Below are positions 1 to 46,046 of a stretch of DNA of 46,046 nt, piece by piece (positions within the stretch are counted from its first letter, which is position 1; the number at the start of each line of letters is the position of its first letter). This stretch comes from a virus. The translations under genes and the position numbers were made by a program. Below the pieces are notes generated by a model. That model saw nothing but the letters and a program-made list of their open reading frames with translations. It did not search any database and was not told where the DNA came from. The stretch covers positions 1 through 46,046 of IMG/VR virus record IMGVR_UViG_3300028831_000595; one strand, given 5' to 3'.

Positions 1-170
1 GAATCTCGTCGTACACCTCCTGAAGCTCCGCGTCCTCCTTCCGGATGCGCTCCTCAACGAGGTCGATGCTCACCATCACGTCCTCGTTGGCGTTGGCGAT
101 GGTGCCCTCGGGGTAGTCGAGCAGCGCGCCAAGCTCACCCCAGAAGGGCGGCGTGATGACCTCCACGCCC
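1..170. repeat. Left copy of imperfect terminal direct repeat
   Basis: These 170 bases recur at the right end (45877-46046) in the same orientation and without gaps. The first 106 bases are identical; the remaining 64 carry about a dozen substitutions, clustered around 107-116. Joining the copies makes one uninterrupted minus-strand gene. I infer a circular or circularly permuted genome whose assembly closed on two sequence variants. Confidence 0.9.
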
Positions 171-310
171 TGAAAGTCCCAGTGGATCGGCGCCGTGATG
201 CCGTGGTCGCGGACGTGCTCCGCGACGACCGCCGCCTCGCGGCGAGTGGCGAGCACGCGGCCGAACCGGGCGAGGCCGACGAAGTGCTCGCGGGCGCGGT
301 CACCGCTCAC
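1..310 (-). CDS. Hypothetical small protein, 3' end missing at window edge
   Basis: A GTG start at 308-310 overlaps the stop of the gene upstream by GTGA. The frame is open to base 1 and encodes a 103-residue fragment beginning [17 protein letters not shown]. When the window is circularised the frame continues through 45876-45836 and ends after 116 residues. The end is charged and probably helical. I do not recognise the family. It shares the GDRARE N-terminus with the two neighbouring genes that start at 534 and 45843. It belongs to the leftward chain of tiny overlapping genes between the control region and TerL. Confidence 0.7.
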   Translation of the reverse strand, partial: MSGDRAREHFVGLARFGRVLATRREAAVVAEHVRDHGITAPIHWDFQGVEVITPPFWGELGALLDYPEGTIANANEDVMVSIDLVEERIRKEDAELQEVYDEI

Positions 311-534
311 AGCCCCTGCCCTCCCGGCTCCGGCGGCTCTTCGCCCAGCGCGCCCCGGACGTAGCCGGTGACGAAATGCCGCTCGTTCTCGGTGAGCCCG
401 AACTCGCTGATCGACGCCCCGGCGAGGATGAGGTCGCCGATGTCGGCCAGCCGCTCCACGTCCTCGGACAGCCCCAGCATCTCGTCGTCGGGCGGCATCC
501 GGCAGCCGTCCTCGCGGGCGCGGTCGCCGGTCAC
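307..534 (-). CDS. Hypothetical protein, 75 aa, GDRARE N-terminus
   Basis: The GTG start at 534 overlaps the stop of the RyR-domain gene (GTGA), and the stop at 307 overlaps the next GTG in the same way, so the gene sits inside a coupled operon. The product is acidic and has no Cys pairs, signal peptide or membrane segment. Its start, [10 protein letters not shown], matches the starts of the genes at 310 and 45843 both in protein and in DNA. No family is recognised. The ATG further inside (MPPDDEML) is a possible alternative start, but the operon overlap favours GTG. Confidence 0.65.
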
Positions 535-902
535 GGGCGCTCCCCGATCCACCGGCGCGCGATCTCGCAGAGGGCGATGAACACCTCGTCCTTGTCCTGC
601 TCACGCGGTTCGAGGTCACCGAACGGCACCATGTCCGGGTGCGTCTTCGCCACGGGGTCACGCTTCGGCCCGTACGCCCAGCCCATCCGCTCGTAGGCGC
701 GCACCCAGTCGTCGTGAAGCTCCTCGGGCGACGACTTGCGGTCCGGGCCGCACATCATCTCGATGACGTCGAGGAACTGCGCGCGGAAGGCTTCGTCGCG
801 CTCTGCCCACGGCTCGGGCACCACCGGGGCATCGACCGCCATCGCCTGTAGCCGCGCGCCCTCGTAGACGAACTCAGCTCGGCGCTCGTTCAGATCGCTC
901 AC
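531..902 (-). CDS. RyR-domain protein
   Basis: The 123-aa product begins at GTG 902, overlapping the preceding stop. Its C-terminal half (about residues 55-118) fits the RyR repeat: [20 protein letters not shown], then [12 protein letters not shown], then a Glu/Asp stretch and a final helix. The WxYGxxRDxxxKTHPxxVPF pattern is typical of single RyR domains found in many phages and bacteria. Their biochemical role is unsettled; some have been proposed to bind nucleotide-like ligands in antiviral settings. The N-terminal half is not recognised. It lies in the small-gene chain that precedes TerL on the circle. Confidence 0.8.
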
Positions 903-1060
903 GCCCCCTCCTCACCCGTCGCCCCGCTCTGCGCCCGGAAGGCGGCGAGGGCGGCGTCGGCGCGGAGAATCGTGTCCGTGGCGTGCTGACGCAGGTCCGC
1001 TATCGGGCGGTTGTACATGCCCTCGATGTAGGCCAACCCTGCGCGCAGGATCTCGTTCAC
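899..1060 (-). CDS. Hypothetical protein, 53 aa
   Basis: GTG at 1060 opens a 53-residue frame ([19 protein letters not shown] at its start) that ends at 899 by a GTGA overlap with the RyR-domain gene. Its own start overlaps the stop of the 43-aa gene upstream in the same way. Precise overlaps at both ends are the main support for such a short gene. The product is mostly helical in character, with an Ala-rich C-terminus. No motif is recognised. Confidence 0.6.
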
Positions 1061-1188
1061 CGCTCGGCCTCACGCAGCCACTCGATCTCGTCAAGCAGCC
1101 GCTCGACCTGATCCAGCGTGAAGCGCGGCGAGTTGCCGTTGCACCGTCGCTCGACCAGCGATCGGCGCCACTGTGCAACGTCAAGCAT
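1057..1188 (-). CDS. Hypothetical protein, 43 aa
   Basis: ATG at 1188 overlaps the stop of the 64-aa gene (ATGCTTGA). The stop at 1057 overlaps the next GTG. The product (MLDVAQWRRSLVERRCNGNS at its start) ends in an amphipathic helix rich in Glu, Leu and Arg. It has no recognisable domain. It is supported by exact coupling at both ends and codon use like its neighbours. Confidence 0.55.
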   Translation of the reverse strand: MLDVAQWRRSLVERRCNGNSPRFTLDQVERLLDEIEWLREAER

Positions 1189-1375
1189 CGCTCCCCTCCC
1201 CGCCCTCGATCTGCCCGGCGAGCGCATCCCGCAGGAGCAGCGAGGCGTAGCGGCAACAGTCGCAGTCGTCCGGTGCCATGTCCCCCCGGCGCTGAATCAG
1301 CACCGCCAGGTGCAGGATCACGACTCCCTCGGAGGGTGGATCGGGAAGCTCGGGCCAGCGGGGCTCACTTGCCAT
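1181..1375 (-). CDS. Hypothetical protein, 64 aa, CDCC motif
   Basis: ATG at 1375 lies inside the end of the preceding gene (11-bp overlap). The product carries a CDCC cluster near residue 39 and ends in a LAGQIEG block that is also present at the C-terminus of the upstream gene. The shared block is encoded by an identical 24-bp sequence (1202-1225 and 1380-1403). That suggests partial duplication of a gene tail or a selected DNA element. Function unknown. Confidence 0.55.
   Translation of the reverse strand: MASEPRWPELPDPPSEGVVILHLAVLIQRRGDMAPDDCDCCRYASLLLRDALAGQIEGGEGSDA
1202..1225 (+). repeat. 24-bp direct repeat, copy 1
   Basis: This stretch is identical to 1380-1403. Both copies lie near the 3' ends of adjacent minus-strand genes and encode the same LAGQIEG block in the same frame, 178 bp apart. 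Confidence 0.85.
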
Positions 1376-1664
1376 CGCTGCCCTCGATCTGCCCGGCGAG
1401 CGCGAGGATTGCTTTGAGCGAGGTGTCGGCTGACACCACGCTCGCACCAAGTCGGGCGCGGATATCGCCGGCAGTCTCAAACACCTGAAGCGAGTCTGGG
1501 AACGCCACCCGCCCCAGCACGCCCACCACGGCCGCGAAATCCCGCAGGGCGGCGGCGGCCTCCTCCAGCCCGTCGTGGCGGAGTTTGCGCCGTGACGGCG
1601 GTGACACCAGCAGCGCCAGCTTCCGCAGCCGCGCCGGCGTCCACTGATTCCCGGGAGAGCTCAT
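1365..1664 (-). CDS. Hypothetical protein, 99 aa; first gene of the leftward arm
   Basis: ATG at 1664 follows a promoter-like sequence (1673-1702) by only 8 bases, so the message may be leaderless or have a very short leader. The product is basic at the N-terminus (MSSPGNQWTPARLRKLALLV) and then helical, with a central Ala-rich segment. It ends in LAGQIEGSDGK, sharing LAGQIEG with the next gene. The frame stays open upstream into the control region, but that extension is Arg/Ser-rich and does not look coded. No family is recognised. Confidence 0.6.
   Translation of the reverse strand: MSSPGNQWTPARLRKLALLVSPPSRRKLRHDGLEEAAAALRDFAAVVGVLGRVAFPDSLQVFETAGDIRARLGASVVSADTSLKAILALAGQIEGSDGK
1380..1403 (+). 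repeat. 24-bp direct repeat, copy 2
   Basis: Identical to 1202-1225; lies in the 3' end of the 99-aa gene and encodes the same LAGQIEG block. Confidence 0.85.
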
Positions 1665-1672
1665 GGGGCTGG

Positions 1673-1702
1673 ACGGTACCACTGCTCGCACCTGTGCGGC
1701 AA
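1673..1702 (-). promoter_or_regulatory. Candidate leftward promoter
   Basis: On the minus strand, TTGCCG (1702-1697) is separated by 18 bp from TACCGT (1678-1673). The -10 box ends 8 bases before the ATG of the first leftward gene, so initiation would be at or next to the start codon. Leaderless messages are common in actinobacteria. Confidence 0.45.
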
Positions 1703-1981
1703 GCGTTTTGCCGATTTCGCGCCGACCGTGCCTGGACTGTGCCCGGGGTTCAGGTATGAGCGGGCTGCGATTTGTTTCGTGTTCGGCCGGGGTGCTTGCT
1801 CTTTCGCGCGCGCGTGCTGGTCGCCGGGTAAACCTCGAGGCGCCTGCCGCCGGCGCGGGGGGTGCCAGGCGCTTGAGCGCCATGCCGCCGTCGGCGCCGC
1901 CGCACCGGTCTGAGCCCGGGGTCGCGATGAGAATGCGCCGTCTTTGATCCCGGATCAGACCGGAAGGGTTCGGTTTCGGTG

Positions 1982-2015
1982 CGAAACGTGAGCTGCGCCG
2001 AAACGTGAGCCGCGC
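1982..2015 (+). repeat. 17-bp tandem repeat
   Basis: Two adjacent copies of CGAAACGTGAGCYGCGC, differing at one base (1982-1998 and 1999-2015). A shortened relative (GACGTGAGC) follows at about 2032. These could be protein-binding sites in the control region. Confidence 0.7.
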
Positions 2016-2046
2016 AGCTCTCCAGCTGCGCCGACGTGAGCGAGCT

Positions 2047-2064
2047 CTCGCGCGCGCGCGCGAG
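2047..2064. repeat. Alternating CG palindrome
   Basis: CTC(GC)6GAG reads identically on both strands over 18 bp. Alternating CG can melt into Z-form or act as a symmetric binding site. Confidence 0.75.
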
Positions 2065-2146
2065 GCAGCATCGGTCGCCCGCCGGAGTCCGATGTCCGGC
2101 CAGCCAGCGAAGCGGCGAGGCGCCAGCCGGAACAGCGGACGACAAG

Positions 2147-2224
2147 CCTTCGGGTTCCTCCGGACGGCGGACGCCGGACGCGGACGGAACTGACCGTCCG
2201 GTCCGTCCGCTAGGAACCCGAAGG
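2147..2224. repeat. Inverted repeat with inner dyad
   Basis: CCTTCGGGTTCCT (2147-2159) is the exact complement of AGGAACCCGAAGG (2212-2224). Inside it, GCGGACGGA (2180-2188) pairs with TCCGTCCGC (2202-2210). There is no T-run after it and no gene before it, so a terminator is unlikely; a cruciform, an operator or an origin element fits better. Confidence 0.75.
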
Positions 2225-2228
2225 GTTG

Positions 2229-2264
2229 GCGGACGATGCTGCGGACGATGCTGCGGACGGCACT
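2229..2264 (+). repeat. Iteron-like 12-bp direct repeats
   Basis: Two exact copies of GCGGACGATGCT (2229-2240, 2241-2252) are followed by a degenerate third (GCGGACGGCACT). The GCGGACG core recurs several times on either side, between about 2160 and 2335. Confidence 0.7.
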
Positions 2265-2394
2265 TCTGTCCGCCGCACCCCATGGACGGCGCGGACGGCG
2301 CGGACGCAACCACCCAATTGCGCGGACGCGGACTCCACGGATGGGGCGTGAACGGCAAGGCGGAGACAATCTGGCGATTGCCGCTCAAGAACGC

Positions 2395-2423
2395 TTGACA
2401 CCGGCCGATATCGGGAGTAACGT
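2395..2423 (+). promoter_or_regulatory. Candidate rightward early promoter
   Basis: A perfect TTGACA (2395-2400) is followed after 17 bp by TAACGT (2418-2423), close to the vegetative sigma consensus. The first rightward gene starts about 40 bases downstream with the ribosome site CGAAAGG. This is the best promoter match seen in the window and probably drives the small early genes. Confidence 0.7.
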
Positions 2424-2463
2424 GAGTCACACAGTAAGAACACACCGAAACGAAAGGCACACC

Positions 2464-2781
2464 ATGTCCCGCATTCCCGCTCACCTTTCAGACGTCTCCC
2501 GGCGCGGCGCGGGCTCGCCCACCTTCACCGAACACCGCTACGCAATGGCGGTCGCTTGGCACAAGCGCCAGACCAACGCGAACAAGCACTTCCACAACCA
2601 GCACCGGGGGCACCAGCGCGTCGCCGGGCGCATCGCCCGGCTGGCGCACAGGCCCCGCTACGGCAGCACGGCCCCCATCGGCGCGTTCGGCATCCCCCCT
2701 ATGATGGGCGGATCCCCCTACGCGACCCGGGAGACCGGCTGGCACGCAGACGGGTGCCTTTGCCGCGCCTGCAGCCGCTAG
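2464..2781 (+). CDS. Hypothetical early protein, 105 aa
   Basis: First gene of the rightward arm. ATG 2464 follows CGAAAGG by seven bases. The product is basic and His-rich (HKRQTNANKHFHNQHRGHQR near residues 31-50). It ends in CLCRACSR, a CxCxxC cluster preceded by His, so metal binding is conceivable. No family is recognised. Small basic proteins in this position are often host-takeover factors, but nothing here proves that. Confidence 0.7.
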   Translation: MSRIPAHLSDVSRRGAGSPTFTEHRYAMAVAWHKRQTNANKHFHNQHRGHQRVAGRIARLAHRPRYGSTAPIGAFGIPPMMGGSPYATRETGWHADGCLCRACSR

Positions 2782-2870
2782 GTCGAAACGGCGCCAAAGC
2801 GCCGTCGATGCGTTACGCGCATCCTGACGAGACCGATTCTCCTCAGTCCCTCCCGCACGAAAGGCGAATC
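2782..2870 (+). promoter_or_regulatory. Intercistronic leader with two hairpins
   Basis: Two hairpins stand in tandem: ACGGCGC/GCGCCGT with a CAAA loop (2788-2805) and GATGCG/CGCATC with a TTACG loop (2807-2823). The next gene's ribosome site, ACGAAAGG, follows. Only a partial relative (GTCGAAA, 2783-2789) of the leader motif found in the later spacers is present. No T-run follows, so these are more likely RNA-processing or stability elements, or attenuators, than strong terminators. Confidence 0.6.
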
Positions 2871-3275
2871 ATGGGTATTCACTCCCGTACCGTCGTCGAC
2901 GGCATCGAGGACATCGACGCAGAGGCCTTCTTCCAAGGCTACGTTGACTGCGCCATTTGGGCATCGACGGCTCCCGATGGACAGTCGCTCGACACGCTCA
3001 TGTACGGCTCTGACGACATCACGGCCGAATCGCTGGATTCCATGCGCGCCGACTGCAATGACTTCGTGGAGGCGAACGCCGTCGACCTCTCCGGATTCGA
3101 CGCAGCCCGCGCTGGCCACGATTTCTGGCTCACCCGCAACCGGCACGGCGCGGGATTCTGGGATGGGGACTACCCGCAGGAGATCGGCGCCCGCCTGACC
3201 GCCGCCGCGCACGCCTACGGCTCGAGCGACCTCTACGTCGGAGACGACGGCTTCGTCCACGTCTCGCCCATCTGA
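2871..3275 (+). CDS. Conserved phage hypothetical protein with GAGFWD motif
   Basis: The 134-aa product starts at ATG 2871 after ACGAAAGG. It is acidic. Its C-terminal half contains DFWLTRNRHGAGFWDGDY (about residues 84-101), a motif I know from many small phage proteins of unknown function, followed by a short segment ending in VGDDGFVHVSPI. No catalytic residues can be assigned. The gene lies in the early cluster and is likely made soon after infection. Confidence 0.8.
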   Translation: MGIHSRTVVDGIEDIDAEAFFQGYVDCAIWASTAPDGQSLDTLMYGSDDITAESLDSMRADCNDFVEANAVDLSGFDAARAGHDFWLTRNRHGAGFWDGDYPQEIGARLTAAAHAYGSSDLYVGDDGFVHVSPI

Positions 3276-3362
3276 CCCATCGTCGAAACGCGCGGCAACG
3301 CCGCATCCGCAGGATTGGCATTCCTGCGCTGAATGAGACTGCCAGACACGAAAGGGAAACTC
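3276..3362 (+). promoter_or_regulatory. Repeated leader: CCCATCGTCG, two hairpins, CGAAAGG
   Basis: CCCATCGTCG (3276-3285) directly follows the stop codon. Two hairpins come next, GCGGC/GCCGC (3292-3304) and GCAGGA/TCCTGC (3309-3327), and then the ribosome site CGAAAGGG before ATG 3363. Same plan as the following spacers. Confidence 0.7.
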
Positions 3363-3605
3363 ATGCCTGCACCTTCCGCTCCCCGTCCCTCCCGCTCCCC
3401 CATGGGCGGGCTGCAGTGGAATCTCGGCTCCGACCGCTTCACGCTGCTTTGGATCGGGCCCGGCTCGACCCACCTTCACCTCGCCGGCGCATCGGTGCTC
3501 GTGCCCGTCGAGCCTGACCGGTACCGGGTTTGGGACGGTACGGAGAAGAGCGCCCGCAAGGCGGCCGCCGCGTTCATTGCCAACGGGACGCGGGAGGACG
3601 ACTAA
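3363..3605 (+). CDS. Hypothetical early protein, 80 aa
   Basis: ATG 3363 follows ACGAAAGGG. The product has a Pro/Ser-rich N-terminus, then a probable small beta-rich domain (LGSDRFTLLWIGPG and following residues), and a helical C-terminus ending in Asp residues. It has no membrane segment, signal peptide or recognised motif. Its coding status is supported by codon use and by the shared leader signals on both sides. Confidence 0.65.
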   Translation: MPAPSAPRPSRSPMGGLQWNLGSDRFTLLWIGPGSTHLHLAGASVLVPVEPDRYRVWDGTEKSARKAAAAFIANGTREDD

Positions 3606-3697
3606 CCCATCGTCGCCCATCCCGGGCAAGCCGGGCGCGCGTCATGGCGCGAATGGGCATTGCAGGATCCAAAACCCCGACTGACGAAAGGCAAATC
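3606..3697 (+). promoter_or_regulatory. Repeated leader: CCCATCGTCG and nested hairpin
   Basis: CCCATCGTCG (3606-3615) directly follows the stop. An outer stem GCCCAT/ATGGGC (3615-3620 with 3653-3658) encloses CCCGG/CCGGG (3621-3635). ACGAAAGG before ATG 3698 is the ribosome site. Confidence 0.65.
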
Positions 3698-4024
3698 ATG
3701 CCGAAGGTTTTCAGGACGCAGCGCGACGAATCTCTCGCGTTCCTGCGCGAAGAGCTCAAGCCCGGCGACACCGTTTACTGCATCCTGCGGCACGTCTCCC
3801 GTTCGGGGATGGTTCGCGACATCGCGCCCATCGTCTTTTCGGAGGGGCAGCCCCGATTCCTGTGGTGGCACGTTGCGAACGTGCTCGGCTGGCGCGCGAT
3901 GGGCGATGCGCCCGATGCGGTCAGGGTGAACGGCGCCGGCATGGATATGGGATTCCACCTGGTCTACACACTGGCGCATGTGCTCTTCGGCGACGGCTAC
4001 GCGCTCAAGCACCGCTGGCTCTAG
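3698..4024 (+). CDS. Hypothetical early protein, 108 aa
   Basis: ATG 3698 follows ACGAAAGGC. The product begins MPKVFRTQRDESLAFLREEL and contains VYCILRHVSRSGMVRDI (about residues 26-42). This resembles a conserved phage/bacterial hypothetical family in which a similar ISRSGMxR segment is followed by a small helical domain. The function is unknown to me. The C-terminal half has aromatic and Gly-rich segments (LWWHVANVLGW, GMDMGFHLVYTLAHVLFG) that might touch a membrane, but they are short. Confidence 0.7.
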   Translation: MPKVFRTQRDESLAFLREELKPGDTVYCILRHVSRSGMVRDIAPIVFSEGQPRFLWWHVANVLGWRAMGDAPDAVRVNGAGMDMGFHLVYTLAHVLFGDGYALKHRWL

Positions 4025-4159
4025 ACGGTTCCCTGCTCGAGCGCCCGGGCGCCATTTCCGGGCGCTTCATGGAGTGAATCGCTCTTCGCTTCGCTCAGCC
4101 CTCGGCAGGCATCCATGCCTGCCTCGGGTCCTACTGACCCATCGTCCGAAAGGCTTTCC
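4025..4159 (+). promoter_or_regulatory. Repeated leader with two strong hairpins
   Basis: AGCGCCCGG/CCGGGCGCT (4040-4066) and GGCAGGCAT/ATGCCTGCC with a 2-base loop (4104-4123) precede CCCATCGTC (4138-4146), which merges with the ribosome site CCGAAAGG before ATG 4160. Here the hairpins come before the motif, not after it. Confidence 0.65.
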
Positions 4160-4447
4160 ATGTCCGCTCTTGACGATTACCTCGCCCGCGGCGTTGCCCG
4201 ACACGGCGACAAGTTCGACCCGTCGGCGCTGGCCGATCAGTTCAAGCCCTACTTCGGCACCGGCAAGCGTATCCGTGTCCGCTTCAGCTACGGCGAGGAA
4301 CTGACGGGCACCGTCGGCGCAACGACGGGCTGGCGGCCGGCGTTCCTGCTCATGCGCCGATCGAACAGCCAAGGATCCCCGTGGCTCCTGGGGCCCGACG
4401 ACAAGATCGTCGCCGTCAAGCGCGGCCGCCACTACGTCGACGTCTGA
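4160..4447 (+). CDS. Hypothetical early protein, 95 aa
   Basis: ATG 4160 follows CCGAAAGG. The first 35 residues look helical and acidic. The rest looks like a small beta-barrel with conserved-looking Gly and aromatic residues (KRIRVRFSYGEELTGTVGAT, then a WLLGPDDKIVAVKR strand pair), reminiscent of SH3/Sm-type folds that bind RNA or peptide. That fold idea is inference. No named family is recognised. Confidence 0.65.
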   Translation: MSALDDYLARGVARHGDKFDPSALADQFKPYFGTGKRIRVRFSYGEELTGTVGATTGWRPAFLLMRRSNSQGSPWLLGPDDKIVAVKRGRHYVDV

Positions 4448-4541
4448 CCCATCGTCGGATCGCTGCTCACTGCTCCCGGGTTCGCCCGGGAGCAGACTGG
4501 AGCGATTGGACTCCACCCTCACCGCACGAAAGGAAACCCTC
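4448..4541 (+). promoter_or_regulatory. Repeated leader with 11-bp TTCG hairpin
   Basis: CCCATCGTCG (4448-4457) follows the stop. CTGCTCCCGGG and CCCGGGAGCAG (4470-4480, 4485-4495) form a perfect 11-bp stem closed by a TTCG tetraloop, the most stable hairpin in the region. ACGAAAGG precedes GTG 4542. Confidence 0.75.
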
Positions 4542-4976
4542 GTGTCCGTCAAGATCCCCGCCGTCGCAGCGGCAGCTCTGCTCTGCGGCAGCATCGCCGT
4601 CGGCGCCGGCCAGGCGAATGCCGCAACCGCGCGTATCAACCCCGTCGCAGACTCACGGGGCATCGGCACGGCCCTGGTCGGGGTCGGGCTGCGCCATGAC
4701 GAGGATTGCCGCTTCCGCATGGCGGCCGACGTCGGCGACACCTCGCCCGACGGCCGCATCTTCGAGGTCTGGCACACCCAGAACTACACCTTCAATGCCT
4801 GTGGCGCCGGCAACGCGACCTGGTACGAGGATGGCAGCGCGCTGGACTGGTTGAACCTGCGCTTCCCCACCAACCGCCTCCAGCACGGCCGCGCCGTCGT
4901 TCGCATCGCGATCGGCACCCGCAAGTGGGGCGGCGCCTGGTCCAACCACGTCTACGTGCGCACCTTCTGGCACTAA
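4542..4976 (+). CDS. Secreted protein of unknown function
   Basis: GTG 4542 is chosen because ACGAAAGG lies ten bases upstream, as in its neighbours. The 144-aa product starts with a clear Sec signal: VSVK, a hydrophobic core AAAALLCGSIAVGAG, and a likely cleavage site after QANA (about residue 27). The mature part has two Cys (near residues 57 and 86) that could form a disulfide, several Trp, and a beta-rich look. No catalytic motif is seen. A secreted protein among early genes is unusual; it could be a lysogenic-conversion or cell-surface factor, but that is speculation. Confidence 0.75.
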   Translation: MSVKIPAVAAAALLCGSIAVGAGQANAATARINPVADSRGIGTALVGVGLRHDEDCRFRMAADVGDTSPDGRIFEVWHTQNYTFNACGAGNATWYEDGSALDWLNLRFPTNRLQHGRAVVRIAIGTRKWGGAWSNHVYVRTFWH

Positions 4977-5095
4977 CCCCCATCGTCGGCGCGCCGGGCT
5001 CGAGGAGAGCTCGGCCGTCCGATCAGCCCGTGGCCTCGTGCTGCGGGCTGATCGGGCGTTTCGCCCATTGACCCATCGTCGAAAGGAAAGCCTCA
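4977..5095 (+). promoter_or_regulatory. Repeated leader, two motif copies and 11-bp hairpin
   Basis: This spacer has CCCATCGTCG twice, just after the stop (4979-4988) and just before the ribosome site (5072-5081, running into CGAAAGG). Between them CGATCAGCCCG and CGGGCTGATCG (5020-5030, 5044-5054) form a perfect 11-bp stem. It reads as a hairpin cassette bounded by the repeat. Confidence 0.75.
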
Positions 5096-5134
5096 GTGCA
5101 CTTCCGCCAGGACTACGACAGGCACGCGGACTGA
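5096..5134 (+). CDS. Twelve-codon leader peptide before the recombinase
   Basis: GTG 5096 stands ten bases after the leader's AAAGG and opens VHFRQDYDRHAD. Its stop TGA (5132-5134) overlaps the recombinase ATG as TGATG. The recombinase itself has no ribosome site of its own, so it is probably translated by reinitiation after this peptide. The evidence is geometric only. Confidence 0.5.
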   Translation: MHFRQDYDRHAD

Positions 5135-5781
5135 TGCGCGCGATCGCCTACCTGCGCGCGAGCACGAAGGAACAGGAGGATTCCGGCCTCGGACTGGACG
5201 CGCAGCGCGCCAAGGTGACCGAGGCCTGCCAGCAGCGCGCGTGGGAGCTGGTCGACGTCGCAACCGACGTCGCATCGGGCAAGAGCACCAACGGGCGCCC
5301 ATCATTCACGCGGGTGCTCGAGCGGCTCGACGCCGGCGAGGCGGACGTGCTCGTGGTCAGCAAGCTGGACCGGCTCAGCCGCTCCATGCTCGACTTCGCC
5401 ACGCTCGTGGAGCGCGCCCGCTCCAACCATTGGACCATCGTTGCGCTCGACCTGGGCGTTGACACCTCGACGCCCTCGGGAGAGATGCTGGCGGGGGTCA
5501 TCGCGCTCTTCGCCCAGTACGAGCGCCGGCTGATCGGCGAGCGCACCAAGGACGCGCTGGCCCAGGCTCAGGCGCGCGGCATCCGCGTGGGCAGACCCGG
5601 CGGCGGCGTCACGAGCCCGATCCCCAAGGAGGTGCGCGAGCGGATGCTCGCGATGCGCTACTCCGACCGCCTTTCCTTCGCTGAGATCGCCCGCCAGCTC
5701 GACGCGGCCGGCATCCCGACGGTTTCCGGCTCGCGCTGGAAGCCCGAGGTCGTGCGGAGGATCTGCCTGCGCGAGGGCTGA
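5134..5781 (+). CDS. Small serine recombinase (resolvase/invertase type)
   Basis: The 215-aa product has the N-terminal resolvase domain: YLRAS at residues 6-10 with the nucleophile Ser10, the SKLDRLSR loop (76-83) carrying catalytic Arg residues, and the long helix ending in YERRLIGERTKDAL. A C-terminal helix-turn-helix follows (FAEIARQLDAAGIPTVSG and after). It lacks the zinc-ribbon and coiled-coil extensions of large serine integrases. DNA inversion, resolution or a simple integration role are therefore all possible. No candidate att or hix sites are seen. Its ATG overlaps the leader-peptide stop. Confidence 0.9.
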   Translation: MRAIAYLRASTKEQEDSGLGLDAQRAKVTEACQQRAWELVDVATDVASGKSTNGRPSFTRVLERLDAGEADVLVVSKLDRLSRSMLDFATLVERARSNHWTIVALDLGVDTSTPSGEMLAGVIALFAQYERRLIGERTKDALAQAQARGIRVGRPGGGVTSPIPKEVRERMLAMRYSDRLSFAEIARQLDAAGIPTVSGSRWKPEVVRRICLREG

Positions 5782-5839
5782 GCGGCTCGGGAGGGTCTGG
5801 CCCTACTCCTATCCCTCCCCGCACCAAGGTAGGCACCTT

Positions 5840-5880
5840 AGAAGCCCTCTGAGCGCGTCAGGCTCAGGGGGCTTCTCCTT
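5840..5880 (+). terminator. Intrinsic terminator after the recombinase
   Basis: AGAAGCCCTCTGAGC (5840-5854) pairs with GCTCAGGGGGCTTCT (5862-5876), with one G-T wobble and a 7-base loop, followed by CCTTTT. It is the only hairpin in the early region with a convincing T-run, and it ends the small-gene operon. Confidence 0.8.
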
Positions 5881-5884
5881 TTGG

Positions 5885-5894
5885 CCCATCGTCG
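5885..5894 (+). repeat. Isolated CCCATCGTCG copy
   Basis: Last copy of the leader motif, here between the terminator and the -35 box of the XRE gene rather than next to a ribosome site. Confidence 0.6.
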
Positions 5895-5895
5895 G

Positions 5896-5924
5896 TTGCG
5901 CTCAGGTGGGAGTGGGGCGATAAT
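5896..5924 (+). promoter_or_regulatory. Promoter of the XRE regulator gene
   Basis: TTGCGC (5896-5901), 17 bp, GATAAT (5919-5924). The GTG start at 5931 lies six bases after the -10 box, so the transcript would begin at the start codon. No Shine-Dalgarno sequence is present, which fits a leaderless message. Confidence 0.7.
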
Positions 5925-5930
5925 CCGCTC

Positions 5931-6140
5931 GTGCTCATCAGAATGAACGGACCCAAGGTGCGAAGCCGACGCGAGGCGCTCGGCCTCTCGCGCGAGCAGC
6001 TGGCCGCCGAAACCGGGCTCGGCCGCGTGACGCTCTGGAAGATCGAGAGCGAGTCCCACGAGCACGGCTGCCAGCAGTGGATCGCCAAGGCCCTGGCCGA
6101 GGCGCTGGGCTCGCGGCTCGAGGATCTCGTCCGGCCCTGA
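5931..6140 (+). CDS. XRE-family helix-turn-helix regulator
   Basis: The 69-aa product is a single Cro/CI-type HTH domain: VRSRREALGLSREQLAAETG, then a recognition-helix region LGRVTLWKIES, and the closing helix pair ending LGSRLEDLVRP. It has no dimerisation or cleavage domain, so it resembles Cro or a small repressor rather than full-length CI. GTG 5931 is chosen from the leaderless promoter; ATG 5943 is possible. Next to the recombinase it suggests, but does not prove, a temperate or inversion-controlled lifestyle. Confidence 0.85.
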   Translation: MLIRMNGPKVRSRREALGLSREQLAAETGLGRVTLWKIESESHEHGCQQWIAKALAEALGSRLEDLVRP

Positions 6141-6148
6141 AACCCCGA

Positions 6149-6187
6149 GCGGGGCGGCATCCGCACCCGGCGAATCTGCCGCCCCGC
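6149..6187 (+). terminator. Hairpin after the XRE gene
   Basis: GCGGGGCGGCA (6149-6159) and TGCCGCCCCGC (6177-6187) form a perfect 11-bp stem directly behind the XRE stop. There is no T-run, only CCCAAG, so it may be an actinobacterial-style terminator, an attenuator or a stability hairpin. Confidence 0.55.
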
Positions 6188-6209
6188 CCCAAGCGAAAGA
6201 GCGTACAGC

Positions 6210-6461
6210 ATGTCCGACCAGCCGTCTCTACTGCCCGTGATCGACGGGCGCGCGGTCATCGCGATGTGCCCGGTCTACCACTGGGACGACCGCACCGAGT
6301 TCGTCGTGGTGACCGCCTGGGATGGCCCCACGCCCTGGGTCGTGCGCCACGTCGTCGTCAGCGCCACCGATGCCGACGAGCCCTATCTCGGCAGCGGCGA
6401 GTACCACTTCTCGCTCGCCTCCGCGCTGCGGGCGTTCCGCGAGCGCATCCCGCTGGCGTGA
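6210..6461 (+). CDS. Hypothetical protein, 83 aa
   Basis: ATG 6210 follows GCGAAAGAG. The product looks like a small beta-rich domain with many Trp, Tyr and Val residues (VYHWDDRTEFVVVTAWDG) and a C-terminal helix. It is slightly acidic. The stop overlaps the next GTG by GTGA. No family is recognised. Confidence 0.65.
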   Translation: MSDQPSLLPVIDGRAVIAMCPVYHWDDRTEFVVVTAWDGPTPWVVRHVVVSATDADEPYLGSGEYHFSLASALRAFRERIPLA

Positions 6462-6631
6462 AGATCCCCAACTTCCGCAGCGCGAAGCTGGTTCAGGTCA
6501 TCAAGGTGGAGTGCGGCGAGGGCGAGGGCACTACGGAGTCGCCCTACCGCGTCGTCACCCACTACGTCGATCCTGTCAGCGGTGCGATCCTCGTCTCCTA
6601 CGATCCGATTCACGCGATCACGGGCAAGTAG
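6458..6631 (+). CDS. Hypothetical protein, 57 aa
   Basis: GTG 6458 overlaps the preceding stop. The product (VKIPNFRSAKLVQVIKVECG at its start) looks like a compact beta-sheet protein ending HAITGK. Support is the coupled start, an uninterrupted frame and codon use. The promoter for the next gene lies across its 3' end. Function unknown. Confidence 0.6.
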   Translation: MKIPNFRSAKLVQVIKVECGEGEGTTESPYRVVTHYVDPVSGAILVSYDPIHAITGK

Positions 6632-6637
6632 TAGACT
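6609..6637 (+). promoter_or_regulatory. Candidate promoter of the replication operon
   Basis: TTCACG (6609-6614), 17 bp, TAGACT (6632-6637). It is placed at the start of the long run of overlapping replication and recombination genes, with a predicted 5' leader of about 130 bases before ATG 6776. Confidence 0.45.
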
Positions 6638-6775
6638 CACACATGGCGTGCGTCGTTCGAGCGCCTACGCGGCAGCCGGGCAGCGGACATGAGCCCGCCT
6701 TTCGCCCCGTCCGCCCACAGCGGGGTCCGCACCATCGACGACGTGGGCACCGACCCTCATCCGAAGGGGCACCAG

Positions 6776-7150
6776 ATGGTCACGCAGGAGCAGATTCAGG
6801 AGATCCAGGCCACCGGGAAAAGGTCGCAGGGCCCGCTCATCGACGCCGCCATCAATTCGCTGGTCCAGAACGGCCGCAACCTGAAGGAGGCGTTCGCCGA
6901 GCTCGGCGAGGCGCTCGGTCGCTCGCCCGGTGCCCTCAGCCAAGGCTACTTCCGCCGCCGCAAGGAGAAGTTCGGGCCGGCGCGCCCGCCCAAGCCGACG
7001 GCCGATCCGGTCATGGAGAAGCTCACCGTCGCCACGAGCGGCCCGAACGGCACCTCTCAGCACTTCAAGGCCATCCTCGACATCGTGGAGCAGATGGTCG
7101 AGCAGCGCGTGCAGGAGCGGCTCGAGCAGGTTCGCCGGGCGCTCGCATGA
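6776..7150 (+). CDS. Hypothetical protein, 124 aa, possible DNA-binding
   Basis: ATG 6776 is chosen because GAAGGGG stands six bases upstream; ATG 6689 would add 29 residues without a ribosome site. The product has a helical segment that could be a helix-turn-helix (LKEAFAELGEALGRSPGALSQG), a basic stretch FRRRKEKFG, and a C-terminal amphipathic helix (ILDIVEQMVEQRVQERLEQV). It may regulate or assist replication, but no family is recognised. The stop overlaps the next ATG. Confidence 0.65.
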   Translation: MVTQEQIQEIQATGKRSQGPLIDAAINSLVQNGRNLKEAFAELGEALGRSPGALSQGYFRRRKEKFGPARPPKPTADPVMEKLTVATSGPNGTSQHFKAILDIVEQMVEQRVQERLEQVRRALA

Positions 7151-7356
7151 GCACCGATGACAACGAGGTGCTCCAAGAGGAGGTTCGGCGGATGCTCGCA
7201 CCGCCGGAGACGATCTACTCCCTCTGGGTCGCCGAACTGATGCACCTGATACGCGACGAGGGCACCATCCGGCAGAAAACGCGGGCGGCCGAGATCAGCC
7301 TGAGCTACATGTCGAGGATTCAGGAAAACCAGTGGCTCCGCGAGGAGCCCAAGTGA
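7147..7356 (+). CDS. Hypothetical helical protein, 69 aa
   Basis: ATG 7147 overlaps the previous stop (ATGA) and the stop overlaps GTG 7353 of the exonuclease gene. The product is acidic and helical. Its C-terminal half (IRQKTRAAEISLSYMSRIQE) has the spacing of a degenerate helix-turn-helix. It is probably a small partner or regulator of the recombination genes; this is inference from position only. Confidence 0.65.
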   Translation: MSTDDNEVLQEEVRRMLAPPETIYSLWVAELMHLIRDEGTIRQKTRAAEISLSYMSRIQENQWLREEPK

Positions 7357-8381
7357 GTTTCTACGTGCCCACGCTCGGGCGGGCGATGAGCCAGTCGGAG
7401 GTCTCGACGCTGCTCGCCTGCCCGATGCGTTGGTCCTTCGCCTACGGTGACGTCGCGGGCTTCCCGATCCAACCGCGCGTGACCGCGCTGCGCCTGCGCG
7501 AGGGGCGCGCCTGGGGCGCCGGCATCCAGCAATTCCACACCCGCACCCGCCCCGACCTCGGGCTCGAGGACGCCTGCGGCCGGGCCGCCGCCGCGATGCT
7601 GGCCTCGCTCGACGAGGACGCCGCCCAGATGGAGCGCGAGGGCGCGTTCGACGCCGAGGAGTACGACGTCACCAAGGAGAAGCTGATCGGCGCGCTCGTC
7701 CACTACGCCGCCACGCAGGAGCGGCTCAACCTCGTCGGGTCCGAGGTGGAGCTTGAGCTCCATCACGCCGACGGCTGGACCTACCGCTGCCACATCGACG
7801 GCATCCACCAGGACGAGGACGGCTACCTGTGGATCGTGGAGTTCAAGCTGCGCGGCGCCGGCGCGTTCACGCCGCTGGAGCAGGTGGTGCTCTGGCGCCA
7901 GGTCCGGTGGTACGCGATCGCGCTGGAGGCGAGCAAGGAGCCCGACGGCTTCGACCCGTCCTTCGTGGACACCGACATCGTGCGCGGCGTGATCGTGGAC
8001 GAGCGCCTGAACGACGCGCCCTCGCCCGTGCGCTTCAACAAGAATGGCGACGTCAGCGCCACCCAGTCCTGCACCCTGGAGCAGTACCTCGACGCCTGCG
8101 CCGTGCGCGGCCAGATCCCGCACGAGCCCACGGTGGCCCGGCTGACCGGGAAGGTGTGGTCTCAGCGGCACACGGTGCTGTTCCGGGTGGACGAGCTCGA
8201 CGATGCGTTGCATGAGCTCGAGGCCGCGGCGTCCCTGGTCGCCATCTACGCCGGGCACTCGCTGCGGCCGATCCGAAACCCCGGCCGGCAGTGCGGTACG
8301 TGCGCCTACGCCGAGCTATGTCCCCAACCTCATGATGTAAGGCTGAGAGATGCGTTGTTCAGGGAGGCGGACCATGCCTAA
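7353..8381 (+). CDS. PD-(D/E)XK exonuclease, Cas4/RecB-nuclease-like
   Basis: The 342-aa product has the core of RecB-type nucleases: Asp149 in YRCHIDGI, Glu163 and Lys165 in IVEFKL, and QVRWYA as the QxxxY motif. A Cys near the N-terminus (LLACPMRW, residue 23) and three near the C-terminus (QCGTCAYAELC) match the four-cysteine iron-sulfur cluster of Cas4/AddB-type enzymes. Alongside the Sak4-like ATPase and SSB-like gene it would supply resected ends for recombination. The last 20 residues after AELC look unlike the rest and overlap the HNH gene. They may be altered sequence from that insertion. Confidence 0.88.
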   Translation: MSFYVPTLGRAMSQSEVSTLLACPMRWSFAYGDVAGFPIQPRVTALRLREGRAWGAGIQQFHTRTRPDLGLEDACGRAAAAMLASLDEDAAQMEREGAFDAEEYDVTKEKLIGALVHYAATQERLNLVGSEVELELHHADGWTYRCHIDGIHQDEDGYLWIVEFKLRGAGAFTPLEQVVLWRQVRWYAIALEASKEPDGFDPSFVDTDIVRGVIVDERLNDAPSPVRFNKNGDVSATQSCTLEQYLDACAVRGQIPHEPTVARLTGKVWSQRHTVLFRVDELDDALHELEAAASLVAIYAGHSLRPIRNPGRQCGTCAYAELCPQPHDVRLRDALFREADHA

Positions 8382-8988
8382 GTCCATCCCTAGAACCTGC
8401 GAGATCTGCGGTGCTGCGTTTTTGATCTGGCCCTATGAGGCCAAGAACCCACGCTGGGGACGGTTTTGCTCCCGAGTGTGCGCCAACAGGGGTGTCGGCC
8501 GGGAGAGCGCGGCGAAGATTTCGGCTACTCGTATCGCGAGAAGCAAAGGCACAACCTACATAGGCGGCACTAAAGGTCGTGCGCACCGCCTCGTTGCCGA
8601 AGCCAAGATCGGGAGGCCGCTTCGCACGGGCGAGGTGGTTCACCATGTCAACGGGAACAGACGCGACAATCGGCCAGAGAACATCGAGGTCTTTCCTAGC
8701 CACGCGGAACACATGCGCTGGCACATGGCGAACTCTGATCTCCGAGCGCGGATGTACGCGGGACAAAAGGCCAAGGATGCCTTCAACCGCAAGCCAACGA
8801 TCTGGGGCGAGTCCCATCACAAGGCGAAACTGACCGAGGAACAAGTGCGAGAGATTCGGCGTCGCCGAGCCGCTGGCGAAACGATCATGTCGCTCGGGAG
8901 CGAGTTCGGCATCAGCCACACGACCGTCAGCAACATCGCGAACTTCAAAATCTGGAAACACGTACCCTCGGAAGGAACCCCTGCATGA
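8374..8988 (+). CDS. HNH homing endonuclease 1
   Basis: ATG 8374 follows AGGGAGG and overlaps the exonuclease 3' end. The 204-aa product has an N-terminal zinc ribbon (CEIC, CSRVC), the HNH core VVHHVNGNRRDNRPENIEVF (about residues 87-106), and a C-terminal helix-turn-helix (EEQVREI, FGISHTTVSNI) that would bind the target. Base composition is visibly less GC-rich than in its neighbours, which signals transfer. It sits between two genes expected to be adjacent in a recombination cassette. It is a free-standing mobile gene, not an intron or intein. Confidence 0.92.
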   Translation: MPKSIPRTCEICGAAFLIWPYEAKNPRWGRFCSRVCANRGVGRESAAKISATRIARSKGTTYIGGTKGRAHRLVAEAKIGRPLRTGEVVHHVNGNRRDNRPENIEVFPSHAEHMRWHMANSDLRARMYAGQKAKDAFNRKPTIWGESHHKAKLTEEQVREIRRRRAAGETIMSLGSEFGISHTTVSNIANFKIWKHVPSEGTPA

Positions 8989-9704
8989 GCACCACCGCAC
9001 CCAAGCGCCTCACCTTCGTTCAGCCCGAGACACGGGCCTCGACCCTGAGCGTGCTGCTCTACGGCCCGCCGGGCACCGGCAAGACCACGGCCGCCTGCTC
9101 GATGCCGGGGCCGGTCCTCGTGCTGAACGCCGAGAGCTCGACCGCGCTTGACTTCGCGCGCTCGCGCGGCGCCGACATCCGCGAGTTCCCGGTGACCGGC
9201 AAGCAGTCGCTCATCGACGTCTCGCTCTATCTGCGCGACGGCGGCGACGGCGAGCAGACCGTCGTCGTCGACCCGGTCGAGGACGTCTGGCGCATCCTCA
9301 TCGAGGAGATGGCACCGACCGGGCGCCCGACGCTCCAGCAGTTCGGCGACGCCGGCACGCTGATCGAGCGGTTCGCCCGCTTCCTCGTCAAGGACGCGCC
9401 CGTCAACGCGGTGTTCTGCTGCCACGAGAATCCGATGGACACCGGCGACGGCATCCTGCTGATGCCCATGACCGGCGGGCGCAAGAACCCGCAGATCCTC
9501 GCCGCGCTCTGCGACGTCGTGGCCTACACCGGCGTCGTCCACCAGAAGGACAAGCCGCTGCGCTTCGTCGCCAAGACGACGCCCGACGAGCGCCGCTACG
9601 CGAAGAACCGCAACGGACTGTTGCCGGCCGTGACCGACCTCGACCTCGCGGAGTGGTGCCGCCTCTACCGTGAGTTCTCGCATCCCTCACCGAAGGAGTC
9701 CTGA
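8985..9704 (+). CDS. Sak4-like RecA-fold ATPase (single-strand annealing/recombination)
   Basis: The 239-aa product has Walker A GPPGTGKTT (residues 27-35), Walker B QTVVVDPVEDVW and a RecA-like core with a sensor segment ending in CCHENP. Length and motif spacing fit the phage nucleotide-binding family that contains Sak4 annealing proteins. It would load on single strands coated by the SSB-like protein encoded next. It starts by ATGA overlap with the HNH gene and ends one base before the next ATG. Confidence 0.85.
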   Translation: MSTTAPKRLTFVQPETRASTLSVLLYGPPGTGKTTAACSMPGPVLVLNAESSTALDFARSRGADIREFPVTGKQSLIDVSLYLRDGGDGEQTVVVDPVEDVWRILIEEMAPTGRPTLQQFGDAGTLIERFARFLVKDAPVNAVFCCHENPMDTGDGILLMPMTGGRKNPQILAALCDVVAYTGVVHQKDKPLRFVAKTTPDERRYAKNRNGLLPAVTDLDLAEWCRLYREFSHPSPKES

Positions 9705-10184
9705 ATGCCGATTGACGTCCCCCCCGTGCCCGAGGGCGACCAGCCCCGCGCCGACTTCGAGCCCCTGCCCAATGACACCTGGTTCCACGTCAAGGTGCTG
9801 GCCGCCGAGCCCGTCACCGCCTCCACCGGCACCCCGGGCATCAAGCTGGACATGGAGGTCACCGACGGGCCCTACCAGCGCCGGCGCATCTTCGACCGCC
9901 TCTGGGCGAGCCCCAAGAGCGCGGCCTGGTTCCGCGAGAAGATCCTCGCGTTCGGCGTCGAGCTGCCCGCCGGCCCCATCACCTTCGACGAGCAGGAGCT
10001 CGTCGGCCGCCGCGCCGCGGTGATGACGATGCAGGAGTCCTACACCGACCGCGCCGGCGTCCAGAAGATCGAGGCGCGCCCCAAGGCCTACGACCGCATC
10101 GCCGGCGCCGACTTCCCGGCCACACCCGATTGGCGCGACGAGATGCCTGCCGCGGTCGCCGACGACGATCTGCCGCCGTTCTGA
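9705..10184 (+). CDS. DUF669-like single-strand DNA-binding protein
   Basis: The 159-aa product resembles the phage DUF669/SSB group: an OB-like beta domain (WFHVKVLAAEPVTASTG, GIKLDMEVTDGPYQRRRIFD) and a flexible acidic tail ending ADDDLPPF. That tail mimics the DDDIPF tip that bacterial SSB uses to recruit repair proteins. It is encoded directly after the Sak4-like gene, the usual order in such cassettes. The binding role is inferred from family and tail; no structure-level proof is visible. Confidence 0.8.
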   Translation: MPIDVPPVPEGDQPRADFEPLPNDTWFHVKVLAAEPVTASTGTPGIKLDMEVTDGPYQRRRIFDRLWASPKSAAWFREKILAFGVELPAGPITFDEQELVGRRAAVMTMQESYTDRAGVQKIEARPKAYDRIAGADFPATPDWRDEMPAAVADDDLPPF

Positions 10185-10197
10185 CCTGAGCACGCTC

Positions 10198-10219
10198 CGC
10201 GCGAGGTTCTCTTCGCGCG
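10198..10219 (+). other. Short hairpin after the SSB-like gene
   Basis: CGCGCGA (10198-10204) and TCGCGCG (10213-10219) form a perfect 7-bp stem with an 8-base loop between the SSB-like and mIHF-like genes, without a T-run. Confidence 0.45.
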
Positions 10220-10334
10220 AATCGTCTTGACGTAGGAGGCAGGTAGGGCAAGGATGCCCTACCGCCCCAGACCCCGGCGCCCAGCGGAACAGCAGCACCC
10301 CGAGACTCCCCAAGCCAAGGAGGCGGACTCCCCC

Positions 10335-10754
10335 ATGTCCTCCGACCTCATGCCGCCTGCGCGGCTCGAGCAGGCGCGCTCGGCGCTTGCATCCGGCAAC
10401 CGCGTCCGCTCGCTGCGCGCGGAACTGTGGAAGGACTGGAAGAAGGCCGGTCGCAGCGCCGCCGCGCTCGACGCGGCCGAGATGATCGTCGACCAGCCCG
10501 CCTACCTCGGCACGCTGGCGGTCGAGGAGTTCGTCGGCCGCGTGCCCACCATCGGCCGCGTGCGCGAGGCCCGCGCCGCCCGGCACCGGCAGGGCAACCG
10601 GCTCGTCAAGATCCTGCACACCGAGGGCATTCGCCTCGGTACGCCGATCCGCGAGCTCACCCACCGCCAGCGTCACCAGCTCGCGGCGTTCCTGCTGCTC
10701 TACGCCGACCCGAAGGCGTGGTCGGCGCACCTGCTCGAGCAGCGCAAGCGGTGA
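10335..10754 (+). CDS. mIHF-like H2TH DNA-binding protein
   Basis: ATG 10335 is chosen because AAGGAGG lies eleven bases upstream; an in-frame ATG at 10254 would add a 27-residue Pro-rich arm. The 139-aa product matches the layout of actinobacterial integration host factor: a long basic N-terminal helix (RVRSLRAELWKDWKKAGRSA), then the helix-two-turn-helix core (LAVEEFVGRVPTIGRVREAR), and a C-terminal helix around LTHRQRHQLAAFLL. In hosts mIHF bends DNA and helps phage integration and replication. A phage-coded copy could serve replication, packaging or recombinase synapsis. Identity is by pattern only. Confidence 0.7.
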   Translation: MSSDLMPPARLEQARSALASGNRVRSLRAELWKDWKKAGRSAAALDAAEMIVDQPAYLGTLAVEEFVGRVPTIGRVREARAARHRQGNRLVKILHTEGIRLGTPIRELTHRQRHQLAAFLLLYADPKAWSAHLLEQRKR

Positions 10755-10759
10755 TGGGT

Positions 10760-11062
10760 TCAGCGCCAGCGGCACACCGGCCAGGGCTGGGCGCCGCGCA
10801 GGCGGTAGAGGATGCGGGCGCGCTTCCACTGCTCCCTGACCGAGGCGCGGGCGGGATCGCCGTGGCCGCCGACGCCGCGCCAGGTGGTGTAGTCGAACTG
10901 GAACAGCCCCCGATAGGTTCCGCCCGGCGAGACGGCATCGGCTCTGTTCCGCGACTCGCACCACGCGATACGCTTGAGGTGCGAATCCATAGACCCGGCG
11001 GCGCCCGCGGGCGTGGCGAGGGCCAAGGTGCAGCAGGTAGCGACGACCAGAGGTCGCAGCAT
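10760..11062 (-). CDS. Secreted Rpf/transglycosylase-like muralytic protein
   Basis: The 100-aa product starts at ATG 11062 after AAGGAGAG. It has a Sec signal (MLRPLVVATCCTLALATPAGA, cleavage near residue 21-23) and then the small Rpf-type fold: IAWCESRNRADAVSPGG, YRGLFQFDYTTWRGVGG, an REQWKRARILYR helix and a terminal WPVC. Glu in WCES is the expected catalytic residue, and the two Cys would pair as in resuscitation-promoting factors. It is the only minus-strand gene inside the rightward replication block and is isolated from the lysis genes. It might cut peptidoglycan during infection, or act on cells other than the one being lysed. Confidence 0.82.
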   Translation of the reverse strand: MLRPLVVATCCTLALATPAGAAGSMDSHLKRIAWCESRNRADAVSPGGTYRGLFQFDYTTWRGVGGHGDPARASVREQWKRARILYRLRGAQPWPVCRWR

Positions 11063-11099
11063 CGGGCTCTCCTTCGTTGGGCAACGGGCGGAGAGCCCG
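11063..11099 (-). promoter_or_regulatory. Hairpin that buries the ribosome site of the Rpf-like gene
   Basis: On the minus strand CGGGCTCTCC (11099-11090) pairs perfectly with GGAGAGCCCG (11072-11063). The 3' arm contains the GGAG of the Shine-Dalgarno sequence and ends directly before ATG 11062. In the folded RNA the ribosome site is fully paired, so translation would need melting or a trans factor. The same DNA would also form a hairpin in rightward transcripts. Confidence 0.7.
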
Positions 11100-11130
11100 A
11101 CCCTCCCAGAGACCGCGCGAGGAGGCAACC

Positions 11131-11382
11131 TTGACCCGCCAGGGAGACGAACCCCTGTTCGTGAACGGCGTCGGCGAGGAGCGCGCACAGGTCGCCAACC
11201 TGACCGACCTCGTGCTGGAGGGCGCCTGCGACCTGATCCACCGCAACCTCGAACAGGTGGAGTCGGTGGTGATCGTGGTCGTCATGGAAAACGGCGACGG
11301 CTCGATCTGCTCCTCGCCGGCGCAGGGCGATGACCTGCTGCCGCTTCTGGAGGCGCTCGTTGCCGGACTGCGCGCGTCGTGA
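11131..11382 (+). CDS. Hypothetical protein, 83 aa
   Basis: TTG 11131 is chosen because GAGGAGG ends five bases upstream; no better start with a ribosome site is seen. The product begins LTRQGDEPLFVNGVGEERAQ, has a helix, then a beta pair (ESVVIVVVMENGDGSICSSP) and a C-terminal Leu-rich helix. It is directly followed by the methyltransferase ATG. No family is recognised. Confidence 0.65.
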   Translation: MTRQGDEPLFVNGVGEERAQVANLTDLVLEGACDLIHRNLEQVESVVIVVVMENGDGSICSSPAQGDDLLPLLEALVAGLRAS

Positions 11383-12813
11383 ATGCGCGCCGTCAGCCTC
11401 TTCAGCGGTGTGGGCGGAATGGATCTGGGCCTTGAGCGCGCCGGCATCACCGTCGTCGCCCAGTGCGAGCAGGACCCCTGGCGGCGAGCCGTCCTCGCCG
11501 CCCGCTTCCCCGGCGTCCCCTGCGCCGCTGACGTTCGTGAAGCGCCGGCGTGCTGGGGAGGACGATCCCTCCCCGGAGTCCTGGGACCAGAGCTCGACGG
11601 CGCCGACGGTGGACGCGGCGGGGCACGGGCCGCGAACGGCGACGCTGGTGGTATCCAGCTCGTCGCAGGGGGGCCACCGTGCCAGGACTTCAGCGTCGCC
11701 GGCCGACGCGCCGGGCTCGCCGGGCTCCGGGGAACACTCTTCTACGAGTTCCTGCGGGTCGCAGATGAGCTTCTCCCTCCCGGGGGATGGGTTCTCATCG
11801 AGAACGTCCCCGGTCTACTCAGTTCCGGTGGGGGACGGGATTTCGCTGCCATCCTCGGGGCGCTGGCCGACATCGGGTTTCGGGACTTGGCCTACCGCAT
11901 TCTGGACTCGCGGTTCTTCGGAGTCCCCCAACGAAGGCGCCGTGTATTCATCCTTGCCCGACGTGCTCGAGGAGAGCGTGCCGCAGAGGTACTGCTTGAG
12001 CTCTCGAGCGGCGGCGGGGATCCTGCGCCGCGCCCAGAAGCGCGGGCGGAAGCTGCCGGAGGCGCTTCGTACAGCGCTCGAGACGCTGGCTGGGATGTCG
12101 TGAGCCGCAAGTGGGCGAAGGACACCGGCGGACCGGCGGGCGATGAGTGCCAGAACCTCGTCGCCGTCTGCGCGACGTGCGCGAACTGCGCTCACGGCTA
12201 CCACCCGGGCTGCGTGGGCTGCTTTGACGATGGCTCGCCCTGCGGGTGCCCGTGCGGACCCGAGACGCCGGCGGCCGACTGGGATGCTGTGAGCGCCACG
12301 CTGAAGGGCCAGCGCGGCAAGGGCGGCGGCGGGATCAGGCCGGAGGAGCAGCTGGTGAGCCCCGCCCTCGTCAGCCGCAGTTCGCGCGGGCACGCGCAGC
12401 CGATGAGCGCTGGCCACCACGTCGACGGCGTGATCGAGGCGGCCTTCATGGCCGAGCAGCAGATCGTGAACGCCCTGACGCGGGACATGGCGGGCGCGGG
12501 CGGCGGCGCGGACGACAACACGGCCCAGGGCGGGCACCTCATCCCCGTCGACTTCCACATGACCCAGGACCCGATCCACTCCAACGGCGGGACGCCGGCG
12601 CTGGGGCGCAAGAGCGGTGGTATGGGCGTGATGGCGAGCGGCGTGCGCCGATTGACGCCGATCGAGGTGGAGCGCCTCCAAGGACTTCCCGACGGCTGGT
12701 CCGCGCCGCCCGGCCTCGACGCCCCGGACTCCCGCCGTTACGCGGCGGTCGGCGATGCGGTCACGGCGAACGTCAGTCAATGGATCGGCGAGCGCCTGCT
12801 GAGGTTCGGATGA
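11383..12813 (+). CDS. C5-cytosine DNA methyltransferase
   Basis: The 476-aa product has the ordered motifs of the family: I FSGVGGMDLG (7-16), IV GGPPCQDFS with catalytic Cys100, VI ENVPG (140-144), VIII QRRRRVF (183-189), and IX-X RLTPIEVERLQGLPDGW and GDAVTANV at the end. It would methylate cytosine in phage DNA against host restriction. Two oddities: about 35 extra Gly/Ala-rich residues lie between motifs II and IV (55-90), and the variable target-recognition region holds a dense Cys cluster (CATCANCAHGYHPGC, then CGCPCG) suggesting a metal site. The stop overlaps the RuvC-like ATG. Confidence 0.95.
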   Translation: MRAVSLFSGVGGMDLGLERAGITVVAQCEQDPWRRAVLAARFPGVPCAADVREAPACWGGRSLPGVLGPELDGADGGRGGARAANGDAGGIQLVAGGPPCQDFSVAGRRAGLAGLRGTLFYEFLRVADELLPPGGWVLIENVPGLLSSGGGRDFAAILGALADIGFRDLAYRILDSRFFGVPQRRRRVFILARRARGERAAEVLLELSSGGGDPAPRPEARAEAAGGASYSARDAGWDVVSRKWAKDTGGPAGDECQNLVAVCATCANCAHGYHPGCVGCFDDGSPCGCPCGPETPAADWDAVSATLKGQRGKGGGGIRPEEQLVSPALVSRSSRGHAQPMSAGHHVDGVIEAAFMAEQQIVNALTRDMAGAGGGADDNTAQGGHLIPVDFHMTQDPIHSNGGTPALGRKSGGMGVMASGVRRLTPIEVERLQGLPDGWSAPPGLDAPDSRRYAAVGDAVTANVSQWIGERLLRFG

Positions 12814-13304
12814 GCACCATCGTTCTCGGGCTCGATATCCAGCTCACCCGCGTCGGCTACGGCGTCTGCCGGGCGACCGACGGCTCGCCCGTGGACTGCG
12901 GCTGCATCGCCCCGCTCTCGCGCTCGAGCCCGGGCGACCACCTGGCCCAGATCTTCGTGGATCTGGACTGGCAGTACCGCCCGCACCGCATCATCGCGGT
13001 CTACGTCGAGGCGCCGCACGTCGGCCTTGACCGCCGGCTCGCGGTCGAGCACGCGATGGTGATCGGCCGCGCACTCCAGCAGGCAGAGCGCACCTGGCCC
13101 GAGGCCGCGGTGGAGCTCGTTCCGCCGCAGGTTTGGAAGAAGCGGGTCGGGCTGCCCGGGAACGCGAAGAAGGATCAGGTCGCGACCTGGGCGCGGGCCG
13201 CGGGCTTCGAGCACGCCTCGCAGGACGCATTAGATGCTGCGGCCGTTGCTGTAGCAGGCTATCTACTCAATCAAGAGGTGGTGAGAATTGCAGAATTGCG
13301 GTAG
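12810..13304 (+). CDS. RuvC-like Holliday junction resolvase
   Basis: The 164-aa product fits the RuvC fold: Asp9 in LGLDIQLTRVGYGV, Glu67 in YVEAPH, and Asp139/Asp142 in SQDALDAAAV, with a basic WKKRVGLPGNAKKDQ segment before the last motif. It would resolve branched replication or recombination intermediates before packaging. The last 25 or so codons switch to codons rare elsewhere here (TTA, GTA, CTA, TAT). The 3' end overlaps the following HNH gene by 17 bp, as if the tail had been co-converted with it. Confidence 0.88.
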   Translation: MSTIVLGLDIQLTRVGYGVCRATDGSPVDCGCIAPLSRSSPGDHLAQIFVDLDWQYRPHRIIAVYVEAPHVGLDRRLAVEHAMVIGRALQQAERTWPEAAVELVPPQVWKKRVGLPGNAKKDQVATWARAAGFEHASQDALDAAAVAVAGYLLNQEVVRIAELR

Positions 13305-13896
13305 TCGATGGTCCGACGATGACGACCAAGCTCTCTCAGTGCTCATCGCGAGCGGCACCTCGGCCGCTGAAGTGGCGACTGTGATGGGTCGGTCGCTGGA
13401 TAGCGTCTACAGTCGTGCGAGTCGCGTGCTTGGGATCTCATGGAAGCGGGCTCGGCTCGCGCCGGAACTCGTCCAAGCGAGATTCCACTCATGGACTGAG
13501 AGGCGTGGCGATTGTCTGTGGTGGACCGGCACCACTTGGCCCAATGGCTACGGAATGTTCTCAATCAAGAACAGGGCGCATCTTGCACATCGGTGCGCTT
13601 GGGAATTCAAGCATGGCCGTCCTGCTCCCGATCTGTTTGTTTGCCACCACTGCGACAACAAGCTCTGTGTGGATCCCGACCACCTGTTTCTTGGAACACA
13701 CTCCGACAACATGCGTGACATGCACGCGAAGGGGCGCGGAATCTCTGGCGAGAATCACCCTTGGGCGAAGCTGTCGGATGAGGAGGTAGCCGCGATCAGG
13801 GCAGCTAGAGGAACACAACGCCAGATCGCCGAAGCATTTGGGATCAGCCAGGGGCACGTCTCTCGGCTCAAGATGGGGCAGCAGCGAGCGGCGTGA
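13288..13896 (+). CDS. HNH homing endonuclease 2
   Basis: TTG 13288 is chosen because AGAGGTGG lies just upstream. The 202-aa product has an N-terminal SANT/HTH-like helix set (DQALSVLIASGTSAAEVATV), a WWTGTTWPNGYG lead-in, the HNH core VCHHCDNKLCVDPDHLFLGT and NMRDMHAKGRG. A C-terminal helix-turn-helix follows (TQRQIAEAFGISQGHVSRLK). Composition is less GC-rich than in its neighbours. It lies between the RuvC-like and primase-like genes as a free-standing mobile gene; its stop overlaps the next GTG. Confidence 0.92.
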   Translation: MQNCGSRWSDDDDQALSVLIASGTSAAEVATVMGRSLDSVYSRASRVLGISWKRARLAPELVQARFHSWTERRGDCLWWTGTTWPNGYGMFSIKNRAHLAHRCAWEFKHGRPAPDLFVCHHCDNKLCVDPDHLFLGTHSDNMRDMHAKGRGISGENHPWAKLSDEEVAAIRAARGTQRQIAEAFGISQGHVSRLKMGQQRAA

Positions 13897-14315
13897 GTTA
13901 TCACCTCACCCACGACCTCGCGCACGACGCCTACCAGCTGGCCGTCCTACGCGAGGTGGGTCGCGACCACCTCATCGACTCCCTGACCGATCCACCGCCC
14001 AAGGCACCGCTCAAGATCGCGGCGGTGCCGATCGCGTGGCAGCCGCACGGCGGCACGCCCTACGGCCGCAAGGTGCTCTCGTCGCTGGTCGAGCGCGTGG
14101 CGGCCTGCGAGTTCCCGGGCCGCAACGAGTTCCTGAATCGCATGGCCTTCCTCGCCGGCGGCTACGTCGCCTCCGGGCAGATCGATCGCGACCTGACCAT
14201 CCGCGCCCTCATCACCGCCGCCCGCGCCTGCGGGCTGGAGATGGCGGAAGCCGTCTCGACGGTCGCCCGCGCGCTTCGCAAGGGCATGGAGCGCCCGATC
14301 TACCCGCCCGCCTGA
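13893..14315 (+). CDS. Primase C-terminal-like domain protein
   Basis: GTG 13893 overlaps the HNH stop. The C-terminal 75 residues of the 140-aa product (GRNEFLNRMAFLAGGYVASG, then DLTIRALITAARACGL and VARALRKGMERP) look like the helical domain that links primase-polymerase and helicase parts in many actinophage replication proteins. No catalytic primase residues are present. It may be a split-off module acting with the helicase-like ATPase encoded at 16387. This assignment rests on pattern memory and is moderate. Confidence 0.6.
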   Translation: MSYHLTHDLAHDAYQLAVLREVGRDHLIDSLTDPPPKAPLKIAAVPIAWQPHGGTPYGRKVLSSLVERVAACEFPGRNEFLNRMAFLAGGYVASGQIDRDLTIRALITAARACGLEMAEAVSTVARALRKGMERPIYPPA

Positions 14316-16387
14316 TGCTGCGGCCCTGGCTCGACGACGGCGACGTGCGGCTCTACGCGGGCGATTGCGTCGAGGTCATGCGCGAGCTGGCGGCCGAGAG
14401 CGTGGATGCCATCTGCACAGATCCTCCGTATGGCTGGCGCTTCATGGGCAAGGCGTGGGACGGCGCGCAGATCGAGGAGCACGCGCGTCAGGATGCCGAG
14501 CGGCGTCGCACGCTCGGACCCCACTCACCCACGCGTCCAGGTCGTGAGACACCGCGCTCGGCGTCGGCGTTCGGCAGCGCCGCCGGGCAGGCGGGCGCCT
14601 ACGACGAGTCGCTGACCGGCAACCGCGCGTTCCAAGCATGGTGCGAGACGTGGGCGCGCGAGGCCCTGCGCATCCTGAAGCCCGGCGGCCACCTGCTGAG
14701 CTTCTGCGGGCCCCGGACCTATCACCGCATGGCGTGCGCCATCGAGGACGCCGGGTTCGAGGTTCGCGACTCGCTGCACTGGCTCTACGGGTCGGGCTTC
14801 CCGAAGTCGCTGGATGTGAGCAAGGCGATTGATGAGCACCGCTTCCGCGAATGGCTAGATGAACACCCCGCCGAGCAGGCGCGGCTCGCCGCTGCCCGCG
14901 ACGCGATCAGGGAGGCCGTCGACGCCCAAGCCGCGCAGCTTGCCTACGACGAAATCGAGACGGCGCTGCGGCGCGAGGCCGGTGCGGAGCGAAAGGCCCT
15001 GGGGCCGCCCACGGGGATCGGTAACCGCGACCCGAAGCGACACGCCGTCGAGCCTGGGTACGACGGTGGGCACGGGAACCGATGGGCCGCGATGGTCACC
15101 GCCCCCGCGACCCCCGAGGCCGCCGCGTGGCAGGGCTGGGGCACGGCGCTGAAGCCCGCCCACGAGCCGATCGTGCTCGCGCGCAAGCCGCTCGCGGAGC
15201 GCACCGTGGCCCGGCAGGTGTTGGCGACCGGTACCGGCGGGTTGAACGTTGACGGGACGAGGGTGGGGGCGACGGTCGAGACGTGGCCCTCATCGCGGGG
15301 GCCGAACACCGGACGCGCGATGGCAGGCGGTGTGATGGCGGCGCGGGATACCGGCGACACGCCCGCCGGCCGCTGGCCCCCCAACTGCGTCTGGACCCAC
15401 GACTGGCGGTGCGAGGAGGGCGATGCCTGCGCGCCGGCAGCTAGATGCGTCTCTCCCGATGATGCAGCCGAGTGTGCTCGGCTCTTGACATCACTTCTAA
15501 ATTCTCTAGCCGATTGTCCGTCTTGTCACCGTTTTTGTGATGGACGATCTCGTCTCGTCCTAGAGGTCGCCCAAGAGCTACCTCAACTACCACGCGGTGC
15601 TGTCGTCGGCGGGAGTTTTTCCCTACGAGGGACACTACAACGTATCCACGATCGTCTTGTCCGATCCCGACCCAGCGCGGATGATTCGGCCCAATGCTCC
15701 ATCGTTGGGAGCATTGGGGAGAGCAGAAGCGCTCTCGTCTCCCGCCATGGAGCGGTGCCCGAAACGGCTTCTGACACTGCTCGCACGGGATCGTCGGCAC
15801 AGCCGAGGCACGCGCCAAATGGTGGCAAGCTAGAGAGCAGAACTTCCGCCGACGCTTATAGCTGTGGAACTTCTGACCGCAATGGGCACATGGCCGAGGC
15901 GGTCCGCCTTCTGATGGATTGGTCATCGGTACAAATTGTACCACTGATCTGTCCCGTGGCGGAGCTTGACCGGCAGAGCGGGGTGCTGACGAGTGGAACG
16001 GGCGCCGTCAAGCGCGCGACCGCGAGCGGTTCACGGGGGAACGCCTACGGGGTTGAGAACCGGCCTGCAGGCACACCGTCGGTCGAATACGGCGACACCG
16101 GCGGCGCCTCACGCTTCTTCCCGACCTTCCGCTACGAGGCGAAGGCGAGCGGGGCCGACCGCGGAGACGGCAACCATCACCCCACGGTGAAGCCGCTGGC
16201 GCTGATGCGGTGGCTTGTGCGCCTCGTCACCCCGCCCGGCGGACTGGTGCTCGACCCGTTCGCCGGCAGTGGGACAACGGGGCTCGCAGCGCGACAGGAG
16301 GGGATGCGCGCCATCCTGATCGAGCGCGAGGCCGAGTATTTGGCGATGGCCGCGCACCGGCTGCGGCAGCTCTCCCTCTTTGCCTGA
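14315..16387 (+). CDS. DPPY-type DNA methyltransferase with an internal antisense HNH gene
   Basis: The 690-aa frame starts by TGATG overlap. It has ICTDPPYGWRF (catalytic DPPY, 36-39) at the N-terminus and DPFAGSGTTGLAA (SAM-binding motif I, about 647-659) at the C-terminus. This is the beta-class order of adenine-N6 or cytosine-N4 enzymes. Conserved flanks WPPNCVWTHDWRCEEGDAC and CPVAELDRQSGVLTSG, normally close together in such proteins, are separated by about 168 residues (376-544). Those residues are the reverse complement of an HNH gene. The frame nevertheless stays open, so the enzyme may carry this insert and remain functional. Confidence 0.9.
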   Translation: MLRPWLDDGDVRLYAGDCVEVMRELAAESVDAICTDPPYGWRFMGKAWDGAQIEEHARQDAERRRTLGPHSPTRPGRETPRSASAFGSAAGQAGAYDESLTGNRAFQAWCETWAREALRILKPGGHLLSFCGPRTYHRMACAIEDAGFEVRDSLHWLYGSGFPKSLDVSKAIDEHRFREWLDEHPAEQARLAAARDAIREAVDAQAAQLAYDEIETALRREAGAERKALGPPTGIGNRDPKRHAVEPGYDGGHGNRWAAMVTAPATPEAAAWQGWGTALKPAHEPIVLARKPLAERTVARQVLATGTGGLNVDGTRVGATVETWPSSRGPNTGRAMAGGVMAARDTGDTPAGRWPPNCVWTHDWRCEEGDACAPAARCVSPDDAAECARLLTSLLNSLADCPSCHRFCDGRSRLVLEVAQELPQLPRGAVVGGSFSLRGTLQRIHDRLVRSRPSADDSAQCSIVGSIGESRSALVSRHGAVPETASDTARTGSSAQPRHAPNGGKLESRTSADAYSCGTSDRNGHMAEAVRLLMDWSSVQIVPLICPVAELDRQSGVLTSGTGAVKRATASGSRGNAYGVENRPAGTPSVEYGDTGGASRFFPTFRYEAKASGADRGDGNHHPTVKPLALMRWLVRLVTPPGGLVLDPFAGSGTTGLAARQEGMRAILIEREAEYLAMAAHRLRQLSLFA
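15441..15926 (-). CDS. HNH homing endonuclease 3, antisense inside the methyltransferase gene
   Basis: The 161-aa product has two zinc ribbons (CAHC...CSLAC and CEQC...CSPQC), then a beta region (DDRGYVVVSLVGKNSRRRQH) and the HNH core IVHHKNGDKTDNRLENLEVM (about residues 128-147). ATG 15926 is used; an upstream GTG at 15944 would add VQFVP and take in a palindrome (15928-15942). Composition is less GC-rich than the flanking methyltransferase. Since HNH genes of this kind are mobile, the whole 15.44-15.95 kb block is best read as an insertion that preserved the host frame. Confidence 0.9.
   Translation of the reverse strand: MTNPSEGGPPRPCAHCGQKFHSYKRRRKFCSLACHHLARASAVPTIPCEQCQKPFRAPLHGGRRERFCSPQCSQRWSIGPNHPRWVGIGQDDRGYVVVSLVGKNSRRRQHRVVVEVALGRPLGRDEIVHHKNGDKTDNRLENLEVMSRAEHTRLHHRERRI
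15928..15942. repeat. Palindrome at the HNH-3 start
   Basis: GGTACAA and TTGTACC are separated by a single A. It lies at the junction of the HNH gene with methyltransferase sequence, so it could be an operator for the HNH gene or part of the insertion boundary. Confidence 0.6.
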
Positions 16388-17490
16388 TGGACCAGGACGA
16401 CGCCCAGCGCGCGGTCGAGGAGGTGCTGGCGCGCCTTCGCGACGTGGCCTACAACGGGCAGCCACTCGGGCCGGCGATCGAGTGGGAGATGCTGCCGTTC
16501 GCGACCTGGCACAAGCGCCCGCGCCCACCCCGCGAGGAGCTGCTCGGGCCGCTGATCGTGAAGGGGCAACGGCTCGTGCTGGGCGCCGAGACGGGAGCCG
16601 GCAAGTCCACGCTCATCTGGTGGATCGCGAAGGCGCTGGCGAGCGGCGGACGGTTCCTCGACTGGTACGCCGAGCGCCCATGCCGGGTGCTGATCGTGGA
16701 CGCCGAGCAGGGCGACCACGACCTCGAGCGGCTGATGGACGAGACACACCTCGCCGACGCGGAGAACTGCTACCTGATCCACGCCCCGGACGGGCTCTCG
16801 CTCGACCGGGCCGAGGAGGAGCGCATGAAGCTGGAGCTCGCGCTGGAGCAGTGCCAGCCCGACGTGGTGGTGCTCGACCCGCTCTACAAGCTCCACACCG
16901 GCGATCCCAACGACGAGCGCGAGGCGGTGGCACTGATGCGCCTGTTCGACAATTGGCGCGTCCGCTTCAACTTCGCGCTGATCCTGCCCAGCCACATGCG
17001 AAAGCCCGATCGCAAGCAGCGGGACTCCGACTTCTCGATGCACGAGATCTTCGGCGCCTCGGCCTACCTGCGCGGCGCCGAGACGGTGCTCGGGCTGAAG
17101 CTCATCACCGACGGGCTCTCCCGGCTCTACTTCTTCAAGAGCCGCTCGCCGGGCCTGCCGGTGCGGACCTCGTGGCCGCTGCGCTACGACCGGCACATGG
17201 GCTTCACGATGGCCGAGACGCCGACCGACCGCGCCAAGCGCGAGACCGACGTCGCCAAGCAGAAGATCCGGTCGCTGCTCGTGGAGACCGGCGGCGGCGG
17301 CGTCGAGGTGTCGGTGCTGATGGAGGAGTGCGGACGGGGCAGATCCTTTGTCTACGATGCCCTGAAGGAGATGAACGCCGTTTCCTTCACCGCGCCAGGC
17401 CGCGCCAAGACCAAGCTCTGGATGCTGCCCGACGTCGAGCCCGACCAGCAGGCGATCGAGGTGTGGGGCGAGGACGACGATGACGAGTAA
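16387..17490 (+). CDS. RecA-fold ATPase, probable replicative helicase (RepA/DnaB-like)
   Basis: The 367-aa product has Walker A GAETGAGKST (67-75), Walker B QPDVVVLDPLYKL, and a motif-3-like segment FALILPSHMRKPDRKQR, the arrangement of hexameric RepA/AAA_25 helicases. A C-terminal winged-helix-like part (EVSVLMEECGRGRSFVYDAL) would bind DNA or a partner. The start overlaps the methyltransferase stop by TGATG. No DNA polymerase is present in the window, so this helicase probably recruits host replication enzymes. Confidence 0.82.
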   Translation: MDQDDAQRAVEEVLARLRDVAYNGQPLGPAIEWEMLPFATWHKRPRPPREELLGPLIVKGQRLVLGAETGAGKSTLIWWIAKALASGGRFLDWYAERPCRVLIVDAEQGDHDLERLMDETHLADAENCYLIHAPDGLSLDRAEEERMKLELALEQCQPDVVVLDPLYKLHTGDPNDEREAVALMRLFDNWRVRFNFALILPSHMRKPDRKQRDSDFSMHEIFGASAYLRGAETVLGLKLITDGLSRLYFFKSRSPGLPVRTSWPLRYDRHMGFTMAETPTDRAKRETDVAKQKIRSLLVETGGGGVEVSVLMEECGRGRSFVYDALKEMNAVSFTAPGRAKTKLWMLPDVEPDQQAIEVWGEDDDDE

Positions 17491-18157
17491 CGGGAATGGC
17501 GACCGCCCGCGCCGGCGCAAGCGGCGCAAGCGCGTGCCCGAGGGCGCCCTGCCGGTGCGCCAGGCCAAGCAGATCGCCGCCATCGTGGAGCGCGCCGAGA
17601 ACCGACAGCGCGCCGACGCGGTGGGTATGCGCCTGAACGGCAAGACCTACCACGAGATCGCCGAGGTGCTCGGCATCGACGTCAACACCGCCTCGCGCTG
17701 GGTGAACGGCGCACTGCGCCAGACGGTCGAGATCGACGCCGACAAGCTCGAGGAGCAGCGCCAGTTGGAGATCGACCGGCTGGAGCGGCTGTGGAGCGTC
17801 TGGTTCCCGCGGGCGACCCGGGATGCCGACGATCAGCAGCCGAACATGGCCGCCGCCAATCTGTGCCTGAAGATCGCCAAGCGCCGCGCCGAGCTCGTCG
17901 GGCTGGACCGCGAGCAGAAGGTCGCCACCAACGTGTCCATCAACGTCAGCGCCGAACAGCTCCGACAGGTGGTCGAGGCCGCGCAGGATCCCGAGGCGGC
18001 GGCGGCGCTGGAACTGACGGCCGCGCTCTTCGCCCACGGCGAGGAGGCGCTGGAAGCGGAGTGGTCTGAGCTAGACGCGGGAGCCGGCGACGGCGGCGCA
18101 GAGGCAGAAGATCAGGGCGATCCAGAGGACCGCCCCGACCATCACATCACCGGGTAG
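17480..18157 (+). CDS. Helix-turn-helix protein, candidate small terminase
   Basis: The 225-aa product has a very basic start (RPRRRKRRKR), a helix-turn-helix (LNGKTYHEIAEVLGIDVNTA, about 53-72), a coiled-coil-like middle (LEEQRQLEIDRLERLW) and an acidic C-terminus. This plan fits small terminase subunits, which bind packaging sites and oligomerise. It is last on the rightward arm, overlaps the helicase gene by 11 bp and converges with the endolysin gene (16-bp overlap). It lies far from TerL on this map; a transcription regulator is an alternative. Confidence 0.5.
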   Translation: MTSNGNGDRPRRRKRRKRVPEGALPVRQAKQIAAIVERAENRQRADAVGMRLNGKTYHEIAEVLGIDVNTASRWVNGALRQTVEIDADKLEEQRQLEIDRLERLWSVWFPRATRDADDQQPNMAAANLCLKIAKRRAELVGLDREQKVATNVSINVSAEQLRQVVEAAQDPEAAAALELTAALFAHGEEALEAEWSELDAGAGDGGAEAEDQGDPEDRPDHHITG

Positions 18158-18861
18158 TGCCTCGAACCCACGTAGTCCGAGCGGTAGCGCAGCGGGTACT
18201 TGGAGATCGGGGTGTGGCCGTCGGAGATGACCCAGCCCGGTTCCACGACGAGGGCCACATGCGACGGGATCCCGGGCGTTCCCGGCATCGACCCGAAGAA
18301 GGCCAGGTCGGTCGGCCCGGGGTTTGCCAGCGCGGTTCCATGTGAAACCAGGGTGCCGGTGTAGCCGAGACCATCGTAGCCGCGGCCGTTGGGGTCGATG
18401 GCGCCGCCGGCCTTGTAGCAGAGCGTGACGAAGGTCGAGCAGTCGATGTGGTCGCGCGCGTCCGAGGCCTCGAAGCTCGCCGGCATCGGACGGAACTGGC
18501 CGTAGACGTAGCGGCCGTTGTTGGCGAGCGCCCAGTAGGCCTTGGCGACGATCGCCCGGCGGATCGTCGTCTCCCTGTCCTCCTTCTCCTGAGCGGCCTC
18601 GAGCCCCCTGGCCTGCTGGAGCAGGCGCTTCTGCTGGGCGCCCAGGTACTTGTCCAGGTGCGACCACACGAGCGCCCCCGCGACGTGGCCGTCGGTGTCC
18701 TTGGACCACTTGGCCTTGAAGGCGGTCACGTCCCTGACCGTGAGGCTGCCGTAGGCGCCCGAGGCGGTGTTCCTGGCGTGCGGGGCGAGCGCCTTGCGAA
18801 GGGCCTGCTGGAGCGCCAGCACGTCCGGGCCCTTGTCGCCCGCCATGAGGGTGCGGGGCAT
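18142..18861 (-). CDS. Endolysin: peptidoglycan-binding plus NlpC/P60 domain
   Basis: ATG 18861 is chosen because GAGGGGG lies nine bases upstream and the ATG overlaps the preceding microgene stop. The 239-aa product has an N-terminal PG_binding_1-type repeat (GPDVLALQQALRKALAP, YGSLTVRDVTAFKAKWSKD), a charged helix, and a C-terminal NlpC/P60 amidase/endopeptidase domain. Catalytic Cys lies in DHIDCSTFVTLCYKAGG and His in GIPSHVALVVEPGWV. It would cut stem peptides to lyse the cell once the holin opens the membrane. It has no signal peptide. Confidence 0.9.
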   Translation of the reverse strand: MPRTLMAGDKGPDVLALQQALRKALAPHARNTASGAYGSLTVRDVTAFKAKWSKDTDGHVAGALVWSHLDKYLGAQQKRLLQQARGLEAAQEKEDRETTIRRAIVAKAYWALANNGRYVYGQFRPMPASFEASDARDHIDCSTFVTLCYKAGGAIDPNGRGYDGLGYTGTLVSHGTALANPGPTDLAFFGSMPGTPGIPSHVALVVEPGWVISDGHTPISKYPLRYRSDYVGSRHYPVM

Positions 18862-18974
18862 CAGAGCCACCCCCTCTTGCGTCGCTCCCTCCACACCGCC
18901 CAAGACACGTAGACGTAGCCGTCATCTTCGCGTCCGTCCAGCCAGATCCTACGGAAGCTCAGGATCCAGGGCAT
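18861..18974 (-). CDS. 37-aa microgene between holin and endolysin
   Basis: ATG 18974 overlaps the holin stop (TGATG) and its own stop overlaps the endolysin ATG (TGATG). The product is Trp- and Arg-rich (MPWILSFRRIWLDGREDDGY at its start, RERRKRGWL at its end) and strongly basic at the C-terminus, with no long hydrophobic run. Exact coupling at both ends makes it a credible gene. It could tune lysis or just relay ribosomes from holin to endolysin. Function unknown. Confidence 0.6.
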   Translation of the reverse strand: MPWILSFRRIWLDGREDDGYVYVSWAVWRERRKRGWL

Positions 18975-19309
18975 CAGACACCCGGCGTCGGAGGCGCCGC
19001 GTCTGGGGTCTGGCCGACGTCGGGAACGACCGGCGAGGCGGGGTCGTCCCTGGGCGCCGCGATGTCGATGCCGAGGTCGCCGAGCGCCGCCTGAGCGACG
19101 GTGATGGCGGTGGCGGCCTGGTGGCTTCGGCCGGCAAACCAGACCGCGATGGCACCGAGCGCAGCCACGCCGAGGCTGGCGGTGGTGGGGCTTATGCCGT
19201 GCTGGACCCAGGCGATGATGAACGCCGCCACGGCGCCCGCCACGCCGCTCAGGGTGACGTAACTTCCCAAACCTAACGGCAGGGGTGGATGGAGCGGAGT
19301 CTTTTGCAC
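18974..19309 (-). CDS. Holin, two membrane segments
   Basis: GTG 19309 follows AGGAGGG. The 111-aa product has two hydrophobic segments: about residues 16-38 (YVTLSGVAGAVAAFIIAWVQ) and 43-60 (ASLGVAALGAIAVWFAG). They are joined by a short polar loop, with an Asp/Pro-rich tail outside. Size, topology and its place just before the endolysin fit a class II holin. Sequence alone cannot show pore formation. Confidence 0.78.
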   Translation of the reverse strand: MQKTPLHPPLPLGLGSYVTLSGVAGAVAAFIIAWVQHGISPTTASLGVAALGAIAVWFAGRSHQAATAITVAQAALGDLGIDIAAPRDDPASPVVPDVGQTPDAAPPTPGV

Positions 19310-19344
19310 TTGATCCCTCCTGGGGAGTCAGGGAGAGGATGCGG

Positions 19345-19590
19345 TCACTTCGCGGCGACCGCCGGGTGCGCGTTCACGGCGCGCATCTGGGCGATCAGCG
19401 CACGCTGCATCGCCGCGGAAGCCTCGACCGCGTGCTGGAGCGCCTGAACGCTCTGGTCGAGGTGGGTGTCGGTGGCGCGGTCGGCCTGAAGCTCGGCAAG
19501 CGCCTGATTGAAGAGCGGCTGGAACTTGGTGGCGAACTCCTGATCGAGCGCCGCCTGGCCCTGCTGGATGACTCCATCGAAAAGGCCCGT
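19345..19590 (-). CDS. Helical protein, 81 aa, apparent ACG start
   Basis: The frame reads as a convincing amphipathic helical protein (GLFDGVIQQGQAALDQEFAT, ending NAHPAVAAK) but has no ATG, GTG or TTG at its beginning. An in-frame TAG lies just upstream. The ribosome site GGAGG (after the TAG) is eight bases from ACG 19590, so initiation at ACG is the simplest reading; an ATG-to-ACG consensus error is the alternative. It lies in the lysis cassette between the 33-aa gene and the holin. Function unknown; it has no membrane segment. Confidence 0.55.
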   Translation of the reverse strand, partial: TGLFDGVIQQGQAALDQEFATKFQPLFNQALAELQADRATDTHLDQSVQALQHAVEASAAMQRALIAQMRAVNAHPAVAAK

Positions 19591-19621
19591 CTCCGCTACC
19601 TCCTACGAGATGGTTGGACTG

Positions 19622-19723
19622 CTAGAGCCCGATGGCCCGCAGCGCCGCCGCCAACCCGCGCAGGAACGCGGCGGGACCGTCGGTGAACAGATGCGAAAGC
19701 GCCTGAACCAGTGTGTGCAGCAT
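19622..19723 (-). CDS. 33-aa amphipathic protein
   Basis: ATG 19723 follows a strong GGAGGAGGA ribosome site. The product (MLHTLVQALSHLFTDGPAAF at its start) is one amphipathic or hydrophobic helix with a Gly-Pro kink and ends LRAIGL. It could be a lysis accessory or antiholin peptide, but only its position suggests this. The 220 bases upstream (19724-19945) hold no gene I can support. Confidence 0.55.
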   Translation of the reverse strand: MLHTLVQALSHLFTDGPAAFLRGLAAALRAIGL

Positions 19724-19945
19724 CGGTCCTCCTCCTCGGTCCTCCCCGATCGGCCAGTCCCAAACCGGACGGCCTCGGGCGATGATGAGGAGGGCGGGAC
19801 CAGGAGGACCAATCGCCAGCCCCGCCCCCTTTGGCGAGCATACGCAAGATCCCCCCGATGAGGGATTCTAGGCGTTGACTAGACGCCGATGATGAGAGTA
19901 TGCACGGCTCCCTCATCGTCCTGGCGCCCTCGCTCGGCTCCCTCA

Positions 19946-20368
19946 TCACCGGAGCGCTGATGCTGGCAGCTCAGATGCGGCGCCGCTCGTGACCGAGGCG
20001 CGCGTGCAAAGGCGCGACTCGAGCGCGGGCAGCCGGTGGGTGAGCTGATGGCTGGCGTTGGAGAAGGTCTGGATGAGCCTGCTCCGGGCGACCATCTCCT
20101 CGGGCGTCAGCGTGCGGTTGGCCGGGATCGCCAACGACACGTCGATCAGTTGCCGCAAGGTGATCGTCAGGAGCCTGACCTGGGCTCGGCCGGCGTTGCC
20201 CGAGCGGCAGATTCCCACCTGCGCATCCACGATGCTGTTGGCGAGGTTGGCGTAGCGCCAGAAGCCGTAGCCCAGCAGGATCGACTGGACCACGATCAGC
20301 ACCGCCAGCACGCCCAGGAGGTGCGTGCGGATCTGGCGCGCCACGTAGCGGGGGATGCGCTTGGGCAC
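19946..20368 (-). CDS. Single-pass membrane protein of the lysis region
   Basis: GTG 20368 overlaps the upstream stop (TAGTG). The 140-aa product has a basic N-terminus, one strong membrane helix (LLGVLAVLIVVQSILLGYGF, about 17-36) and a soluble domain with two Cys (ICRSGNAGRAQVR and near SRLCTR) that should lie outside the membrane. Such N-in, C-out proteins beside holins can act as spanin-like or lysis-timing factors. No homology is recognised. Confidence 0.7.
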   Translation of the reverse strand: MPKRIPRYVARQIRTHLLGVLAVLIVVQSILLGYGFWRYANLANSIVDAQVGICRSGNAGRAQVRLLTITLRQLIDVSLAIPANRTLTPEEMVARSRLIQTFSNASHQLTHRLPALESRLCTRASVTSGAASELPASALR

Positions 20369-20715
20369 TAGCCCCCGAGCCCCGCGAGCGCCAGCACCGC
20401 GCCGATGATGCCGCCGAAGATCCCGACGATCGCGGCGGCAACGGCGATGACGCCCTTGGTGCCGAGGCGAAACCCGAGCCGCTGGGTCTCGGCCACCTGA
20501 AGAGCCTCGGCGCGAGCCTCAACAGACGCGAGCACCAGTTCCATCTTCCCCAGCTGAACGCTCTGAGCCTGCTGGCGCTCCTCGAGCCGGGTGATGGCCT
20601 CGCCGAGCTGGCGCGTCTCCAGACGCTCGAAGCGGCGCACCAGCGCCTCGAACTCGCGGTAGGGCACGAAGTCGGGAAGAGGGCCTCGCGGGTAGGGAGG
20701 CTCGTGGGTCGACAT
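20368..20715 (-). CDS. Coiled-coil plus C-terminal membrane helix, XhlA/holin-like
   Basis: ATG 20715 begins a 115-aa protein. A heptad-like helix (FERLETRQLGEAITRLEERQ and onward, about 28-85) is followed by one Gly/Ala-rich membrane segment at the C-terminus (VIAVAAAIVGIFGGIIGAVL). This matches the plan of XhlA-type hemolysin/holin partners, which are coiled coil first and tail-anchored. It starts the lysis group after the tail lysin gene. Confidence 0.65.
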   Translation of the reverse strand: MSTHEPPYPRGPLPDFVPYREFEALVRRFERLETRQLGEAITRLEERQQAQSVQLGKMELVLASVEARAEALQVAETQRLGFRLGTKGVIAVAAAIVGIFGGIIGAVLALAGLGG

Positions 20716-20722
20716 CCCACGA

Positions 20723-22042
20723 TTATCCCGGTCGCCGGATTCTCCAGAAGGTGCGCCCGGCGACGCTGGTGGTGTGAACGCTGGCGCCGGTGTGCGGCGA
20801 CTCCACGGCCATGCCGTTGCCCAGGTACAACATGACGTGGCCCGGCTCCGGGAAGAGCAGGTCGCCGGGCTCGGCGTTTCCGAGGTTCGGCACAGGAGTT
20901 CCGACGTTGGCCTGTTCCTCGCTCGTGCGCGGCAGCAGCACGCCGGCCTTCGCCCACGCGAAGCGGACCAGCGCCGAGCAGTCAAAGCCCTTGATGTTGG
21001 CGCCCTGGGCGATGCCCGTGGTCGGGCCCTGGAGGTTGCCGCCGCCCCACGAGTAGGGGATGCCGAGCTCTGAGAGCGCGGCCTGGGTGGCGATACCCGC
21101 GCCACCCGAGGCCGGCGGCGCCTGCGAGGGCGCATTCCCCGCTGCGACCTCGCCGGTCGGCGCCATGATCGCCTTCATGATCGGGTCGACCATCTGCATG
21201 ACTTCCTGCAAATCGGGCGCCTTGCCCCGAAGCGCATCGTTCGAGATGCGGTTGGCGTAGGAAAGGAGCGCCCCGAAGGCGCCTTGGGTCAGCCCGCCGC
21301 CGCCCGGCATCCCGCCCGTGGCCGTGCTCGAGGCGAGCGTCTGGCCGCCGCCCGCGCCCTGTACCAGCGCCCTGGCCTGGTCGAGCTTCGCCAGCGCGTG
21401 CTGGGTGGGGATCTCGTTCGATGTCCCGCGGCCGACCTGGGAGTAGTACTGCATGAGAGCGTCGCTCGGGCTCATGCCCCTGCCGCCGCCGAGCTTGGCC
21501 CACGCCGGCAGCACCGCCATCGCGTTGGTGTAGGGATCCTGGGCCTGCTGGGGCGTCAGGTGCCCGAGTGCGCCGCCCTGATGGAGCTGGTAGAGGCCGA
21601 AGCTCGTTCCCTGGTCGCCGATCGCGCGCGGGTTGCCGCCCGACTCCTCGAGCGCGATGGCGACCGCGAGGTTCGGGTCGACGCCGGTCTGGTGGGCCGC
21701 GCGCACCACGCCCTGCACCCAGCCGGGTGCGCCCGAGGACGCGGCCGGGGTAGGCTGGGTGAGCGCGGGCAACGCGGCTGGGCGGGTCAGACCTGACGGC
21801 CCGCCCAGCGTTTTCAGGATGCCGCCCAGGCCGACGCCGCCCGGCATCGGCAGGTTGTGGATCGCGCCCATCCCGGGGCCGGGCCCCGGCAACTGCCGGA
21901 GCGGCGCGGGCGCGGGCGTCGAGATCAGCGGGCTCGCGGCGCGGTCGATGGACGCCTGGAAGATGTTGCCCGAAGGCCACGGCGACGGCGGCGATGCGGG
22001 TGCGGCTGGCGCGGGTGCGGGTGCGATGCTGGTCAGCGGCAT
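20723..22042 (-). CDS. Tail-associated lysin: transglycosylase plus NlpC/P60 domains
   Basis: ATG 22042 follows GGAGG. The 439-aa product has a Pro/Ala-rich linker, a lysozyme/SLT-like domain (GVDPNLAVAIALEESGGNPR with catalytic Glu, then SFGLYQLHQGGALGHL), a second linker, and a C-terminal NlpC/P60 domain with Cys in IKGFDCSALVRFAWAKAG and His in EPGHVMLYLG. Two cell-wall activities in one virion-type protein suit an enzyme that opens peptidoglycan during DNA entry. It sits between the internal virion genes and the lysis genes; no signal peptide. Confidence 0.85.
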   Translation of the reverse strand: MPLTSIAPAPAPAAPASPPSPWPSGNIFQASIDRAASPLISTPAPAPLRQLPGPGPGMGAIHNLPMPGGVGLGGILKTLGGPSGLTRPAALPALTQPTPAASSGAPGWVQGVVRAAHQTGVDPNLAVAIALEESGGNPRAIGDQGTSFGLYQLHQGGALGHLTPQQAQDPYTNAMAVLPAWAKLGGGRGMSPSDALMQYYSQVGRGTSNEIPTQHALAKLDQARALVQGAGGGQTLASSTATGGMPGGGGLTQGAFGALLSYANRISNDALRGKAPDLQEVMQMVDPIMKAIMAPTGEVAAGNAPSQAPPASGGAGIATQAALSELGIPYSWGGGNLQGPTTGIAQGANIKGFDCSALVRFAWAKAGVLLPRTSEEQANVGTPVPNLGNAEPGDLLFPEPGHVMLYLGNGMAVESPHTGASVHTTSVAGRTFWRIRRPG

Positions 22043-22052
22043 GTCGACCTCC

Positions 22053-22080
22053 GCGCCCACCGGGGCGAGCCGATGGGCGC
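22053..22080. other. Hairpin upstream of the tail lysin
   Basis: GCGCCCA (22053-22059) and TGGGCGC (22074-22080) form a 7-bp stem just before the GGAGG of the tail lysin gene. It could separate transcripts or shape its leader; no T-run on either strand. Confidence 0.4.
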
Positions 22081-22174
22081 CTCAGCCGGCCGCCGGCGCA
22101 CTCCCCTCACGCAGCGGCCTCGGACCCCCCGGAAGAGGGATGCGCTCGCTCCTGAGCGGTGGCATCCTGGGGGC

Positions 22175-22342
22175 ATGCAAAGGAACGGAGAACCACGCAG
22201 TCGCCTGTATGAGGCCGTCATCGCGATCATCATCGTTGTGGGCGCGATCTGGGGGCTCTACAGCCTGACTCACTCGCACGGCCAACCGCCCGCCCAGACC
22301 GAGCCCTACTCGTGCTGGCAGGGCGGCTGCTCCGGGCAGTAG
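22175..22342 (+). CDS. 55-aa membrane protein on the opposite strand
   Basis: The frame fills most of a gap between two leftward genes and points rightward. The product has a basic N-terminus, one clear membrane helix (LYEAVIAIIIVVGAIWGLYS, about 11-30) and a short tail with CWQGGC. The basic, hydrophobic, polar order and exact fit in the gap favour a real gene, but the ribosome site (GGGGG, two bases before ATG) is poor and no promoter is obvious. It could be an accessory membrane peptide such as an exclusion factor; this is speculation. Confidence 0.5.
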   Translation: MQRNGEPRSRLYEAVIAIIIVVGAIWGLYSLTHSHGQPPAQTEPYSCWQGGCSGQ

Positions 22343-22345
22343 CCA

Positions 22346-25300
22346 CTAGCCGCCGTAGCGCTGGGCGCGGGCCGCGAGTGCCGCCCGGTCGTAGGACTGG
22401 AGCGGCAGCCCGGCGAGGTAGCTCGCAAGCGACCGGCGCATCCCCTCGGGATCCTCGGGGTTGATGCCCGCCGCGAAGGAGTAAGGCGGGAAGAGGCGTG
22501 CGATCTCATCGGCGGTCGAGGAAAAGCCCGGCACGTCGTGGCCGAGCGCCTGGCTCATCTTCGGGCCGAAGTCTGGAATCGGCAGCCCCAGCGAGTGCAG
22601 CGCGTTGATGATCGGCGGCGCTACCGCGCGGCGCGGCGCGGAGCCTGCGTAGAAGAAGCGGTGCCCGGTGGGCACCTGCCAGGCCGCGCCGACGAACGGG
22701 TTGACGAGGTTCGAGAGCAGCGTGCGCTGGACCTGGGTCGGGTCGAGCGTGTTCAGCGTGCCCCACGGGCTGATTCGCTCCGGGTTCCACAGGATCGGCT
22801 GATCGGCCGGCATGCCGAGCAGGTGGTGCAGGAAGCCGCCGGGGTCGGGGATCCCGAACGAGGAGCGCTGCCCCACCGGCAGGTTCTCGGGACCGCCCGG
22901 CGCGACGCCGGCGGTGCGCCCGAGCAGATCCGCAAGCTCGGCGTGGTGGGTGAAGTAGCCCGGCCGGGTCACGGCCATCTTCAGCGTGCGCGGCACCGCC
23001 TTGGAGGTGTAGGTGATGAACGGCATCCAGAACCGTCTGGCCTCCGCCACGAAACGTGAGACGTGCCCGTAGTCGAAGAGGAACGTGTGGGTGAGGTCCG
23101 CCGCATCGACGATCGACTTGCCCTGCTTGCGAAGGTCGAGGTAGGTGCCAAGGCGCGTGGCGTCCTCCCGGGCCTGGCCGATCTTCCCCGAAAGCCGTGC
23201 GGCGGCGCCCTCGCCGGGCAGGTGGCGCGGCAGCGCCTTGCGCGCCCAGCCCAGGCGCTTTGCGAGCGCGTTGCGTTCCGCGGCGTACTCGCTCGGGCCA
23301 CCCGCGAGCTCGGAGCCGATGAAGCCCTGGCCGTGGATCCCCATCGCCTCGGCCTCGTGCAGGAACTCCTCGCCGGTCATGGTCTTGCCGCCGACGGTGA
23401 TCCTCATCGCCCGCAGCTTCTCGGGGTTGCCCTGGTTCTTGACGATGCGCCCGGCCTGGAGGTAGGAGATCGGGTTACGGGCGCCGGCCCACCATGCGCC
23501 GATGGCGTCGCCGTAGGCGTTTCGAAGGTGGTAGCCCGGAGAGACCAGCGCCAGCACCTTCCAGTGCGAGGTCAGCTTCTTCAGGAAGTTCACCGCCGCG
23601 ATCTGTGAGTTCGGATCCTTGAAGGTCTGGCCGATGTCGGACTGGACCTTGCGGATCACGTTCATCTCCTGCTCGGGCACGCGCACCCTACCCTTGGCGC
23701 CCGGCAGCATCAGGTTCTCGTACTTCTGTCCCAGCGCGTCGAAGCCCTTGTGGACGTCCTTCCACTCCTCGGGCGTCGCAACGCGGCCGGGGAGCTTCGC
23801 CAGCTCGGCGCGCTTGGCGGTGATCTTCTCCTGCTTTGCAAGCGCCGTCTTGAGCTTGCCGGCCGCCACGTCGGCCTTGCGGGTGGCCGCGCGCACCGCC
23901 GACGGTGTGCCGGTGTAGGTGCCCTGCGCGCGGGCGTGCGCGATGCGCGCCTCGGTATGCGCCCGCTGTGCCGCCTCCAGTTCGCGCTGGGCCTGCTTGA
24001 GCGCGATCGGGTCGGCTGAGCGGTCGGCCCTGAGCACCTGCTTGCGCGCCCGCTCCACCGACGTGCGCGCCGCCCGCAGCGTCGCCTTGGTCTCGACCGG
24101 GCGCACAACCGCCCGAGGCGCCGACGAGGGCGCACCGGGCTTCACCACGTCCGCAAACGGCGCGGTGTCGCGCTCGCGGCGCACGGGGGTGGCGCCGCCC
24201 GCCATCACCTCGCGCGCGTACTGGGCGCGAAGCTCGCCGCCCATGCCGGGCTCGGCGCCGATGGCCTGGTAGCCGATGCGCCCCTTGCCGCCCCTGACCT
24301 CGCCCGGCCGGTAGGGCGGCAGCCTGCTCGAGCCCGCCGGGTAAATCCCGCGCATGTCGGCGGCGGGCGCGCGGATCGTCTCGCCCGGGCGCGGCACGGG
24401 CGGGCGCTGGAACCCGGCGCGCTCCATCGGCGTCAGGTTGGCGGCGCCGAGCTCGTCCGCACGCGGCGCCTCCTTGAGCGCCGCCACCACGCGGGCGCGC
24501 TCGGCCCGCGCCGCCGCCAGCGTTCTCGAAGCCCGCTCGCGGGCCGCCAGCGCCGGCGCTGGGCGCCCGGCCACGCGCTCCGCAAACTGCGCCCCGCGCC
24601 GCTGGGCGAGCCGCGAGGCCACGCGCTCGCGGTAGGTCGCCAGATCGGTCGGCTGCTGGAGCTCCTTCAGTCTGCCCTGCGCCAGCTCGTGCTCGGTCTG
24701 GAGGTCAGCGATGCGCGAGGCGGGGATGTCCTCGGGGCTCGGCATCCGAACGCCCGCGCGCTCGGCCGCCACGCGGCGCATGGAGACGTCCTGCAAGGCC
24801 GCGGTGTGGGCGCGCACGCGCGCCTGGAGCAGCTTGGCGACGTTCGTCTCGGCGTCGAAACCCGCGTTCTTCATAGCCTCGATCGTCGGGAAGCGCTCGT
24901 CCTTGACGAAGAACGGTGTGCGGCCGGCGCCCGCCTTCATGCCCGGCTGGGCGAGGAAGCGCTCGCGCTCGGCCGGGGTACGGAGGCGGTGGGTCAGGTA
25001 GTTGGGCACGTCCTTGACGTCGATGCCGTGGCCGACCTCGACCTCGCGCAGCCGCGCCAGCAAATCCTTCGCGGTCGCGACGTGCTGCTCGAGCTCCTGG
25101 GGGACGGCGTACTTGGCGGGCTGCTCGATGTGGTGGGCCATCTGCTCGTAGGCCTGGTCGAGCGTCCACGCCTTGCCGGTGGCCGGGTTCACCTCCTGGC
25201 CCTTGCCCATCTTCACCACGGAGTCGATGACGCCCTGGTGGAAGATCCCCACCTGGCGCAGGAGCTTCTGCTGGTAGGTGCCGATGGTGCGCCGGGTCGC

Positions 25301-26233
25301 GACGGCGGCCTTGTAGGCGGGCAGCTTGCGCTCGAGGCCGCCGGTCAGAAAGTCGCGCTGGAAGGTCTCGATCGCCGAGCGCAGGCCCTCGTTCTTCATG
25401 ATCGTGCCGCCGACCTTGCCGGCAGCCCTGGCGACCGCGGCGCTGCCGGGGATCGTCCCGACCTCCTTGACGTACTTCGTGCCCTGGATCCCCAGCGAGA
25501 GCCGCGCCCCCGGCCCACGCGCCGCCCGGGTGGCCGCCTGCGCCGCGTAGTGGCCCTCGAACGCCCGTTGCAGATCGGGGATGTGCATCGCGGGCAGCGC
25601 CTCGCCCGCAGCCTGCGCCCTGTGGCCCGCACCCACCACCTGCGCCACCTTCTCGGCGGCGCGGGTCTCGACGGCGCGCAGCGCGGCCTCGGTGCCGTGC
25701 TCGAGCGCGGAGCCCGCGCCCGGGAGCCCGACGTAGGTCAGCGGGTCGCCGAGGATGCTGGCGCCGGTGCCGAGCACGTCGCCGAGCGTGCCGCCGGGGA
25801 GCAGCCCGTGCTGGCGCAAGACGTCGCCCAGCATCACGCTCTCGTGCGGCTTCACGCCGGGGATTCTGTTGTAGAGGTCGCCCACCTGCGGCACCGCGAC
25901 GCTCCACACGTCCGGTGCGATCGCGGCGATGTGGCGCAGCGCGTCGAGCGGATGCAGGTTGGCGAGACTGCCGATCGCGTAGGCGGGCTCCGAGAGCGCG
26001 TGGAAGATCCGGTTGACCGGCGCCCCGATCATGCTGGGAAGCCCGCCGTGGTGGGCGAGCGGCTGCGGGGCGACCGCCTGGATCGGCGCGAGCTGCGAGA
26101 CCTTGGACGGGCCGCCTGAGAGCACCGAGAGCGGGCCGCTGGGCTTCAGCGCCACCGGCCTCGGCGCGGGCGCAGGAGTCGGTGCCGCCGTGGGCGCCGG
26201 CGCTGCGGTCGTCCCGTTGGCGACGAGCGGCAT
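22346..26233 (-). CDS. Large internal virion protein
   Basis: The 1295-aa product starts with a Pro/Ala-rich arm, continues with long Ala/Arg-rich helices and coiled coils (around 500-780), and has a more conserved C-terminal third. That third includes SHWKVLALVSPGYHLRNAYG and RFWMPFITYTSKAVPRTLKM. These segments resemble the large phage proteins that carry polyvalent-protein-associated domains and behave as ejected internal virion proteins. In a phage without a tape measure it is the likely equivalent of T7 gp16-type ejection proteins. The exact family is not certain. Confidence 0.75.
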   Translation of the reverse strand: MPLVANGTTAAPAPTAAPTPAPAPRPVALKPSGPLSVLSGGPSKVSQLAPIQAVAPQPLAHHGGLPSMIGAPVNRIFHALSEPAYAIGSLANLHPLDALRHIAAIAPDVWSVAVPQVGDLYNRIPGVKPHESVMLGDVLRQHGLLPGGTLGDVLGTGASILGDPLTYVGLPGAGSALEHGTEAALRAVETRAAEKVAQVVGAGHRAQAAGEALPAMHIPDLQRAFEGHYAAQAATRAARGPGARLSLGIQGTKYVKEVGTIPGSAAVARAAGKVGGTIMKNEGLRSAIETFQRDFLTGGLERKLPAYKAAVATRRTIGTYQQKLLRQVGIFHQGVIDSVVKMGKGQEVNPATGKAWTLDQAYEQMAHHIEQPAKYAVPQELEQHVATAKDLLARLREVEVGHGIDVKDVPNYLTHRLRTPAERERFLAQPGMKAGAGRTPFFVKDERFPTIEAMKNAGFDAETNVAKLLQARVRAHTAALQDVSMRRVAAERAGVRMPSPEDIPASRIADLQTEHELAQGRLKELQQPTDLATYRERVASRLAQRRGAQFAERVAGRPAPALAARERASRTLAAARAERARVVAALKEAPRADELGAANLTPMERAGFQRPPVPRPGETIRAPAADMRGIYPAGSSRLPPYRPGEVRGGKGRIGYQAIGAEPGMGGELRAQYAREVMAGGATPVRRERDTAPFADVVKPGAPSSAPRAVVRPVETKATLRAARTSVERARKQVLRADRSADPIALKQAQRELEAAQRAHTEARIAHARAQGTYTGTPSAVRAATRKADVAAGKLKTALAKQEKITAKRAELAKLPGRVATPEEWKDVHKGFDALGQKYENLMLPGAKGRVRVPEQEMNVIRKVQSDIGQTFKDPNSQIAAVNFLKKLTSHWKVLALVSPGYHLRNAYGDAIGAWWAGARNPISYLQAGRIVKNQGNPEKLRAMRITVGGKTMTGEEFLHEAEAMGIHGQGFIGSELAGGPSEYAAERNALAKRLGWARKALPRHLPGEGAAARLSGKIGQAREDATRLGTYLDLRKQGKSIVDAADLTHTFLFDYGHVSRFVAEARRFWMPFITYTSKAVPRTLKMAVTRPGYFTHHAELADLLGRTAGVAPGGPENLPVGQRSSFGIPDPGGFLHHLLGMPADQPILWNPERISPWGTLNTLDPTQVQRTLLSNLVNPFVGAAWQVPTGHRFFYAGSAPRRAVAPPIINALHSLGLPIPDFGPKMSQALGHDVPGFSSTADEIARLFPPYSFAAGINPEDPEGMRRSLASYLAGLPLQSYDRAALAARAQRYGG

Positions 26234-26236
26234 CGC

Positions 26237-28021
26237 CTACCCCGGGAAGGGCCCAGCGATGGCGTTGCCGTTCTCGTCGACCCAGGTGCCGGTGACGTTG
26301 TGGACCGTGGTGCGCGCCTTGGCCGTGTTCATGCCCGAGCCCACGAGCGCCTTGAAGAAGTCACCCTCCTGGCCCGACCAGTGGAAGCCCTGAAGCTGGG
26401 AGGCGGCGCTGCGGGTGATGTTGTAGGCGTCCCGCGGCGTGACGCCGCTGTTCAGCATGTCGGTGAGAAGCTGCTGCGGCGCCTCGGCGCCGACCGTGCC
26501 GTAGTCGTAGACGGTGGCGGTGCCCTGCTTGTGGGAGCCCGTGCGCACCTGCTTGCCCTGGAGCGCGGCGAGCGCCGAGCCCGCCCACTTGGACTTGATC
26601 TTCTGGTAGTCCTTGGCAGTCGAGGCCTGGGTGCGCGCACCGCTCGTGCTCTGAGTGGCGGCGGCGCGGATCCCGGCCGCGGTGACCGTCCCCTGCGCCC
26701 GGGTAGCCGCGGCGGCCGTGGTGGCCGCCGCCTGCACGTTCGCCTTGTCGAGCCCGAACTGGCCCGCGATCTGCGACACCTGGGTCTTGGTGAGGTTGGT
26801 GCCGAGCACGCCGAGCAGACGCAGGATGTTGCCCGCGGAGCGGATCTGGTCGTGGGCCGCCTGGATCCTGACGTTGGCCGCGGCCTGGTTTGCCTCGCGC
26901 TGGGTGGCGCCGGCCTGCTGCGCCTCGACCTTGGCGAGCTCGGCCTGGCGGGTGATGTAGTCGGAGATGATCTGGCCGTGCGCCTTCAGGTTGGCGCTCG
27001 AGATCCCGGTCTGGGCCTGGATGCCCTGCTGGCGCAGGAAGCCCGGCAGCATCGCGGCGGCGTTGGTGGTCGACATGCCCTGCGCCGCGCCGAGGTGCTG
27101 GGCGATCTGGCCGAGCTCGCCCGGAAGCGAGGAGATGGCGCCGGGGATGCCGGCGGTCGCCATGTTCTGGTTGCCGCCCATGCCCGCGAGCTGCGCGAGA
27201 TTCCCGGTCTGGGTGCCGATGGCGCTGGCGAAGTCCTGCGCGGCCTGAGCCTGGTTTCCGAAGTAGCCCTGGAGCGCGTTCTGCTGGGCGGTCGCGTTCT
27301 CGTCGGTCATGCGCAGGAGCGCCGCGATCTCGGGCGGGTAGCCCGCGTAGGGATCGGGCGCCGCCGGCGGAGGGACGGCCGCAGCGGGGGCCCCAGTGGC
27401 CGCCGGCGGCGCGGCAGCCGCGGGAGAGCTCACGGCCGGAAGCGACGCGGCGATGCGCGAGGGATCGTGAAGCCACGAGCCCGCGCCCGAGAAGGCGTTG
27501 GCGGTCGGGTCACCCGGCGTGACCCCGGCGGGATAGACGCTCGTGGGCGCCACGAAGCCCTGCTGCGGGCCCGGCGCCGGCGCTGCGGGCGCGCTCACCG
27601 CCGGGGCCGCCGGGGCGGGCGCGGAGATCGGAGTAGCGCGCACGGCCCCGGCGGAGAGCGCCGGCGATCGAGGGGCTGCCGGCGCAGGCTTGGGCGCATG
27701 GTAGAGCGGCTTGGCGGCGCTGCCCGTCAGCACCTTGGGCGAGACGTTCTTCGGGCTCGGCGGTCCTGCCGGGCGCGCGGCGGGCGCGGCGACGGTCTGG
27801 TTTCGCTGCTGGGGCAGGCGCCCGGTGATCGCCAGAAGCCCGGTGTTCGGCGCCTTGTAGGTCTTGCCGCGAAGCGCCTGCTTGAAGCCGCCGGCCGGGA
27901 GTTTCTGCGGCTTGGGCGCGGGCACGGTCTTTCCGGTCACCGCCCGCTGGATCACGGGCACGGCGGGCCTGGGCGCCGGCGCCCGCTGCGCTGCGACCAA
28001 CTGGGCGAGCGTCAGCGCCAC
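26237..28021 (-). CDS. Internal virion protein, Ala/Pro/Gln-rich
   Basis: GTG 28021 starts a 594-aa protein. The first 200 residues are a Pro/Ala-rich disordered arm. The remainder is long Gln/Ala-rich helix (ENATAQQNALQGYFGNQAQA, then KVEAQQAGATQREANQAAAN), ending in a small domain around ITRSAASQLQGFHWSG. Composition, size and position between collar fibre and tail lysin match ejection proteins of podoviruses. No enzymatic motif is seen. Confidence 0.7.
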   Translation of the reverse strand: MALTLAQLVAAQRAPAPRPAVPVIQRAVTGKTVPAPKPQKLPAGGFKQALRGKTYKAPNTGLLAITGRLPQQRNQTVAAPAARPAGPPSPKNVSPKVLTGSAAKPLYHAPKPAPAAPRSPALSAGAVRATPISAPAPAAPAVSAPAAPAPGPQQGFVAPTSVYPAGVTPGDPTANAFSGAGSWLHDPSRIAASLPAVSSPAAAAPPAATGAPAAAVPPPAAPDPYAGYPPEIAALLRMTDENATAQQNALQGYFGNQAQAAQDFASAIGTQTGNLAQLAGMGGNQNMATAGIPGAISSLPGELGQIAQHLGAAQGMSTTNAAAMLPGFLRQQGIQAQTGISSANLKAHGQIISDYITRQAELAKVEAQQAGATQREANQAAANVRIQAAHDQIRSAGNILRLLGVLGTNLTKTQVSQIAGQFGLDKANVQAAATTAAAATRAQGTVTAAGIRAAATQSTSGARTQASTAKDYQKIKSKWAGSALAALQGKQVRTGSHKQGTATVYDYGTVGAEAPQQLLTDMLNSGVTPRDAYNITRSAASQLQGFHWSGQEGDFFKALVGSGMNTAKARTTVHNVTGTWVDENGNAIAGPFPG

Positions 28022-28024
28022 GGC

Positions 28025-28321
28025 CTACTTCTTCCCGGCCGCTGCGAGCTTTTGGAACCGCGCCTTGCCCAAGCTTCTCCTGCCGATCGCAGCGGCAAGT
28101 CCGCCGGGGTTGGTGACACCCGGCTTGTTGGCGAGCTTCTGCTCGAGCGCCGCGAAGCGCCCGCCCTGACCCAGAGGCGCGTTCGGGTTGGGCTTCGCCT
28201 TGCCCCGCCGCAGCGCCATGAGCCGTCCTGCCTGAGCCTTGTTCTGTGCGCTTGCCATCTGTCCCTCCGCGCTTCGGGTCGCCATCGCCTGCAACATCTT
28301 GCCTGCCGCCGTCCTCGCCAC
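28025..28321 (-). CDS. Small basic internal virion-type protein, 98 aa
   Basis: GTG 28321 starts three bases after the stop of the 344-aa gene. The product is very basic and Ala/Gln/Met-rich (RLMALRRGKAKPNPNAPLGQ in the middle, LGKARFQKLAAAGKK at the end). It probably binds DNA or the larger internal proteins in the capsid; that is inference from charge and neighbours. Confidence 0.6.
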   Translation of the reverse strand: MARTAAGKMLQAMATRSAEGQMASAQNKAQAGRLMALRRGKAKPNPNAPLGQGGRFAALEQKLANKPGVTNPGGLAAAIGRRSLGKARFQKLAAAGKK

Positions 28322-28322
28322 C

Positions 28323-29357
28323 TCAGCCTCCCAGCCTCGTGGTCGTGAGTCCGCCCTTGGCCGTGCTCCAGACGCTCTGCCCGATCTTCGGCACGGCGCT
28401 GGTGATCTTCTTGACCGTGGACGTGCCCGCGGCGCCCGTGACGGTGCGCTGGCCGCCGGTCATCTGGGTGAGCGGCGACGGGTTCGTGGGCGCAGGCTGC
28501 GGACTGAGCCCGGTGGTCGAGACGGTGGGCGGCACCGAGGGCGTCGCCTGCCAGCCCGCCACGGTGTTGACGGCATCCCTGGCGGCGTTGGATGCGTAGT
28601 CGGACCAACTGCGCTGAAGCCCCGCCAGCGCGTTCTGCTGCTGCGAGAGCAGCGAGTTCTGCTGGTTTTGGAGGTTCGTGTAGGCGGCCTGGCGCTGGAC
28701 GTCGAGGCCCTGACGGGCGAGCGCCTGCTGCTGGTCGATCTGGCTGCCCGAGAACACCCCGCGCGAGGCCGCGCCGTGGGCGACGCCGGTGAAGGCCTGG
28801 AGGTAGGCGCGGCCGTCCGCGCCCTGGACGACGCCGTACTTGATGTCGGGCGTGGCCGAGAAGGCGTCCGCAGTCGAGGCGACCGGCGTCGCGTAGGTCG
28901 ACTGAAGCTGCCCGTTCACCAGTTGCGTGGGCTGGAGGGCGAAGTCCACGAGCCCCGACCCCGCGAGGCTGGCGGCGGTCTGCTCGGCCGCGGCCTGGCG
29001 CTGGGCGTTGTAGGTCGTGGGCAGAAGCCCCGCCTGCTGGAGGATCTGGGTCATCTGCGGCAGGTAGGCGTTCTGGGGCACCGGCAGCGTGCCCGCCGGC
29101 GTGCCCGGGGCGGTGGTGAACGAGAGCGGCGTGAAGCCGGTCGGCTGCTGGCCCGCGGCCAGCGGCACGTTGTAGGTGCCGGTGGGCGCGAGCGCCGTGG
29201 TCGCGCCACCGAGCTGCGAGCGGAGCGCCTGCGGGATCACCGTGCCCATGGGGGCGTGCCCCGACTTGAAATAGGCCAGGGCGTTGGCGGCGGTGGGCGC
29301 GAGCTTGTAGAAGCTCAGGAATTGCTGGTAGGTCATCGGGGCCGGTGCCGTCGCCAT
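28323..29357 (-). CDS. Internal virion protein, 344 aa
   Basis: ATG 29357 begins MATAPAPMTYQQFLSFYKLA. The middle is a Gln-rich coiled coil (QQQALARQGLDVQRQAAYTN, LQNQQNSLLSQQQNALAGLQ) and the C-terminus is Thr/Pro-rich. Like the 594-aa and 1295-aa proteins it lacks enzymatic motifs. The three adjacent genes probably form an ejection set analogous to T7 gp14-gp15-gp16. Confidence 0.65.
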   Translation of the reverse strand: MATAPAPMTYQQFLSFYKLAPTAANALAYFKSGHAPMGTVIPQALRSQLGGATTALAPTGTYNVPLAAGQQPTGFTPLSFTTAPGTPAGTLPVPQNAYLPQMTQILQQAGLLPTTYNAQRQAAAEQTAASLAGSGLVDFALQPTQLVNGQLQSTYATPVASTADAFSATPDIKYGVVQGADGRAYLQAFTGVAHGAASRGVFSGSQIDQQQALARQGLDVQRQAAYTNLQNQQNSLLSQQQNALAGLQRSWSDYASNAARDAVNTVAGWQATPSVPPTVSTTGLSPQPAPTNPSPLTQMTGGQRTVTGAAGTSTVKKITSAVPKIGQSVWSTAKGGLTTTRLGG

Positions 29358-29359
29358 CG

Positions 29360-30016
29360 CTAAACCCCCGAGAAAATGATGTAGGAGATTACCGCGTAGG
29401 GCTGCATGTTGTTCGCGGCGGTGCCGCTGCCGGTCGAGCCGGTGGTGCCGCTGTCGGCTCCGCTGCCGCCGACGGTGCCGGTCGGGTCGAAGCCGAAGGT
29501 GTTGCCCGCGCTTCCGATCTGGAAGTTCCCGGCGGTCACGTTGCCGTCGTTTCGCAAGCGCACGGAGTGAGTGTGGGCCGGAAGCTCGGCCGCAAGGATG
29601 GTGTGCGTCTCCTCGCCGCCGTAGGCGAACTGCGCGTAGTTGGTGCCGGTGGTGGCGAGGATGCCCTGGCACACGAGCACCTTGCCGCGAAGGTCGGGCA
29701 CCTTGAAGCTCGAGCCCGTGCCGCCCCAGGACTGCCCGATGGCCGCGTAGAGCTGCGGGTAGGCGGACTGGTCGTAGGTCGAGCCGTCGCAGAAAAGCCA
29801 GCCGGTCGGAACCTTGATGCCGGCGATGGCCTTGATGTCGCCCGCGTTCTGGGGCACGAGGTCGAAGGTGCGCCGCAGCAGGCTCGCCGCCTCAGGGCTC
29901 TGGAGGTAGTTGCGCACCAGGCCGTAGAGCGTCTCCGACATCCCGCTGGGACCGGAGCCCAGCAGCGGATCGTTGGAGCGGACGTCGCCGATCCCCCAGT
30001 CGGTTTCGGGGCTCAT
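29360..30016 (-). CDS. Tail-collar domain fibre protein
   Basis: The 218-aa product contains the phage tail-collar motif: VPTGWLFCDGSTYDQSAYPQ with FKVPDLRGKVLV (about 70-115). An ELPAHTHSVRLRN segment and a Gly/Ser/Thr-rich tip (GSGADSGTTGSTGSG) follow. Proteins of this type form short fibres at the baseplate or collar and contact the host surface. It follows the 63-aa Cys-rich gene by an ATGA overlap. Confidence 0.85.
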   Translation of the reverse strand: MSPETDWGIGDVRSNDPLLGSGPSGMSETLYGLVRNYLQSPEAASLLRRTFDLVPQNAGDIKAIAGIKVPTGWLFCDGSTYDQSAYPQLYAAIGQSWGGTGSSFKVPDLRGKVLVCQGILATTGTNYAQFAYGGEETHTILAAELPAHTHSVRLRNDGNVTAGNFQIGSAGNTFGFDPTGTVGGSGADSGTTGSTGSGTAANNMQPYAVISYIIFSGV

Positions 30017-30204
30017 CGCTCGAGCGGCGGGAAGAGGAGCGCCCGCCCGCGCAGGGCGCGCTCGTGCGCCCCCTGGGTGAACCGCTCGTCGTCGTCATGG
30101 CAGGAGCAGACGCAGGGGGCCGCGCACATCTTGCAGACGATCCGACAGACCAGATGCTCGCCGTGCAGGCAGAACGTCGAGAGATAGATGTGGTCGCCCT
30201 TCAC
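30013..30204 (-). CDS. Cys/His-rich protein, 63 aa, probable zinc binder
   Basis: GTG 30204 overlaps the nozzle gene stop. The product packs seven Cys and three His into residues 11-35 (CLHGEHLVCRIVCKMCAAPC, then VCSCHDDD), which suits one or two zinc sites. The C-terminus is basic. Small Cys-rich proteins of this look occur in actinophages without known function. Its place among virion genes suggests a structural or assembly role. Confidence 0.65.
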   Translation of the reverse strand: MKGDHIYLSTFCLHGEHLVCRIVCKMCAAPCVCSCHDDDERFTQGAHERALRGRALLFPPLER

Positions 30205-32441
30205 GCCCGCGGCCTTCTCGGGCGCACCACGAAGTCGACGGCGTGGACCCGAAGCGTGGAGGGCTTGGTCCCGACTTGGCTCAGACGCAGCGCGTGGCGC
30301 CGGCCGAGCAGACCGAGCGCGCCGGCCGACGGCGCGGTCACGTCGGAGACCGGCATGATCCTGACCTCCTGCGGCCCGTTGGCGGTGGTGGGCAGATCGA
30401 CGTCCAGACCGAACGCGCCGCCATCGACGTTCGACTGCACGCGAAGCTTGGTGGTGCCGTCGCCGCCCACCAGCTCGTAGACGATCTTCAGCTCGATCAC
30501 GCGGCTCAGGTCGTTGATGGCGCCCACCACCGACTCGGGGATGTCGATCGAGAAGGTGCCGTAGAACGCCGAGGTTCCGGCACCGCCCTCGTCGCGAGCG
30601 ATGCCGCCCATGTGAAGCGCCTGGCTGCGGTCGACGCCCGACATGGTGGAGGTGGTCGTGAAGTAGAGGTCGTCGGCCGAGCCCGCCAGCGTGGTCGAGC
30701 GGTACATCGACATGGAGGAGATGCCGGTGGCGCCCGAGAAGTCGCCCACGAAGGCGTTGTCCATCAGGTCGTAGACCCAAAGCGAGCAGAGCGCGTTGTT
30801 CAGCGTGTCGTTGACCGCGATGAAAAGGTGCGAGTCCACCACGCCGCAGGACACGAAGGCCGCCACGCCGCCGTAGGCGTAATCGACGAGGAACGCGCTC
30901 ATCTTCTGGCGCCACTCGCGGTTGCGCCGACCCTCGGTGAGGTCGATCACCCGGCCGCCGACGTAGCGGTAGATGCCGTTCTGCCCCGCCCAGAACGCGC
31001 CCTCGCCGCGGTTGCCGACGCAGGCCGAGCGGATGTCGATGCAGCCCGCGCCGTGGGCGACCTCGATCACGGTGTTGGTGGGCGGGTCGCCCATCGAAAG
31101 GTAGGCGTTGTCGGTGCGCAGGATCAGAAGCCCCTGCGGCGTCGAGAGCAGCGCCACGTTGCGGCCCTGGGCGCCCTTGATCGGAACATCGAACTTCAGA
31201 AGCATCTGCGAGTTCGGGTAGTCCGAAGTGATCGTGGCCGTCGGCTGGTCGGGGTTGTAGAACGCCCCGAGCGGCGAGTTCACCGGCATGTAGTAGACGC
31301 CGGTGTTGTCCCAGTCCACGCCCGTGATGTAGAGGCGCCCCTGGTGATAGCGGGCCTCGCGACCGACGGCGTTTCGATAGATGACGTAGGGGCGGTTGGC
31401 CCAGTCGTTGCCCGGTCCTGCCGTTATCAGCAGCGTGGTATCGCTGGAGACGGCAGAAATGGCCGAGAGCGACGGGTAGGAGTTGCCGGTGATCCCGATG
31501 TAGTCGTTGGCGCGCGGTCGGCCCTGCCCCGGTGGCAGATTGGCGCTGTTCCACAGCGTGCCGAAGCCGGAGACGGTGGTGCCGAGGCCAGTGGTGATCG
31601 AGGCCTGGCCGAGCGTCTGGACCGGCGTGCAGAGCCCGATGGTTCCCAACCGGGTCGGAGTCAGCGATCCCCAGGGCTGGCTGAGGAAGAGCGGCGTGGG
31701 CGCGGTCGGCGGCGCGGGGATGCCGGTGGTGATCGGGAAGGTGCCGTCCACCGAGGCGTAGACCCAGTTGCCGCTGCCGTCCTGATCGATCGACACCACG
31801 AGCCGCGACTGCCCGGGGAACTGGTTGAGCGTGATGTAGGTGCCAACCTGCGCCTGGGTCGAGAAGTTCGTACCCACGCCCAGCACAAAGCTCGTGCCCT
31901 GGTAGAAGGTGACCGAGCCCGCCGCCGCGACGTTGGCGGCAAGAGTGTGGGCCGGGGCGCCGGCGAAGCGCGCGATCGGCGTGAGCCCGTCCTGGGGGCA
32001 GAAGAGGCACTCGCCCTTGTAGACCTCGCGCAGGAGGAGCGCCTGCGTGGCCGACCCCACGAGCCCCACCTGACCGGCGCTGCCGTTGGGCGTCGCGGCC
32101 TGCACCATGCCGATGACGCCGTTCTCCTGGGCCGCCACGATCACCGGGCTCGCCGGCTGCCCCGAGGCGCCGCCGTAGGACGGGAGGTCCACCGCGGCGA
32201 CGCTGGTCAGGAAGTGACTGGCGGGCGCCCCGAGCACCGCCGAGGCCGAGGCCTGGATGTAGGGGCCACGCAGGCTGATGACGCCCTTGGGGAAGATCGC
32301 GTCGGTGCCCGTCGGCATCTGCTGCGGGCTGAGCTCCCACGAGGGCGCGTCGGTGACCACGCCGCCGACCCCGGGTGCTGCCACCGAGCGGACGATGATG
32401 GGCGAGAGCGGGATCCCGCGGATGCGGGCGCGCGGCGGCAT
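30201..32441 (-). CDS. Tail nozzle-like protein (T7 gp12 / P22 gp10 role)
   Basis: The 746-aa product is almost entirely beta-strand with repeated Trp, Gly and Asp turns, for example GREARYHQGRLYITGVDWDN and NRGEGAFWAGQNGIYRYVGG. This fits the beta-propeller nozzle proteins of short-tailed phages. It is encoded directly after the adaptor-like gene, the usual order. With the adaptor it would form the tail below the portal. The call depends on fold-like pattern, length and order, not on a catalytic motif. Confidence 0.7.
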   Translation of the reverse strand: MPPRARIRGIPLSPIIVRSVAAPGVGGVVTDAPSWELSPQQMPTGTDAIFPKGVISLRGPYIQASASAVLGAPASHFLTSVAAVDLPSYGGASGQPASPVIVAAQENGVIGMVQAATPNGSAGQVGLVGSATQALLLREVYKGECLFCPQDGLTPIARFAGAPAHTLAANVAAAGSVTFYQGTSFVLGVGTNFSTQAQVGTYITLNQFPGQSRLVVSIDQDGSGNWVYASVDGTFPITTGIPAPPTAPTPLFLSQPWGSLTPTRLGTIGLCTPVQTLGQASITTGLGTTVSGFGTLWNSANLPPGQGRPRANDYIGITGNSYPSLSAISAVSSDTTLLITAGPGNDWANRPYVIYRNAVGREARYHQGRLYITGVDWDNTGVYYMPVNSPLGAFYNPDQPTATITSDYPNSQMLLKFDVPIKGAQGRNVALLSTPQGLLILRTDNAYLSMGDPPTNTVIEVAHGAGCIDIRSACVGNRGEGAFWAGQNGIYRYVGGRVIDLTEGRRNREWRQKMSAFLVDYAYGGVAAFVSCGVVDSHLFIAVNDTLNNALCSLWVYDLMDNAFVGDFSGATGISSMSMYRSTTLAGSADDLYFTTTSTMSGVDRSQALHMGGIARDEGGAGTSAFYGTFSIDIPESVVGAINDLSRVIELKIVYELVGGDGTTKLRVQSNVDGGAFGLDVDLPTTANGPQEVRIMPVSDVTAPSAGALGLLGRRHALRLSQVGTKPSTLRVHAVDFVVRPRRPRA

Positions 32442-33079
32442 CAGCTACTCGGGTAGCCCTTGAGCGGGATCGCCCAGCCGTTCTGGCCGGGCTGGATGTT
32501 GTGCAGCCCGGCCAGACGCCCGCGAAGATCCTGCACGATCTCGCTGGTGAAGCGGGCGATGTAGATCTCGCCCTCGGTCATCGCCATCCGCCAGACCGCC
32601 GACTCGGCCAGGTAGTCGTGGTACTCGAGCGGCAACGGGATCACGGTGGCGTCAGAGGCCATCGCAGCCGGACGCTGCACGTAGACCAGCGTGGCCGAGA
32701 CGTTGGCGGTGGGCACCGGCAGCGTCGCCAGCGTGAGCGGCGAGCGGAAGGCGGCGATGGTGGGAGGGTTGGTGACCGCGGTGAAGGTGCCCGCAGTGAT
32801 GGCGGTCTGGGTGGAGGCGAAGGTCATCTCGTCCACCACGTCCACGGTGACCGTGGTCTGGGTGAGCGTGACGAGCTTCTGGAGATCGGCCGGCAGCGTC
32901 ACGAGCCCCGTGGTCGCGGCGATGGTCACCGTGGTGGAGGCCAGCGTGAGGTTCCACTCGGCGTTGACCCGGTAGACCTCCTGCTGGATCACGTTCTGGA
33001 CCTGAGTCACCTTGGCAACTTCGGCCGAGGGGATCTGCAAGCGGTCTAGAACGTAATTCGTGGCGTCGCCGCGGTTCAC
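32441..33079 (-). CDS. Head-tail adaptor / tail tubular protein A-like
   Basis: GTG 33079 follows GAGGAGG. The 212-aa product starts with a helix (MNRGDATNYVLDRLQIPSAE), has a central beta region, and ends in long helices (LPLEYHDYLAESAVWRMAMT, IYIARFTSEIVQDLRGRLAG). That layout resembles T7 gp11 and related adaptor rings that sit under the portal. The next gene is the nozzle-like protein, as expected. Confidence 0.7.
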   Translation of the reverse strand: MNRGDATNYVLDRLQIPSAEVAKVTQVQNVIQQEVYRVNAEWNLTLASTTVTIAATTGLVTLPADLQKLVTLTQTTVTVDVVDEMTFASTQTAITAGTFTAVTNPPTIAAFRSPLTLATLPVPTANVSATLVYVQRPAAMASDATVIPLPLEYHDYLAESAVWRMAMTEGEIYIARFTSEIVQDLRGRLAGLHNIQPGQNGWAIPLKGYPSS

Positions 33080-33099
33080 ACTGCCTCCTCATGCAGAAC

Positions 33100-33131
33100 G
33101 GGGGACGCGGCCCTCACCTTCCGCATCCCCC
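33100..33131 (-). other. Hairpin in the adaptor leader
   Basis: GGGGGACGCGG (33100-33110) pairs with CCGCATCCCCC (33121-33131) except for one C-A mismatch. It lies between the 123-aa head gene and the adaptor and could attenuate or process the message. Confidence 0.45.
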
Positions 33132-33159
33132 GCACGCTCGCCCCCCTGCTGGGACGATC

Positions 33160-33531
33160 TTACGAGACCATCAGCAGGTAGCCGGAAACCGTCACCGCCG
33201 ACAGGTCGGTGGTCGAGGTCACCTCCGTGTTGAACGCCGACCACGCCTGGATGGTCGGTGCGGACAGGCTGCCGTTGAACGAGTACCAGTTCGCCCCGTA
33301 CTTCTGCGGGGTCAGGATCACCCCCTGGATCTTGAAGCCCGAGATCAGCGGCGGGCTAGTGGGGAGCACGATCGGATCGCCGCCGGTCGCATAGGAGGTG
33401 GACATCTTGGCGCTGAACGGCACCATCACCGTGTTGAGCGCGCCGATGGTGCGCAGATCACCGATGGGCTGCCCCATCGTGACCACATCGGTGGGCACGG
33501 GGCCGATCGCAAACGCCGTCATGTTCGCCAC
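33160..33531 (-). CDS. Small head protein, 123 aa
   Basis: GTG 33531 overlaps the upstream stop region. The product is beta-rich, with SGFKIQGVILTPQKYGANWY and many Thr/Ser residues. It lies two genes after the capsid gene, where decoration or head-completion proteins are normally coded. No family is recognised. Confidence 0.65.
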   Translation of the reverse strand: MANMTAFAIGPVPTDVVTMGQPIGDLRTIGALNTVMVPFSAKMSTSYATGGDPIVLPTSPPLISGFKIQGVILTPQKYGANWYSFNGSLSAPTIQAWSAFNTEVTSTTDLSAVTVSGYLLMVS

Positions 33532-33532
33532 G

Positions 33533-34195
33533 TCAGCCTCCCATCCCGGCGGGCCCGAAGCTCTCAGGCGGCGCCACCATCGCCATCACCTGATCGTCGG
33601 GCGCGGCGTCGGGCCCGGCGATGCCGCGCCCCATCGCCTCGGCCAGGTCGATCAGCACGCTCGGCCGGCGACGGTGCTCGGCCTCCCAGACCGTCGCCTT
33701 CTGGACGTTGACCGCCCCGGCGTTCACCAGCTCGCGCAGCGAGTCGGGCTCGAGCGAGTCCCACTCGGGATGCGGCGGCTGGACCGGGCGCGGCCCGGCG
33801 CCCACCGCCCCGCGGATGGTCTGGATCGGCATCTGCCGATTCCAGGGCACCAGCGGATCGCCCTCCCACGCGACCACCTTGGGCTGGGAGGGCGAGCCGG
33901 TGAAGGCGGGGTGTGCCTCGATCAGGTCGGCGATCTCGTCCAGCGACCGGCCGTCCGAGGTCTGGTGGCAGACGTAGCCGTCGAAGTTGAGCATGATGCC
34001 CTTCTCCGCGATGTACGGCTTGCCGTAGGCGTCGCGCGCCTCGATCGGGGACTGGATCGCCAGCTTGAGCTTGCCGTGGACCGAAACCAGCGTGCGCCGC
34101 TTGGTGCGCGTCTGGAGCTCGCGGTCGCGCACCGCCTCAGCGCGCTCCTTGAGCGCTGCGCCCGCCGGCGTCTGTGGAGAGCGCGTCGGAGGCAT
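33533..34195 (-). CDS. Head-associated protein, 220 aa
   Basis: ATG 34195 overlaps the capsid gene stop. The product has a basic helical start (ALKERAEAVRDRELQTRTKR), then a domain with GKPYIAEKGIMLNFDGYVC, and a Pro-rich second half with VWEAEHRRRPSVLIDLAEAM. It is not a recognisable protease or adaptor. Its place next to the capsid gene implies head assembly. Confidence 0.6.
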   Translation of the reverse strand: MPPTRSPQTPAGAALKERAEAVRDRELQTRTKRRTLVSVHGKLKLAIQSPIEARDAYGKPYIAEKGIMLNFDGYVCHQTSDGRSLDEIADLIEAHPAFTGSPSQPKVVAWEGDPLVPWNRQMPIQTIRGAVGAGPRPVQPPHPEWDSLEPDSLRELVNAGAVNVQKATVWEAEHRRRPSVLIDLAEAMGRGIAGPDAAPDDQVMAMVAPPESFGPAGMGG

Positions 34196-35394
34196 CAGTA
34201 CGCAACTCCGGTGATGATCCCGTGCGTCAGCTCCTCGGCGACCATGAAGCCGGCTTCCGTCAAAATTTCATCCTTATAGACGTCGGCGTCGGGAGCCTGC
34301 ACGTTGGTGTTCATGTGCGTCGGCCGCAGCGGCCTCATCATCACGCCGTCGAGGTCGATGATGTAGGCGCGGCCCTTGGCGCCCTGCTCGAGGAGCGGGT
34401 GGTAGGCCACGTTCAGCCGGCCGAACCCGGAGACGTACTCGCGGATGTCGATGCCGTAGGTCTGGCTGGCCCTGTCCGAGGCGGGCGTGGTCTGGAGCTT
34501 GGCGATGCCCCAGGAGTTGATGGTGTTGATGACCTCGGCGCTCGCGAACATGACCTTGTTCTTGCCCGGCGACCCGGAGACGGAGTAGCGGAACACGTTG
34601 GGCAGGAAGTCGAGGAACTCCGACTCGGTGAGCGTGCCGCTCGTCGCCAGCACGTTGGTGGTGATGTAGTAGTCAAGCCCGCCCGTCATGTAGACGGGGT
34701 TGGCCTGGCTGGAGACCACCGAGCCCTTCACGCCGTGGAGCAGGATGTGCTCCCAGTCGCGGGCGTGCTCGTTACTGGCCTTGTTGCGCTGGTAGACGCG
34801 CTCGTCGCCGCCGTAGAGCGCCACCGCGTCCAGGGTCTTGGTGACCGTGACGGTGGTCTTTCGGATCTGGCAGTAGTTCGACTTGGTGGCCTTGGTGGTC
34901 GAGAGCGACACCGGGCTGTTGGTGCCCTGGCCGAAGGCCCCCCTGAGGTTCAGCAGGTTGTCGGTGGTGGCGATCGAGCCCGCCGTGGTGCCCGCGTAGC
35001 CGCGCACGATGGTCAGGGTGTCGGTCGACACGGCGGTCACCTGGATGAGCTCGCCCGTGGTCATGTTCTTCAGGATGTGGGCGTTCGGGAGCACGTAGGC
35101 GCCCTGCCCGGAGGTCAGCACGAGGCTCGTCGCGGAGTTGTTGATGCCGGCGCTGGCGGTGAGCCACGACGGGATCGGCGCGTCCTCGAGCCACTTGGTC
35201 TCGACCTCCATCGCCGCCTGCGAGGCGACGCGGTTGGTCAGGATCGTGAGGATCGGATTCGCCTGCGGGTCGTACTGGAAGATCTTGGGGAACATGTCGA
35301 TCTTCAGCTGGTCCGGGCTGATCGCCAGGGTGCCGGCCGTCGACAGTTGCCCCTGGACCGCTCCCGCGACCGGAGGCTGTGGAATCGGTGCTAT
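34195..35394 (-). CDS. Major capsid protein, apparent AUA start
   Basis: The 399-aa reading begins at ATA 35394, which lies seven bases after GGAGG in GGAGGTGACCCC. No ATG, GTG or TTG lies between the upstream in-frame TAG and the first ATG (35295). Starting at that ATG would remove GTLAISPDQLKIDM, a segment that in HK97-like capsids of this podovirus type normally precedes KIFQYDPQANPILTIL. Other features are a long helix with SNEHARDWEHILLHG and a C-terminal GRLNVAYHPLLEQGAKG strand region. Either AUA initiates translation or an ATG was miscalled as ATA. The capsid role is also supported by the scaffold gene next to it. Confidence 0.8.
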   Translation of the reverse strand: MAPIPQPPVAGAVQGQLSTAGTLAISPDQLKIDMFPKIFQYDPQANPILTILTNRVASQAAMEVETKWLEDAPIPSWLTASAGINNSATSLVLTSGQGAYVLPNAHILKNMTTGELIQVTAVSTDTLTIVRGYAGTTAGSIATTDNLLNLRGAFGQGTNSPVSLSTTKATKSNYCQIRKTTVTVTKTLDAVALYGGDERVYQRNKASNEHARDWEHILLHGVKGSVVSSQANPVYMTGGLDYYITTNVLATSGTLTESEFLDFLPNVFRYSVSGSPGKNKVMFASAEVINTINSWGIAKLQTTPASDRASQTYGIDIREYVSGFGRLNVAYHPLLEQGAKGRAYIIDLDGVMMRPLRPTHMNTNVQAPDADVYKDEILTEAGFMVAEELTHGIITGVAY

Positions 35395-35565
35395 GGGGTC
35401 ACCTCCAAAAGAGACGTTTACCTACCGTCGCCTTCGGCCGTATCCCTCAGCACCCATCGGCGGGAGAGTCTGTCGCCGCGTGTCCCTTGCGGGGGCGGCG
35501 AGGCTGCTCCGTGTCCGCTCTTGTGGGGCGCCCTTTTAGGGGGGCGTCCGAGCTATACGCCGCGC

Positions 35566-35595
35566 AGGGTACGCCCCGCGCCCCGTCTAATGCAA
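35566..35595 (-). promoter_or_regulatory. Candidate capsid-gene promoter
   Basis: On the minus strand TTGCAT (35595-35590), 18 bp, TACCCT (35571-35566), immediately after the scaffold stop. The predicted 170-base leader contains a TCGCCGC/GCGGCGA hairpin and ends in the strong GGAGGTGA ribosome site. A private promoter would fit the high demand for capsid protein. Confidence 0.45.
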
Positions 35596-35596
35596 A

Positions 35597-36460
35597 CTAG
35601 AGCCCGTCGGCCGGACGCCGGCGGTAGGCCTCCATCGCCGCAAGCTCGGCCTGAGCCTGGGTCAGCGTGGGCGCCGGCGGACGCCTGCCGCCACTGCGCA
35701 GGGTGTGCCCCTCGGCCGCCTGCTGGCGCTCCTGGGCACGCTCGGTCTGGAGCTCGTAGAGCGTGTCGGCGAACGCCCCGCGCAGTGAGCCGAAGCGGTC
35801 CAGGTAGTCGGGCTCCTCCTTCAGGCGCTCCTCGATCCGCTGCTCGATCGCGGCGTAGTCGGTTCCGTAGCGCTGCTCGAGCTGCGCCAGTTCCTCGGCC
35901 ACGCGCGCCTCCTCCTGGGCCTGGGTGAGCGGCGCCACGCGATCCTGCTCGAACTGCGCGAAGCGCTGCTCCATCTGCACCATCGCGGCGTCGTAGGCCA
36001 TGCGGGCGCCGAGCGCGGTGGCAAGCTCCAGCATGCGGGCGTGGTTGGGCTCGCCGGTGTTCGGATCCACGACCGAGGCCGCCAGCGCATCGAAGTCGAG
36101 CGCGGCGGGCTGCTGCTGAGGCTGCTGCTGCTGAGGCTGGTGGTTCTGCTGCTGCTGGGCCTCCATCCGCGCGATCTCGGCCAAGTACGCCTCCTTCTCC
36201 TCGTCGCGCTGGGAGAGGCGAGTGGTGGCCGCCTCGTAGGCCTTCAGCATGTCCTCGGGCGACTTCCAGCCCTTGGCCTGCGCGATCTCCTTGGCCCGCT
36301 CGCCGAGCGGCGCCCAGGGATCCTCCTCGGCGACCGCAAGCTCGGGTGCGCCCTCGCGGCCCTTCGCCATGATCTCGCCCACCGACTGCGTGAGGTTCGG
36401 CTGGAGCTTGGGCTCGGCCGGGGCCTCGGTCTCGACCGTGGGAGTATCGGTCTCAGCCAT
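35597..36460 (-). CDS. Scaffolding protein
   Basis: The 287-aa product is acidic and almost wholly helical. It has a Glu/Pro-rich start, coiled-coil stretches (LSQRDEEKEAYLAEIARMEA, VAEELAQLEQRYGTDYAAIE), a Gln-rich linker near 103-118 and a basic C-terminal tail (LRSGGRRPPAP). Scaffold proteins typically bind capsid subunits through such a basic end. It is encoded directly upstream of the capsid gene. The start overlaps the end of the preceding small gene. Confidence 0.85.
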   Translation of the reverse strand: MAETDTPTVETEAPAEPKLQPNLTQSVGEIMAKGREGAPELAVAEEDPWAPLGERAKEIAQAKGWKSPEDMLKAYEAATTRLSQRDEEKEAYLAEIARMEAQQQQNHQPQQQQPQQQPAALDFDALAASVVDPNTGEPNHARMLELATALGARMAYDAAMVQMEQRFAQFEQDRVAPLTQAQEEARVAEELAQLEQRYGTDYAAIEQRIEERLKEEPDYLDRFGSLRGAFADTLYELQTERAQERQQAAEGHTLRSGGRRPPAPTLTQAQAELAAMEAYRRRPADGL

Positions 36461-36749
36461 GTCCCTCCTCCGGGGTCTGCATCACCATCACCGCCGGGCG
36501 CATCGGCTCCTCGGCGGGCTGGAACATCTCGATCTGGCGCGCGGGCCAGGCCAGCACGTCCTGCACGCCGGCCATGAACTCGCGTTGCTGGCGCACGTCC
36601 TCGAGCGGCGTGTCGCGGTTGAGCACGAGGCGAATGAGCGACTCCTGGCGGATCTGAAACTCGCGCACCAGAAGTTTCCAGCCGAGGCTGCGCTGGAGCG
36701 CCACGAGCGCCGCGACCTCATCCCTGTTGACGGCGCACCTCCTTCTCAC
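36453..36749 (-). CDS. Hypothetical structural-operon protein, start uncertain
   Basis: The frame clearly encodes a helical protein (NRDEVAALVALQRSLGWKLL, EDVRQQREFMAGVQDVLAWP) ending in MQTPEEGHG. The best-placed ribosome site (AAGGAGG) is six bases before a GTC codon at 36731, not a normal start. The nearest usable codon is GTG 36749, chosen here, and an ATG exists at 36779. Both overlap the preceding 52-aa gene. Helical chaperone or head-assembly roles are possible; none is recognised. Confidence 0.55.
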   Translation of the reverse strand: MRRRCAVNRDEVAALVALQRSLGWKLLVREFQIRQESLIRLVLNRDTPLEDVRQQREFMAGVQDVLAWPARQIEMFQPAEEPMRPAVMVMQTPEEGHG

Positions 36750-36876
36750 GCATCTCGACCAGAAGGCGCCTGATCTCATCGACCGTCATGTCGCCGGGGA
36801 TCCGACGCACGACCAGCGTGTTGCCCACGACCACCGAGATGATCTGCTCGCCGGTCTGCATCTGTTCCTCGTTCAC
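36718..36876 (-). CDS. Hypothetical protein, 52 aa
   Basis: GTG 36876 overlaps the preceding stop. The product begins VNEEQMQTGEQIISVVVGNT and ends in a charged helix (EIRRLLVEMREKEVRRQQG). It has a probable beta-hairpin then helix and resembles no family I know. Support comes from coupling and codon use. Confidence 0.6.
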   Translation of the reverse strand: MNEEQMQTGEQIISVVVGNTLVVRRIPGDMTVDEIRRLLVEMREKEVRRQQG

Positions 36877-37229
36877 CGCGTGGTCTTGGCGACGAGGGTG
36901 GCGTTCAGGCGCATGGGCTCGCGGCTCGTTTGCTCGTCGGTCGAGAAGTCCGGGCCGCGCAGGGCTTGCAGGCGCACGTAGCGCGCCTGAATCCCGGACT
37001 CGCGGATGTCGAAGTGGCCGTCGTCGTCGGGCTCCACACGAGGCCCGTTGTACCACTGCCTGCCGTCCTGGGAGAACTGGAGGCGCATCATGTGGGCGCC
37101 CTCGGCCGATCCGAAGATCTGGATCTCGTCGCCCAGGTGGGTGTCGAACGGATCGCTGGCGTGGTCGTCGCCCTCGACGCGGACGTTGCGCCACAGGTTC
37201 CCGGGCTCGCCGTGCTGGCCGACCGCCAT
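36873..37229 (-). CDS. Beta-sandwich protein, discoidin-like, 118 aa
   Basis: ATG 37229 overlaps the preceding stop (TGATG). The product looks like a small F5/8-type or carbohydrate-binding beta-sandwich: HMMRLQFSQDGRQWYNGPRV and GIQARYVRLQALRGPDFST are typical strand patterns. In this block of fibre and decoration genes it could bind surface glycans or sit on the capsid. Fold assignment is tentative. Confidence 0.55.
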   Translation of the reverse strand: MAVGQHGEPGNLWRNVRVEGDDHASDPFDTHLGDEIQIFGSAEGAHMMRLQFSQDGRQWYNGPRVEPDDDGHFDIRESGIQARYVRLQALRGPDFSTDEQTSREPMRLNATLVAKTTR

Positions 37230-37600
37230 CACTGCCCGATCTTGGTCAGGGCCAGCGACCCGGTGTAGATCGCACCGGTGGTGGAGAGCGCCACCGCCTG
37301 AAGGCGCACGTTCTGGGTGGCCGACACCTTGAAAGCGTCGACGATGAAGCGGTAGGAGCCCGGCGAGGAGGGGAAGTCGATCACCGCCCCGTCGGTGGCG
37401 CGGTTCAGGCGGATGTTGAGCGGCTGAGTCTCGGCGGTGCCCGTGACCGTGAGCAGGATCTCGGCCTTGTAGTAGCCCGCCGGGACGTTGGAGATCGTCA
37501 CGAAGGCCGAGCCTGCGGTCACCGTGGTGCCGGTGCCGGCGCCGGTGCGGCTGACGTCGTAGAGCTCGCCGCCGCCGCCGAAGTGGAATCTCGTTGACAC
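37229..37600 (-). CDS. Beta-rich decoration or fibre protein, 123 aa
   Basis: GTG 37600 starts MSTRFHFGGGGELYDVSRTG. The product is a Thr/Val/Ala-rich beta protein (GSAFVTISNVPAGYYKAEIL, VRLQAVALSTTGAIYTGSLA) with no enzymatic motif. It is coupled to the discoidin-like gene. Capsid decoration or fibre tip are both plausible. Confidence 0.6.
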   Translation of the reverse strand: MSTRFHFGGGGELYDVSRTGAGTGTTVTAGSAFVTISNVPAGYYKAEILLTVTGTAETQPLNIRLNRATDGAVIDFPSSPGSYRFIVDAFKVSATQNVRLQAVALSTTGAIYTGSLALTKIGQ

Positions 37601-37615
37601 CCGATGGCCTCCTCG

Positions 37616-38485
37616 TCACAGGATCCCGAGGAGCAAAAGTTCCTCCTCCTCGGCCCACTCGCGCGGGAACGTATCACCGATCACTTGAGCCGCAATCGGC
37701 GCTGCGGGCGCCGGCGCGAACACCGGCACCGGGATGACCGGCGCGGGCGCGAAGCGAAGCGGCCCCGGCGACGCGGCGAGCCTGCGCGCCAGACGGCGGG
37801 TGCGGGCAGGCTCGCGCGGCACCGGGCGCGGCAGCCGCTCTACGCGCCGGCGCTCAGGACGCGGCAGGTAGGGCCGCTCGCCGATCCCAGCCCAGGCGTC
37901 GCCGCCGCCGCCCGGCGTGACGTCGGGCACGAAGCTCGTCGTGACGTCGGGCATGGAGGCGACGGCCTGGATCGAAGGCACGCTGACGACCACGCCGCTC
38001 ACGACGTTCACCGGCGGCATGGAGGCGGTGGCGCCCGTGGCCGGGCCGGCGATGACGAAGAGCGGCGCTGAGGCCGGGACGAGGGCGCTCGCCGTGACGG
38101 CGGGCACCGTGAGGCTGAAGAGCGCGGCGCTCGCCGGCATGGACGCGCTCGCGCCGGTCGCCGGCGCGGCGATGCGGAACACGGTGGCGCTCGCGGGCAT
38201 CGCGGCGCTCGCCGTCGTGGCCGGGACGGCGACGCTGAAGAGCACGGCCGTGGCGAGCATCGACGCCGTGGCGCCGGTCACCGGGACCGTGATGCGCAAG
38301 ACGGCACCGGTCGCCGGCATGGAGGCCGTGGCGGTGCTCGCGGGCGTCGCCAGCGTGAAGAGGACCGCGCTCGCGGGCATCGACGCGGTGGCGGTCATGG
38401 TGGTGACCGCGACCGTGACGTTGGCCGTCGGCTGGGCGGGGAAGCCCGCCGGGTAGGTCTGGCCGGGGTAGACGTAGCCGAACAT
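37616..38485 (-). CDS. Repetitive Ala/Val-rich structural protein
   Basis: The 289-aa product carries about eight 20-residue repeats between residues 28 and 190. Each has a core like TASMPASAVLFTLATPA, with two short beta-like segments per repeat. The C-terminal third is Arg/Pro-rich and ends in an acidic LLLLGIL tail. The repeats suggest a beta-solenoid or fibrous virion protein whose length can change by repeat number. No family is recognised. Confidence 0.65.
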   Translation of the reverse strand: MFGYVYPGQTYPAGFPAQPTANVTVAVTTMTATASMPASAVLFTLATPASTATASMPATGAVLRITVPVTGATASMLATAVLFSVAVPATTASAAMPASATVFRIAAPATGASASMPASAALFSLTVPAVTASALVPASAPLFVIAGPATGATASMPPVNVVSGVVVSVPSIQAVASMPDVTTSFVPDVTPGGGGDAWAGIGERPYLPRPERRRVERLPRPVPREPARTRRLARRLAASPGPLRFAPAPVIPVPVFAPAPAAPIAAQVIGDTFPREWAEEEELLLLGIL

Positions 38486-38716
38486 CTACTGGCTCACGAC
38501 GGTGGGAAGCGGTGGCGGCGGCGGCAGGCCGAGATCGGCGGCGGCAGTCGCCAGGGCGTTGGTGGCGCCGGTGGGAAGCCCGGCCTCGATGGCCACCTGC
38601 ACCAGCGCGCGGACGGCAGCGTCAAGCGCCATCACCGCGTTCTCCAAGTTGGTGAGCCGCTGCGCCGTCGTCGCCTTGGGGTCGATGTTCACGCCGACGT
38701 TGAGCAGCGGGCTCAT
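38486..38716 (-). CDS. Short helical protein, 76 aa
   Basis: ATG 38716 overlaps the fibre gene stop (ATGA). The stop is directly followed by the ATG of the repeat protein. A coiled-coil-like helix (RLTNLENAVMALDAAVRALV) is followed by a Pro-rich tail (LGLPPPPPLPT). It may trimerise or anchor fibre components; that is inference. Confidence 0.6.
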   Translation of the reverse strand: MSPLLNVGVNIDPKATTAQRLTNLENAVMALDAAVRALVQVAIEAGLPTGATNALATAAADLGLPPPPPLPTVVSQ

Positions 38717-39876
38717 GCCTTCACCATCTCGATGGTGCCCTGGTAGTAGGTCGAGGTCGTCGTGGAGACGCCCGAGATGTAGGTGAGCTGGACGATGTTC
38801 TGGACCGTCGTGTTGACCGTGACGGCGGCGGTCACCTGGCCCACGGCGATGGTGGTGTTCAGGTTGCCGGTGGCGGCGTTCGCGTTGTAGACGATGGAAC
38901 CGAGCGCGGTGCCGCTCGAGCCGGCGGTCCTGATCGTGACCAGGGCCTCGACCATGAACGGGATGTTGGTGCCGATGGCCGAGGTGCCGGTGAGGCTGGC
39001 GGGGATGACGCCCGTGAGCGTGGTGGGGCCGATGCGGATGCGCCAGGTCGAGCCCGCGGTGGCGGTCGAGGCGGTGCCGGTGCCGCCCGCCTTGATGCGA
39101 AAGGTGGTGCCCGCCTGCATGAAGTTCGCAGGGGCCGTGTACGAGATGACGTTCGTCTCGGTGTTGGCGATGGCCGCACTCGTGGCCGTCAGCGAGGCGA
39201 GCGCGTCCTGCCCCATCGGCCGCTGGGCGCCGCCGCCGTTGTAGATCGTGGGCGGGTCGTAGATCCGCACGCGCGGCGAGCCGAGCCCGGCCGCCCAGAG
39301 CTGCAAGGCGTTCGCACCCGCCTCGCGCACGATGGCGACGTCGGTGCCGCCGGAGGTGCCGCCGGACCCGAGCCACACGCTGCCGTCATTCGTCAGCTCG
39401 ATGCGGTTGCTGCCCGCGCTGTCCGCGGTCTGGCGCGATGCGAGCGAGACGCCGGCGCCGACGGTGGTGTAGAGCGACTGGGCCGTGAAGGTCTTGGCCC
39501 CGGTGATCGTCTCGGTGCCGGCGATGTGGACGACGGCCGTGTCCACGGCGCGGGTGGCGACGTCGGTCTCGATGTCGGTCAGCGACTTGGCGGTGATGGT
39601 GGCGGCGATCTGGTCGCCCACCACGACCGAGCGGGCGCTGGTGCCCTCCTGTGTGCGGGTGATCGTCAGCGTGTCGGTCGCCCGCGCGGTGACACGGACG
39701 ATCTCGGCGTTGGTGGTGAGCGGGATGGCGCCGGCCGGCCAGACCGTCGCGTTGAAGGGCACGGCGGGGAACTTGGCGCCGTCGCCCGCCGCGACCGTCA
39801 GGCTGGTGCCCGAGGTCGCCGGGCTCGGCGCCGTGGCGACGCTGCTGTACGCAAGGTTGGCGTGGGCGTCAGCCAC
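38713..39876 (-). CDS. Tail fibre / receptor-binding candidate, 387 aa
   Basis: GTG 39876 starts an almost all-beta protein. Its N-terminal module (SLTVAAGDGAKFPAVPFNAT and VRVTARATDTLTITRTQEGT) is a common phage-fibre adhesion pattern. A middle with TDIETDVATRAVDTAVVHIA follows, then GAKTFTAQSL and a Gly/Thr-rich C-terminal half. This organisation is typical of fibre or spike proteins that recognise the host. Confidence 0.75.
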   Translation of the reverse strand: MADAHANLAYSSVATAPSPATSGTSLTVAAGDGAKFPAVPFNATVWPAGAIPLTTNAEIVRVTARATDTLTITRTQEGTSARSVVVGDQIAATITAKSLTDIETDVATRAVDTAVVHIAGTETITGAKTFTAQSLYTTVGAGVSLASRQTADSAGSNRIELTNDGSVWLGSGGTSGGTDVAIVREAGANALQLWAAGLGSPRVRIYDPPTIYNGGGAQRPMGQDALASLTATSAAIANTETNVISYTAPANFMQAGTTFRIKAGGTGTASTATAGSTWRIRIGPTTLTGVIPASLTGTSAIGTNIPFMVEALVTIRTAGSSGTALGSIVYNANAATGNLNTTIAVGQVTAAVTVNTTVQNIVQLTYISGVSTTTSTYYQGTIEMVKA

Positions 39877-40320
39877 TTACGCGGCGATGTTGAATACGCC
39901 GAGAGCCTGGTCCAGGTCGACGGTGAACGTGCCGCCGGTGATGGACTGGGCGCCGAGATCGATGAAGCCGATGAGCGGGCTCGTGGCGGCGGTGCCGGTG
40001 TCCTTCCAGACCGCGGCGTAGCGGCAGATAAACGTCGCCGACGCCCACGAGGGATCGGCGCAGATGAGGCGCGTCTGGTGGGTGGTGGCGTCGTAGCTCA
40101 CCGACTTGGTGGCGAGGACGACGCCGCCGGTGGAGTAGCCGCCGCCCGCGGCCACCTCGTTGGTGAGGTCCGATGCGAATACGTGGGTGTCGCGGTTGGG
40201 CGTGTAGGTCGCGGTGTGCAGCGTCATGCGGATGGTGTCGGTCACCCAGTCGATGCGCCGCGCCGCGGTCGCGGAGTACTGCCCGGTGAAGGTCTGCCCG
40301 TAGAGCGTTCCCGACGCCAT
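39877..40320 (-). CDS. Minor tail/head beta protein, 147 aa
   Basis: The product has the pattern RIDWVTDTIRMTLHTATYTP with NRDTHVFASDLTNEVAAGGG, which I know from a common phage structural family of unknown role. It is beta-rich throughout and ends in a FTVDLDQALGVFNIAA strand. It lies between portal and fibre genes. Its stop is immediately followed by the start of the 387-aa gene. Confidence 0.7.
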   Translation of the reverse strand: MASGTLYGQTFTGQYSATAARRIDWVTDTIRMTLHTATYTPNRDTHVFASDLTNEVAAGGGYSTGGVVLATKSVSYDATTHQTRLICADPSWASATFICRYAAVWKDTGTAATSPLIGFIDLGAQSITGGTFTVDLDQALGVFNIAA

Positions 40321-42579
40321 CTAGCCTCCGAGCTGGTCGATGAGTTCCGGCGGCAGCGCACCCGCGCCCGGCTGGGCCCCGAGAGCGGGATCGGGCGCGG
40401 GCGCAGCCGCCTGGGGGATCTCGTCGATCTGCACCATCTGGCCGTTCTCGTCGCGGTGGATCACCTTGGAGACAGCCTGCCCGGTGGAGGTGTTGACATT
40501 GATGGTGATCTCGAGCGGCTGCGCCGGCGACGACGGTGCGGGCTCGGGCGGCGGCGGCGCAGGCATCCCCATCGGGAGCATCCCGGCGGGCGGCGGCGGT
40601 GCGCCTGCGCCCATGAGCGCGTTCGGGTCGACGCCCGGCGGAAGTCCGCCGCCGCCGTTCTGATCGAGCGGGACCGGGGGCCCCACCGGGACCGCACCCG
40701 GTGGGGCGCCGGGCGGCGCACCCGGTGGTGCGCCCGGCGCCGGCATCCCCGGCAGTGCCCCCGGGGGTGGCGCCGCACCGCCCGGAAGGGGACCGCCGGG
40801 CGGTTGCGTGGGATCGGGCTCGGGCACGCCCTCCTGCTGGGTGGTGAGCACGCGGCCCGGATCGACCTCGGCGGCCTCGGCCATGATGGCCGCCATCTCA
40901 CGCCAGTTCACCTGCTGCATGAGCAGCGGATTGGTGGAGAAGCTCTGGGCCAGCGCGATCACCCGCGCCGCCTTCTGCCCGGCGAAGCCGACCTCGAGGC
41001 TGCCGTCGTCGATCTTCAGGTCGTAGCGGAGCTTCGGGTCGTTGACCTTGTTGTCGATGGTGGCGACCTGGCCCGAGGGATGGACGTCGATCCCCTCCTG
41101 CGTAGGGTCGATGTTCGCGCCCTTGGTGAGCGGCACCGTGACCGGCTTCTTGTTGTATTGCCTGTCCAAGTAGTCGAGCTTGCAGGCGAGGGAAAGCAGC
41201 GTGCGGCTGGCGATGAAGGTCAGGTAGCCGACCCGGCGGTTTCGCTCGTGCGCCCGCAGCCAGCTCGCCGTGGCGGTGTCCTCGACGCCGGGCTTGGTGG
41301 TCGGCGGCATCCCCGAGGACTCGTCCGAGATCCCGGCCGTCATCTGGGCCAGCATCAGCACGCGGTTGATCGCGGTCTCCCAGTCACGGGAGATCTCGAC
41401 GTTCAGGCCCTCGCTCACCGCGTCGTCGGGTGATCCGTTGACCGGAAGCCTTCCGCCCGGCACGCCGTAGGCGCCGGCGATGGCCTGGTCGGAGACGCGG
41501 GTCTGGTCGTAGCGGATGGGGCGGTTGATGTTGCGGGTGGCCTGGTCGAGCGCCTGGCGGGTGATCACCGAGGCCTCGCGCTGGAAGTCCTCGACCATCT
41601 CGATGAGCGAGATCGAGTAGGGACTCTCGGGGTCGCGGGTGCCCCGGAAGGAGTCGAAGGGCCGCCACGGCCTGCCGTCGGGGTCTGTGTAGGGGTTGGG
41701 ATCGGCGCGGATCACGGTGTCGTAGGCGGTGCCCGCGAGCCAGATCACGGTGCCGTCGCGGTACCAGCCCTCGACGATCGGGATCTGGCGCTGCTCGAGC
41801 GAGGGCGGCTGCGGCGTGCCGGCGCCCGCGTACTGCCGGCGGGTGAGCCAGGTCTGGTCGGCCACGGTGCGGTCGCCGCCGGTGTCGATCAGGAGGTCGA
41901 TGTTGCGGTAGACGTAGCGATCGCCCGCCTTCATCTGGGCGAGTTCCTCGAGTGAGCGGCGGTTGTGCCAGGTGACGTGCCAGTGCACCTCGGCGTCGTC
42001 GTGGTCCATCGCCTCGGGCGAGTACCAGAAGTCGAACCACGGCACGCGGGTGATGCAGGGCCGCGAGAGCTCGTCGTCCCAGGTGGTCTTGGTGAAGCCG
42101 TCGCCGTAGATGCAGGCGTCCTTCAGGCAGACGAGCTGCACGTCCTCGTAGCCGCAGCGGGCCAGGTCGTGCTTGATCCTCATCACCTTGGCCTGCGCGT
42201 AGGAGGCGGCGTCCGGGCTCTGGCCGTAGGCCATGAGCTCGGGATCCTGCAGGACCATGCGGCTGAGAATCGTCTCGGTGACGATGAAGCTGATGGGGAC
42301 GGTCAGGCGGCTCCAGTTGAACTGCCCGACCGGGCTGGTCTGCCCGGAACTGGCCGCGAACTGCCCGCCCTTGGGCTTGGTGTCCTGATCCCAGGCCCGG
42401 TAGAGCTGGTAGTGCGCCAATTTCCGACCTTCGATCTCCTGCCGTGTCTTTCTGGCAGAAGAAAAGTCAGCCCAGCCGATACGAGCCAGCTCTTCATCAG
42501 GGAGGGTCAGATCCGGGATGGCGACTCCTTCCAGCGCCGCCCGAGAAGGATCTGCCCGACGGCCTGCCATTCCCAGCAT
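40321..42579 (-). CDS. Portal protein
   Basis: The 752-aa frame has portal features. A long helical and beta core includes CGYEDVQLVCLKDACIYGDG and WFDFWYSPEAMDHDDAEVHW, then RNINRPIRYDQTRVSDQAIA, and a Pro/Gly-rich C-terminal tail. Length fits podovirus portals. ATG 42579 lies in another frame of an HNH remnant and has no ribosome site. The natural start is probably near VAIPDLTLPDEELARIGW (about residue 19), where AAGGAG is present but no normal start codon follows. The first 60 codons are less GC-rich than the rest. Confidence 0.85.
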   Translation of the reverse strand: MLGMAGRRADPSRAALEGVAIPDLTLPDEELARIGWADFSSARKTRQEIEGRKLAHYQLYRAWDQDTKPKGGQFAASSGQTSPVGQFNWSRLTVPISFIVTETILSRMVLQDPELMAYGQSPDAASYAQAKVMRIKHDLARCGYEDVQLVCLKDACIYGDGFTKTTWDDELSRPCITRVPWFDFWYSPEAMDHDDAEVHWHVTWHNRRSLEELAQMKAGDRYVYRNIDLLIDTGGDRTVADQTWLTRRQYAGAGTPQPPSLEQRQIPIVEGWYRDGTVIWLAGTAYDTVIRADPNPYTDPDGRPWRPFDSFRGTRDPESPYSISLIEMVEDFQREASVITRQALDQATRNINRPIRYDQTRVSDQAIAGAYGVPGGRLPVNGSPDDAVSEGLNVEISRDWETAINRVLMLAQMTAGISDESSGMPPTTKPGVEDTATASWLRAHERNRRVGYLTFIASRTLLSLACKLDYLDRQYNKKPVTVPLTKGANIDPTQEGIDVHPSGQVATIDNKVNDPKLRYDLKIDDGSLEVGFAGQKAARVIALAQSFSTNPLLMQQVNWREMAAIMAEAAEVDPGRVLTTQQEGVPEPDPTQPPGGPLPGGAAPPPGALPGMPAPGAPPGAPPGAPPGAVPVGPPVPLDQNGGGGLPPGVDPNALMGAGAPPPPAGMLPMGMPAPPPPEPAPSSPAQPLEITINVNTSTGQAVSKVIHRDENGQMVQIDEIPQAAAPAPDPALGAQPGAGALPPELIDQLGG

Positions 42580-42647
42580 TCATCCGGGCCACGAACGTCC
42601 ACCTTCGCCCAGAAGCGGGGAACGGCAGGCTGGCGCTGCCACGTCAC
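42507..42647 (-). pseudogene. HNH endonuclease remnant upstream of the portal gene
   Basis: A 46-residue frame from GTG 42647 contains PRFWAKVDVRGPDECWEWQA, the usual beginning of HNH_3-type endonucleases. It breaks off at once into GQILLGRRWKESPSRI and a stop; the catalytic core is absent. It overlaps the 5' end of the portal frame. I read it as the scar of a homing endonuclease that decayed by deletion and left the portal start altered. Confidence 0.7.
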
Positions 42648-42648
42648 G

Positions 42649-43338
42649 CTAGGCCGCCGCAGTCTCCGTAGCCGCGGGTGCCGCAGGCCTCGCAAGGACG
42701 GGATCGTCCGAGCTAAAGCGGAAGAACACATTGTCGAGCAGCACGAGGCGCTCCACGACCGGGGAGAGGCGCGGGTCGCGGGCGGCCTGGCGCTCGAGCC
42801 AGCGCGCGATCGGCTCGCCGAGCTCGGGGTCGGCGGGGCTCACGTAGACGTCGCCCGCCTGCTGCACGGCCTCGTTCCCCTCGGGCAGCGTGGTGTCGAC
42901 GGGAACCTCCTCGGGCCGCTCGGGCCCGGTGCCCTGCTGGATCTGGCGGATCGCCACCGGGTCGGCGGTCTCGTTGGACGCCCAGGCCGGAAGGTCGGCG
43001 GTGTCCTCGGGCGGACTCGTCACCACGTCGGCCGCGGGCGCGGCGGTGGTGTCGCCGACGGGTACGCCCGGCAGCATCCCCGACTGGTCAGGCGCGGGCT
43101 GGTCGGTGGTGGTAGCGCCGTCGGTCGCGGTGACCTGGGTGGGCGCGGAGGGATCCTGGATGCCCGGCGCCGTGGGGTCGCCCTGCGTGCTCTGCTGTCC
43201 GGCGTCCACGCCCACGGTGTCGGGCGCCGGTGCGCTCTGCCCGGAGACGTCGGTGGTCACGGTGCTCTGCGTGCCCTGGACGGTTCCGGCCGGTGCGGGC
43301 TCGCCGGCGGGGGTGGTCGTCGGCTGGTCGGTGCTCAT
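42649..43338 (-). CDS. Thr/Pro/Ala-rich structural protein, 229 aa
   Basis: ATG 43338 follows GAGGAGG. The first 120 residues are disordered (Thr, Pro, Ala, Asp, Gln; for example GTVQGTQSTVTTDVSGQSAP). The last 100 contain a small folded part (ELGEPIARWLERQAARDPRL) ending in an Ala/Pro tail. It lies between TerL and portal. Possible roles are a portal partner or head decoration; it is not recognised. Confidence 0.6.
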   Translation of the reverse strand: MSTDQPTTTPAGEPAPAGTVQGTQSTVTTDVSGQSAPAPDTVGVDAGQQSTQGDPTAPGIQDPSAPTQVTATDGATTTDQPAPDQSGMLPGVPVGDTTAAPAADVVTSPPEDTADLPAWASNETADPVAIRQIQQGTGPERPEEVPVDTTLPEGNEAVQQAGDVYVSPADPELGEPIARWLERQAARDPRLSPVVERLVLLDNVFFRFSSDDPVLARPAAPAATETAAA

Positions 43339-43388
43339 CTGGCCTCCTCGTCGTCGCCGGGCATGGTACGCGCCGGTCGTCGGGGAGG

Positions 43389-43417
43389 CTAGTACCCATT
43401 CGACGGCTGCTAGTCAA
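43389..43417 (-). promoter_or_regulatory. Candidate late promoter after TerL
   Basis: On the minus strand TTGACT (43417-43412), 17 bp, TACTAG (43394-43389), in the 150-bp gap between the TerL stop and the next ATG. It would drive the structural genes separately from the packaging gene. Confidence 0.5.
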
Positions 43418-43488
43418 GCCTTCCCTCGGTCGACCAAGCTGCGGCGGCAGTTCTCCTTCCTCGTCACCAGTTCCATGTGCGCCGGGTA

Positions 43489-45012
43489 TCAGTACCCCGC
43501 CATCTGGTCGAGAACCTCTCGCGTCGGCTGCGGGACGAGAGTATTCGGTCGGATCTGCGCCGTTCGTCGCGAATGCGCCAGAACGGCGGCGGCAATAGCA
43601 TGTGACAAAACCCTATCGTCGTGTCCACTACGAGCTTCATATCGCCCAGGCGCTAGCTCTGTGAATCTCATACATTCCTCTATCGCCTCTGCATCCCGTA
43701 TCCCAATAGTCCTCTGTTGTAGACTCGTCCGTAACTGATCCACGGCAAACTGCTTCGACTTCGCCGTAGTATTCCAGCCGTATGACTTTCTCATCGGCTG
43801 ACCGGGCGCCGAGAAGCGCTCCTCCATGTAGAGGTTGCCGTAGCCCATGTTGGTCAGGTGGGCAATGACGGCCTGTCCTGTGTTGTTCGACTCGGGAACG
43901 AGCAGCGCACGTCCGTAGAGGGCGCCGGCGCCGGCAAGCTCGCGAGCAAACTGGTGTGGAAGCGGCCGTCCGTGAAAAGCCGCCACCTGTATTCCAGCGT
44001 CAACGTCATATAGCGCGGCGGCGCTGGGGTCGGAGTGCGGGCCACCGCCCGCCGGATCGGCAGCCAAAACGTAACGTCGCCCAGGACGCGGCTCCTCCCA
44101 GACGATCCACTCGCCGCGTTCGGATCGCCGGGCCTTTCTGTCGGTGAACTCATAGCGGTGCCCCTGCGTGACGATGTTCTCGATCTGCCAGTTCAGGTGG
44201 CTCGGGTCGAACACGCCGTGTCCAGTCGAAAGAAAAGCCTCTTCTGGACTCAGCGGGTACTCCTGCGGCCCCAGGTGGCCGAGCGCCTCGCGCTGGGCCA
44301 TCACCCAGGCCTCGGTCCTGCCGGGGCGGTCGAGGGCCGAGACGAAGATCGCGCGCTGGCGGGGGTTCTGCTTGGCGCGCAGCCAGGCGGTGTGCAGGTA
44401 GCCGCCGAAGCCGTTGGCGGTGGAGGCGGTCACCATCTTGCCGTGGCTTGCAAGCGTGGGGCGGATGTCGCCCATGCGCCGGTCGGCGTCGTCCCAGTGG
44501 TCGGCCTCGTCGGCGATGAGCAGGTCGCTCGCGTAGCTGCGCCCGGCGCCGGCGGGCAGGTTTCTGATGTCGCAGGTGATGGCGTCCTCAAGCACAGCCG
44601 CGGGCTCTGGCAACTCCGGGTGCGTGAGCCGGAACTCCTCCAGATTCTTGTGATAGATGGAGTGCTGTCGTTTCACCGCTGCCGGAAGTGATGCGTACAT
44701 CTGCCTGACGCGCGCGCTCGCCTCCTGGGCCTCGCGGTCACCCTTGCTCACGATCAGACTGTGGCTGGCCGCCACGCGGATCGCATGGCTCAATGCATAG
44801 AGCGCCACGATCTGGGTGACGCCGGTCTGCCTCGCCTTCAGGATCACGAGCTCGTCGACCTCGGGATCGGCGATGGCCTTCAGGATCTCGCGCTGCTTGG
44901 GCCACAACCGCAGCGGCGTGATGCCACCCGGGATGCGGACCTTGCACATTGATGCAAGAACCTCCGGTGAGACTCTTGCAAGAACCTCAGGCGGGAAGCT
45001 CGCCGTCGTCAC
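43489..45012 (-). CDS. terL: Large terminase subunit (TerL)
   Basis: The 507-aa product has a variant Walker A KARQTGVT (59-66), Walker B LLIADEAD (164-171), a motif III region KMVTASTANGFGG, and the RNaseH-like nuclease. The nuclease shows Asp in YVLAADPAGGG, Glu in LLVPESNNTG and Asp in RSGHDDRVLSH. It would translocate DNA into the prohead and cut concatemers. GTG 45012 overlaps the upstream gene. The 3' half (about 43489-44270) is clearly less GC-rich than the 5' half, as if acquired by recombination. Confidence 0.93.
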   Translation of the reverse strand: MTTASFPPEVLARVSPEVLASMCKVRIPGGITPLRLWPKQREILKAIADPEVDELVILKARQTGVTQIVALYALSHAIRVAASHSLIVSKGDREAQEASARVRQMYASLPAAVKRQHSIYHKNLEEFRLTHPELPEPAAVLEDAITCDIRNLPAGAGRSYASDLLIADEADHWDDADRRMGDIRPTLASHGKMVTASTANGFGGYLHTAWLRAKQNPRQRAIFVSALDRPGRTEAWVMAQREALGHLGPQEYPLSPEEAFLSTGHGVFDPSHLNWQIENIVTQGHRYEFTDRKARRSERGEWIVWEEPRPGRRYVLAADPAGGGPHSDPSAAALYDVDAGIQVAAFHGRPLPHQFARELAGAGALYGRALLVPESNNTGQAVIAHLTNMGYGNLYMEERFSAPGQPMRKSYGWNTTAKSKQFAVDQLRTSLQQRTIGIRDAEAIEECMRFTELAPGRYEARSGHDDRVLSHAIAAAVLAHSRRTAQIRPNTLVPQPTREVLDQMAGY

Positions 45013-45224
45013 GAGGCCGCGCGCTCCAGTTCCGCGAACTTCGGGTCGAGCGCCCGGGCCGCCCGGTCGAGCCGGTCCGCGGCCCTGTGCGCCATGACGG
45101 CCGCGTAGGCGCAGCGAATCCCGGCCTCGGTGTCCTCGCGCTCGCAGACGAACGTAAGCTGCTCCAGCGCCCGCACCAGGTCGCGGCGCACGCGCTGAAG
45201 CTCACGGGCGCGGTAGCCCGTCAC
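45009..45224 (-). CDS. Hypothetical helical protein, 71 aa
   Basis: GTG 45224 overlaps the upstream stop, and its stop overlaps the TerL GTG. The product begins VTGYRARELQRVRRDLVRAL, a weaker match to the GDRARE starts of nearby small genes, and is one long helical hairpin. Next to TerL it could be a small terminase or packaging helper, but it has no clear DNA-binding motif. Confidence 0.6.
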   Translation of the reverse strand: MTGYRARELQRVRRDLVRALEQLTFVCEREDTEAGIRCAYAAVMAHRAADRLDRAARALDPKFAELERAAS

Positions 45225-45436
45225 GCCGCCGGCCCCTCAACGCGCTCCACGATGGCGCTATACGACGCGCCGCTCTCACCGAACCAGGCGACGAACTTCT
45301 CCAGGTGGGACAAACAGAAGCGCATCCCCACCGTCTCGGCGTCGTCCTCGGGCCCGTAGGTGATGCTCACGGTGTGCTTGCCGAGCTGGTCGCAGCCCCG
45401 GGTCATGCACGGCCAGCCGATGCCGAGGATGCTCAC
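45221..45436 (-). CDS. Hypothetical protein, 71 aa, three Cys and two His
   Basis: GTG 45436 overlaps the upstream stop. The product has WPCMTRGCDQLGKHTVSITY and FCLSHLEKFVAWFG. Cys10, Cys15 and the later Cys-x-x-His pair could make one zinc site. Codon use and coupling at both ends support it. Function unknown. Confidence 0.6.
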   Translation of the reverse strand: MSILGIGWPCMTRGCDQLGKHTVSITYGPEDDAETVGMRFCLSHLEKFVAWFGESGASYSAIVERVEGPAA

Positions 45437-45843
45437 CCCGCCGGCCCCTCGAGCGCCTCGCGGGCGGTGGCCGCCTGCCAGGTCGACGGGTCGTAGAACA
45501 TGACCTCGCGCAGCGCCAGAAGCAGCCGCTCGTTCTCCCGCTGGCAGTCACTCAGCGCGTTCTCGGCGCGGGCGGTCTGGCCCCGGGCCTCGTCCGCCTG
45601 CGTGCGCCAGACGTCGCGGTCGCGCTCCAGCGCTGCGATGTCCTGCTCCAGCACGCGGATCCGGCGCGACGGCCAATCGCTACGAAGGACCGCTACCTCA
45701 TCGCTCAGCGCGGCGATGCTGCGCAGGTGGGCGGCGGCCTGTTGCAGCGCTTGCTCGCTCATGTGCGTGGGGTCCCACGCCTCGCGGTCCAGCGCGTCCG
45801 CCAACTCCTCCGGCGTCATCTGCTCGCGGGCGCGGTCAGGCAT
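45433..45843 (-). CDS. Coiled-coil protein, 136 aa
   Basis: ATG 45843 is chosen because it overlaps the stop of the terminal gene (ATGCCTGA). The product begins MPDRAREQMTPEELADALDR, the GDRARE-type start shared with two other small genes. It continues as a long coiled coil (RVLEQDIAALERDRDVWRTQ, TARAENALSDCQRENERLLL). Similar small coiled-coil proteins are common in actinophage accessory regions; the role is unknown. Confidence 0.65.
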   Translation of the reverse strand: MPDRAREQMTPEELADALDREAWDPTHMSEQALQQAAAHLRSIAALSDEVAVLRSDWPSRRIRVLEQDIAALERDRDVWRTQADEARGQTARAENALSDCQRENERLLLALREVMFYDPSTWQAATAREALEGPAG

Positions 45844-46046
45844 CGCCCTGCGCCTCGCGTTCACGCCGCATCTGGCGAATCTCGTCGTACACCTCCTGAA
45901 GCTCCGCGTCCTCCTTCCGGATGCGCTCCTCAACGAGGTCGATGCTCACCATCACGTCCTCGTTGGCGTTGGCGATGGTGCCGGGAAGCCAGTCGAGCAG
46001 CGCACCAAGCTCACTCCAGAACGGCGGCGTGATGACCTCGACGCCC
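45836..46046 (-). CDS. 3' part of the gene that runs off the left edge
   Basis: The frame enters at the right edge and ends at TGA 45836. On a circular map it completes the gene that starts at 310 (116 aa in all), ending EIRQMRREREAQGDA. Within the overlap it differs from the left copy by several residues (DW-LPG here against DY-PEG there), so the two ends come from different alleles. Confidence 0.7.
   Translation of the reverse strand, partial: GVEVITPPFWSELGALLDWLPGTIANANEDVMVSIDLVEERIRKEDAELQEVYDEIRQMRREREAQGDA
45877..46046. repeat. Right copy of imperfect terminal direct repeat
   Basis: Matches 1-170 without gaps: identical for the first 106 bases, about a dozen substitutions after that. 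Confidence 0.9.

Follow-up and report, generated by a model that had tools for sequence, protein, structure and literature searches.

Leaders repeated next to small early genes are found again and again in phages that are not related to each other, the well-studied start-associated sequences (SAS) among them. In cluster K phages, SAS are 13-bp elements, mostly running in one direction, which occupy the position of the ribosome-binding site and can take in the stop codon of the gene before; inverted repeats lie upstream of about half of the SAS, whose function is unproven (PMC3203893; PMC12699233). Two other families of phage repeats offer points of comparison: the cluster A stoperators, which are oriented repressor sites located mostly away from promoters (PMC6550527, PMC9283540), and the 17-bp repeats of cluster O, which are present in many copies in short intergenic regions and provide evidence for gene gain and loss (PMC4351075). 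The window analysed here carries a repeated motif whose copies are few, near-identical and contained in one operon, some of them followed by an intervening hairpin block and others not, so that this operon allows natural comparisons between translation control and repressor binding.

The window is a whole IMG/VR virus record of 46,046 bp, with a GC content of about 69%. Its termini, 1-170 and 45877-46046, share 94% identity over 170 nt, with the mismatches bunched at 107-114, so that the record may represent a near-complete, circularly closing genome; the identity would fit terminal repeats that have diverged, or a circular genome whose assembly combined variants. The leftward genes include the structural ones (terminase 45012-43489, portal 42579-40321), and the rightward genes include those for replication and recombination (a Cas4-like exonuclease, an HNH protein, a Sak4-like protein and methyltransferases); the early operon that bears the repeats is located at the head of the rightward block. 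Terminase relatives are distant, with at most 28% identity among the best phage matches listed, and none was found in IMG/VR; the phage is poorly known, its hosts being high-GC bacteria. Nine direct copies of GCGGACG lie within less than 200 bp (2135-2322) where the two gene blocks diverge, and this iteron-like array is a possible replication origin.

The motif CCCATCGTC has eight exact matches on the + strand of the record (3276, 3606, 3827, 4138, 4448, 4979, 5072 and 5885) and none on the - strand, all copies being confined to about 2.6 kb (3276-5893). Chance expectation for the whole window is 0.71, and none of 100 shuffles reached eight; thus the motif survived the check proposed in the first-pass annotation, namely that it might occur at random density across the genome. 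Seven copies are intergenic, where 0.006 are expected in 765 nt of spacer, and that annotation had likewise counted seven copies between 3276 and 5894; the eighth copy, at 3827, falls within gene 4 and is plausibly due to chance. Four copies had been placed directly after a stop codon: three of them abut the upstream stop (3276, 3606 and 4448), while the one at 4979 begins 2 nt past it. These four lie 60-100 nt 5′ of the next Shine-Dalgarno sequence (SD); the other two described as fused to the ribosome site are indeed so, at 4138 and 5072.

The aligned intergenic copies are CTGACCCATCGTCGA, CTAACCCATCGTCGC, CTGACCCATCGTCCG, CTGACCCATCGTCGG, AACCCCCATCGTCGG, TTGACCCATCGTCGA and TTGGCCCATCGTCGG, and the unit that recurs, (T)TGACCCATCGTCG(AAAGG), includes a TGA of its own also at sites with no gene end. 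A TGA precedes the copies at 4138 and 5072, though neither has a plausible gene end, the sole ORF ending at the 5072 copy (4706-5071) being one that overlaps gene 6; stop adjacency is therefore partly intrinsic to the motif. The 9-mer at the core of TGACCCATCGTCG is identical in the seven copies, while the neighbouring spacer sequence is unrelated between them, and the motif is asymmetric, with no dyad. The spacers at 2782 and 4025 have no motif at their start. The leader element is genuine, non-random and phage-specific. The features of the region are collected in Table 1.

Table 1. Features of the early operon and its downstream flank, with the fold stability (z) of the spacers
Feature	Position	Strand	z	Description
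Putative early promoter	2394-2422	+		TTGACA-17-TAACGT, 5′ of gene 1; read from sequence, no call in consensus scan
Gene 1	2464-2781	+		SD CGAAAGG at 2451; no motif upstream
Spacer 1	2782-2870	+	-3.2	starts GTCGAAACG, in part like the copy at 3276; SD 2858; two short hairpins
Gene 2	2871-3275	+		phrog_1915
Spacer 2	3276-3362	+	-0.8	CCCATCGTCGAAACG right after TGA; two hairpins; SD CGAAAGG 3349
Gene 3	3363-3605	+		no family match
Spacer 3	3606-3697	+	-1.0	motif right after TAA; nested hairpins; SD 3685
Gene 4	3698-4024	+		phrog_12365; holds the chance-like 3827 copy
Spacer 4	4025-4159	+	-2.9	hairpins with perfect stems of 9 and 8 bp; next CTGACCCATCGTCCGAAAGG, running into gene 5 start
Gene 5	4160-4447	+		phrog_8217; about 50% identity to Mycobacterium phage genes, e.g. 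Traaww1
Spacer 5	4448-4541	+	-4.8	motif right after TGA; 11-bp perfect hairpin within outer stem; SD 4527
Gene 6	4542-4976	+		N-terminus signal-peptide-like (by eye); no phage relative
Spacer 6	4977-5095	+	-4.1	motifs 4979 and 5072 flank hairpin block with 12-bp perfect stem; second fused to SD 5080
12-codon ORF	5096-5134	+		SD at 5080; overlaps gene 7 by ATGA
Gene 7	5134-5781	+		small (215-aa) serine recombinase of the resolvase/invertase type
Terminator-like hairpin	5840-5880	+		followed by CTCCTTTTGG; stem 5860-5874
Motif copy	5885-5894	+		between terminator-like hairpin and putative promoter
Putative promoter	5896-5924	+		TTGCGC-17-GATAAT; by eye, no call in scan
Gene 8	5931-6140	+		HTH protein, 69 aa; possibly leaderless

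Among the + strand spacers, the GC-rich stem and T run of an intrinsic terminator are combined only in the 5860-5874 hairpin, between genes 7 and 8; a consensus scan of the spacers found no sigma-70 promoters, and the whole window gave no Rfam match at gathering score. Gene 7 has no evident SD of its own; the 12-codon ORF that precedes it has a strong one and is likely a leader peptide coupling gene 7 translation. CGAAAGG has 11 matches genome-wide, against 4.7 expected, seven of which serve as SD, one for each early start between 2464 and 5096; its presence at nearly every start, as first described, is thus confirmed for all seven starts up to the recombinase. GAAAGG is able to pair with the anti-SD CCUUUC, and the best interpretation of CGAAAGG is a strong SD of the ordinary kind.

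The stability of the spacer folds was scored as z against dinucleotide shuffles, with 28 coding segments for comparison (mean z -0.24). Five spacers are more stable than their shuffles, those beginning at 2782, 4025, 4448, 4977 and 5782 (z -3.9 for the last one), while the spacers at 3276 and 3606 are no more folded than shuffles. Perfect hairpins had been reported for every spacer: hairpins do occur in all of them, but stability is clear in only five out of seven, and perfect stems of 8-12 bp are found in three. The accompanying observation, that the hairpins vary while their flank stays constant, holds, and no common hairpin sequence is present beyond the flanking motif and the SD; as the hairpins between these two are unrelated, swapping is a possible history.

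Genes 2, 4 and 5 match PHROG families with relatives in unrelated phages, the genes of the early operon being mosaic and mutually unrelated; among the retrieved loci, only genes 2 and 4 co-occur, in six of them. The gene 4 homologue of Gordonia phage Dalilpop and the gene 5 homologue of Mycobacterium phage Traaww1 both lie in tightly packed operons that have no such leader, which indicates that the leader is a feature of the phage more than of the genes. An exact 17-mer search of IMG/VR returned two contigs only, both with the same chance match, and a gapped module pattern gave only single or coding-like matches in IMG/VR and, among the matches listed, in GTDB genomes. Protein relatives of genes 4 and 2 lie in diverged loci where the motif is absent, and no relatives of genes 5 and 7 were found in IMG/VR; the full motif set is absent from all other viral, phage and bacterial records searched. 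A 65-nt segment of gene 2 (3107-3171) has 86% identity to a Brevundimonas jumbo phage gene, which is unusually high for so different hosts.

Some of the other loci contain repeats of their own. In L063, a viral locus bearing gene 4, GACGAAAGGA is found ahead of starts. Microbacterium phage Shocker (MW507126.1), which also has gene 4, was rejected as a parallel, its CCTGTAAAGG being a different thing, found 23 times genome-wide, on both strands and in genes as well as spacers. The viral record IMGVR_UViG_3300015360_000003 contains hairpin modules of about 50 nt at stop codons (3266, 3583, 3906, 5155, 5914, 9252 and 9980). Their paired foot, AAACTTTCAAC...GATTGAACGTTT, is conserved, and the apex belongs to either of two families, GGCCAGG/CCTGGCC or ATTCGCTA/TAGCGAAT; only one contig within IMG/VR has these modules, which show the combination of same flank and different hairpin more clearly than the window does. 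In IMGVR_UViG_3300012988_000001, a repeated AGTACTTG(C/A)...TATAAT is found between small genes; these elements are probably strong promoters that form one family and hardly differ from each other, and the same hairpin leader, GCATAGGGGG...CCCCC, comes after several of them.

The motif set is tentatively read as a phage-specific intercistronic leader of the early operon, acting as SAS-like punctuation at the translational or mRNA level, a reading to which we give somewhat less than an even chance. It is favoured by the strand bias, the clustering in early spacers and the adjacency to stops and SDs; by the stability of the predicted folds, seen in five early spacers out of seven and not in neighbouring coding DNA; and by the two SD-fused copies, together with the gene 4 and gene 5 homologues devoid of the leader. 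A single transcript would cover genes 1-7, with one promoter at its head and the terminator near 5880 at its end; on this mRNA the hairpins would part the cistrons, insulating or stabilising each reading frame, and the SD before each gene would provide independent initiation. The 9-mer would fall within the footprint of the ribosome finishing the upstream gene, and it may tag the RNA, whether for binding by a protein, for a nuclease or for pairing with the SD nearby, and so link the expression of neighbouring genes; the hairpin sequence would be free to drift, since only the presence of a hairpin would matter.

Also in favour of this reading, the motif is weakly complementary to the ACGAAAGG region, CC..UCGU(C) pairing with (G)ACGA..GG; the duplex energy averages -7.1 kcal/mol, a value that 3.0% of the letter permutations reach, as do 2.4% of the 10-mers taken from the window. 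When the coding flanks are included, this pairing is predicted only in the 3606 module, with a probability of about 0.9, and not in the 3276 and 4448 modules. The unpaired probability is 0.39 for the motif and 0.29 for the rest of the spacers, a difference that is not significant (p 0.08). A mini-hairpin, UGAC-CCAUC-GUCG, can form in most copies; its covariation gave no signal, and 80% of flank shuffles equal it. Pairing of the motif with 16S rRNA was also considered and rejected, as an actinobacterial-type CGACGACGGG segment would be one base off the exact complement, which is about chance level. Post-transcriptional control by the motif is plausible; its complementarity to the SD is weak (p about 0.03), being strong in a single module. 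The leader reading is weakened by spacers 1 and 4, which have no motif at the stop, and by the copy at 5885, which is situated beyond the apparent terminator, where an RNA function is harder to see.

The main rival, which we consider rather unlikely, is that the copies are stoperator-like DNA sites, in which a phage repressor (the gene 8 product or another protein) would bind asymmetric sites of 9-13 bp and block elongation. Like the cluster A stoperators, the motif is asymmetric, oriented with transcription and mostly away from promoters; here it is also mostly intergenic and restricted to the early region; oriented non-promoter repressor sites are known from cluster A phages (PMC6550527). 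One copy adjoins the putative promoter of the HTH gene, as autoregulation would predict, and the location of this copy, at 5885, between the terminator and that promoter favours a DNA role, at least in its case. However, the sequence differs from that of the stoperators, the putative early promoter at 2394-2422 has no copy, there are seven copies versus 20-30 in cluster A, and the link to SDs, including fusion with them, is unexpected for a transcriptional site. The 13-bp stoperator GGTGGMTGTCAAG itself has nothing better than 2 mismatches in the window, these matches being scattered over both strands; at up to 3 mismatches the pattern is somewhat over-represented, 32 versus 21 expected, also on both strands. 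Moreover, gene 8 encodes a short protein of the HTH_3/HTH_31 type; the usual targets of such proteins are palindromes, and the motif is not palindromic. A large integrase was not recognised among the proteins scanned.

It is unlikely that the motif is instead a non-regulatory recombination joint, the short repeated leaders allowing gain, loss or swap of small genes or hairpin blocks. Such an origin would fit the two direct copies that bracket a gene-less hairpin block (4979-5080), the TGA kept at 4138 and 5072 with no gene end, as after gene loss, and the Sak4-like annealing protein and Cas4-like exonuclease encoded by the phage; moreover, cluster O phages gain and lose small genes at their 17-bp repeats (PMC4351075). 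The common stretches, however, are only 9-18 bp long, no relative with an alternative junction was found, and a serine recombinase would find no dyad in the motif, so that the adjacent gene 7 is no evidence by itself. Improbable as well, and next in order, is that ordinary parts were simply multiplied by recent copying, with uniform SDs, ordinary hairpins and a functionless leader spread by local duplication: CGAAAGG is a normal SD, with GACGAAAGGA before the starts of L063, two spacers fold no better than shuffles and the genes are unrelated and mosaic, but copying alone is insufficient to explain a 9-mer that is invariant in seven copies next to unrelated spacer sequence. Very doubtful is a new class of control module in phages of high-GC hosts, in which a stop-linked RNA box, acting across an interchangeable hairpin, would pair with the next ribosome site or recruit a factor to it, so that the translation of each small gene would be gated by termination of the preceding one. 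Cassette sites of the attC type, suggested by the partly complementary ends around variable hairpins, were rejected by inspection, as the motif has no integron core boxes.

Returning to the preferred reading of an intercistronic leader, the comparison with described repeats is as follows. The cluster O repeats are likewise repeated elements with copies in intergenic regions, but they are palindromic, unoriented and genome-wide, whereas the window motif is asymmetric, oriented and early-only. The parallel with SAS drawn in the first-pass annotation stands for form, orientation and contact with stop codons and SDs, and not for sequence: the cluster K SAS GGGATAGGAGCCC has two matches in the window at up to 2 mismatches (both with 2, and both outside the early region), and 15 at up to 3 mismatches, versus 19.7 by chance. 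As in cluster K, a short asymmetric repeat occurs in one orientation (mostly so for SAS), mainly outside the structural genes and sometimes with inverted repeats alongside. Unlike SAS, the copies are few and lie within 2.6 kb, and the motif is at the stop end, with the hairpin block before the SD in four junctions; the inverted repeats of the cluster K ESAS (17-bp) share a consensus, whereas the window hairpins all differ. The SAS-like position at the ribosome-binding site is held by the copies at 4138 and 5072, and the copy at 5885 is upstream of a putative promoter. By position, the leader is most similar to SAS, from which it is set apart by its location at the stop end, the variable inserted hairpins and the low copy number.

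What the first reader, a model, noticed from the sequence alone, without database searches (positions are those of the whole stretch)
10760..11062. Phage-coded secreted Rpf-like muralytic protein placed in the replication block
Seen: Sec signal, WCES catalytic segment, QF-W pattern and terminal WPVC in 100 residues; the only leftward gene between 2.4 and 15.4 kb. Known: resuscitation-promoting factors are actinobacterial secreted transglycosylases that wake dormant cells. Inference: the phage may remodel walls of, or wake, neighbouring dormant cells, or prevent superinfection, independently of lysis.
Basis: partly seen in the sequence, partly recalled or inferred. Interest (0 to 1): 0.68.

Follow-up and report, generated by a model that had tools for sequence, protein, structure and literature searches.

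The report
Phage-coded secreted wall-cutting enzyme, Rpf fold
A virus of soil actinobacteria carries a small exported enzyme that is built like the bacterial proteins that wake dormant cells; it most likely weakens the host's cell wall at a controlled time, and whether it wakes anything is untested.

Summary
Its predicted fold matches RpfC, RpfE and RpfB best (Z 12.4, 12.3, 12.1; best C-type lysozyme 9.1), and the catalytic Glu is present in 213 of 213 aligned relatives. It misses the curated Rpf cut-offs (58.9 of 180, 43.6 of 200 bits) and lies in a sister clade apart from all three solved Rpfs (99/94). So it is Rpf-like, not a demonstrated Rpf; "wakes dormant cells" is unsupported. Two points are new. 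Against its one close relative (L002) it is the most constrained of eight gene pairs (86% identity against 45-71%; dN/dS 0.18 against 0.50-0.88). An 11-bp hairpin buries its ribosome-binding site and start codon: lowest accessibility of 65 window genes and of 18 L002 genes scored, recalling T4 lysozyme. Best explanation: an exported accessory lysin restrained until late, beside a separate endolysin and tail lysin. Rival: cargo that helps lysogens. Similar proteins occur in many actinophages: a new member of a known kind.

The parts
10760..11062 (-). CDS of the secreted Rpf-like protein, 100 aa, ATG start
11000..11062 (-). Predicted Sec signal peptide, residues 1-21 (positive n-region, hydrophobic core, A-G-A at the end)
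   Evidence: sequence, rule-based score; model poorly ordered there
10772..10990 (-). PF06737 transglycosylase-like (Rpf-type) domain, residues 25-97
10955..10957 (-). Codon of catalytic Glu36 (C-E-S motif)
   Evidence: aligned with the CES/CEA motif of RpfE, RpfC, RpfB; invariant in 213 of 213 rows
10958..10960 (-). Codon of Cys35, half of the conserved Cys pair with Cys97
   Evidence: invariant in 213 of 213 rows
10772..10774 (-). Codon of Cys97, the other half of the pair
   Evidence: Cys in 203 of 213 rows
11062..11100 (-). Leader hairpin: 11-bp perfect arms 11062-11072 and 11090-11100, inner CGUU/AACG stem; covers the GGAG ribosome-binding site and the first base of the ATG
   Evidence: kept in L002
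10254..10754 (+). Neighbour transcribed towards the gene; resembles actinobacterial integration host factor (mIHF) to my eye
   Evidence: no Pfam match itself; its L002 homologue matches PF22525 below cut-off, 19.6 of 27 bits
11131..11382 (+). Divergent 83-aa neighbour, no family match
18142..18861 (-). Separate endolysin-like gene of the late block
   Evidence: phrog_1493 endolysin E 3.3e-6; no Pfam match
18974..19309 (-). Holin-like gene (named by eye only), conserved in L002
   Evidence: 51% identity to L002:5137-5436; no family match
20723..22042 (-). Tail lysin with SLT and NlpC/P60 domains

Best explanation
The gene makes a minimal, exported peptidoglycan glycosidase that acts as an accessory lysin. 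Shown by computation: Rpf-type lysozyme fold, invariant catalytic Glu, (nearly) invariant Cys pair, signal-like N-terminus, strong constraint, and a stable predicted hairpin over the ribosome-binding site kept in both known members. Inferred: long leftward transcripts that read through from the late block carry the hairpin and are not translated; a shorter transcript that starts inside the hairpin, or melting of the hairpin, allows translation late in infection; the host Sec machinery exports the protein and signal peptidase trims it; about 79 residues of bare enzyme then cut glycan strands in the wall, so that holin and endolysin finish lysis of a thick actinobacterial wall quickly. The hairpin would keep a wall-cutting enzyme from being made too early, as for T4 lysozyme. 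I expect the same protein to be free in the debris after lysis, where it could act on neighbours, but nothing here tests that.
For: Fold and family. Glu in 213 of 213 rows. Most constrained of eight pairs (dN/dS 0.18 against 0.50-0.88) with a dS (0.53) like that of Sak4 (0.48), so not simply a recent exchange. Leader: perfect 11-bp arms, -33.7 kcal/mol, z -3.5, and for L002 -27.7, z -2.5; accessibility 0.17, lowest of 65 window genes (next 0.32), and 0.23, lowest of the 18 L002 genes scored. The conserved block is the hairpin plus about ten bases, and it stays with this gene although its divergent neighbour differs between the two phages. Precedents: the exported transglycosylase Tgl of Kayvirus acts as an additional endolysin (PMC7150955, abstract and passages); the T4 lysozyme start is sequestered in long early transcripts (PMC3014915, passages). 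In Streptomyces phages Alone3 and BRock a related gene lies just upstream of the annotated endolysin, with two genes between.
Against: No activity, export or timing was measured. In the window the gene lies about 7 kb from the lysis genes, not beside them as tgl does. No promoter-like or terminator-like site was found nearby. Hairpin evidence rests on two related sequences with little covariation; 5 of 213 SD-like sites in the window are as inaccessible. The other phage homologues do not show it to this degree: of the other 39 loci scored the lowest accessibility is 0.29. The endolysin and holin assignments are weak.
Confidence: 0.45

Rival explanations
1. Lysogen cargo (moron): expressed from its own promoter in a prophage, exported, it adds to the host's own Rpf-like set and helps the lysogen grow, divide or leave dormancy.
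For: Lone opposite-strand gene in the early block in 2 of 2 phages; a Xre-type repressor-like gene (5931-6140) and a short serine recombinase (5134-5781) are present; a chromosome of the order of a Solirubrobacteraceae MAG holds a distant prophage-like module whose terminase, portal and capsid genes are in the same order and strand; that genome has three PF06737 genes of its own.
Against: The recombinase is short, with only part of the Recombinase domain; no resolvase was found in five related viral records; the distant prophage-like module lacks the gene; a buried ribosome-binding site is odd for constant expression; no promoter found.
Confidence: 0.25
2. Paracrine waking factor: released protein wakes dormant neighbours so that progeny find growing hosts.
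For: Rpf fold and export signal; host rpf genes rise during Rhodococcus phage WC1 infection and the authors suggest phage may prevent dormancy (PMC10986025, passages); a conference note reports lower phage infection in Rpf-deficient mycobacteria (PMC12908700, passage).
Against: Misses curated Rpf cut-offs; sister clade apart from the solved Rpfs; no LysM or other wall-binding part, unlike L009, L023, L036, L128 (where L036's LysM match is just under its cut-off).
Confidence: 0.13
3. Superinfection control: exported enzyme alters the wall so that later phages cannot inject.
For: Export signal and position among early genes only.
Against: No direct evidence of any kind; a wall hydrolase motif in a virion aids rather than blocks entry (PMC1796659, passages).
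Confidence: 0.05
4. About the leader only: the inverted repeat is a DNA operator for a dimeric regulator of two divergent promoters rather than an RNA switch.
For: It lies between divergent genes in both phages.
Against: The divergent neighbour differs between the phages while the repeat stays with this gene; the right arm contains the ribosome-binding site; the repeat occurs once in the genome.
Confidence: 0.12

Closest known systems
Mycobacterial resuscitation-promoting factors RpfC, RpfE, RpfB (PDB 4ow1, 4cge, 4emn)
   Same: PF06737 fold, Z 12.1-12.4 at about 2.0 A; catalytic Glu, Cys pair
   Different: Different sub-clade; 'SPGGTYRGLFQF' in place of 'NTGNGYYGGLQF'; no Trp after CESGGN; 31-41% identity; phage gene
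Kayvirus Tgl (PMC7150955; abstract and passages seen)
   Same: Phage-coded, signal peptide, transglycosylase, acts beside a separate endolysin
   Different: Described by its authors as similar to SceD/IsaA; tgl lies a few genes from the endolysin gene lysK; tested in the laboratory
Annotated 'resuscitation-promoting factor' gp102 of Mycobacterium phage prophi79-1 and similar 98-106-aa proteins (L014, L016, L017, L020)
   Same: Stand-alone exported PF06737 protein in actinophages
   Different: L014, L016, L017 and L020 fall in the other, classical Rpf clade; gp102 lies beside the terminase gene; start regions more accessible
Signal-less PF06737 proteins of low-GC phage contigs (L129-L201)
   Same: Same sub-clade, about 102 aa, GKYRGLFQF type
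   Different: No signal peptide by eye or rule; in L168 the gene lies between a tape-measure-like gene and the terminase gene, probably the endolysin itself
Phage T4 gene e leader (PMC3014915; passages seen)
   Same: Start region of a phage wall-cutting enzyme held in an RNA helix
   Different: Unrelated sequence and enzyme; T4 late promoter mapped, none found here
Tape-measure Rpf motifs and pfam06737 LysA domains of mycobacteriophages (PMC1796659, PMC3314691; passages seen)
   Same: Same domain family in phages
   Different: Inside large virion or endolysin proteins, not exported stand-alone enzymes

Membership tests
PF06737 transglycosylase-like domain | Score over Pfam gathering cut-off | tested here: met
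   61 against 27 bits
Resuscitation-promoting factor (Rpf) proper | Curated NCBIfam equivalog cut-offs | tested here: not met
   Rpf 58.9 of 180 bits; RpfC 43.6 of 200 bits
Resuscitation-promoting factor (Rpf) proper | Groups with characterised Rpfs in a tree of the domain | tested here: not met
   Other side of a 99/94 branch from RpfB, RpfC, RpfE; 74 columns, so rough
Resuscitation-promoting factor (Rpf) proper | Rpf lysozyme-like fold | tested here: met
   Top matches are Rpfs, Z 12.4-12.0 for the first four entries against 9.1 for the best C-type lysozyme
Resuscitation-promoting factor (Rpf) proper | Catalytic Glu and conserved Cys pair | tested here: met
   E36 and C35 in 213 of 213, C97 column Cys in 203 of 213 rows
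Resuscitation-promoting factor (Rpf) proper | Secretion signal | tested here: met
   Own rule only; no SignalP
Resuscitation-promoting factor (Rpf) proper | Muralytic activity and resuscitation of dormant cells | not testable with these tools
   Needs protein and cells
Exported accessory phage lysin (Tgl type) | Phage gene with signal peptide and wall-glycosidase fold | tested here: met
Exported accessory phage lysin (Tgl type) | Gene beside the lysis module | tested here: not met
   About 7 kb away in the window; about 2.6 kb in L002
Exported accessory phage lysin (Tgl type) | Adds to lysis after membrane depolarisation | not testable with these tools
   Needs infection or expression tests
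T4 gene e type translational control | Ribosome-binding site and start held in a helix | tested here: met
   Predicted only
T4 gene e type translational control | Promoter that yields transcripts without the upstream arm | tested here: inconclusive
   No sigma-70-like site found in 1.5 kb; other promoter types not covered
Lysogen cargo (moron) | Own promoter and terminator, temperate phage | tested here: inconclusive
   No such sites found; short recombinase and Xre-type gene only

The most novel reading that the evidence does not exclude
An actinophage carries its own exported Rpf-type enzyme of a previously uncharacterised sub-clade, kept silent by a hairpin over its ribosome-binding site and released late, so that lysing cells shed a wall-cutting signal that wakes dormant relatives as fresh hosts: phage-run resuscitation tied to the lytic clock.
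Probability: 0.1. Interest if true: 0.8.

Novelty: new member of a known kind. Interest (0 to 1): 0.42.

Why it matters
Dormancy may shield soil actinobacteria from phages. A phage-coded exported enzyme of the Rpf fold, with its own leader switch, makes it possible to ask directly whether phages manipulate dormancy or merely thin the wall for lysis. The leader hairpin offers a quick reporter test. The survey also suggests that PF06737 proteins serve actinophages in several ways: exported stand-alone enzymes, LysM fusions, and signal-less proteins in the place of an endolysin.

Tried and rejected
Led nowhere or negative: megablast of window:1-20000 against phages gave only short methyltransferase matches; Rfam found no riboswitch (one sub-threshold hit elsewhere); no promoter or terminator site; start-associated repeats like those of some mycobacteriophages (recalled) were sought, but the motif occurs once; A1 and single-sequence scans of viral contigs found only one close relative, L002/L007; plasmid search gave two distant hits. 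A host was inferred only roughly: capsid relatives in 1 of 232 genomes of the order and 3 of 399 of the class of a Solirubrobacteraceae MAG (the class draw includes the order's hit), 0 of 293 in the order of Kribbella, 0 of 7 in the nearest bacterial carriers; the negative searches had no positive control of their own. CRISPR spacers were not searched.

Considered and rejected: lipoprotein signal (residue before the first Cys is Thr in the window, and the Cys comes too early; rule recalled); recent exchange as the reason for high identity (dS like Sak4); antisense position as a general trait (4 of 35 viral loci with GC at or above 0.5, counting L007); export as a general trait of phage PF06737 proteins (signal-like N-terminus in 40 of 114 viral loci: 35 of 35 at GC 0.5 or more and 5 of 79 below; the rule is permissive and L008 is doubtful). 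An ECF-type promoter reading of the conserved leader block (recalled consensus) was considered and not pursued.

Literature: no paper on exported stand-alone Rpf-like proteins of phages as a subject was seen in searches (open PMC library only; listings read, passages of some papers). The 25 papers listed held no mention of resuscitation-promoting factor.

Full report
Observation. The gene is real and exactly placed. The protein is one PF06737 domain behind a signal-like N-terminus: 61 bits against a cut-off of 27. Sequence search of solved chains gives RpfE, RpfC and RpfB first. An AlphaFold2 model from 44 aligned sequences has mean pLDDT 85.7, with 95-98 over residues 31-90 and low values in the signal part. 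Foldseek ranks only Rpf chains at E <= 0.001 (10 chains); the second aligner gives RpfC 12.4, RpfE 12.3, RpfB 12.1, then C-type lysozymes at 9.1 and below.

What it is not. It misses both curated Rpf cut-offs. A tree of 44 rows splits the domain into two halves (99/94): the three solved Rpfs, mycobacterial proteins and many phage proteins on one side; the window, L002, Solirubrobacteraceae and Kribbella proteins, and signal-less phage proteins on the other (an earlier tree of 44 rows gave a similar split, 100/97). With only 74 columns the finer order is unsure. Resemblance to Rpf is thus one of fold and probable chemistry; membership among the resuscitation factors is not shown.

The phage. 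The window is a whole virus record of 46,046 bases. Its ends overlap by 170 bases at 94%, so it is probably near complete. Late genes run leftward from terminase (43489-44949) through portal and capsid to a tail lysin (20723-22042) and an endolysin-like gene (18142-18861); early genes run rightward, with Sak4, SSB, two methyltransferases, RuvC and helicase. The gene studied is the only convincing leftward gene in the early block. A capsid relative at 38% identity (E 3e-50) lies in one chromosome of the order of a Solirubrobacteraceae MAG, 1 of 232 genomes; 3 of 399 in its class; 0 of 293 in another actinobacterial order. Terminase, portal and capsid are in the same order and strand there. Named phages match the capsid at 30.5% or less. 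This points to hosts in that class, without proving it.

The close relative. L002 (IMGVR_UViG_3300044735_000128) has the gene in the same sense relative to the replication genes, between the helicase-side gene and RuvC, while in the window it lies on the other side of RuvC. Protein identity is 86%; the seven other gene pairs compared give 45-71%, and two more neighbours, SSB and the IHF-like gene, give 33% by BLAST. NG86 dN/dS is 0.18 against 0.50-0.88, and dS is 0.53 against 0.48-0.84. These are rough values for saturated, GC-rich genes, but the contrast is large: the protein is under strong selection.

The leader. Directly upstream lies a hairpin with perfect 11-bp arms whose right arm holds the GGAG site and reaches the ATG. 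It folds at -33.7 kcal/mol, z -3.5, no shuffle of 200 as good; L002 -27.7, z -2.5, 4 of 200 as good. Mean unpaired probability of the last 15 leader bases and the start codon is 0.17, lowest of 65 window genes; 0.23 in L002, lowest of the 18 genes scored. Among 213 SD-like sites of the window 5 are as low, so it is unusual and not unique. The conserved block ends about ten bases beyond the hairpin, and the next gene differs between the two phages; the hairpin therefore belongs to this gene. In phage T4, genes e, soc, 49 and I-TevI have start regions sequestered in RNA helices, and for lysozyme this limits translation from long early transcripts (PMC3014915, passages; PMC2988022, passages). I infer the same logic here; no transcript data exist.

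Relatives in phages. A profile search of viral contigs returned 40 loci, and another 122 matches of which 80 were kept. Stand-alone exported forms of 98-106 aa, LysM or NlpC fusions, and signal-less forms all occur. One Mycobacterium phage record already names such a gene 'resuscitation-promoting factor'. In two Streptomyces phages the gene sits just upstream of the annotated endolysin, with two genes between. So the kind is known in annotation.

Mechanism and odds. I put an exported accessory lysin with restrained translation at 0.45, lysogen cargo at 0.25, paracrine waking at 0.13, superinfection control at 0.05; the operator reading of the hairpin (0.12) concerns only the leader and can go with any of these. 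The lead reading explains the enzyme, the export signal, the strong constraint, the hairpin and the separate lysis genes, and has a tested precedent in Tgl of Kayvirus (PMC7150955, abstract and passages). It does not explain well why the gene sits 7 kb from the lysis genes.

Verdict. Observation confirmed; interpretation partly supported; new member of a known kind, with a leader feature that deserves a test.

Noticed in passing
window 1-170 and 45877-46046: The two ends overlap by 170 bases at 94% identity, so the 'linear' record is probably a nearly complete genome of about 45.9 kb.
   Followed up: partly
L129-L201, for example L168:5938-6246: Many low-GC (about 39%) phage contigs carry a signal-less stand-alone PF06737 protein; in L168 it lies between a tape-measure-like gene and the terminase gene and may be the sole endolysin.
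   Followed up: partly
window 10254-10754 and L002:8882-9247: Phage gene resembling actinobacterial integration host factor (S13-like H2TH, below cut-off in L002).
   Followed up: partly
L202 and L203-L206 (G069:C1 about 3.18-3.20 Mb): Distant prophage-like virion module in a chromosome of the order of a Solirubrobacteraceae MAG, with capsid, portal and terminase in window order, without the Rpf-like gene.
   Followed up: partly
L020, L022, L025, L027 upstream of the rpf-like gene: These homologues have a small GGGTC..GACCC hairpin that ends at the start codon, a possible second case of a structured leader.
   Followed up: no
L003:1410-1850: Low-GC phage contig with ORFs that look like Sak4, exonuclease and SSB (by eye) and a small exported lysozyme-like protein with a KIAWCESRN motif.
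   Followed up: no
window 531-902: Small leftward gene with a RyR domain match over cut-off (33.7 against 27.4 bits).
   Followed up: no
window 5134-5781: Short serine recombinase (215 aa) with only part of the Recombinase domain, followed by a Xre-type gene at 5931-6140.
   Followed up: partly

Follow-up and report, generated by a model that had tools for sequence, protein, structure and literature searches.

The locus described here raises the question of how a complete HNH endonuclease gene came to lie on the minus strand of a plus-strand DNA methyltransferase gene whose frame is nevertheless open from end to end. It comes from a metagenomic viral contig, and the whole stretch analysed, 46,046 nucleotides, is referred to as the window. 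The initial annotation offered two answers, namely a homing insertion whose reverse complement became tolerated residues of the methyltransferase, or removal of the block at the RNA level. Our analysis indicates that an HNH homing gene has probably inserted backwards in the methyltransferase gene, with its reverse complement translated as a tolerated loop.

The methyltransferase frame runs on the plus strand from an ATG at 14315 to a stop codon ending at 16387 (690 codons, no internal stop) and stays open across the insert. The predicted 690-aa protein is a beta-class enzyme of the N6-adenine/N4-cytosine type and matches the Pfam family N6_N4_Mtase (E = 3e-33). Both catalytic ends, DPPY (residues 36–39) and DPFAGSGTT, are intact. 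Foldseek search with the model of the whole frame returned CcrM and M.BceJIV as matches, and in the AlphaFold prediction the core has pLDDT values of 80–98 and the insert mostly falls below 70. Elsewhere in the window there are two sense, free-standing HNH-type genes, one at 13288–13896 (+), about 0.4 kb upstream of the methyltransferase, with HNH_3 and helix-turn-helix domains, and the other at 8347–8985 (+). A second DNA methyltransferase gene at 11383–12813 (+; PHROG DNA methyltransferase) contains a long internal segment when compared with the profile, and no HNH gene was detected within it.

The HNH gene occupies 15441–15944 on the minus strand and encodes 167 aa from a GTG start to a TAG stop. 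Its HNH_3 catalytic domain (HNH residues 115–159, 15468–15602 on the minus strand), located by Pfam and by alignment, scores 48.6 bits against a curated cut-off of 24.8 (E = 6e-13). Residues H116, H135–H136, N144, N148 and H157 of the domain are invariant in the alignment, and two CxxC...CxxxC pairs precede it. No significant hit was obtained by Foldseek search with the HNH model, so the assignment rests on the Pfam match and the conserved residues. The open reading frames and Pfam matches thus bear out the initial description of a complete minus-strand HNH gene within a 690-codon plus-strand frame with DPPY and DPFAGSGTT intact. An alternative ATG start (MTNPSEGG..., 15441–15926, minus strand) was also found. 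At the start of the gene lies the palindrome GGTACAAATTGTACC (15928–15942), whose minus-strand reading contains TACAAT, 8 nt before the HNH ATG, a possible -10 box of a putative HNH promoter. Scanning for sigma-70 promoters at the HNH start revealed no sigma-70 pair, and no clear Shine–Dalgarno sequence was found there. Purine-rich Shine–Dalgarno-like sequences were seen by eye ahead of the antisense starts in loci L080 and L298, which are described below.

Alignment to uninterrupted relatives, as the initial annotation had suggested, revealed that the HNH gene is carried by an insert of 513 bp (15437–15949), which corresponds to 171 host-frame codons, is divisible by three in length and makes up methyltransferase residues 375–545. 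The edges, ...GDACAP (residue 374) and CPVAELD (residue 546), could be placed to about one codon, so that the site of insertion lies after GRWP, at CAP/CPVAELD. In the closest subfamily of uninterrupted relatives there are only one or two residues where the insert has 171 codons, and in the subfamily nearest in local sequence the site reads H...C...C.(.)GCPVAEL. A relative that lacks the HNH gene and keeps the 168-residue segment would have pointed to an accidental HNH reading; the segment is absent from every aligned relative. Furthermore, the GC content of the insert is 0.58, versus 0.71–0.73 in the flanks. The HNH open reading frame nearly fills the insert, with the GTG start 5 bp and the TAG stop 4 bp inside its edges, leaving about 9 of the 513 bp uncovered. 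All empty sites seen belong to distant relatives (about 50% identity). No near-identical copy of the element was found in the phage collection by blastn, and tblastn with the HNH protein obtained only HNH proteins below 60% identity from phages and four weak matches from plasmids. A scan of viral contigs with the same protein yielded distant HNH genes only and no near relative of the element, and a search through the neighbouring helicase-like gene found no close kin.

The reverse complement of the HNH gene has no stop codon in the host frame, while the other two antisense phases have 6 and 6–7 stops, counts that shift by one depending on where the gene ends are cut. The earlier observation of a stop-free, in-phase antisense strand therefore holds (0 stops over 513 bp). 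When codons were shuffled, the probability of an open host frame was low (P(0) = 0.005), but it rose to about 0.1 when shuffling was restricted to synonymous codons; much of the openness is due to the HNH protein sequence rather than to codon choice. Taken by itself, the open frame at 15437–15949 is modest evidence, suggestive only. Given the single-locus value of about 0.1, the excess over chance has to come from a set of cases.

A set of this kind was assembled by fetching loci with methyltransferase queries, and some with HNH queries, and by looking for nuclease genes between the N and C cores. In this non-random sample, 305 distinct methyltransferase genes have both cores, and 31 of them carry a nested nuclease gene matching HNH profiles; these represent fewer than 31 independent events because census loci are related or were brought in through nuclease-linked queries (HNH matches brought in L139, L298–L300 and the mycobacteriophage loci, the last of which form a single related group, and L356–L435 were retrieved with a query derived from a nuclease-bearing gene). 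Of the 31 genes, 30 have an open host frame, with 25 nucleases in the sense orientation out of frame and five antisense; one host frame is broken (L392), and none of the nucleases is in frame. Among the methyltransferase genes without a nested nuclease, 6 of 274 are broken. The insertion sites differ (after GFPK, at ALKP/EPI, after CRV, after GRWP, before HPTVKP and before VVLDPF); they were read by eye from the translations, automatic placement by hmmalign being unreliable. In many cases the codon shuffle gave P(0) < 0.001, for example in L218, L029, L299, L300 and L357–L360. One contig, L300, has two different methyltransferase genes with a nested HNH gene in each, one sense and one antisense.

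The five antisense members of the census are the present locus (15441–15944), L050, L298, the second methyltransferase of L300, whose HNH protein matches PDB 5h0m at 4e-8, and L396, which was counted there because its zinc-finger part matched an HNH profile. Since the L396 nuclease is of the Vsr/DUF559 type and not HNH, it was left out of the antisense HNH cases proper, six in number, which comprise four in methyltransferases and two in intein-like inserts (L070 and L080) and all share one common antisense phase. In L070 (1805–4189, minus strand) the host is a terminase gene and in L080 (1871–3724, minus strand) a clamp-loader gene; in both, the intein-like insert, identified by motif and weak profile, carries an antisense HNH gene and the host reading frame remains open. 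There, 13.8 and 9.3 host-frame stops were expected, respectively, and none was seen. As a control, none of 81 free-standing HNH genes is open in the shared antisense phase, where such genes have 7.8 stops on average (4.6 in the GC-matched set). The antisense insertion of HNH genes with an open host frame thus recurs in other phages.

The L396 nuclease gene (1352–2146, minus strand) is nested antisense in an open methyltransferase frame at another site. It contains no TTA, CTA or TCA codons among its 18 Leu and 12 Ser codons, and its phase, which differs from that of the HNH cases, is often left open by free-standing genes. L064, L083 and L107 also have long antisense frames over their HNH genes, but no host protein could be recognised in these frames; they probably reflect chance and were excluded. 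The candidate L140 (1660–2517, minus strand) of phage Fishburne was also rejected as an antisense HNH case, its nuclease being of the Vsr/DUF559 type. This gene lies between two methyltransferase pieces, and its strand seems to have been misread in the annotation, which gives a plus-strand 'hypothetical protein', gp58.

L050 and L298 carry homologous antisense inserts at one site, and their comparison revealed what selection maintains. The HNH proteins are identical at 0.58 of their residues, and identities at the three codon positions are 0.70, 0.72 and 0.42. The host-frame translations have an identity of 0.33, no better than most non-coding frames, and neither contains a stop (0/0). This shows purifying selection on the HNH protein and not on the host-frame residues. 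Because the host frame is only 33% identical and yet stop-free, it appears to be constrained only to stay open.

Among the alternatives, the one that survives best is that the host frame is open by chance and that the insert has inactivated the methyltransferase, with decay yet to come. The synonymous-shuffle P-value of about 0.1 at 15437–15949 and the low-confidence AlphaFold fold of the insert are compatible with this, and the methylase bearing the ShiLan domain, discussed below, is reported to be dispensable in phages (PMC11855218). However, 30 of 31 inserts leave the host frame open, including cases with 6–14 expected stops, and the L050 and L298 inserts still have no host-frame stops at 58% HNH identity, so that we regard it as unlikely.

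Much less probable is an unrecognised intron, removed at the RNA level, with the HNH gene as its passenger. Group I introns commonly carry HNH genes. However, an Rfam search for group I or group II intron structure gave no match at E up to 1, and the 9 bp or so left outside the open reading frame, which itself lies on the opposite strand, means that no ribozyme fits in an insert that is almost wholly HNH coding sequence. An intron, moreover, needs no open host frame. The RNA-level removal suggested in the initial annotation is not upheld on these grounds.

Just as improbable is protein-level self-splicing by an unusual intein with the HNH gene nested within it, an arrangement for which intein-like inserts with nested out-of-frame HNH genes at other loci (L109, L070, L080, L393 and L408) are a precedent. 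In L109/L112 (1341–3638, plus strand), and likewise in L393 and L408, an intein or intein-like insert has an HNH gene on the same strand in another frame; L109 carries both intein terminal profiles (TIGR01445 and TIGR01443), which is strong evidence for an intein. At the present locus, the host-frame ends of the insert (AARCVSP... and ...VQIVPLI|C) are without intein blocks or a terminal His-Asn, no intein profile from Pfam or NCBIfam was detected in the 690-aa protein, and the HNH open reading frame fills the insert. Finally, no point in favour was found for an accidental minus-strand HNH reading over a domain of 171 residues that is native to the methyltransferase; this proposal is already contradicted by the HNH_3 match (6e-13) with its CxxC pairs and catalytic residues, by the absence of the 171 residues from all aligned relatives and by the GC drop to 0.58.

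The reading we prefer is therefore a backward homing insertion, of which the initial annotation had proposed the outline. The insertion, the intact HNH motifs, the open host frame and the recurrence in other phages are shown, and translation and homing belong to the following model. A homing endonuclease gene with neither intron nor intein would have entered a surface loop of the methyltransferase backwards. Its reverse complement, in the sole antisense phase free of stops, would be read as about 171 extra residues of a long protein that presumably still methylates DNA, and these residues would sit where a putative zinc knuckle of the enzyme has a variable loop. A separate start on the minus strand would yield the HNH protein, whose cleavage of uninterrupted alleles at the insertion site would be followed by repair that copies the carrier allele and spreads the element. 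Selection on the methyltransferase would retain only those versions of the element that leave the host frame open.

The cysteines around the inserts may have a part in this. Uninterrupted relatives conserve the motif H-x(3-4)-C-x(3-5)-C-x3-C, and the insert at 15437–15949 splits it, leaving the left part of the putative knuckle (C358/H362, C366 and C372; 15386–15436, plus strand) on one side and the last cysteine (C546; 15950–15952, plus strand) on the other. At the GFPK-to-ALKP site, 6 of 7 HNH-bearing genes have host-frame cysteine pairs on either side of the insert versus none of the others, counting the loci fetched before the ribbon-based query; with later loci included the figures are 12/13 versus 0/244, which are biased because that query itself contained cysteines. 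Judging from the sequences, such flanking cysteines could bind zinc and close off the translated loop.

We tentatively suggest, as a reading with nearly even prospects, a general class of homing genes that lie in any non-host frame on either strand of the gene they invade, with members in methyltransferases and inteins, the host frame being kept stop-free by selection, and in many of which cysteine pairs could tie off the nonsense loop with zinc. If so, neither an intron nor an intein is required for a mobile gene to invade a coding sequence backwards, since the host needs only a stop-free reverse complement. These loci would then amount to an experiment on antisense gene overlap that nature has run repeatedly, with one strand evolving as an enzyme and the other only staying readable. 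Annotation would conceal such nucleases within long 'methyltransferases' and inteins, and the host proteins should bear large low-complexity loops, tolerance of which is directly testable.

Several known systems resemble this locus in part. The mobE gene, reportedly described by Friedrich et al. in 2007, lies inside the ribonucleotide reductase gene of Aeromonas phage Aeh1; like the present gene it is a free-standing HNH homing gene in an essential-type gene whose function is kept, but its insertion divides the reductase into two polypeptides, while the methyltransferase at 14315–16387 is one frame throughout. In the fission of mitochondrial cox2, an HNH-like nuclease gene has been proposed as the cause of an insertion with antiparallel overlapping open reading frames (PMC5374615); both features are shared, but that case concerns animal mitochondria and a host gene split in two. 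The hidden HNH of Pacc40 gp60 is likewise an HNH-like gene lying out of frame within the methylase gene of a phage, but in another methylase family, at another site and, as described, on the sense strand (PMC11855218).

The closest parallel is the ShiLan domain (PMC11855218; earlier PMC9957025), an HNH gene inserted in the sense orientation and out of frame within a mycobacteriophage methylase whose own frame stays open; PMC11855218 argues against both an intron and an intein there, and L059 and L224–L229 of our census belong to this group. In ShiLan and in the insert at 15437–15949 alike, an HNH bearing CxxC pairs of the zinc-finger kind lies within a methyltransferase of the same broad family, the host frame is open with no intron or intein detected, and the host-frame translation of the insert is modelled, at low confidence, as loops. 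In both, the insert is almost only the HNH open reading frame (start 18 bp in and stop within the last 4 bases in ShiLan; 5 bp and 4 bp here). They differ in strand, the ShiLan HNH being on that of the methylase in another frame and the HNH at 15441–15944 on the opposite one, and in site, between ALKP and EPIVVARKP for ShiLan and after GRWP (CAP/CPVAELD) here. The text of PMC11855218 nowhere refers to an antisense, opposite or reverse orientation, and no report of the antisense form was found in the literature searched; preprint 10.1101/2025.01.02.630785 (from the ShiLan group, on intein architecture) might cover nested HNH genes in inteins. We claim as new the antisense orientation, the site and the recurrence; because the sense out-of-frame form is already published (PMC11855218), the locus is a variant of ShiLan-like insertion and not a new kind.
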